Assembly (NCBI GenBank): GCA_018220935.1
Contig: JAAOXU010000016.1
Coordinates: 1 to 34,716, forward strand
Source of the DNA: Candidatus Altarchaeota archaeon
GTDB lineage: Archaea; SpSt-1190
DNA: 34,716 nucleotides
Direction: 5' to 3'
How positions within the stretch are numbered: position 1 is the stretch's first letter; each line of letters opens with the position of its first letter. Shown here piece after piece: positions 1 to 34,716 of this stretch. The position numbers were made by a program, and so were the translations under genes. A model generated the notes under the pieces. The model searched no databases. It saw nothing but the letters and a program-made list of their open reading frames with translations, and was not told the origin of the DNA.

Positions 1-1298
1 TAGATAAAATGAAGTCAGACAGAACCTTGCTTCAGGCCATGAATGTGGCGTCTCTCCCAAAAGTACTACCGAATGTATCTGTTATGCCTGATGGACATGA
101 AGGATATGGTTTTCCAATTGGGGGTGTTGCAGCCTTTCCTTTAGAAGGGGGAATAGTTAGTCCTGGTGGAATTGGATATGATATTAATTGTGGAATTCGT
201 TTACTAACGACTACTTTGAGTTTTGATGAAGTCAAGTCAAAGCTAGAACAACTAACTAATTCACTTTTTAATGCAGTTCCTAGTGGTGTTGGTGTTGGTG
301 GTTCAATGAAACTCTCACGTGATGAATTCTTTAGTGCAGTAACTCAAGGTATTAATTGGGCAGTAAAACAAGGTTATGCTACAAAAAAAGACCAAAAGAG
401 GATTGAAGAGCAAGGTTTTATGAAAACTAATTCAGATTCATTGAGTCAAAGGGCAGTATCACGGGGTTTAAGTCAACTTGGAACTCTTGGAGCTGGGAAT
501 CACTTTTTAGAGATTCAAAAAGTTGGGTGGACTAATAACACCTTAGCAGAAAAATTTGGACTAAAAAAAGATCAAGTTGTAATTATGATTCATACTGGTT
601 CAAGAGGTTTTGGACACCAAGTTGCAAGTGATTATATCAAAAAAATATTATCAAAACAAAGTGAATATGGGTTAAAAATAACTGATAGAGAACTAGCTGC
701 AGCACCCCTTGATTCAAAAGAAGGAAAATTGTATATTGATGCCATGAGGTGTGCAGTTAATTTTGCATTTAATAATAGACAAATTATTACTTATCTTGTG
801 AGACAAGTTTTTGATGACTTTTTTAGTGATTCTCCTCAATTACTCTACGATGTTGCACATAATATTGGTAAGTTTGAAAATCATGGCGATGAGGTTTTCA
901 TTCATAGAAAAGGTGCAACTCGGGCTTTTGGTCCAAATAGATCTGATTTACCTATCGAATACCAAAAAACAGGTCAACCTGTAATAATTCCAGGTTCAAT
1001 GGGAACTTCAAGTTATGTTCTTGCTGGTATGGGTAAAAAAGAGAGTTTTGAATCCACGTGTCATGGTGCGGGGCGAGTTATGAGTAGATCTTTTGCCAAA
1101 AGGAATCTATCCATAAATATGATTAATGCTGAACTCAAAAATAAAGGTATAATCCTTAAAGCAAAACACAGGTCTTTAGTCTCTGAAGAGGCACCTCAAG
1201 CCTATAAGGACGTTAATGAGGTGGTTGGTGTTGTTGAGGCCGCAGGCATCTCAAAAAGAGTGGCAAAACTACTCCCCCTTGCAGTAATTAAAGGCTAA
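1..1298 (+). CDS. rtcB: RNA-splicing ligase RtcB, 5' truncated by window edge
   Basis: RtcB motifs VMPDGHEGYGFPIGGVAAF, GGIGYDINCGIRLL, LGTLGAGNHFLEIQ, HTGSRGFGHQ, STCHGAGRVMSR, C-terminal LPLAVIKG. Frame is open upstream of the M at position 9 (..DKMKSDRT), matching an internal RtcB segment. Confidence 0.95.
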   Translation, partial: DKMKSDRTLLQAMNVASLPKVLPNVSVMPDGHEGYGFPIGGVAAFPLEGGIVSPGGIGYDINCGIRLLTTTLSFDEVKSKLEQLTNSLFNAVPSGVGVGGSMKLSRDEFFSAVTQGINWAVKQGYATKKDQKRIEEQGFMKTNSDSLSQRAVSRGLSQLGTLGAGNHFLEIQKVGWTNNTLAEKFGLKKDQVVIMIHTGSRGFGHQVASDYIKKILSKQSEYGLKITDRELAAAPLDSKEGKLYIDAMRCAVNFAFNNRQIITYLVRQVFDDFFSDSPQLLYDVAHNIGKFENHGDEVFIHRKGATRAFGPNRSDLPIEYQKTGQPVIIPGSMGTSSYVLAGMGKKESFESTCHGAGRVMSRSFAKRNLSINMINAELKNKGIILKAKHRSLVSEEAPQAYKDVNEVVGVVEAAGISKRVAKLLPLAVIKG

Positions 1299-1507
1299 AA
1301 CAGCATTCTACGGGAAATATTTTTAATCTAGTAGTGCATAGTACTAATATGCCATACACTCCTCAAGTGGGTGATTTTTCGCACCCGCCTGCAATGATTC
1401 ATTTTTTTTACTTTCCTGTAATTTTAACTCTCTTATTTTCCGTAATTTTTGGCTTTTTATTCTTCCTTTTTTAGTCAGATTTTTATACATCTGTATGAAG
1501 ATTCTTT

Positions 1508-2149
1508 GTGATTGTGGAAGAATTAATAGGCGTACACAAACATTACCCACTAATTAAGGCACTTGGTGGTGTTTCTCTTAAAATTAAGTCTAAAGAACTC
1601 TTACTTATCATGGGTCATAGCGGCAGTGGAAAAAGTACTATGCTTAATATGGCTGGTATTTTAGATGTCCCAACAAAGGGTAAAATAAAATTAATGGGAA
1701 AAGATGTTCCAAAAAGTGAAGCTGAACGTGCAAAACTTCGCTCAGAATTTATGGGATTTATTTTCCAGGATTTTGGATTAATTCCTAGTATTACTGCAAA
1801 AGACAATATTTTGCTCCCCACTCTTTTTGGTGGAAACACACCTGAAAATAGAGTTGATGAAATTGCAGAGCAACTTGGAATGACACCGCGATTAAACCAT
1901 TATCCAAGTCAGCTTTCTGGTGGTGAAAAACAAAGGGTTGCAATTGCAAGATCTCTAATTAACAACCCAAAAATAATCTTTGCAGATGAGCCTACTGGTA
2001 ACCTCGATTCAAAAACAGGAGATATGGTCATGAAACTCCTAAGAAGTTTAGCTGACGGCGGAAAAACCGTAGTCATCGTTTCACACAATCCAGAACACGA
2101 AGCTTACGCTGATACTGTGATAAATATGAAGGACGGGAAAATCATATAA
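1508..2149 (+). CDS. ABC transporter ATP-binding protein, LolD/MacB type
   Basis: Walker A GHSGSGKST, signature LSGGEKQRVAIARSL, Walker B IIFADEPTGNLD; followed by MacB-like permeases. GTG start about 25 nt after TTTTTATACA, so probably leaderless. Confidence 0.93.
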   Translation: MIVEELIGVHKHYPLIKALGGVSLKIKSKELLLIMGHSGSGKSTMLNMAGILDVPTKGKIKLMGKDVPKSEAERAKLRSEFMGFIFQDFGLIPSITAKDNILLPTLFGGNTPENRVDEIAEQLGMTPRLNHYPSQLSGGEKQRVAIARSLINNPKIIFADEPTGNLDSKTGDMVMKLLRSLADGGKTVVIVSHNPEHEAYADTVINMKDGKII

Positions 2150-2155
2150 GGCAGG

Positions 2156-3442
2156 GTGTTGAAGCAAAATATGAGATGGGGAATTGTTTTGATGTTAATT
2201 ATGGCATCAACCAGTGCTTTAACACTAGAATATGATCAAGTCTATACTGCTCCAGCTCAACTTGAAACTACGGGTTTTGTTTATTTGACTTTTTGCTCAA
2301 ATACCGGAACGTTAAGAGCTTTTAGTTTTACTGCGGGTGGAATACCGGTTAGCCCAAATGATATCTCAATAGATTTTGATGGAACGGCGCTTATCCCTGA
2401 TTGTAAACAAGCTGTGGTTCAGGTGAGTTCAAACACACCGGGATTATACTCATTACTTGTGACTTCTGTAGGGGACGAATGGATAGTCCCTGTTGAATTT
2501 AGTAAAGAAGAGCCAATTTCAATTACTACATCTCGCGCTGTAATCTACACTGGGTATGATAGTGTTAACATTAAGGTATCTGGACTGGGGGAAGATGCAA
2601 GTCTGAAAATTTGGTCTCCAGTTGTAGGAATATCCAAAATTCAAGCGTCAAATTTACCTGCTAGCTTTCCAACCACTTTTTACTTCTCAAAAACAGGTTT
2701 TTATGAGGTACCTGTGACTCTTGAGTATACGATTAATGATAAAATTATTACGCGAAATTTCACTCTTGGATTAAGGGTAGAAGATGCACCCTTACGAATC
2801 TTAAATGATTTAAGGGTTCCATCAGACGGCATTGCTAATTTCAGCGTTGAGCTAGAGGTCCCTGAAACGATTTACGCTAGTACTGTGTCTTTGAGTTCTG
2901 AATGTCTTGAAGGTGGAACTTCTAAAAGAATTGAAAACTTCAAAACAGGTACTGTGACTTTTTACATCAAAGGAACTTGTGACCCTGGACTTTATTCACT
3001 TGACGTTTCAGTTGGAGACTTGAAGACTTCAGTACCATTAACAGTATATGGTCCCGAAGGCTTTGAGCAATTCACTAATACCTTTGTAAAAGATGGTAAG
3101 CACACTTTGGAAGTAATCTTGGCCAATGAAGGTAGTCAAGCTATGAAGGCAGTATCTGTCAGAATTTTACCTGGTGAATACTCCATAATAAAAGAGGGTT
3201 CCTTTGTGGGTGACTTGGACTTTGGTGACTTCGACTCTGCGGAATTAGTCTTTGTACCATTTAACGAGCAGACAACGGTAAATTATCAACTAACTTACAC
3301 GCTCGGTGGTGAAAAACTCTCAATCCAAAAGACATACGATTATCGTTATAAGAAAAGTACCAACACCGTTGGTATAATTTCAATATTAGTTGTAATCGGA
3401 CTGGGTGTTTACTATGTTAGGCGTTCTAAAGCTCGTCGTTAA
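2156..3442 (+). CDS. Secreted/membrane-anchored Ig-like (COG1361-like) surface protein
   Basis: N-terminal signal-like hydrophobic segment, beta-rich body, C-terminal TM TVGIISILVVIGLGVYYV + RRSKARR; lies between ABC ATPase and permeases. Confidence 0.7.
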   Translation: MLKQNMRWGIVLMLIMASTSALTLEYDQVYTAPAQLETTGFVYLTFCSNTGTLRAFSFTAGGIPVSPNDISIDFDGTALIPDCKQAVVQVSSNTPGLYSLLVTSVGDEWIVPVEFSKEEPISITTSRAVIYTGYDSVNIKVSGLGEDASLKIWSPVVGISKIQASNLPASFPTTFYFSKTGFYEVPVTLEYTINDKIITRNFTLGLRVEDAPLRILNDLRVPSDGIANFSVELEVPETIYASTVSLSSECLEGGTSKRIENFKTGTVTFYIKGTCDPGLYSLDVSVGDLKTSVPLTVYGPEGFEQFTNTFVKDGKHTLEVILANEGSQAMKAVSVRILPGEYSIIKEGSFVGDLDFGDFDSAELVFVPFNEQTTVNYQLTYTLGGEKLSIQKTYDYRYKKSTNTVGIISILVVIGLGVYYVRRSKARR

Positions 3443-4583
3443 ATTTCTGTCTCATAGAAAACTGCGAAGCTTTCTCACGACATTGGGAGTTGCAATAGGT
3501 GTGGCTCTAGTCTTTAGTATAATTGGGATTAATCGGGGTCTTGTGTCTTCAATTACTGATTTAGTTGATGGTTTTGGTGATAATTTTGCAACTGTACTTC
3601 CAAAAACCGGTGCTCTTGGTACTAGTAGTTCGGCCCCTTTTACACAACGCGAAGTGGACTTAGTTAAAAAAATTGATTTTGTTAAATTTGCTGCAGGAGG
3701 TTATGCAACAACTCTTCCTGTGACAATTAGGGGTGAAGACGTCTTCTTATTGATTCGTGGGGGTGATCCTGACACCATCGAAGATATCTTTAATGAAATA
3801 CAATCGTATGAGTTTGAACTTGGACGTTCAATTTACAAGGATGAGCGAAAAAAAATTGTATTGGGTTACACCATTGCAGACAAATATAGTTTATCACCAG
3901 GTAGTCAAATTGAAATTGCAGGGGAAAAATTTAGGGTGGTCGGCGTTCAGAAAAAAACGGGCAATAGTCAACAAGATAATATCATTACTGCAAACGTTGA
4001 AGACATCTGGGATATAACGGGCGACTATGGTGAGTATCGTATTATTTTTGTTAAGATGAAAGAACTAAAGACTGAGGCTCTAAAAGATGAAATGGAAAAA
4101 ATTAGAGGCTCTGAAAATTTTGATGTTACAACTCCTGAAAATCTAGCAGAACAAATAGCTACAATTTTAGGTGTAGTGAATGCCATTTTCTTGTCTGTTG
4201 CCAGTATCAGTATTTTGGTGGGGAGTGTGAATGTGGCAAATACTATGTATATGGCCATAGCTGAGAGGACTAGAGACATAGGTATAATGAAAGCAATTGG
4301 TGCTAGGCCCACTATAATTTCAATAATTTTTATGGTTGAATCTGGAATCTTAACGATGGTTGGTGCGTCAGTAGGAATAGTGGTTGGTATGCTTGTGATT
4401 TGGAGTTTTAGTTATGTTGGGGATGTGAGTGGCATGTTTAGTAGTTTTGGCTACCCCTTAAATTTAGACTTAATTTTATACACCTTTATCTTTGCGTTTA
4501 TGGTGGGTGTTGCAAGTGGATTCTTTCCTGCAAGATACGCGGCAAGATTAGAACCTGTAGTGGCTTTAAGGAAGGGAAAATGA
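3414..4583 (+). CDS. MacB/FtsX-like ABC transporter permease 1
   Basis: RKLRSFLTTLGVAIGVAL N-terminal TM, ERTRDIGIMKAIGA motif, C-terminal GFFPARYAARLEPVVALRKGK. ATG at 3414 preferred to 3405. Confidence 0.9.
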   Translation: MLGVLKLVVKFLSHRKLRSFLTTLGVAIGVALVFSIIGINRGLVSSITDLVDGFGDNFATVLPKTGALGTSSSAPFTQREVDLVKKIDFVKFAAGGYATTLPVTIRGEDVFLLIRGGDPDTIEDIFNEIQSYEFELGRSIYKDERKKIVLGYTIADKYSLSPGSQIEIAGEKFRVVGVQKKTGNSQQDNIITANVEDIWDITGDYGEYRIIFVKMKELKTEALKDEMEKIRGSENFDVTTPENLAEQIATILGVVNAIFLSVASISILVGSVNVANTMYMAIAERTRDIGIMKAIGARPTIISIIFMVESGILTMVGASVGIVVGMLVIWSFSYVGDVSGMFSSFGYPLNLDLILYTFIFAFMVGVASGFFPARYAARLEPVVALRKGK

Positions 4584-5753
4584 ATGGTTTCGTATAATAA
4601 ATTGGGCAATATGGTGATAAAGTTTATTTTTCACAGAAAGCTCCGAAGCTTTCTTACTACTATTGGTATTGCAATTGGTGTTGCATTAATTTTTAGTCTA
4701 ATTAGTATAAATCAAGGAATGCTCAATGTAATCACTGAGAGCATTGATGAAGTCGGGGGGTCAATTGTTACAATCGTTCCAAAACTAGGTCCGGGTGCGG
4801 CTGGAGCTTTTAGTAAGGAAGAAATTGCGGCTGTAAAAAAACTGGCGTCAGTTAAGGATGCTGCAGGAATTTATGCAACAATACTACCTATTAGTATAAG
4901 GGGGGGAAAGGATGAGTACCTACCTGTCTATGGATATCAAGCAGGGGCACTTAATGCAATAGTTGATGAAATACAGTCGTTTAAGGTTGGGCGGGGAAGA
5001 TTCATTGAGGATGACGACACGCACAAAGTTATGATTGGCTATCTCATTGCTGATGAGAATAACCTCGGTCCTGGGGGTATAATGGAGATTGGTGGTGTTG
5101 ATTTTAGGGTTGTTGGGGTGCTAGAAGAAATCGGTAATAGGGATGATGATTCATCAATTAATGTGAACTCAAAAGATGTTTTTGAAATTACAGGGGAAGA
5201 TGAGCAATATCATTTTATTATGGCAAAAGTTTTTGAGCCTGATGAAGACAGGATAAAGCGGGCAATTGAACGAGTTAGAGGGAGAGACGACTTTGACGTC
5301 TTCACACCTGAAGGCATAATGGAATCAATTAATAGTGTTTTATCTATATTAAATGCTGTTTTTGTGGGCATTGGAACTATAAGTATAATTGTTGGGAGCA
5401 TTGGTGTTGCAAATACTATGTATATGGCAGTATTTGAGAGGACAAGAGAAATTGGCATTATGAAAGCAATTGGTGCTAAGGAAAGGGACATTCTACTAAT
5501 TTTTATTTTGGAGTCTGGACTCCTTAGTTTAGTTGGTGGTCTCGTTGGAATTGTATTTGGATTCTTACTTGCACTAGGTATTGCAAAGGCCGCTTCAATT
5601 GGTTTGGGGTTGACTAACTTAAAGGCCGGATTTGATTTCAATCTATTCTTATTTTCAATGGGGTTATCCTTTATGGTGGGAATTTTAAGTGGATTCTTTC
5701 CTGCAAGATATGCCTCTAAATTGGAGCCGGTACAAGCTCTGAGGTATGAGTAA
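4584..5753 (+). CDS. MacB/FtsX-like ABC transporter permease 2 (paralog of preceding gene)
   Basis: RKLRSFLTTIGIAIGVAL, ERTREIGIMKAIGA, GFFPARYASKLEPVQALRYE; collinear with permease 1. Confidence 0.9.
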   Translation: MVSYNKLGNMVIKFIFHRKLRSFLTTIGIAIGVALIFSLISINQGMLNVITESIDEVGGSIVTIVPKLGPGAAGAFSKEEIAAVKKLASVKDAAGIYATILPISIRGGKDEYLPVYGYQAGALNAIVDEIQSFKVGRGRFIEDDDTHKVMIGYLIADENNLGPGGIMEIGGVDFRVVGVLEEIGNRDDDSSINVNSKDVFEITGEDEQYHFIMAKVFEPDEDRIKRAIERVRGRDDFDVFTPEGIMESINSVLSILNAVFVGIGTISIIVGSIGVANTMYMAVFERTREIGIMKAIGAKERDILLIFILESGLLSLVGGLVGIVFGFLLALGIAKAASIGLGLTNLKAGFDFNLFLFSMGLSFMVGILSGFFPARYASKLEPVQALRYE

Positions 5754-6624
5754 TCATCCCCGCTTCGCGAGGAAGTTTAATAAAAACAAAACGTCAAATA
5801 AATGTGTGAGATACATAAGACAAGATGGTTTAGTTAATCAAGAAAAACTAAAAAACTCTAAAATCTTGGTTGCGGGTCTTGGGGGACTTGGTCAACCAGT
5901 GGCAACTTACCTTGCACTGTCTGGTGTTGGTACACTTTATCTTCTTGATGATGATAAAATCGAAGAGTCAAATTTAAATCGTCAATTCTTATTTACTGAA
6001 AAAGATATAGGAAAACTAAAAATCGATATTGTGGAAAAAAAAATAAATGAAATTAACCCTGATGTTAATTTAATCAAAATTAGTGAATTAAGTGATGATG
6101 TGAAATTAGATCTTGTAATGGATTGTTTTGATAATTGGCCTTCTCGATATGAGCTTTGGAATTTTGCTTTTAATAATTTAGTCCCTGTAATTCATGGAGC
6201 TGCAGATGAATTTGGTGGGCAAATTGCAGTTATGTTTAATCAAGGTGATGCATCCCCACTAATGGGAAAAAGTGAAAGTAGTTGTGAAGTACTTGGTGCA
6301 ACTACAGGTCTTATTGGTTCAAAAATGGCAATTGAAGCCATTAAATTGTTGATGGGTAATAAAACTTCGAAGATGATAACATATGACGGGACATTTAATG
6401 AATTTCCAATAAAACCTGGAAAAACACCCGTACTAAAGGATTTTTCAAAACACGAAGTAATCAGGGTGTGGACTGACTCATTAAAAATGGAAAAAGGCAA
6501 GAAATACCTTATAATTTGTAAAGGTGGCTTGAAAGGTGCTAAAATGGCAGAAGAAGCCAATAAAAATGGATTTGATGCCGTGTCTATGAGTTATAGGGCT
6601 GCAAAGAAGCTAAAACTCTTGTAG
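5746..6624 (+). CDS. E1-like ThiF/MoeB/UbaA adenylyltransferase with short C-terminal rhodanese-like segment
   Basis: RYIRQDG..QEKLKNSKILVAGLGGLGQPVATYLALSGVG, DDDKIEESNLNRQFLF, CEVLGATTGLIGSKMAIEAIKLL; C-term YLIICKGGLKGAKMAEEANKNGFDAV resembles the rhodanese CxxGx[RK] loop. Start may be the internal GTG just before RYIRQ. Confidence 0.85.
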   Translation: MSNHPRFARKFNKNKTSNKCVRYIRQDGLVNQEKLKNSKILVAGLGGLGQPVATYLALSGVGTLYLLDDDKIEESNLNRQFLFTEKDIGKLKIDIVEKKINEINPDVNLIKISELSDDVKLDLVMDCFDNWPSRYELWNFAFNNLVPVIHGAADEFGGQIAVMFNQGDASPLMGKSESSCEVLGATTGLIGSKMAIEAIKLLMGNKTSKMITYDGTFNEFPIKPGKTPVLKDFSKHEVIRVWTDSLKMEKGKKYLIICKGGLKGAKMAEEANKNGFDAVSMSYRAAKKLKLL

Positions 6625-6659
6625 AAACTAATTTAAGGGTGTTTTGTGCCCTTATACTT

Positions 6660-6857
6660 GTGGTAAAAGTTGTATTTGAAGGTCAAACCAAAAAAATTTC
6701 GACTAAAAAGAATATGAAAATAGTTGATATACTAAAACAACTGAATAAAAATCCTGAAGAATACATAACCGTGCTTAATGGTGAGGTTGTTACTGAATTT
6801 GAAACCGTTAAAGAAAAAGACATAATAAAACTTGTGCGGGTGTGGAGTGGTGGTTAG
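6660..6857 (+). CDS. Ubiquitin-like small sulfur carrier (MoaD/ThiS/SAMP/Urm1-type)
   Basis: About 65 aa, VKVVFEG....TKKNMKIVDILKQLNKNPEEYITVLNGEVVTEFETVKEKDIIKLVRVWSGG, terminal GG; downstream of E1. GTG at 6660 preferred to 6639. Confidence 0.85.
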   Translation: MVKVVFEGQTKKISTKKNMKIVDILKQLNKNPEEYITVLNGEVVTEFETVKEKDIIKLVRVWSGG

Positions 6858-7758
6858 TTGTGAATGTGGTAAGCGTGCAGTTTTCTCTGATAAATTACCG
6901 CTTTGTAAATTTCACTTTGAAGCGTCATTAAAACAAACGATTTTTAAAAAACTAGATGAGTATGTGAGTGACTCCGATAAATTGGCAGTTGCTGTTAGTG
7001 GCGGTAAAGATTCGACTACTTTACTCGATATTGTAAACGAATGGGGGAAAAATAAACCAGTTGCAATTTGTATTGATGAAGGTATCAAAGGATATCGTGA
7101 CCAATCAATAACTTTTCTAAAAGATTTTTGTAAACATCGCAATATTGAACTTTTAATTGTGAGTTTCAAAAATGAAATGGGAACTACACTTGATAAATTA
7201 CTAAAAATCCGTGACAAAAAAAATCTAGATTTAAAGGCTTGTACAGTTTGTGGAACTTACCGAAGGTACTTACTAAATAAACGTGCAAGAAAAATTGGTG
7301 CTACTAAAATTCTTTTTGCACATAATAGGGATGATGAACTTCAAACATTTCTCATGAATCTAGCAACTGGAAATATTAACCAAATAAGTATCAAAGGTGA
7401 ACTTGGTGGGTTAATTACTGATCCACTTTTTGTGGTTAGATTTAAGCCACTAATGGATGTTTCTGAAAAAACTCTGGCAACTTACGCTGCACTAAATTAC
7501 TCTAGTATGCCTAGTGATGAGTGTCCTAATTTACAAGAGAGTGTGAGATATAAATCACGAATTTTACTAAACCAAATTGAAACAAAACAAACTGGAGCGA
7601 AAGTAAATTTAATGGAAGTCTACAAGAAAAAAATATTACCGGCGGTAAAAAAATTTACATCTCAATCAAGGAGAAAATTAATCAAATGTACTTTGTGTAG
7701 TGAACCTTCAAGTAATGAGGTATGCAAAGTATGTGAGATAAAAAAATTATTGAGCTAG
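6832..7758 (+). CDS. tRNA 2-thiolation protein, TtuA/NcsA (Ncs6/CTU1) family
   Basis: PP-loop AVSGGKDSTT, KACTVCGTYRRYLLN, FAHNRDDELQTFLMNL, N-terminal Cys-rich CECG..CKFHF and C-terminal CTLCSEPSSNEVCKVCE Zn motifs. TTG (6832) or GTG (6847/6850) start. Confidence 0.92.
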   Translation: MCGCGVVVSCECGKRAVFSDKLPLCKFHFEASLKQTIFKKLDEYVSDSDKLAVAVSGGKDSTTLLDIVNEWGKNKPVAICIDEGIKGYRDQSITFLKDFCKHRNIELLIVSFKNEMGTTLDKLLKIRDKKNLDLKACTVCGTYRRYLLNKRARKIGATKILFAHNRDDELQTFLMNLATGNINQISIKGELGGLITDPLFVVRFKPLMDVSEKTLATYAALNYSSMPSDECPNLQESVRYKSRILLNQIETKQTGAKVNLMEVYKKKILPAVKKFTSQSRRKLIKCTLCSEPSSNEVCKVCEIKKLLS

Positions 7759-8037
7759 TCTTTTACCGACTTCATCACATAACTTACAGATATTTTTTTC
7801 CTCAAGTTCCCCTGCTTCTAAACTGATTTTGGCTAACTCTACAACACCTTCTAGTTCTTTTTCATTAAGCTTAACCTTAGCTCGTTTACCCTTAATATAT
7901 TGAGTTACTGCGGCGGGAGTTATGTGTAGCATTCTTGCTATTTCGTTCTGTTTTTTCCCTGTTTTTGATAATTCCGTGACTAAAGCACGTCTAATAGCTG
8001 GTAATACTTTCCTTGAAGACATCTCACATTTCATCAT
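7747..8037 (-). CDS. HTH transcriptional regulator (COG2522-like), Cys-containing
   Basis: VLPAIRRALVTELSKTGKKQNEIARMLHITPAAVTQYIKGKRAKV HTH plus N-terminal Cys and C-terminal CKLC; divergent from suf operon. Confidence 0.8.
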   Translation of the reverse strand: MMKCEMSSRKVLPAIRRALVTELSKTGKKQNEIARMLHITPAAVTQYIKGKRAKVKLNEKELEGVVELAKISLEAGELEEKNICKLCDEVGKRLAQ

Positions 8038-8065
8038 TGTTAATTACAGTCTTATCGTTTTATAT

Positions 8066-8080
8066 TGTTAACTTTTAACA
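8066..8080. promoter_or_regulatory. Candidate operator palindrome TGTTAA-CTT-TTAACA in regulator/suf divergent region
   Basis: Perfect 6-bp inverted repeat with 3-nt spacer; further half sites TGTTAA at 8038-8043 and aGTTAA at 8082-8087. Confidence 0.5.
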
Positions 8081-8117
8081 TAGTTAATTATTTAATTCCA
8101 CTAAATCCTTTAGAATT

Positions 8118-8810
8118 GTGTTGAGTGTAAAAAATTTGGTAGTAAATATCAATAGTCAGAGGATTCTTAATGGAATAAACATTTCAATTAAACCCGGAGA
8201 GGTCGTGGCAGTTATGGGTCCTAATGGTTCTGGTAAGAGCACACTTGCAAAGGCCATTATGGGAGACAAAAGACTCGAAGTATTTGGTGACATAAACTTT
8301 GAAGGTAAAGACATCTTAGACTTATCTCCTGATGAGAGGTCAAAAAAAGGTATTTTTTTATCTTTTCAAAGTCCACCTGAAATTGAAGGTATAAATTCTG
8401 AATATTTTTTGTCAACTTCAATTGATACTGAGTGGGATGCAGTAGTTAAACTAGCAAAAAAATTAGGAATAAAATCCGAATTATTTTCAAAAGATTTAAA
8501 TGTTGGATTTTCTGGTGGAGAAAGAAAAAAAATTGAAATGCTTCAAGCTATACTAAAGGATCCAAAATTAATAGTACTTGATGAAATTGATTCTGGTCTT
8601 GATATTGATTCTATCAAAGTGGTTGATGAATTCATGAAAGATATGAAAAAACGAAATAAGGGTCTTTTAATTATTACACACTATACTAGAATATTTACAA
8701 ACATTCAGCCTGACAAAGTCTATGTACTCGTTGATGGTAAGATCGCGGGTGAAGGGGGTCCTGAAATTTTAAGTAAACTTGATAAGTTCGGTTTTAAGGA
8801 GTGGAAGTGA
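8118..8810 (+). CDS. sufC: Fe-S assembly ATPase SufC
   Basis: Walker A MGPNGSGKSTLAKAIMG, GGERKKIEMLQAILKDPKLIVLDEIDSGLDID; followed by sufB. Confidence 0.95.
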   Translation: MLSVKNLVVNINSQRILNGINISIKPGEVVAVMGPNGSGKSTLAKAIMGDKRLEVFGDINFEGKDILDLSPDERSKKGIFLSFQSPPEIEGINSEYFLSTSIDTEWDAVVKLAKKLGIKSELFSKDLNVGFSGGERKKIEMLQAILKDPKLIVLDEIDSGLDIDSIKVVDEFMKDMKKRNKGLLIITHYTRIFTNIQPDKVYVLVDGKIAGEGGPEILSKLDKFGFKEWK

Positions 8811-10196
8811 ATGGAATTAAAGTTCTTAAAAGACCGTGAGAAAAAGTATTGGTTTAAAGCTAAACAACGTAGTGAATTTCAAGTTACGGGACCTCTAACT
8901 GACAAAAAAGTGGAGCAAATAGCCGCTTTTAAGAAAGATCCGAAATGGATGATTAAACTCAGATTAAAAGGATTTAATTTTTTTAAAAAAATGACAATGC
9001 CAAAATTTGGACCTGACTTGTCTGGTATAGATTTTAATGACATAATTTATTATTCTAAACCTTCAGACAAAGCAACCGAGTGGGATGATGTTCCAAAAGA
9101 TATTAAAAATACTTTTGAGAAATTAGGAGTTAGTGAAACTGAAATGAAAATGCTTTCAGGTGTTGAACTCCAATATGATTCTGAAGTTATTTTTGAGAAA
9201 GCAAAAAAAGGTCTTGACAAGCTTGGAGTAATTTACATGAGTATGGATGAGGCTGTAAAAAAACACCCCAACCTTGTGAAAAAATATTTTGGAAAGCTTA
9301 TTCCGCCAACTGACAATAAATTTGCGGCTCTAAATACCGCAGTTTGGAGTGGTGGAACTTTTATTTATGTTCCAAAAGGAGTTAAGGTACCTTTTCCACT
9401 TCACACTTACTTTAGGATAAATCTTGAAGGCTTTGGTCAATTTGAACGAACTCTAATTATAGTTGATGAGGGTGCTGAAGTTACGTATGTTGAAGGATGT
9501 ACGGCACCATTATACAGCAAATCAACACTACATTCTGCAATAGTAGAACTTGTAGCACTCCCTGGTTCTAAACTAAAATATATTACCCTTCAAAATTGGA
9601 GTAATAATGTGTATAATTTAGTAACTAAACGAGCCTTTGCATATCAAAACTCTTTTGTTCAGTGGATTGATGGAAACTTCGGTAGTAAAGTTACTATGAA
9701 ATACCCTGCTATATATTTACTTGAGCCCCGTGCGCGTGGTGAAGTTATCTCAATTGCAATTGCAAGTGATGGTCAAAATATTGATTCTGGTGCAAGGATG
9801 ATCCACAAAGCACCTGAGACGAGTTCAAATATGATCTCTAAAACCATATCTTTAGGGGATGGAGTCTCAACGTTTAGGGGTACAGTTCGGATATATCCTG
9901 AAGCTAAGTTTAGTAAGGTTACAACTGAATGTGATTCACTTCTTAGTGGGACGTCATCTGCAAATGCCATTCCAAAAATTGAAATTATGGATGATACTGC
10001 TTCTTTAAACCACGAAGCTAGAATGGGAAATATTGATCAAGAAAAACTAATGTACTTAATGTCTCGTGGGTTTGACGAGAAAACAGCTATGAGTATGTTG
10101 GTCTTTGGTTTTGTAAGGGACTTTGTAAAGGAGCTTCCAATGGAGTATGCTCTTGAACTTCAAAGATTAATTGAATTTGATATGGGTGGTCATTAA
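8811..10196 (+). CDS. sufB: Fe-S assembly scaffold SufB
   Basis: NTAVWSGGTFIYVPKGVKVPFPLHTYFRIN, YVEGCTAP, TECDSLLSG..A.PKIEIMDDTASLNHEARMGNID. Confidence 0.95.
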   Translation: MELKFLKDREKKYWFKAKQRSEFQVTGPLTDKKVEQIAAFKKDPKWMIKLRLKGFNFFKKMTMPKFGPDLSGIDFNDIIYYSKPSDKATEWDDVPKDIKNTFEKLGVSETEMKMLSGVELQYDSEVIFEKAKKGLDKLGVIYMSMDEAVKKHPNLVKKYFGKLIPPTDNKFAALNTAVWSGGTFIYVPKGVKVPFPLHTYFRINLEGFGQFERTLIIVDEGAEVTYVEGCTAPLYSKSTLHSAIVELVALPGSKLKYITLQNWSNNVYNLVTKRAFAYQNSFVQWIDGNFGSKVTMKYPAIYLLEPRARGEVISIAIASDGQNIDSGARMIHKAPETSSNMISKTISLGDGVSTFRGTVRIYPEAKFSKVTTECDSLLSGTSSANAIPKIEIMDDTASLNHEARMGNIDQEKLMYLMSRGFDEKTAMSMLVFGFVRDFVKELPMEYALELQRLIEFDMGGH

Positions 10197-10942
10197 TGAT
10201 AATAAATTATGGTGTAGATCATGAGTCGTTTCACATTAAACCCAAAGTTCTAAAGGGAAACCTTCCCGTTCCAAACGGTTTTGAAAAATTTACGTCAGCA
10301 ATGAGTGAATTTCCAAAAAATTTCTTAAACGTTCAAGCTTTGATAACTTCGGATTTTTCAAAAAGTCTGAAATTAGATCTAAAGGATTCAGTTGTTGGTA
10401 TGAAATTACAGGCATCTGGTAAACTTCATACTGAACTTGTTGGAGTAAACTACCTTCAACGAGTAATTATGACTAAACCTAACGAACACTTAAAAATTAG
10501 TTATAGATCCAAAGATTCAATTAGTTATGTCAAAGACTTGATTTACTTGTCGGAAGGTTCAAGTTTTAGTTATGATGGTCGATTTAAGTCAAAAAGTGGT
10601 GAATTTGTAAATTTTGTCCATGTAGTTCACAAAAAACCAAATGCAACCAGTAAAGTTACCGTTAAAGGACTTGTGTTTAACCAGGCAACTGTACTCACAA
10701 CGGGTGAATTACTTTTAGGTTCAAAAGGTTCAGACACCTCAGTAAACAGCTTTGCTGTAGTATTTGGTGACGGGAAAATAAACGCCGTCCCAGAACTTCT
10801 AATTAGTGATCCAAACACTACCTCTTTTCACAGTTTCAAAAAAATATACCTAACGCCTGAGCAGACCTTCTTTTTGGAGTCTAGGGGCATAAAGCAAAAT
10901 AATATAGAGAAGTTTTATGAAAGATTTATCTTAGGTGATTAA
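10196..10942 (+). CDS. sufD: Fe-S assembly protein SufD-like (SufBD family)
   Basis: SufBD C-terminal pattern GKINAVPELLISDPNTTSFHSFKKIYLTPEQTFFLESRGI; in suf operon, 1-nt overlap with sufB. Confidence 0.88.
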   Translation: MIINYGVDHESFHIKPKVLKGNLPVPNGFEKFTSAMSEFPKNFLNVQALITSDFSKSLKLDLKDSVVGMKLQASGKLHTELVGVNYLQRVIMTKPNEHLKISYRSKDSISYVKDLIYLSEGSSFSYDGRFKSKSGEFVNFVHVVHKKPNATSKVTVKGLVFNQATVLTTGELLLGSKGSDTSVNSFAVVFGDGKINAVPELLISDPNTTSFHSFKKIYLTPEQTFFLESRGIKQNNIEKFYERFILGD

Positions 10943-10943
10943 C

Positions 10944-12140
10944 ATGAACTACCAAAACGACTTTCCGTTGATAAAAAATAGGGGGATTACTTATTTTGAT
11001 AGTGGGGCTACCACACTAAAACCTCAAAGTGTAATTGACGCTGTAGTTAATTTTTACACCCATCATACTGCTAATATTCATAGAGGTATTCATATTTTGA
11101 GTGAAGAGGCTACTGAATTATATGAAGAGAGTAAAGAGAAAGTGGCAAATTTTCTAAATACTAAACCTGAAAATGTAATTTATGTAAAAAATGCAACTGA
11201 AGGACTAAATTTCGCCTCAGCGATGATTGATTTTTCAAAAGGAGACAAAGTCTTAACTTCAGTTACAGAACACCACTCAAACTTACTCCCTTGGCTTCTT
11301 CTAAAAAAACAAGGTGTTATTGTTGATTTTGTAGATATTGATGAGAATGGTAAACTTAATATGGATGAATTAGTTGAAAAAGCTAAGGGTGCAAAAGTTA
11401 TGGCATTCTCACATGCATCAAATGTGATTGGTACTATCAATCCCGTAAGTGAAATTTCAAAAATTGCAAGAGAAGTTGGTGCAATAAGTGTAATTGATGC
11501 GGCTCAATCTGTACCACATCTACCTGTTAATTTTTCAAAACTTGATGTTGATTTTTTGGCTTTTTCGGGTCATAAAATGTTAGCACCTTCTGGTACGGGG
11601 GGTTTACTTGTAAAAGAAGGATTCACCAAAACATGTACTCCACCAATTGCTGGTGGGGGAACTATTGAAGACGTTACTTTGACTGATATTAAATGGGCAA
11701 GTGGAGCTGAAAAATTTGAAGGTGGGACCCCTAATATTGAGGGTGCAATTGGTCTTGGTGCTGCAGTTGACTACTTACAAAAAATTGGAATGAAAAATGT
11801 TAGGCGCCATGAACTTGAACTTCTAAATCGTTTTTACTCAAATATTCAAGATTTACCATTAACTACCTATGGTCCTAAACCTAATGAAAGAACTGGTCTA
11901 GTTACTTTTACTCTCAAATCCCGTCTCGACGGGAAAATGGATATTCACGCCCATGACATTGCTGACTTTCTTAATGCAAGAAAAATTGCAGTTAGGAGTG
12001 GTAAACACTGCGCTCATCCACTACATTATAGGCTAAATATTCCTGCTTCAACTAGGGCGAGTTTTCATGTTTACAATACTACTGATGAAGTTGATGCCTT
12101 ATTTTTGGCATTAAAAGAGGTTGTGGAGGCGTTCTCTTGA
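10944..12140 (+). CDS. sufS: Cysteine desulfurase SufS
   Basis: TYFDSGATTLKPQ, TEHHSNLLPW, DAAQSVPHLP, FSGHKMLAPSGTGGLLV, AVRSGKHCAHPL catalytic Cys loop. ATG at 10944 preferred. Confidence 0.95.
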   Translation: MNYQNDFPLIKNRGITYFDSGATTLKPQSVIDAVVNFYTHHTANIHRGIHILSEEATELYEESKEKVANFLNTKPENVIYVKNATEGLNFASAMIDFSKGDKVLTSVTEHHSNLLPWLLLKKQGVIVDFVDIDENGKLNMDELVEKAKGAKVMAFSHASNVIGTINPVSEISKIAREVGAISVIDAAQSVPHLPVNFSKLDVDFLAFSGHKMLAPSGTGGLLVKEGFTKTCTPPIAGGGTIEDVTLTDIKWASGAEKFEGGTPNIEGAIGLGAAVDYLQKIGMKNVRRHELELLNRFYSNIQDLPLTTYGPKPNERTGLVTFTLKSRLDGKMDIHAHDIADFLNARKIAVRSGKHCAHPLHYRLNIPASTRASFHVYNTTDEVDALFLALKEVVEAFS

Positions 12141-12490
12141 ATCTTGACAAACTTTTAATAATTCATAAAAAAGCCCTTGCGTCTCAAAAAGTCATTAAAC
12201 ACAATAAAACTCATATTACTAAAAATCTGAGTTGTGGGGATGAAGTTAAAATATACCTAAATATTCAAGACGATGTGATAAAAGATGCATCTTACCAAAT
12301 AACTGGTTGTTCGATTAGTACATCCTTTACATATCTTCTAGTTGAAAAAATTAAGGGACTGCGGGTTGAAGACGTAAAAAAAATAACTAAGGAGTCTTTT
12401 TTTGATTTTTTAGGTGTTGAACCTGTGAGTTCTGGGCGAATTAAATGTGCATTAATTGCGTTGATTGCAGTTAGGTATGCTTTGAGTTAG
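12137..12490 (+). CDS. sufU: SufU/IscU-like sulfur transfer/scaffold protein
   Basis: Conserved Cys contexts NLSCGDEV, TGCSISTS, RIKCALIAL; 4-nt overlap with sufS. Confidence 0.85.
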   Translation: MNLDKLLIIHKKALASQKVIKHNKTHITKNLSCGDEVKIYLNIQDDVIKDASYQITGCSISTSFTYLLVEKIKGLRVEDVKKITKESFFDFLGVEPVSSGRIKCALIALIAVRYALS

Positions 12491-12519
12491 CTTTTTATTA
12501 GACCTCTAAGATTAAACGT

Positions 12520-13383
12520 ATGCAAATAATTGGTGGAATTTTAGGCAAAAAAGTTGCAGATATTATTGGGGCTGAACATGTGAGTTTAGAAGAAATTCAG
12601 TTTCCAGATGGTGAATTTAAATTCAGAATAAATACTGAAAAACTAGACTCAGACGTCGCAGTTGTCATGAGAAAAAGGGCAAATGAGAGTATAAACGCTT
12701 ACTTGGTAAAGATGTATCTTTTAACTAAAACTCTTTATCACGCGGATTCAAATATTAAGTTGGTTATGCCATATTATCCTTTTGCAAGACAAGATATTCA
12801 GTTTAAGCCGACTGAACCATTAAGTGTTGAATATGTTGCAAGTATGTTTGATCCACTTATCACTGATTTTTTTACAGTAACTCTTCATATGCAAAGAAAG
12901 AGTAGCATAACTCCTATGTTTAAACATGCTAAGGCAGTAAATATTTCAGGAATACCTGCTTTAGCAGAAGCTTTGCCAAAAGTTGAGAATGCATTTGTTT
13001 TAGGACCTGATACTGAATCAATCGTATGGTCAAAAGAGCTAGCGGGTCTTCTTGAAAATGATGACTATGGTGCTTTCACAAAGGAGCGCGATATTGATAC
13101 TGGTGAGATTAAAATTACTGCTAAAGACTACGACTTTGAAGGTAAAAATTTGATAATGGTTGATGATATGGCCTCAACTGGGGGGACTAGTTTACTCGCC
13201 ACTAAGTATGCAAGAGATAGGGGAGTAAAGGATGTTCACTTGAGTTTTGTTCACCCTGTATTAGCTAGTGGTGCACTAGAAAAATTAAGGGCTGCAAATC
13301 CAAAGTCATTAATTGCGGCAAATACGCTTGAGAGTCCAATTTCAACTGCCAATGTTGCCCCATTAATTGCAAAATACCTGTAA
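12520..13383 (+). CDS. prs: Ribose-phosphate pyrophosphokinase
   Basis: FPDGEFKFRI, MPYYPFARQDIQFKPTEPLS, LHMQ, PRPP loop IMVDDMASTGGTSLLAT. Confidence 0.95.
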   Translation: MQIIGGILGKKVADIIGAEHVSLEEIQFPDGEFKFRINTEKLDSDVAVVMRKRANESINAYLVKMYLLTKTLYHADSNIKLVMPYYPFARQDIQFKPTEPLSVEYVASMFDPLITDFFTVTLHMQRKSSITPMFKHAKAVNISGIPALAEALPKVENAFVLGPDTESIVWSKELAGLLENDDYGAFTKERDIDTGEIKITAKDYDFEGKNLIMVDDMASTGGTSLLATKYARDRGVKDVHLSFVHPVLASGALEKLRAANPKSLIAANTLESPISTANVAPLIAKYL

Positions 13384-13463
13384 ATTTTAGCTTAATGAAG
13401 TTGAAATTTTAAATGAAATTCAACTTTCACCTTAATTTATAAACTGTCATTGTGCATCCTTAA

Positions 13464-14066
13464 ATGGCCATAGCAATCTTTGATTTTGATGGGACTCTTG
13501 TGTATATGCCCAGTTCCTTAGTTTGGTCAAAAAAAATGCCACTCTTAAAAAAATTAATGTTTCCTTTTTTATATATCTTTGAGAAAATAACGGGTAAGTC
13601 GTTGTATCAAAAAAAAGCATTTGAGTGGATGGTAGGTCTAGATATTCGTTCAACTTTAATTGATATGGCAAAGCTTCCTGCAGTTCCAAAAGGCTTGAAA
13701 TACTTTAAGGAATTAAGTGAGAGAGGTTACCGCATGATTGTCATGAGCTATTCACCTGGTGTAGTAATTCAACCATGGCTAGATTATCATGGTCTTAATG
13801 CGGAAGTGATCTGTCCTGATTTTGATGTCTATGATGGAGTAGTCCAAAACATCTCAACAGATGAAATAACTCAAATTTATATGCAACAACCAAAATATGC
13901 TAAAACTGATATAATTAAAATGTTAAACGTATTGCCTGAAGTGTCGGTGGGAGACAACCCAAAACGAGACGTTTTATGTAGTAACTATAAGCCAATTCAA
14001 GAGCTTCAACCCAAGTATAAAACTAAACTATCTCAAGTTCTAAGTAACCTAAATAAAATCTTTTAG
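13464..14066 (+). CDS. HAD-family hydrolase
   Basis: DFDGTLV, MSYSPG, VGDNPKRD motifs; TTTATAAAC about 25 nt upstream. Confidence 0.85.
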   Translation: MAIAIFDFDGTLVYMPSSLVWSKKMPLLKKLMFPFLYIFEKITGKSLYQKKAFEWMVGLDIRSTLIDMAKLPAVPKGLKYFKELSERGYRMIVMSYSPGVVIQPWLDYHGLNAEVICPDFDVYDGVVQNISTDEITQIYMQQPKYAKTDIIKMLNVLPEVSVGDNPKRDVLCSNYKPIQELQPKYKTKLSQVLSNLNKIF

Positions 14067-15146
14067 TCTTTTTTGTGTTGAGATTGTTTTCCAAATTGTA
14101 CTTTTCTTTTTCCAAGTTTTCCAGTCAAGTTCGGAATTTAATCTCTTTTCTAAATCACAAAGTGAACTAAATTTCTCTGGTTTATTTTTTAGTCCTTGTT
14201 TGACTGCTTCTCTAATATGCCACACACCAACAGGATAAATGTACTTATTTCCAATTTGACGAATTACAATGCAGGTTGCTTGCCTTTTTTGTTTTTCAAG
14301 GTGTCTTAAGATTTCTAGTCTCGCAGAATAATAGGCGCCTGTAATATTTTTTGCATAGTCTTTTTTTAGTCTTGCATATTCAAAGTCAGCAATTACATCT
14401 CCCTCGTGCCACCTTTCTAACATTTCAAAGCCCCAGCCCCATGGTACTAAGACTATCCAAAAATGATTGTCCCAATGATTTACTTTATATAATTCATAAT
14501 TTTTGATCTCATCTTTATTTCGGATTTTCAAAAATAAATCTTTTGCAAGACTCGAATCAACAGCAGTAATAGCCCACCTTGTTGGTACTAGCTTTCTTTG
14601 ATTTTTTAACCCTAAGTTACCTGTACTTAATATTTGAACCAGATAGTCAAAACCATACTTTTCTAATTTTAGTATGGAATCTTGAGCTTTAATGTCAAAG
14701 CTATCAACAACACTATATATTTTTTCAGGAATTTTAGTATCCCCAGGTGTAATTGAAGTTGCGTATGCATTAAATCCATGGGGACTAAGTCGATTTGGTA
14801 TGTGTTTTAGTTTGACATCAAAATCAACCGGATTTATACTAAGTGCAGTCTCTTCTGATTGTCTTATACTTGCTTTTTGATAAGTCCGAAGTTCATTGGC
14901 TCTAATTGTGACAAACTCTTCAAGTTTTAGATCATATGGTTTTTTGTGAATTCCACTTAATGATAAATTAGGTCCAATTGAGACTTGTGGATAACCTTTC
15001 CAACTAATCATATAATTTGGGGGTGAAGGTGCTAGTATTTCTTTTTTCAAATTCCTAAAACTATCAAATTTTCGAAATAGTGGACAAGTTGATAAACCAC
15101 ACATTAATTTACCCTTACATTGTGTGCAAATCTTATCACTAATCAT
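14049..15146 (-). CDS. nre: Archaeal DNA repair protein Nre with C-terminal PIP-like motif
   Basis: N-terminal Zn-finger CTQCKGKLMCGLSTCPLF, Nre-like body, C-term QKRLKDFI. ATG at 15146 preferred to GTG at 15158. Confidence 0.88.
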   Translation of the reverse strand: MISDKICTQCKGKLMCGLSTCPLFRKFDSFRNLKKEILAPSPPNYMISWKGYPQVSIGPNLSLSGIHKKPYDLKLEEFVTIRANELRTYQKASIRQSEETALSINPVDFDVKLKHIPNRLSPHGFNAYATSITPGDTKIPEKIYSVVDSFDIKAQDSILKLEKYGFDYLVQILSTGNLGLKNQRKLVPTRWAITAVDSSLAKDLFLKIRNKDEIKNYELYKVNHWDNHFWIVLVPWGWGFEMLERWHEGDVIADFEYARLKKDYAKNITGAYYSARLEILRHLEKQKRQATCIVIRQIGNKYIYPVGVWHIREAVKQGLKNKPEKFSSLCDLEKRLNSELDWKTWKKKSTIWKTISTQKRLKDFI

Positions 15147-15251
15147 CACAGGGACCACGTATTCGAGAGTTTAAAAGGCAGAGGAGGCCGTTGCCATTAT
15201 AACTTAAGAGGGGTCGAAAACCTTTTTAAGGAGAACAGTCATCCTGTTCGA

Positions 15252-15581
15252 ATGACAATCCAATTTTGTAAGTGTGGATCGATGATGATGCCTGAGAAAC
15301 TTGAATCAGGGCTCTCTTGGACTTGTAGAAAATGTGGACACTCTGAATCTGCTAAGGGCAATAAACTTGTCATAAAAGAAGAGGTCAAATCGACTGTTAC
15401 TATTCCAGTCTTTGATGTTGAAAAGACTAAAGATAAACTCTCAACAATTGAAGCTGATTGTAATAAGTGCGGTGGAGACCAAGCTCTTTGGTGGATGCAA
15501 CAAACTAGATCAGGAGATGAGCCTGCAACACGTTTTTTCAAATGTATTAAATGTAGTAATACTTGGCGAGAATACGCTTAG
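15252..15581 (+). CDS. tfs: Transcription factor S (TFIIS/RPB9-like)
   Basis: 109 aa; N-terminal ribbon CKCGSMM..CRKCG; C-terminal ribbon CNKCGG..QTRSGDEPATRFFKCIKCSNTWREY with the acidic DE hairpin. ATG at 15252, not 15120. Confidence 0.95.
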   Translation: MTIQFCKCGSMMMPEKLESGLSWTCRKCGHSESAKGNKLVIKEEVKSTVTIPVFDVEKTKDKLSTIEADCNKCGGDQALWWMQQTRSGDEPATRFFKCIKCSNTWREYA

Positions 15582-16546
15582 ACTATCCAGATTAAACTAG
15601 CAAAGGCAAGCTCAATAGTCCATATAAATTTGACGACTTCCTTTTCTGTGTATTTACCATTCATAAAAAAGTGCGGTATTGAATAGATACCCCCGTGTCT
15701 TACAATTTTTCCGTCAACAAGTTTGCCAACTGTTGGCTGTTTGAATTTTCCTTTTAGTTTTAGTAATGATTCAATACCAAATGGAATTGCAAGAATCATA
15801 CCTGCTTTCTCAACATTTCCAACAATTGAAATTATGGCTAATACTCCGCCTAAAAAGTAAGTGAGACTATCTCCTGGTAATATTTTTGCTGGATACTTAT
15901 TTAATAAGAATATTCCTGCAATTGCACCAAGTGCTGAGAACGCCAAAATTTTGGCTGCAATGTTTGAGTAAAAGTATGTATAAAGTGAAAGTGAGGTGAG
16001 ATAAATTATTCCAAGACCCGATTCGAGTCCATTTAATCCTGCAAGTAAATTCACTAAGTTTGATGCAATCATAATGCCAAATGGAACTAAGAAAAGTGGA
16101 TAAAATAAACCAAAATTAATTTCCCCAAAAAAAGGTAGAGACATTGTACTATTACCCAAACGAAGAGCCATAATTGGTATGGCGGCAGGTAAAGTCAACA
16201 ATGGTTTTTGCCATTGCTTAAGACCAATTCTCTTATTTTTTGCTACATAAACATCATCTAAAAATCCGACAAAAGTAATAAAAGCAATACTCAAAATTCC
16301 CGCCATAACGTCAAGTAATCCACTATAGTCTTGGTAAAGATATGTTCGTAAAAACACATACATCATGGCTGCAAAATAGAAACTAAGAAACGTTGGGATG
16401 CCTGCACTACTAGGTAGACTCGGAGTCCCTTTTTTGTGAATATCAGTTCCTACAAGGCCTGCTGCTTTGAAGTATTTTCTCACCCAAGAACCAAAAAAGT
16501 ATGCCAAAATCATGGCTACAAAGGCTTCTATGATGAAGGTTTCCAC
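15578..16546 (-). CDS. Glycosyltransferase family 4 / MraY-WecA-ALG7-like polyprenyl-P sugar-1-P transferase
   Basis: Multi-TM; KKGTPSLPSSAGIPTF, FVGFLDDVY, NLLAGLNGLESG, ILPGDSLTYFLGG, RHGGIYSIPHF. Confidence 0.9.
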   Translation of the reverse strand: METFIIEAFVAMILAYFFGSWVRKYFKAAGLVGTDIHKKGTPSLPSSAGIPTFLSFYFAAMMYVFLRTYLYQDYSGLLDVMAGILSIAFITFVGFLDDVYVAKNKRIGLKQWQKPLLTLPAAIPIMALRLGNSTMSLPFFGEINFGLFYPLFLVPFGIMIASNLVNLLAGLNGLESGLGIIYLTSLSLYTYFYSNIAAKILAFSALGAIAGIFLLNKYPAKILPGDSLTYFLGGVLAIISIVGNVEKAGMILAIPFGIESLLKLKGKFKQPTVGKLVDGKIVRHGGIYSIPHFFMNGKYTEKEVVKFIWTIELAFASLIWIV

Positions 16547-16566
16547 ACCCTTGAGTCATTTGAGGA

Positions 16567-16574
16567 TTTATAAT
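16567..16574 (+). promoter_or_regulatory. Archaeal TATA box TTTATAAT for the TIM-barrel cassette (leaderless GTG start likely)
   Basis: TTTATAAT centred about 26 nt upstream of GTG 16597. Confidence 0.5.
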
Positions 16575-16596
16575 ACCTGCATCTTGTTTATCCCTC

Positions 16597-18666
16597 GTGA
16601 AACGAAAAAGTGGTGAAGAACGCCATTGTTTTATATCAAAACCACCAAGGGATAATGTGGCAGACAAAAAACCCAAAAGAAAGCCCACGCTGGGTGCAAG
16701 TGTAGCTCCCCCTACTGAAAAGGCCGACTTTTTAACTCAATTACAAAACACCTTTGAAAGAGGTGTTGTAAGTGCTGAAGTTGATATAGGTGGCTTAATT
16801 AATGAAAAGGGTGGCGGGGGAAGCGTTGTTACTATGTTTGGTGAAGCAGAACGTATTTCAACAGGTCCTGCCGGGGTTCATGATTCTTTAATTAAAAAGA
16901 TGAAAACAATTGCTGATACTTTTGGCGGTAAATTTACGACTCACGCACCAATGCAAGCTAATCCATCTGATCTTATGCCTGTAGGGCGAGCTAAGGCGGC
17001 CCAACTCTTAAAGGAAAGTTTAGAATATACTCAAAAATTAGGGGGTAGTGTTATGACAGTTCACCCAATTGGTCAAATGGAATATTATTTTACTGATCCT
17101 TTTATTGGTCAAAAAATGCCTGTCAATAATCCCTTTTATTTAGCAAAGGATAAAGATGAACTAAAAGGTTTATTTAAAAAATTCAATGTGAATGATACAC
17201 TTCTAAAAGAACAATTAACAAAAGAATGGGAAAATTGGGTTGGTGTGCTACCAACAGTTTTTGCAGAAAGATATGGGGCAATTGCAGCTCAAGACATTAA
17301 CGCGTTTTCAACTAGCGCGGCAAGATGGAAGCTTGGTGAACTTGCTAAAAAAAATAGAAATGGTGTTCAAAGTTTTTTACGCGATGCAAGTGACCACATT
17401 AATTCAGGTTTAGGTGCTGGTGTAAAAGCTGAAGCAATGAAAGCGGTTGAAGAAATTGTGAACGCGTCAGCTGATAAGCAACAACAATTAGTAAATACTT
17501 TATCTAGATATGCGGGTGATCATGAAAAACAAGCCAAAGGTCTTTGGTCAAAAGTTGCCATGGTTTCTTTAGAGGCGATTAAAAAAGATGGATCGAGAGC
17601 AGATATTTCACCTGAATCTAGACGACTTATCCAAAGAAAAGGCGGGTGGGATAATTTAACTGCAAACGAACAAAACAGAATTAATGATGAAAACAGGGCA
17701 GCTCACGAAAAGGTACGTTTAGAGGCTTGGGGAAACTTAATGGGTGGTGAACAAGGAAAAGCGAGATTTGGGCCTTTTGATAAATCTGAAGAGCAAATCA
17801 TGGATTCAATAAAAGACACTTTTAGAATGATCCTTAAAGGTGTAAAAGCTGATAAAGGTGACGTTCTAAAAGCATTAAAAAATAAAAAATTAAAAATTGG
17901 TTTAGAAAACTTATTTCCAGCAAGACCTGAAAAAGGATACATGCAAGGATTTGCATACTTTTATGAGCCTGAACACATGATAAAATTAATTAAAGAATTA
18001 CAAGCTGTTGCAACAAGTAAAGAAATTGGTCTTCCTAAGGATATATTCACTTTAACTTTTGATGTTGGTCACGCGGCTGCATCTTCAAAGGGAAAGAGAA
18101 CTCCAAGTCAATTTTTAAAGAAGTTAAAAGAAGGTGGTATAAATCCTGAGCACGTTCACATTGTCGGTGGTTCTGGATATGGACACGGTCATATTGCATG
18201 GGGAGACTGGTTAGATGAAGTCTCAAAAATGGATCCAGGAATTATTGCTAAACTCCAAGATTCAGGTGTAATTAATATTGAGGGTGGAGCTGGATTACAT
18301 GATGTTGATGTAACACTTAATGCGTTGTGGGATAAAGGTGTCCCAGTTGAGGCTATGATGGCAATGGCAGGTAATCCTGATGCATTCACGCCAAGTCTAG
18401 CAGAATATTCAGGTTTTGATGCTGCAGGTATAAAATATATGAAAGGTGCTCTTGAGAGTATGGGTTATCAAGGATCTGGTATGCCTGGTAGGGCTTTCTA
18501 TTCATTCCAAAACGAAACTATAGGGGAACCAATGCAAGGTGCTTTTGGAGGTTATACTGCACCTGCTCTATTTGGTGGTGGCTATACAATTGGGCCTGGC
18601 AGAACTTCTGCTATTTGGGCTAGTTCACAACCCTTACTATACTCATCAAAATCTGGTGGTGAATAA
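16597..18666 (+). CDS. AP-endonuclease-family-2/Endo IV-like TIM-barrel protein with large helical insertion and Gly-rich tail
   Basis: Ordered metal-ligand-like motifs THAPMQANP, TVHPIGQ, GLENLFP, LTFDVGHAA, HVHIVGGSGYGHGHIAWGDW, INIEGG; about 270 aa separate the second and third. Confidence 0.65.
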   Translation: MKRKSGEERHCFISKPPRDNVADKKPKRKPTLGASVAPPTEKADFLTQLQNTFERGVVSAEVDIGGLINEKGGGGSVVTMFGEAERISTGPAGVHDSLIKKMKTIADTFGGKFTTHAPMQANPSDLMPVGRAKAAQLLKESLEYTQKLGGSVMTVHPIGQMEYYFTDPFIGQKMPVNNPFYLAKDKDELKGLFKKFNVNDTLLKEQLTKEWENWVGVLPTVFAERYGAIAAQDINAFSTSAARWKLGELAKKNRNGVQSFLRDASDHINSGLGAGVKAEAMKAVEEIVNASADKQQQLVNTLSRYAGDHEKQAKGLWSKVAMVSLEAIKKDGSRADISPESRRLIQRKGGWDNLTANEQNRINDENRAAHEKVRLEAWGNLMGGEQGKARFGPFDKSEEQIMDSIKDTFRMILKGVKADKGDVLKALKNKKLKIGLENLFPARPEKGYMQGFAYFYEPEHMIKLIKELQAVATSKEIGLPKDIFTLTFDVGHAAASSKGKRTPSQFLKKLKEGGINPEHVHIVGGSGYGHGHIAWGDWLDEVSKMDPGIIAKLQDSGVINIEGGAGLHDVDVTLNALWDKGVPVEAMMAMAGNPDAFTPSLAEYSGFDAAGIKYMKGALESMGYQGSGMPGRAFYSFQNETIGEPMQGAFGGYTAPALFGGGYTIGPGRTSAIWASSQPLLYSSKSGGE

Positions 18667-19500
18667 ATGACAGTTAGAAAAAAAGAAGATGTACTAAGAG
18701 ATGTTAAGCGGGGTAAACTCAGGTCTCAAGAAATTGAAACTGTGTATGATTTTATTGGAGCGGTATCAAAGAAATTTGGTACGTTTATTAAGGCGGTTGC
18801 AGTCTTTGGTTCCTTTGCAAATAAAAAAGAGGGTGCTGATGATATTGATATTTTCGTAATTGTTGATGATTCATTTGCGCCAATGGATAAAGCACTCTAT
18901 ATTGCTTTTCAATCTGAAATGACAATTCTAACCCAAAAATATCCAAAGTTTCATGTGAATACTGTTACAATTAGTCAATTTTGGGATTCTGCAAGACGGG
19001 GTGATCCTCTAGCAATTAATGTACTTCGAGACGGAGTCGCTTTAATTGATTCAGGATTTTTTGCACCACTTAAACGTCTTTTAATTCAAGGTAAAATTAA
19101 ACCGACTGAAGAAGCAATAAGTGCGACATTATCGCGTGCATTCTTTAACATAAATGGCTATAATAATGCATTAATGGGGGCTGCAAATGCGCTCTATTGG
19201 GCTGCAGTTGAAGCGGCTCATGCAGGTGTTATGCGTTATGGTAGAATTCCGGGATCTCCATGGGAGGTCGCATCCATACTTCGTGAAACTTTACTAAAAG
19301 ACAAAGTGATCACAACTAGTGACATTAAGGTATATGAGGAAGTCTTTGGAATGGAAAAAGCTATGTCAAAAGGTGAACTAAAAAATATTGAACCTGCAAA
19401 ACTAAAAGAGCTTCATGAAAAAGTTGTGAAATTTGTAGCAAAAATTGATTCTTGGGTTAGTATGCAAGGCCTTAAAAATGCCATGAAGGGTGGAAAATAA
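18667..19500 (+). CDS. MNT/Pol-beta-like nucleotidyltransferase with helical C-terminal domain (1)
   Basis: AVFGSFANKKEGADDIDIFVIVDD (GSx..DxD); helical C-terminal half. Confidence 0.82.
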   Translation: MTVRKKEDVLRDVKRGKLRSQEIETVYDFIGAVSKKFGTFIKAVAVFGSFANKKEGADDIDIFVIVDDSFAPMDKALYIAFQSEMTILTQKYPKFHVNTVTISQFWDSARRGDPLAINVLRDGVALIDSGFFAPLKRLLIQGKIKPTEEAISATLSRAFFNINGYNNALMGAANALYWAAVEAAHAGVMRYGRIPGSPWEVASILRETLLKDKVITTSDIKVYEEVFGMEKAMSKGELKNIEPAKLKELHEKVVKFVAKIDSWVSMQGLKNAMKGGK

Positions 19501-20720
19501 TGGTTGGAAGTACCAAGAAAAAAATCAAGTCAAAGGTTGGTGAAGAAAAAGTGAATAAAGCAACTTTTGACAAGGCAAAAAAAAGGCGTGAAGTATTTTT
19601 GCGAGCTAAAGTTAAGGTAGCCGAAAGGTTCTCAAATACTGCAAGACAAAAACTTGGTAATATGGTAAAAGGTGTTGCTGTAATTGGTAGTATTGCTCGT
19701 GGTGACTTTAGGCCTGGTTCAGACATAGATGTATTAGTTGTAATTGATGATACTCAAAGGGACGTTCCAGATGAATTAAAAGAAAAAATGCTTGCAATGC
19801 TAAACGATATTGGAAAAAAGATTGATAAGAAAATGCAAGTCCAAATTCATACACTCACTGAAATGTTTCAATTCCTAAAAGAGGGGGACAATATTGTCTA
19901 TAACTTTGTTAGACATATGAAAGTAGTCTATGATGGGGGTATGATGAAACCACTTCAAAAACTATTGAAGGCTGGTGAAATTAAACCCACTAAAGAATCA
20001 GTTATGCGTTCAATGGAAGGTGCAGATTTTTACATGAAAAAAGTTCACCAATATGTTGAGTTTATTGTTGAGAGATATTATAGGGCAGTTACCTGGTCTA
20101 GTAATGCGTTTATTATGGGTATGAAGGAGCAGCCAGCTTCTCCTCCTGAGATTCCAATAGTACTAAAAAAATTTGCAGATCAAGGTGTTTTACCAAGTGA
20201 ACTCCCCGCAATTGCTGCTGAAGTGATTAAGGCTCATAAAGGTATTGAGCATGGTGACTTTAAGCCAACAGTTGAAGACATCTACAAATTAGAACCAAAA
20301 GTTCTGAAATTTTTAGGTATTTTAAGAAAAGAAGTTATTGGTTCTGTAGTTGAAGAGGGACTAAAAGGTGCAATTAAGGCTAAAATTAAGACCATGCCTA
20401 AAATCATATTTGAGTTTGATAAAAACAAATGCTTTGCGTGGTTACTTGATGAGGGTGTTTATGTTGCCTATTATGATGGTTCAAAACTTTCAAAAGTTTA
20501 TACTGCAAAAGTTGTTAAGGGTAAAGTTGGTACTTTCAAATCAACTAAGAATGAAAAACTTTTCAGTGCAATGGAGGTCAGTGAACTGAAACCTCTGATA
20601 AATCAAGCTTTAATTAAAATGATTTATGCCGCGTTGCCAGAAAGTGTAAGACAACCCATCAAAAAGGTTGCAATTGAGTATCCTGGTAGAGCTATGATTG
20701 ATTTAGGCCAACTCAAATAA
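19500..20720 (+). CDS. MNT/Pol-beta-like nucleotidyltransferase with helical domain and extra C-terminal domain (2)
   Basis: AVIGSIARGDFRPGSDIDVLVVIDD; shares PLxxLLxxGxIKPTxE linker with preceding paralog; TAATG overlap. Confidence 0.82.
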   Translation: MVGSTKKKIKSKVGEEKVNKATFDKAKKRREVFLRAKVKVAERFSNTARQKLGNMVKGVAVIGSIARGDFRPGSDIDVLVVIDDTQRDVPDELKEKMLAMLNDIGKKIDKKMQVQIHTLTEMFQFLKEGDNIVYNFVRHMKVVYDGGMMKPLQKLLKAGEIKPTKESVMRSMEGADFYMKKVHQYVEFIVERYYRAVTWSSNAFIMGMKEQPASPPEIPIVLKKFADQGVLPSELPAIAAEVIKAHKGIEHGDFKPTVEDIYKLEPKVLKFLGILRKEVIGSVVEEGLKGAIKAKIKTMPKIIFEFDKNKCFAWLLDEGVYVAYYDGSKLSKVYTAKVVKGKVGTFKSTKNEKLFSAMEVSELKPLINQALIKMIYAALPESVRQPIKKVAIEYPGRAMIDLGQLK

Positions 20721-21152
20721 ATCATAAGCTTCTTGGTATTTTTTCTGTAAGCTTGGACTTAAGCGGCAGTTTGGGCAACTAAAGTGCTCAAGTGGTTTTA
20801 GCTTATCTGGTTTTTCATTTTTTAATCCTGTTAGAAATTCAGAAAAATATTTAGAACAACATTTTGGATATCCAAAAGCAAGTCCCATTTCATAAACTTT
20901 TTCTCCACCTTTTAGTTTTAGTGCATCCTTGTACTTAGCAAGTCCCCTACCACTACCAAATAAAATCTCACTTTTACATCCTTCAGTTTTAATTTCAACT
21001 GTGAGACCTAACTTTTCAATTATTTTAGATACAACTTTTTCTGGACCCTCAAAACTATCCACCCTACTCATGGGCTTAACGCCTTCTGCAGTCAGTAATG
21101 CAAGGACTGCCATTTTAATATCTAATTTGGCGAGTTTTTCTAAATCGCTCAC
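20703..21152 (-). CDS. DUF483-like cysteine-containing protein
   Basis: GLAFGYPKCCSKYFSEF and HFSCPNCRLSPSLQKKYQ motifs; convergent 18-nt overlap with the upstream gene. Confidence 0.6.
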   Translation of the reverse strand: MSDLEKLAKLDIKMAVLALLTAEGVKPMSRVDSFEGPEKVVSKIIEKLGLTVEIKTEGCKSEILFGSGRGLAKYKDALKLKGGEKVYEMGLAFGYPKCCSKYFSEFLTGLKNEKPDKLKPLEHFSCPNCRLSPSLQKKYQEAYDLFELA

Positions 21153-21201
21153 AGATTTTTAAGGTAGCAACCCTTATAAATCTTCTAAAAACTTCCCCTT
21201 A

Positions 21202-21375
21202 ATGATGGACCCGTCCACTAGTAGGCTCTTTGATAGAGTTTTCATTTGTATGAAATGCAATGCCAGACTTAGGACTGATGCTGATAAGGTCAGGGCTGGT
21301 AAAGTTAAGTGCAGAAAATGTGGTTATAGCGGTCTTAGGGCTAAAAAGCGCCTCCGAAAGGGTAAAGGTAAATAA
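21202..21375 (+). CDS. rpl40e: Ribosomal protein L40e
   Basis: Translated by me: MMDPSTSRLFDRVFICMKCNARLRTDADKVRAGKVKCRKCGYSGLRAKKRLRKGKGK; CxxC..CxxC ribbon with ICMKCNAR and CRKCGY; TTATAAA at 21174-21180. Too short for the supplied ORF track. Confidence 0.92.
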   Translation: MMDPSTSRLFDRVFICMKCNARLRTDADKVRAGKVKCRKCGYSGLRAKKRLRKGKGK

Positions 21376-21396
21376 ACAACTAGTTTAATTCTAGTT

Positions 21397-22143
21397 ATGC
21401 TCAAAGCACTAAAGCCATTAAAAACTATTTTTTATACGGCCTTTGTTTTGTACGTTCTAATATTTTTTGATAAAGATATTGCAACTATATTTCCTGCGGC
21501 TTTATTTTTAGTAGCATTACATGGCTTTGAATCATTTTATCGGGCAGATCTTGATCACATTTATGGTAAAAGAAAAGTTGCTTCAAGGGATCGACTCTCA
21601 CTTTTTAGGGTGTCTCTTTTTGTTGCAATTCTCTCTCTTGTAACTTCATTCTATTTTGAATTATCTCTTTTTTATATTGCGTTACCTATTCTAGCAATAG
21701 TTGCAACTAGCCTAAACAGTTCTTACCAGTTCGTGTCAGATCTTTTAGTCTCTTTAACTTATCCACTTCTCTTAATGTTACATTCATCTGATTTGATGAC
21801 TTTAGCACCACTTTACTGGTTTGTATTCTTTCAGGAGTTAGCTATAAGATCAACATATCAATTATCTCGCCCATATGGAATGGAAACTTTTAACCTTCCA
21901 AGAATTTTAGGTTCCCCTGCGGCCCTAGAATTTACCAATGTAATCAATTTTCTTTCAGTTCTTTGGCCGGTTTTAATGGCAAGATACACTTATGGAATTG
22001 GATTTTTTGTTTTCATATTTTCGGCTATGATTCTTTCAGCTGGAATTTATGCCCTTATGGTTGGACATTTAGAAAAGTCAGAAATTTTAGTTAGAGTCTC
22101 TAGTGTTGCATTTCTAGCAGGTCTTTACTCTGGCTTACTTTGA
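21397..22143 (+). CDS. Multi-TM protein resembling a divergent UbiA-family prenyltransferase
   Basis: DLDHIYGKRKVASRDRLS and GMETFNLPRILGSPAALEFTNVINFL resemble the two UbiA motif regions, with canonical Asp residues missing; adjacent to GGR. Confidence 0.45.
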   Translation: MLKALKPLKTIFYTAFVLYVLIFFDKDIATIFPAALFLVALHGFESFYRADLDHIYGKRKVASRDRLSLFRVSLFVAILSLVTSFYFELSLFYIALPILAIVATSLNSSYQFVSDLLVSLTYPLLLMLHSSDLMTLAPLYWFVFFQELAIRSTYQLSRPYGMETFNLPRILGSPAALEFTNVINFLSVLWPVLMARYTYGIGFFVFIFSAMILSAGIYALMVGHLEKSEILVRVSSVAFLAGLYSGLL

Positions 22144-22167
22144 TAAACTCACAAACAAAATAGTTAA

Positions 22168-23199
22168 GTGAACATTATTGGTGGGGGTCCTATCGGGCTT
22201 TTTACGGCGAGTAAATTGGCAAAAGCTGGACTAAATCCTGTTGTGCATGAAACACATGAAAAAATAGGATATCCTGAGCATTGTACTGGTTTAGTATCTA
22301 ATAATATTGATGCCTTAGTTGAGCCTGAAGTAGTTCTTCACTACATTAATGGTGCTAAATTTTTTTGTGGAAAAAAAGAGGCTGTGATTACAAAAAAGAA
22401 AGTTGCAAAAGTAATTGACCGTGCAGCATTTGATCTTCAACTATATGATTTGGCAGTCTCGAATGGAGCTAAAGTAAAATTAAATTCAAAAGTAAACCAT
22501 AAAGATTTTTCAAAAAATATCATTGCAGCTGATGGAGCCTTTGGTCAAACTCGAAGTGATTTTAATCAAAAACTAGGATTTTTACCTGCAATGCAATATG
22601 ACTTAAACGAAAAACCACAAAGTGATATGGTTGAACTTTGGTTTGAACCCTGGAATCCTGACTTTTTTATTTGGGTTGTCCCGCGTGGAAATCGTGTCCG
22701 GGTTGGAACTGCATCTAAAAATTTACTTCCCTTAAAAAGTTTTATTCAAAAAAGATTTGGGAGAATTAGAACTCATAAAAAGTATGCCGGTCTTGTAGTT
22801 ACTTCAGGTCCTGTAAAAAAAACACAATTTAAATCTGACAAGAGTCAAGTTTTTTTAGTTGGAGATTCTGCAGGTCAAGTTAAGCCCACAACCGGGGGTG
22901 GATTAGTGACGGGATTAACTTGTGCAAATATTCTCTCAAATGTAATAATAGACCAACAACCAGAAACGTATGAAGCCTCTTGGAGACAAACACTTGGTAA
23001 AGAATTAAAGCTTCAAAAGCTGGCAAGATGGATGATGATTAGAAATCCTAGTGGTTTTATTGATTTTATTACAAAAAATCGTGCAGGTTTGGAGTCTTAT
23101 GGGGACATGGATTATCAAACGCGTCAACTAAAGAAATTTTTACCTAGTTTACCCAAACTTATCTTGGGTGCTTTATTCGGCAGTAAAACTAATAAATAG
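22168..23199 (+). CDS. FAD-dependent geranylgeranyl reductase-family oxidoreductase
   Basis: IIGGGPIGLFTASKLAKAG, KIGYPEHCTGLVS, VFLVGDSAGQVKPTTGGGLVTGL. Confidence 0.85.
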   Translation: MNIIGGGPIGLFTASKLAKAGLNPVVHETHEKIGYPEHCTGLVSNNIDALVEPEVVLHYINGAKFFCGKKEAVITKKKVAKVIDRAAFDLQLYDLAVSNGAKVKLNSKVNHKDFSKNIIAADGAFGQTRSDFNQKLGFLPAMQYDLNEKPQSDMVELWFEPWNPDFFIWVVPRGNRVRVGTASKNLLPLKSFIQKRFGRIRTHKKYAGLVVTSGPVKKTQFKSDKSQVFLVGDSAGQVKPTTGGGLVTGLTCANILSNVIIDQQPETYEASWRQTLGKELKLQKLARWMMIRNPSGFIDFITKNRAGLESYGDMDYQTRQLKKFLPSLPKLILGALFGSKTNK

Positions 23200-23364
23200 T
23201 GTCACCATTTGGTAATACACTATATATACTGAAGTCTAAATTTACCTTCTATCCCTTGAAAATCAATCGTAAATATGGTAAAGTTTTATAAAGAGAAAGC
23301 ACGTTCTTATTTTTGTGTTTAAAACCTTTTCTATATTCGAACACAACTATTGGAGGGTAATAAA

Positions 23365-24315
23365 ATGGCTTTGGTTGTAGGTAGTCCGGAAGAAGTAAAG
23401 AATTGTTCTAAGTGTGGTGGTACTCGTATCAGCAAAGATACAATTCGTGGTGAAATAGTCTGCATGGAGTGCGGCTATGTTATTGAAGATAATCTAATTG
23501 ATTTTAGTCAGGAATGGCGTGAATTTGATGGTGATGATGTGAGTGGAAGGCGAAGAGCCGGTGCTCCGATAAGTCTAGCCAGACACGACAAAGGTGTTAG
23601 CACTGAACTTGGTATGGGTTTTAGTGATATATTCAAATTGCCTCCTCGTCTTAGGCCAAAATTCCTAAGACTAAAGAAATGGCAACAAAGAATCAGTACT
23701 GCGACTGAGCGTAACTTAAAGTATGCTTTAGCGGAACTGAAAAGATATACAAGCCAACTTAGTTTGTCTCCTGGAGTAGAAGAAACTTCAGCTCTAATTT
23801 ACAGACGTGCAGTTGCAAAAGAGCTTGTTAGGGGAAGGAGTATGGAAAGTGTGGTAGCTTCTGCGTTATATGCAGCGTGTAGAGAACACGGGACTCCTAG
23901 AACTTTAGATGAAATTGCTGAGGTTGCAAATATTCCAAAAAGAGAAATCGGCAGAACTTACAGATTCTTGTCAAGACAACTTGGAATTAGAATATTACCA
24001 ACTGATCCAGTTGACTATATCCCAAGATTCGCGAGTAACCTAAAGCTTACTGGTAAAACAGTAACAAGGGCCCTTGAAATTTTGAGTAAAGCCAAGGAGA
24101 TGGAATTAACCTCTGGGCGTGGACCTACTGGAGTGGCTGCAGCAGTACTATACATTGCAGCTCAACTCACAGGGGAAAAGAAAACTCAGCGAGAAGTAGC
24201 CGAAGTTGCAGGTGTTACAGAAGTAACCATAAGAAACCGCTACAAGGAATTAGTCAAGAGTTTGAAGTTCAAGGAACTAGAAGAAAAGCCTCTCGTTGTA
24301 AGTGCAAAGGCATGA
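23365..24315 (+). CDS. tfb: Transcription initiation factor TFB
   Basis: Zn ribbon CSKCGG..CMECGYVIEDN, B-finger WREFDGDDVSGRRRAGAP, two cyclin folds. GGAGG 5' of ATG 23365. Confidence 0.95.
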   Translation: MALVVGSPEEVKNCSKCGGTRISKDTIRGEIVCMECGYVIEDNLIDFSQEWREFDGDDVSGRRRAGAPISLARHDKGVSTELGMGFSDIFKLPPRLRPKFLRLKKWQQRISTATERNLKYALAELKRYTSQLSLSPGVEETSALIYRRAVAKELVRGRSMESVVASALYAACREHGTPRTLDEIAEVANIPKREIGRTYRFLSRQLGIRILPTDPVDYIPRFASNLKLTGKTVTRALEILSKAKEMELTSGRGPTGVAAAVLYIAAQLTGEKKTQREVAEVAGVTEVTIRNRYKELVKSLKFKELEEKPLVVSAKA

Positions 24316-24316
24316 T

Positions 24317-24574
24317 ATGGATAAGTTCCACAAGGCTAAAAGTTTAACAGAGGACAATAAGGTCAAGTACAAAGGCCTTATTGGCTCTTCTCTTTATTTT
24401 TCTGTATTGTCCAATAGTGAGCACCAGGTACTTTTTAGGATAGCTAATCACCGGTGGATGTGTGATTGTGAGTGGGCAGCACTTCATAAAAAAGACTGTT
24501 CTCACATTCTAGCGGCTAAGCAATGGCTAAAAATGAATGAATCTGAAAGTATTAAAACCAACGAAGTTCAGTAA
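24317..24574 (+). CDS. Small SWIM zinc-finger protein
   Basis: WMCDCEWAALHKKDCSHIL matches the SWIM CxCx(n)CxH pattern; ATG at 24317 immediately after TFB stop. Confidence 0.8.
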   Translation: MDKFHKAKSLTEDNKVKYKGLIGSSLYFSVLSNSEHQVLFRIANHRWMCDCEWAALHKKDCSHILAAKQWLKMNESESIKTNEVQ

Positions 24575-24605
24575 GATTTATCCCGCGATGCGGGAATACT
24601 ACGCT

Positions 24606-24688
24606 GCTGAGATGGCGGAGTCTGGTAACGCGCTAGCCTGCTAAGCTAGTTTCCTTTGGATGCGTGGGTTCGAATCCCACTCTCAGCG
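24606..24688 (+). tRNA. tRNA-Ser(GCT)
   Basis: Acceptor GCTGAGA/TCTCAGC; anticodon arm CTAGC-CTGCTAA-GCTAG; long variable arm; T-arm GTGGGTTCGAATCCCAC. Confidence 0.95.
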
Positions 24689-24758
24689 CTTCAAGCTTTT
24701 CTTCGCACTCGCTTTACTCGGCTCGAAAATCTTGACCAAAAACAGAACTTAATAATTA

Positions 24759-25232
24759 TTAAGCAACCAGGGCAGATTCAAACACTTCATTGTACTTTTC
24801 TTCGTTGGTTACTGTTAGTTCATATTTTAATGAAATACTACCATTTTTGACAATTTCACTTTCATTAATGGAATTGTTTGCGATATTTTCGTCACCAACA
24901 ATGGAATAAATATCCAATTCGTTATTTGTTCGGATATTTGGTCCATAAAACATATCTTTCAAACGATTTTTAACGCCCTTTTCTCTTTTTGGAACTTCAA
25001 CAAAGTCATCATTTATTTTTGCATATAGTGACATTTCTGAATTTGAAGGCGTTTTTAGAAATATATCTTTTTCTATCTCATCATATCTTATTGCTAGGTC
25101 GGTTTTACCATCACCATTTATGTCAACATTATGTTCGTCATTAAAACCTGTGTTGGGGGTGGGATAGAGTTCTTGGTCTAATAATTGTTTTTCCTTTTTA
25201 TAATGTCCAAATCCGTTCCAACCTTTCCTCAT
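24759..25232 (-). CDS. Hypothetical protein with Ca-binding-like DINGDGKTDL loop
   Basis: 157 aa ORF; DxNxDGxxDL (VCBS/FG-GAP/dockerin-type) loop; TATA-like TTATATAAAT upstream on minus strand. Confidence 0.6.
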   Translation of the reverse strand: MRKGWNGFGHYKKEKQLLDQELYPTPNTGFNDEHNVDINGDGKTDLAIRYDEIEKDIFLKTPSNSEMSLYAKINDDFVEVPKREKGVKNRLKDMFYGPNIRTNNELDIYSIVGDENIANNSINESEIVKNGSISLKYELTVTNEEKYNEVFESALVA

Positions 25233-25337
25233 GTGACTGTTTGTGATGTTTTCATTTATATAATTTACTACAAATTAGTGATGACAAATACGTTCTGTGG
25301 TACTAATTTCTTTAAACTTTAACAACCAAAGTTTTCA

Positions 25338-25820
25338 ATGACTTACAAAAGGCCAAGTTGGGATGAGTATTTTATGGGTATAGTTGATGCAGTATCTACT
25401 CGTGCAACATGTGACCGTGGGAGAACTGCTGTAGTATTTGTAAAAGACAAAATAATTCTAACTACTGGATACGTGGGAAGTCCTGCTGGTACTGATCACT
25501 GTGATGATGTTGGTCACTTAATGAAATCAGTAACCCACAGCGATGGATCAGTTTCAAAACACTGTATGAGAACAAATCATGCAGAAATTAATGCCGTTGC
25601 ACTCGCAGCAAAAAAAGGTATTTCAATTGATGGTGCCTCAATGTATTGTAAGTTGGCGCCTTGTTATACGTGCGCAAAAATGTTAATTAATACTGGTGTA
25701 GTCAGGGTGGTTTGTCAAAAAAAATATCACAAAGGACAAGAGAGTGCCAAGATGTTAGAAAACGCAGGAATAAAAATTGAATTTTTAGAAGATGATGTTG
25801 AGGATTACACAAATCAGTGA
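25338..25820 (+). CDS. dCMP deaminase/ComEB-family zinc deaminase
   Basis: RPSWDEYFMGI, HAEINA, APCYTCAKMLINTGV. Confidence 0.92.
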   Translation: MTYKRPSWDEYFMGIVDAVSTRATCDRGRTAVVFVKDKIILTTGYVGSPAGTDHCDDVGHLMKSVTHSDGSVSKHCMRTNHAEINAVALAAKKGISIDGASMYCKLAPCYTCAKMLINTGVVRVVCQKKYHKGQESAKMLENAGIKIEFLEDDVEDYTNQ

Positions 25821-25824
25821 TAAT

Positions 25825-26358
25825 ATGAAAGTTTACTCTATACATTGTTGGGAAGGGAGCCCCAAAGGGTACTGGCAGCCGTGGCTAAAAAAAGAGCTTG
25901 AGGCTAAGGGTTTTGAAATCGTGATTCCAGTCATGCCAAACACTGCAAATCCCAAGTTCAATGAGTGGCTTTCTCATATGCAAAAAGTTGTTACAAAATC
26001 AGATGGCGTTTATTTTGTTGGTCACAGTTTGGGTTGCATTACCATTATGCGGTTTCTTGAAACGCTTCCTAAAGGGATAAAGGCTAAAACTGTAGTGATG
26101 GTTGCAGGATTTTCTGATGATCTTGGATACCAAAAAATAAGTTCATTTTTCCAGACCGAATTAGATTGGGAAAAAATCAAAAATTCTTGTGAAAACTTTG
26201 TGGCTATTTTTTCAGACGACGATCCACACGTCCCACTAAAACATGCTGATATCTTTATGGAAAAACTTGGTGCAAAAATAATAATCAAAAAGGGAAGAAA
26301 ACATTTTGGTGAAAACACCATGCCTGAAGTTTTAGACGAAATTTCAAAAACTACTTAA
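25825..26358 (+). CDS. RBBP9/YdeN-like alpha/beta hydrolase
   Basis: HCWEGSPKGYWQPWLKKEL, VGHSLGCITIMRFL nucleophile elbow, FSDDDPHVPLKHA; ATG at 25825 preferred. Confidence 0.85.
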   Translation: MKVYSIHCWEGSPKGYWQPWLKKELEAKGFEIVIPVMPNTANPKFNEWLSHMQKVVTKSDGVYFVGHSLGCITIMRFLETLPKGIKAKTVVMVAGFSDDLGYQKISSFFQTELDWEKIKNSCENFVAIFSDDDPHVPLKHADIFMEKLGAKIIIKKGRKHFGENTMPEVLDEISKTT

Positions 26359-26379
26359 ACCCTGAGCCTTTTTCAAGCG

Positions 26380-26715
26380 GTGGGGATGTTAAACACAAAT
26401 AAGGATGAAACTCAGATTCCTCTGAGCTATACTGCTTGGAGGGACCAATTAGACCGTGATATTCCAGATACTGAAAGCGTTAAAGACCACGTTTTTTTCC
26501 AAGTTAGTGAATTTGAAAAGCGTTACCAAAAGAATCACGGTAATGAGCTTGTTGAGCGTGTTTATTCTAATGACAAGAGTGAACTCTTAAGGAAACTAAC
26601 TAAACAAACATACACGGATCTAAGAGATATAACCCCAATTATGATTATGCTACAACATCTGGCCTATCATGAGTTTCAGAAAACTAAAGATTTTGAAGCT
26701 AACAAAAAATATTAA
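26380..26715 (+). CDS. Hypothetical protein
   Basis: 111 aa ORF, no family recognised. Confidence 0.5.
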   Translation: MGMLNTNKDETQIPLSYTAWRDQLDRDIPDTESVKDHVFFQVSEFEKRYQKNHGNELVERVYSNDKSELLRKLTKQTYTDLRDITPIMIMLQHLAYHEFQKTKDFEANKKY

Positions 26716-26725
26716 TTCTTAAAAA

Positions 26726-27577
26726 CTAAAATTCTAAATTCGGCAGTATTGCGCCGCAGAGAACCAGAAATCCACCCGCAATTGCTCCAAATCCAAGAAC
26801 TTCACCAAAAACAACCCACCCAAATAACGAGCCAAATATGGCTTCAAGGGGTATTATCATGCTACCTAATTGGGCTTCAATTCTTCTAAAGCCATACGCA
26901 ACCAAAAACAAGGTTAAAATTTGCGAGAACGCATAGATTATTATTATGGCAAGAGGAAATGACCAACTAATTTTGGGTATTGATTCGCCAAGTAATGACA
27001 TTCCAATTATTGACACAAAAACTGCAACCGTGCTTGAAATTAAGGTGATTTGTGGAATACTGTAACTTCCTGAAACTTTCTTTGTAAATACATTCCATGA
27101 GCCTATGGCAAGCCCCGCAATTACTGGATAAATTAAGTCTAGTGATTTGGTGACATCAAACGAATAAATCATCCAGAGTCCAAGAACTGAGAGGGTGACT
27201 GAAATAAGTTTTTTAGAGTTTAATTTCTCACCAAATAGAATCCCTCCCCAAAAATAACCCGCCAAAATTGATGCTGCAATTGAAATAAAATAAACGGGTC
27301 CGATGCCAAGTTTTAGAAAACTAACAAATATGAAAATCATGATGGTTGAATCAAATAAAGCCCAGATAGCAAACCATTTCAAGTCTTTTTTGATTGATTG
27401 CCACCCAACTTTAAACCAAATAACAAATCCAAATATACACATAATTATTAAATTTCTAATTAAGTTCTGAGAAAAAACTCCGTATTCAGTCCCAATCCAT
27501 CTTGCATAAACTCCCATTGATCCATAAATTAATGTTGCAAGAAACACTGAAAAAACACCTTGTTGTTTCTCATCCAC
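26726..27577 (-). CDS. EamA/DMT-family transporter
   Basis: About ten TM helices in two repeats, ending PLEAIFGSLFGWVVFGEVLGFGAIAGGFLVLCGAIL. Confidence 0.88.
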   Translation of the reverse strand: MDEKQQGVFSVFLATLIYGSMGVYARWIGTEYGVFSQNLIRNLIIMCIFGFVIWFKVGWQSIKKDLKWFAIWALFDSTIMIFIFVSFLKLGIGPVYFISIAASILAGYFWGGILFGEKLNSKKLISVTLSVLGLWMIYSFDVTKSLDLIYPVIAGLAIGSWNVFTKKVSGSYSIPQITLISSTVAVFVSIIGMSLLGESIPKISWSFPLAIIIIYAFSQILTLFLVAYGFRRIEAQLGSMIIPLEAIFGSLFGWVVFGEVLGFGAIAGGFLVLCGAILPNLEF

Positions 27578-27628
27578 TTGACAACTAAAACCTTTATACT
27601 AAAAATACTATCCTTGTCTTCCAAACTA

Positions 27629-28273
27629 TCAAATATATGTTGTTCTTGCGAGAACAAGTAGCCAATTCACATCCTGATCTTTACTATCTTGAATTTTAGA
27701 CTTTATAATTTCAAATCCATTTGACTTTAATGTATTCTCTACGTATTGTGGGCTATATTGAAAAAAATACCGCGACCCACCATATGTATTCTTTTCTTGA
27801 ATAAATTCTTTAGATCTAGTCTGAACATCTAAACTCAAAATACCGTTTCTTTTCAGTACTCTATATGCTTCCTTTACTGCTTTTTCAAAATCTGGTTTAT
27901 CTAAGTGATGAAACACACCAACACTAAAAATTCCATCAAAAAAGTTATTTGAGTACTTAAGATTTGTTACACTCATTTTCTGTATATTTGCTTCTGGTGC
28001 CCTTTCTTTTGCGATTTTTACCATACTTTCTGCAAGATCTATTCCGTAAACTTCACGTATGCCTTTTTTTGTAAATGTTTTCAAATCTCTTCCTGGGCCA
28101 CACCCACTATCAAGAACTCGTTCATTACTAGGTAAATTATGCAAAAAAGCTTCAATTTTATCTTGCCAAAATTGTGGTTCGTCGTTACCCCAAACTTTAT
28201 CATATTCGCCACTTTTTGAATTGTACGTTTCAACAGTTTTTTTGTTTAAATTCACGGATTTAGAAAAGCTCAA
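27629..28273 (-). CDS. Class I SAM-dependent methyltransferase
   Basis: VLDSGCGPGRDLKTF, YGIDLAESMVKIAKERAPEA, GIFSVGVFHHLDKPDFEKAVKEAYRVLKRNGIL. Confidence 0.9.
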   Translation of the reverse strand: MSFSKSVNLNKKTVETYNSKSGEYDKVWGNDEPQFWQDKIEAFLHNLPSNERVLDSGCGPGRDLKTFTKKGIREVYGIDLAESMVKIAKERAPEANIQKMSVTNLKYSNNFFDGIFSVGVFHHLDKPDFEKAVKEAYRVLKRNGILSLDVQTRSKEFIQEKNTYGGSRYFFQYSPQYVENTLKSNGFEIIKSKIQDSKDQDVNWLLVLARTTYI

Positions 28274-28310
28274 CCATTAAAAATCCAATAGGCTCAATAA
28301 TAATTATCGT

Positions 28311-28394
28311 GCCGGGATGGCGGAGTCTGGAAAACGCGTCAGACTCAAAATCTGATCCTTAGTAGGTACGCAGGTTCAAATCCTGCTCCCGGCA
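28311..28394 (+). tRNA. tRNA-Leu(CAA)
   Basis: Acceptor GCCGGGA/TCCCGGC; anticodon arm TCAGA-CTCAAAA-TCTGA; long variable arm; T-arm GCAGGTTCAAATCCTGC. Confidence 0.95.
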
Positions 28395-28398
28395 CTCA

Positions 28399-28438
28399 CA
28401 AACTTTTATCCCGTTTCGACGGGATGAAAAAAAGTTTG
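28399..28438 (+). terminator. Large hairpin immediately 3' of tRNA-Leu
   Basis: CAAACTTTT (28399-28407)/AAAAGTTTG (28430-28438) enclosing ATCCCGT-TTCG-ACGGGAT (28408-28425). Confidence 0.55.
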
Positions 28439-28520
28439 ATCAAAACACATTGTCTTCGCTCCGCTCGATAGAACAAACTAATTACTAAAGGTATAAATTC
28501 TAAGAAGACAAAACATCTCA

Positions 28521-28859
28521 ATGATAGACTTTCTATTAATTGCAGTACTTGGGGCATTATTTGGTGTGCATTTTAGTTTTCATTACCTAATAATTGCTGC
28601 TGCTGGTTTACTTGTTGGCTTCTTTTTTGGGGGTTTGATGTTTTTCTTAAAAATTTTACCAGTACTCTTCATTTCATTTATTGTACCTTTAGTTTATGCT
28701 ATCTCTTCAGCTAATTCACTAAATTTTATGGGAATTGCAATTACTGCTGCGGCATTAACTGTTGGCTACAGTGCTGGGGCTGCTCTAGCGGTTGTAGTAC
28801 TTCCGTTTAGAATAGCTGGAAAAATTATGGGATTTTTCTGGAAGATAATTAAACACTAG
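28521..28859 (+). CDS. Small hydrophobic membrane protein
   Basis: 112 aa, several predicted TM segments, no family recognised. Confidence 0.6.
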   Translation: MIDFLLIAVLGALFGVHFSFHYLIIAAAGLLVGFFFGGLMFFLKILPVLFISFIVPLVYAISSANSLNFMGIAITAAALTVGYSAGAALAVVVLPFRIAGKIMGFFWKIIKH

Positions 28860-28912
28860 GTGAAGTAAGTGCATAAAATTTTGGGTAAAAGAAAACTCCG
28901 CACATTTTATTT

Positions 28913-28966
28913 TTGACCTTTAGAGTCCTTCTTTTATCAACTCAAAAGAAGTCTTTCACCGGTCAA
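28913..28966. ncRNA. Candidate structured RNA with H/ACA-like geometry (strand uncertain)
   Basis: TTGACC - 9 nt - CTTCTTTT - 8-nt loop - AAAAGAAG - 9 nt - GGTCAA, both stems perfect. Confidence 0.35.
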
Positions 28967-29017
28967 ATACGTAACCATATTCTTCCTTTCTAAAAAACGT
29001 CTTACCAACCAATTTAG

Positions 29018-29091
29018 TGGGTCTAGAGGGATTTGAACCCTCGACTACTGGGTTAAAAGCCCAGCGCTCTACCAAGCTAAGCTATAGACCC
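29018..29091 (-). tRNA. tRNA-Lys(TTT)
   Basis: Reverse complement: acceptor GGGTCTA/TAGACCC; anticodon arm CTGGG-CTTTTAA-CCCAG; T-arm GAGGGTTCAAATCCCTC. Confidence 0.95.
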
Positions 29092-29160
29092 CACTTTGTG
29101 GAGCAAGTACTAAAGACTTGTCGCAGTGATAATTGGCTGCTTTTGTTTTATAACCTTTTC

Positions 29161-29217
29161 ATTTTCCCCTGACTGCGGGGGATTTTCCTGTCATACGGGA
29201 TTTTCCTGCTATGTGAG
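29161..29217. repeat. Three degenerate tandem hairpin units ATTTTCC(CC)TG...GGG
   Basis: ATTTTCCCCTGACTGCGGGGG / ATTTTCCTGTCATACGGG / ATTTTCCTGCTATGTGAG. Confidence 0.6.
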
Positions 29218-29271
29218 ATTGCTGTAATTAACTATGCTAATTTTTTATAAACACTGCTCGTTAACTAAAGC

Positions 29272-30018
29272 ATGGCCAGTAAGAAAGGGTCGAGCTTTTT
29301 GGACGGCGCGGCTGGATTGCTTGGAAGAACCGAGATAATCGCAGCCCTACTGGTTGTTAACTTGGTCTTGAACGGACTTGTGTTGACTGAATTGCAAGCA
29401 TTCTCCCCTGGAGATGCAGCAGCAGAAGCACAACCACAGGCTCAAGCACAACCACAGGCACAGCCACAAGCGCAACCACAACCAACGACTGCAGTATCTG
29501 CAGACGATGATCCAGTTAAGGGCGACGAGAATGCACCTATAACTATAATTGAGTTTAGTGATTTTGAATGCCCATACTGTGGAAGATTTTACACAGAGAC
29601 TTTGCCTCAATTAGAAGCAAACTACATTAACACTGGAAAAGTCAAGTTGGTATATAGGGACTTTCCGCTAGGCTTCCACGCATCTGCAAAACCAGCAGCT
29701 ATGGCAGCTGAATGCGCAGATGACCAGAACAAATTCTGGGAGTATCACGATATGCTCTTTGAGAATATGAACGACTGGAAATCGAGGGGAAGTGACGCGT
29801 TTAAAGACTATGCCAGTGAGCTCGGTCTAAACACCGCAACATTCAATAGTTGTATTGATGCAAACACCCATAGTGGTGAAGTTGACAAAGATACAGCTGA
29901 TGGAGCAGCAGCAGGAGTATCTGGAACACCGGCTTTCTTCATTAATGGAGTAAGAATAGTTGGTGCTCAACCTTATGCAGTATTCCAACAAGCTATTGAA
30001 TCAATACTCGCCGGGTAA
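29272..30018 (+). CDS. DsbA-like membrane-anchored thiol oxidoreductase
   Basis: N-terminal TM, (A)QPQ-rich linker, EFSDFECPYCGRFYTETLPQL with CPYC, GVSGTPAFFINGVRIVGAQPY. Confidence 0.92.
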   Translation: MASKKGSSFLDGAAGLLGRTEIIAALLVVNLVLNGLVLTELQAFSPGDAAAEAQPQAQAQPQAQPQAQPQPTTAVSADDDPVKGDENAPITIIEFSDFECPYCGRFYTETLPQLEANYINTGKVKLVYRDFPLGFHASAKPAAMAAECADDQNKFWEYHDMLFENMNDWKSRGSDAFKDYASELGLNTATFNSCIDANTHSGEVDKDTADGAAAGVSGTPAFFINGVRIVGAQPYAVFQQAIESILAG

Positions 30019-30031
30019 AACCGGTTTTTTT
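30011..30031 (+). terminator. Terminator-like CCGG-GTAAAA-CCGG-T7
   Basis: Short GC stem followed by seven T at the end of the DsbA-like gene. Confidence 0.5.
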
Positions 30032-30201
30032 ATTTCTTTTATTTTTGGGACTATAATTACATAGGTTGTGCAGTCTTAGGACTTACTTTTGACGAGAAAA
30101 AACCAAAGGGAAGCACCTATCGTGATTTAGAAGAAAATACGGTCTTGTGAATTGATAGATTGGTCTTAAACTCGAGTTTAATGGCCCTTTTAAACCAAGC
30201 C

Positions 30202-30210
30202 TTTATAAAT
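30202..30210 (+). promoter_or_regulatory. TATA box of RNA polymerase operon
   Basis: TTTATAAAT preceded by AAGCC, upstream of rpoB2 start 30305. Confidence 0.55.
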
Positions 30211-30304
30211 CACGAAATTGCACAAAAATAGTGCAGCTCACACACCCCGATATTAGTATTATTTATGGCTTTCGCGTTCGAAAACTGAAACTAGGTGTAA
30301 ATTT

Positions 30305-31813
30305 ATGAAAGATAGAATAACTCCCTTGGCTAAAGCGTTCTTTGAAGAGTATGGCGTTTCAAGACACCATATAGATTCTTTTAACATTTTCTTGCATGAA
30401 GGAATGCAAAGAGTCATTAAGGAAGTAGAGGCTATGGAACCTTTGATTGTTCCACAAGGTTTTGATACTTATAGATTGGTCTTTGGAAAACTTCGGATAT
30501 TACATCCTGTAGTAAGAGAAGCTGATGGTTCATCTAGTCTTTTATACCCAATGGAAGCTCGGATTAGAAATCTCACTTATTCTGCACCGATTCAATTAGA
30601 AGTTATTCCTGAACGAGATGGTGTTATAGGTGAACCTGTTTGGGCTGACGTTGGTGAGATCCCAATCATGGTAAAAAGTGATAAATGTCTTCTTAGTGGA
30701 CTAAGCCACGAGGAATTAGTTGAAGTTGGAGAAGATCCATATGACCCTGGTGGTTATTTTATTATTAGCGGAACTGAAAGGGTGCTCATGAGTATTGAGG
30801 ACTTAGTTCCAAATGTACCACTACTTGAAATTCCAAGATCTGGAACGGCTGAAGAGATTGCACGTCTTTTTAGTGAAGTACCTGGTTTTAGGATTCCACA
30901 TCTTTTTGAGAGAAGAAGTGATGGTATAATTTATGTTTCTTGGGCTCGAGTACCAAAAGTACCTCTGGCAATTGTACTAAAAGCACTTGGATTAAAAACC
31001 GACCAAGATATTGTTCAACACATTTCAGAGGATCCTAGATTTGTAGAAGACATTATGGTAAATATTGAAACTTTAGAAGAAGAAGTTGATACTCAAGATG
31101 ATGCACTAGATCACATTGGTAAAAAACTAAAAATTGGTCAAGGTTCTGAATACAGAATTGAGCGAAGTGCGTACTTGATGGATAATTATTTATTACCTCA
31201 TATTGGTAAGGGCAAAAAACACAGAACTGAAAAAGCGTTGTTTGTAGGTTCAGTTGCTGAAAGACTAATGAAGTTCCATAAGGGTGAATTACCAGCTGAT
31301 GATAAAGATCATTATGGAAATAAACGTCTAAAACTTGCAGGAGAACTAATGGAGCAGCTCTTTAGGGCGGCTTTCAAGACTCTAGCAAACGACATGAAAT
31401 ACAGCTTTGAACGAATTGTAAAACGAGGACGTGAACCTAGCTCAGTAACTATCATAAGAAGTCAATTGCTAACTAGCAGAATTAGTAGTGCAATGGCAAC
31501 TGGTTATTGGATTGGTGGGAGAAGTGGAGTGGCTCAGCATCTACAGAGATTAAATTTCTTTGATACTATGAGTCACTTGCGAAGAGTTATGAGTCCACTA
31601 GCTAGTGGACAACCACACTTTGAGGCTAGGGAATTACATCCTACTCACTGGGGTAAACTCTGTGTTGCTGAAACACCAGAAGGATCAAACATTGGTTTAA
31701 GAAAAAACTTAGCGCTCTTTGCTAAGTTAAGTTACAACACAAATCCAGATAGTGTTGGTAAACATCTAAAAAAGGTATTGGAGGAGACAAGTAGTGGTAG
31801 ACGTAATGCTTAA
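30305..31813 (+). CDS. rpoB2: DNA-directed RNA polymerase subunit B''
   Basis: GGYFIISGTERVLMSIEDLVPN, LYPMEARIRNLTYSAPI, RELHPTHWGKLCVAETPEGSNIGLRKNLALFA. Confidence 0.96.
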   Translation: MKDRITPLAKAFFEEYGVSRHHIDSFNIFLHEGMQRVIKEVEAMEPLIVPQGFDTYRLVFGKLRILHPVVREADGSSSLLYPMEARIRNLTYSAPIQLEVIPERDGVIGEPVWADVGEIPIMVKSDKCLLSGLSHEELVEVGEDPYDPGGYFIISGTERVLMSIEDLVPNVPLLEIPRSGTAEEIARLFSEVPGFRIPHLFERRSDGIIYVSWARVPKVPLAIVLKALGLKTDQDIVQHISEDPRFVEDIMVNIETLEEEVDTQDDALDHIGKKLKIGQGSEYRIERSAYLMDNYLLPHIGKGKKHRTEKALFVGSVAERLMKFHKGELPADDKDHYGNKRLKLAGELMEQLFRAAFKTLANDMKYSFERIVKRGREPSSVTIIRSQLLTSRISSAMATGYWIGGRSGVAQHLQRLNFFDTMSHLRRVMSPLASGQPHFEARELHPTHWGKLCVAETPEGSNIGLRKNLALFAKLSYNTNPDSVGKHLKKVLEETSSGRRNA

Positions 31814-33602
31814 TGGTATTGTAATTAGTAGAGTTGGCGAAAAGCAGGCCGACAAAATTACAAAGAAGATGGTAGACTTAAGACGAAAAGGTAAAATTCA
31901 TCCTGAAGTTACGATTGCTAATATTAAAGAGCGGGGAGAAATCCGAATTGATACTAAAGAGGGACGAGTATTAAGACCTTTAATTGTTGTCAAGCGAGGG
32001 GAGTCCACACTAAAAGATGAGGACATCAATAAACTCGAGACTGGAAAGCTCGTTTGGAAAGATTTAGTTAAGGCAGCAAAGATTGAATTTTTAGATGCTG
32101 AAGAAGAAGAAGGTGTATTAATTGCTGCAACTGAAAAGGATATTACTGAAAATACAACTCACCTTGAAATTCACCCAATAACTTTACTAGGTGTTCCAGG
32201 ATCTTTAATTCCATACGCTAATTATTCAAGAGGTGACCGTGTAAATTACGGTACTAGTAAAGGTGTAAAACAGGGAGTGGGTGTTTATTCACTAAATTAT
32301 CCTATTAGATTTGACACTTTTACAAATGTATTACATTATCCACAAGCACCAATTGTTCAAACTAAATTACACGATGTTCTTCATTTTAATCATCACCCAG
32401 CAGGTCAAAATTTTGTGGTGGCACTTATGACTTGGGAAGGGTATAATATGGAAGACGCCATAATTTTCAATAAATCAAGTCTTGAGAGGGGACTTGCTAG
32501 AAGTACTTACTTTAGGCCATATCTAACTGTTGAGAACCGGTATCCTGGAGGTCAAGAAGACCGAATTGAATTACCTGGGAGTGACGTTACTGGATTTAGT
32601 GAAGATAATGATTATACTAGTTTAGATGAAGATGGTATTGTTCATCCAGAAACTTGGGCAACAGGAGACTCAGTCTTAGTAGGAAAAACTTCACCTCCTA
32701 GATTTTTGGGGGCTATGAGTATTTTTAGAATGGGTGTTGAGTCAAGAAGAGATACAAGTGAAAGAGTTAGACACGATGAAAGAGGTTGGGTTGATTCGAT
32801 TGTAGTCTCAGAAAATATTGATGGTAGAAAATTAGTTAATGTAAAGGTTCGAGAAGACAGAAAATCTGAGATTGGAGATAAATTCTCAAGTCGTCACGGA
32901 CAAAAAGGTGTAGTTGGTTTAGTTGTACCGCAAGAAGATATGCCCTTTACTGAGAGTGGTGTAATCCCTGATATGATTACAGACCCACACGGAATCCCCA
33001 GTCGTATGACATTTAACCAATTAATTGAAGTATTAGCAGGTAAAGCTGGATCCTCAAACGGACAACTAATGGATGGAACTCCATTTGAGGGTGATCCTGT
33101 AGAAGAATCAAAGAAGATTCTAGAAAAGAATGGCTTTAGTTCAAGTGGTAAGGAAAAAATGTATGATGGTAAAACTGGTAAAATTTATGAAGTTGAAATC
33201 TTTACTGGTGTAATTTATTATCACAAAGTTAGGCACATGGTAGCAAACAAAATTCACGCCAGAGCAAGAGGTCCAGTTCAGATGTTAACTCGCCAACCTA
33301 CTGAAGGTAGGAGTAAACTCGGGGGTCTAAGAATGGGTGAAATGGAAAAAGATGCTCTAGTAGCTCACGGTGCTTCACTTTTGCTTCATGAAAGATTTGG
33401 TTCAGATAAAACCAAAGTGCCTGTGTGTTTAAAGTGTGGATTAACTGCAACTCATGACTTTGCTAAGGATCGATCATATTGTCCTGCATGTAGCAATGAA
33501 GAAGTTGAGTGGGTTGAGGTCAGTTATGCTTTCCACATCTTGCTTCAGGAATTAATATCTTTAGGAATCTATCCTAAAATTACATTAAGAGATAAAGGGT
33601 GA
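31794..33602 (+). CDS. rpoB1: DNA-directed RNA polymerase subunit B'
   Basis: ALMTWEGYNMEDAIIFNKSS, GDKFSSRHGQKGVVGLVVPQEDMPFTESGVIPDMITDPHGIPSRMT, C-terminal Zn CLKCG..CPAC. GTG 31794 or ATG 31806 start. Confidence 0.96.
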   Translation: MVDVMLNGIVISRVGEKQADKITKKMVDLRRKGKIHPEVTIANIKERGEIRIDTKEGRVLRPLIVVKRGESTLKDEDINKLETGKLVWKDLVKAAKIEFLDAEEEEGVLIAATEKDITENTTHLEIHPITLLGVPGSLIPYANYSRGDRVNYGTSKGVKQGVGVYSLNYPIRFDTFTNVLHYPQAPIVQTKLHDVLHFNHHPAGQNFVVALMTWEGYNMEDAIIFNKSSLERGLARSTYFRPYLTVENRYPGGQEDRIELPGSDVTGFSEDNDYTSLDEDGIVHPETWATGDSVLVGKTSPPRFLGAMSIFRMGVESRRDTSERVRHDERGWVDSIVVSENIDGRKLVNVKVREDRKSEIGDKFSSRHGQKGVVGLVVPQEDMPFTESGVIPDMITDPHGIPSRMTFNQLIEVLAGKAGSSNGQLMDGTPFEGDPVEESKKILEKNGFSSSGKEKMYDGKTGKIYEVEIFTGVIYYHKVRHMVANKIHARARGPVQMLTRQPTEGRSKLGGLRMGEMEKDALVAHGASLLLHERFGSDKTKVPVCLKCGLTATHDFAKDRSYCPACSNEEVEWVEVSYAFHILLQELISLGIYPKITLRDKG

Positions 33603-33606
33603 AAAA

Positions 33607-34716
33607 ATGGAAGATATCGTCAGAAAAGAAATTGGTGGCATAAAATTTGGCTTATTTAGTCCAGACGTTATTAGGCGCATGAGTGCCATGGAAATTTTAG
33701 TTCCAGAACTTTACGACCAGGATGGTTTTCCAGTTGAAGGTGGTCTTATGGACCCAAGATTAGGGGTAGTTGATCCTGGTATGCGTTGCAGAACTTGTGC
33801 TGCTAAAGTAGGGAGTTGCCCCGGACACTTTGGTCATATTGAAGTTGCAAAGCCATCAATACACGTGAGATTTGGTAAGGAAATTTATAATTGGTTAACT
33901 GCGATGTGTCATAATTGTGGGCGTATTAAAATTACTAAAGAAAAACGTGAGAGATTCTTTAAACTCTTTAAATTAGCTGGTGAAGAAGGAACTAATAAGG
34001 ATAAAACAAATCTTATGAAGGATATTATTGTTTCTGCAAAAGCTGAGAAAGCTTGTCAATTTTGTACAACGGCACAACCTAAAGTTGAATGGGAAAAACC
34101 TACTACTTATTTTATGGATGGTGAAAAAATTACACCTGCTGAAGTTAGAGAGTATTTAGAAAAAATTCCTGATGAGGATTTACCTCTTCTTGGAATTGAC
34201 GTTGACTCAGCAAGACCTGAATGGTCAATTCTAACTGCAATGTTAGTACCTCCAGTAACAGCAAGACCATCAATTACTCTTGAGACTGGAGAGAGAAGTG
34301 AAGACGATATGACCCACAAACTAGTGGATATTATGCGTATTAACACTCGTCTAAAAGAAAATATGGCAAGTGGTGCTCCAGCAGTCATTATTGAGGATTT
34401 CTGGGAACTACTCCAATACCACGTTACAACTTTAATTGATAATGAGGTTAGTGGTGTACCCCCAGCTAGACACAGAGCCGGGCGACAACTAAAAGGTATA
34501 GTTCAACGTATCAAAACTAAAGAAGGGAGATTCCGTAGGAATTTGGCAGGTAAACGTGTGAATTTTTCAGCTAGAACTGTAATTAGCCCTGATAGTGATA
34601 TTGGTGTTGATGAAGTTGGTGTACCATATGAGATTGGTAAAATTTTAACAATTCCAGTATATGTGACTGATGAGAATATTGATTGGTTAAGATCTCTTGT
34701 AAAGTTAGGATCTGAA
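33607..34716 (+). CDS. rpoA1: DNA-directed RNA polymerase subunit A' (3' truncated by window edge)
   Basis: Translated by me: MEDIVRKEIGGIKFGLFSPDVIRRMSAMEI...CRTCAAKVGSCPGHFGHIEVAKP...RRNLAGKRVNFSARTVISPD; 370 codons open to the window end. Confidence 0.96.
   Translation, partial: MEDIVRKEIGGIKFGLFSPDVIRRMSAMEILVPELYDQDGFPVEGGLMDPRLGVVDPGMRCRTCAAKVGSCPGHFGHIEVAKPSIHVRFGKEIYNWLTAMCHNCGRIKITKEKRERFFKLFKLAGEEGTNKDKTNLMKDIIVSAKAEKACQFCTTAQPKVEWEKPTTYFMDGEKITPAEVREYLEKIPDEDLPLLGIDVDSARPEWSILTAMLVPPVTARPSITLETGERSEDDMTHKLVDIMRINTRLKENMASGAPAVIIEDFWELLQYHVTTLIDNEVSGVPPARHRAGRQLKGIVQRIKTKEGRFRRNLAGKRVNFSARTVISPDSDIGVDEVGVPYEIGKILTIPVYVTDENIDWLRSLVKLGSE

Follow-up and report, generated by a model that had tools for sequence, protein, structure and literature searches.

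A nucleotidyltransferase and metal-site barrel cassette of an SpSt-1190 archaeon as the version of an old conserved archaeal module

Organization of the cassette and its conservation within the class

The window analyzed, a stretch of 34,716 nucleotides of contig JAAOXU010000016.1, originates from a genome of 0.85 Mb distributed over 37 contigs. Its nearest named relatives are metagenome-assembled genomes labelled Candidatus Altiarchaeota, 'archaeon isolate SpSt-1190' and, in one case, Micrarchaeum. The group is referred to here as the SpSt-1190 class, which we take to be its GTDB name. Three genes encoding a barrel protein and two nucleotidyltransferases (NTases) were found in the window, with the following features:

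16657..18666, + strand: TIM-barrel gene (ORF open from 16597), 669 aa from the likely GTG start; PF01261, MJ1311/3wqo, homologue start
16942-16944 and 17062-17064, + strand: H96 and H136, at the positions of Endo IV zinc ligands H69 and H109, invariant in A1 and in all barrels of the wider set
17131..17880, + strand: helical insertion, residues ~159-408, between barrel strands 3 and 4 (AlphaFold2, pLDDT mostly 80-93)
17905..18282, + strand: E417, D469, H472, H501, H512 and E542, the other ligand positions, invariant in A1 and the wider set
18343..18663, + strand: C-terminal tail, residues 563-669, conserved end QPLLYSxK, low model confidence
18667..19500, + strand: NTase1, 277 aa, NTase and HEPN-like helical domain (PF18765/PF01909)
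18808-18813 and 18841-18849, + strand: GS and DxD motifs of NTase1
19500..20720, + strand: NTase2, 406 aa, NTase, HEPN-like domain and C-terminal, mainly beta domain (PF01909 6.7e-11, AlphaFold2)
19686-19691 and 19722-19730, + strand: GS and DxD motifs of NTase2
19842-19844, + strand: Q115 of NTase2, where an acidic residue is usual

The original prediction of three abutting open reading frames was exact at both junctions. The stop codon TAA of the barrel gene (18664-18666) is immediately followed by the ATG of NTase1 at 18667, as seen in an ORF check, and the stop codon TAA of NTase1 (19498-19500) shares one base with the ATG of NTase2 at 19500. However, the predicted first start at 16597 was not retained, since homologues align from VADKK and the GTG codon at 16657 is thus probably the true start. 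A 149-aa protein without a Pfam family above cut-off is encoded convergently with NTase2 (20703-21152, - strand) and is kept in some class members.

The barrel, NTase1 and NTase2 genes occur together, in the same order and on the same strand, in seven of the nine other class genomes, i.e., in eight including the window, as expected for the single conserved unit that had been proposed. In two of these seven cassettes the NTase genes are separated by an opposite-strand ORF of 211-267 aa. Genome G007 carries each of the three genes on its own contig, and G005, the least complete genome of the class, encodes an NTase alone at a contig edge. Neighbors of the cassette in the window's family (a GT4 gene, TFIIS, TFB and others) are partly conserved, as is expected of a core locus. 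Chance is ruled out by the gene order kept in eight class genomes, together with the partnership of these genes in many other families.

Features of the barrel protein and the nucleotidyltransferases

The first protein of the cassette is a barrel of the xylose-isomerase/endonuclease-IV superfamily with a helical insertion of approximately 250 residues. Its match to PF01261 (E 4.8e-7, 30.2 bits) lies slightly under the Pfam cut-off of 31.1, and its best solved relative, by sequence as well as by fold, is MJ1311 (3wqo). The AlphaFold2 model of the barrel reached a pLDDT of 70 and a pTM of 0.66; the huge insertion noticed previously proved to be real and is predicted to be helical. A tail resembling that of the window's barrel is also present in the barrels of loci L067, L069 and L070.

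The nine zinc ligands of Endo IV are H69, H109, E145, D179, H182, H216, D229, H231 and E261. Numbering was carried onto the barrel via MJ1311 alignments and motif order rather than by superposition. The positions of H69, H109, E145, D179, H182, H216, H231 and E261 were invariant in 24/24 aligned rows, which represent 21 distinct proteins, three having been fetched twice. At the D229 position, D is found in 13 of the 24 rows (10 of 21 distinct barrels) and H, E or F in the window's class. In a nine-sequence alignment including the window, the eight ligand positions are among only 18 invariant columns. Within the A3 barrel clade, seven of the eight are kept in 14-16 of 16 sequences, while E145 was aligned in 6/16, where the alignment is uncertain. 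The ordered His/Glu/Asp series of an Endo IV-superfamily barrel, as originally described, was thus recovered. In the Foldseek ranking, MJ1311 was followed by ketose 3-epimerases and then by Endo IV; the fold alone cannot separate an isomerase from a phosphodiesterase, and the ligand pattern is more telling.

Identity among barrels across phyla amounts to 16-18%. When the profiles of the two barrel clades were compared directly, only a local match resulted (probability 72.7, 103 columns), so that the case for their common ancestry is built on a shared fold family and ligand pattern and on corresponding position and partners.

Both NTases scored above the Pfam NTP_transf_2 cut-off and possess the GS and DxD motifs, in agreement with the two paralogous NTases predicted. 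The AlphaFold2 model of NTase2 (pLDDT 79, pTM 0.44) comprises the NTase, HEPN-like helices and the beta domain, and Foldseek matched it to kanamycin NTase and to MNT antitoxin (including 7ae9). The Pol beta-type GS and DxD motifs are kept in 48-49 of 54 NTase rows, and an extra DD and a YD aspartate in almost all of them. The position in the next strand, presumably equivalent to the third acidic residue in kanamycin NTase as judged from sequence rather than from structural superposition, is occupied by Q, N or T in 47 of the 54 rows (Q 36, N 6, T 5) and by E in one. The NTases may therefore not be catalytic. In the HEPN domains, the RX4-6H RNase motif was not found; the likely equivalent stretch is KxxEH. 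The suggestion of a cut/modify or repair module found no direct support. These proteins are closer to kanamycin NTase and MNT-HEPN types than to nucleic-acid polymerases, and the usual third acidic residue is missing from them.

In the NTase tree (midpoint root, weak deep forks), NTase1 of the window formed a group at 100/99 support with G047-phylum NTases, of which several are barrel-linked, and NTase2 was placed apart. Hence, the paralogues appear to predate the class. A second NTase/HEPN-domain protein of 620-660 aa is encoded away from the barrel in G047-phylum genomes (L052, L053, L073, L074), in one case adjoining CBS and prenyltransferase genes. Genome G361 contains a second, divergent NTase pair without a barrel alongside (L075:5078-6897).

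Distribution of the module among archaea

The reach of the module became visible only with distant-homology profiles. Large proteins adjoining NTase homologues in other small genomes often proved to be barrels of the same superfamily. The profile of the A3 clade matched in 59 of 394 archaeal genomes, and the NTase profile gave strong matches in at least 88 genomes. The clearest barrels occur in 55 genomes, of which 53 also encode the NTase, located on one contig with the barrel in 39 and within 4 kb in 38; in 14, the two lie on different contigs of draft genomes. Co-occurrence outside the window and a barrel retaining the ligand positions of the metal site, both of which the original prediction depended on, were found. 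A window-type barrel was detected in 22 of 28 further genomes, most of which have the NTase but not the A3 barrel. Furthermore, the NTase is present in 192/193 genomes of one phylum (157/157 genera), and the barrel in 24/26 genomes of a second and 107/115 of a third phylum (38/39 where completeness is at least 90%). The module is near-universal in four phylum-level groups and was not found in the other archaea searched. Some small genomes, e.g., G015, G020 and G035, gave no match, so that small-genome archaea do not all carry the module. From the small genomes, the SpSt-1190 relatives and the survey of Makarova et al. (2019, PMC6393860), we infer that the module-bearing genomes belong to DPANN.

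In many other families, a gene encoding a helical coiled-coil protein is located immediately upstream of the barrel gene. This protein was detected in 38 of 42 genomes with other module parts, with distant forms in the G047 phylum, and was absent from 14/14 archaea without the module. All 10 class genomes encode it, with weaker scores and at an unlinked locus, which in the window's genome is C13 at ~45.5-47.1 kb (536 aa). The unit originally proposed is therefore real but exceeds a cassette in both size and age: nearly all genomes of several archaeal phyla carry it as a core module, to which one more helical subunit belongs. The cassette represents the class's version of this old conserved module, which consists of a metal-site barrel with its large helical insertion, one or two NTase-HEPN fusions and the coiled-coil protein.

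Several further genes were observed around module loci. Housekeeping genes nearby include TFIIS, TFB, TYW3, TRM1 and topoisomerase I; in three families (L067, L069, L070) the TYW3 (tRNA wybutosine) gene follows the module NTase, one or two genes downstream. A Nudix gene adjoins the NTase in two G048-phylum genomes (L049:6959-7396, L050:8419-8856), and a canonical PF01261 barrel of 263-265 aa is encoded directly downstream of the NTases in two loci (L078:10721-11512, L085:9369-10166). A conserved paralogue pair termed A8 (~160-190 aa) occurs upstream of the module in one barrel clade (L054, L055, L078, L079, L080, L085). The A8 proteins tested had no Pfam match, and A8 was found in 25 of 39 genomes with module genes and 0 of 17 archaea without the module. 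As a clear component in the window's class A8 was rejected, matches being weak in 2 of 10 class genomes and none occurring in the window's own.

Relation to known systems and possible function

Open-access literature was searched for DPANN NTases, TIM barrels, HEPN, coiled-coil proteins and NEQ050, and the only relevant paper was that of Makarova et al. (2019, PMC6393860). It lists cls.004259 (NEQ050), 'MNT fused to HEPN', as DPANN-specific, in a house-keeping context, present in 36/67 DPANN genomes, and as unusually conserved 'dark matter' guessed to be a toxin-antitoxin. Architecture and distribution, compared here by description, agree with the module NTases, and cls.004259 probably corresponds to the NTase part of the present module. 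In that paper the family is listed alone and the barrel is unmentioned ('TIM' 0 occurrences). Neither the barrel and coiled-coil partners nor the whole module were found described in the open-access literature searched, in line with the initial statement that no system of such composition was known. The parts of the module belong to known superfamilies, one resembling a family already listed as dark matter.

MJ1311, a D-tagatose 3-epimerase-like protein, shares ligand motifs with the barrel in alignments but is small and without insertion, tail or NTase partners, all three of which the window's barrel has. Endonuclease IV (Nfo) and the CbiR phosphodiesterases belong to the same superfamily (PF01261), and 8/9 Endo IV ligand positions are shared. 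Endonuclease IV, however, is a compact barrel of ~280-300 aa without large insertions, whereas the module barrels have an insertion of ~250 residues or more, a tail of ~100 residues and fixed partners; against the CbiR equivalog NF041277, 18.1 bits compared with a cut-off of 105 place the barrel outside CbiR. Kanamycin NTase and MntA-HepT likewise combine an NTase with HEPN-like helices, either as a following domain or as a partner, but the module differs in the missing third acidic residue and RNase motif, in its near-universal occurrence and in its barrel partner. In type VII MntA-HepT, antitoxin and toxin are separate, patchily distributed genes, whereas here NTase and HEPN-like domain form one protein.

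That the genes share operons, occur almost universally and encode a conserved ligand set speaks for an active enzyme complex serving basic cell functions. We tentatively favor, at well short of confidence, a single housekeeping complex of barrel, NTase-HEPN and coiled-coil proteins turning over a nucleotide-linked phosphodiester. The barrel would act as a zinc-dependent phosphodiesterase whose chemistry is like that of Endo IV and CbiR. Assembly and substrate access would be provided by the barrel's insertion together with the coiled-coil protein, and the NTase-HEPN subunits would bind nucleotide, either for nucleotidyl transfer or as sensors. One part may thus make or recognize the phosphodiester, on RNA, protein or a cofactor, and the other hydrolyze it. 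Physical interaction is suggested by gene order only, and the class has its coiled-coil gene at a separate locus. Counting against this reading are the replaced third acidic residue of the NTases, the missing D229 in the class, the E145 position, which aligned in 6/16 sequences of the second barrel clade, and the ranking of epimerases above Endo IV.

Because the third acidic residue is lost, a possible though rather doubtful alternative stands close behind, in which the barrel would be the sole enzyme and the NTases, catalytically dead, would bind nucleotide as structural or sensing parts of a large scaffold. Replacement of this residue throughout, the big helical insertion and the coiled-coil partner fit such a scaffold. 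Dead NTases, however, usually lose residues such as GS and DxD, and here GS, DxD, the extra DD and the YD aspartate persist in almost all rows. Nucleic-acid cut-and-extend repair or RNA-end processing would suit the Endo IV-type ligand set and the TYW3 and TRM1 neighbors, yet is unlikely given that the NTases resemble small-molecule or protein nucleotidyltransferases and that some of the same genomes encode a separate, canonical 265-aa PF01261 barrel.

A still less probable reading combines a sugar isomerase/epimerase-type barrel with sugar-modifying NTases, e.g., in surface glycan synthesis. It draws on the Foldseek matches to psicose/tagatose epimerases and the GT4 gene adjoining the cassette in the window's family, a neighbor not seen outside that family. 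Moreover, the H69, H109 and H231 positions are invariant in the barrels, and epimerases are not known to have equivalents of these residues. An MNT-HEPN toxin-antitoxin or antiviral defense unit, for which the MNT/HEPN architecture, weak PADLOC matches (PDC-M05A/PDC-S09) of the NTases and the Foldseek match to 7ae9 may speak, is very improbable: the loci are conserved and near-universal instead of patchy, NTase and HEPN are fused rather than encoded as a two-gene pair, and the RX4-6H motif is absent. A defense island was also rejected, PADLOC giving no match for the barrel, PHROGs being essentially empty and the neighborhood being that of a core locus. Presence in nearly every genome of several groups makes the module look like basic cell machinery, and Makarova et al. 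(PMC6393860) also remarked on the unusual conservation of the MNT-HEPN family they list.

Protein-family clustering revealed no set of families common to all DPANN lineages yet absent from other archaea (Castelle et al. 2021, PMC8204110). Going beyond the housekeeping complex favored above, it is conceivable, if doubtful, that the module represents a multi-protein machine specific to DPANN, passed down from an ancestor shared by several phyla, which makes or reads, and removes, a nucleotide-linked phosphodiester modification that these reduced cells cannot do without. If true, DPANN would share a system of their own, of a type not found in that study. The module does not occur in every small-genome lineage. 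As it is carried by almost all genomes of four phylum-level groups and was not seen in the other archaea tested, it bears on the monophyly of DPANN, and it points to a basic function in episymbiotic archaea, some of which are in culture.
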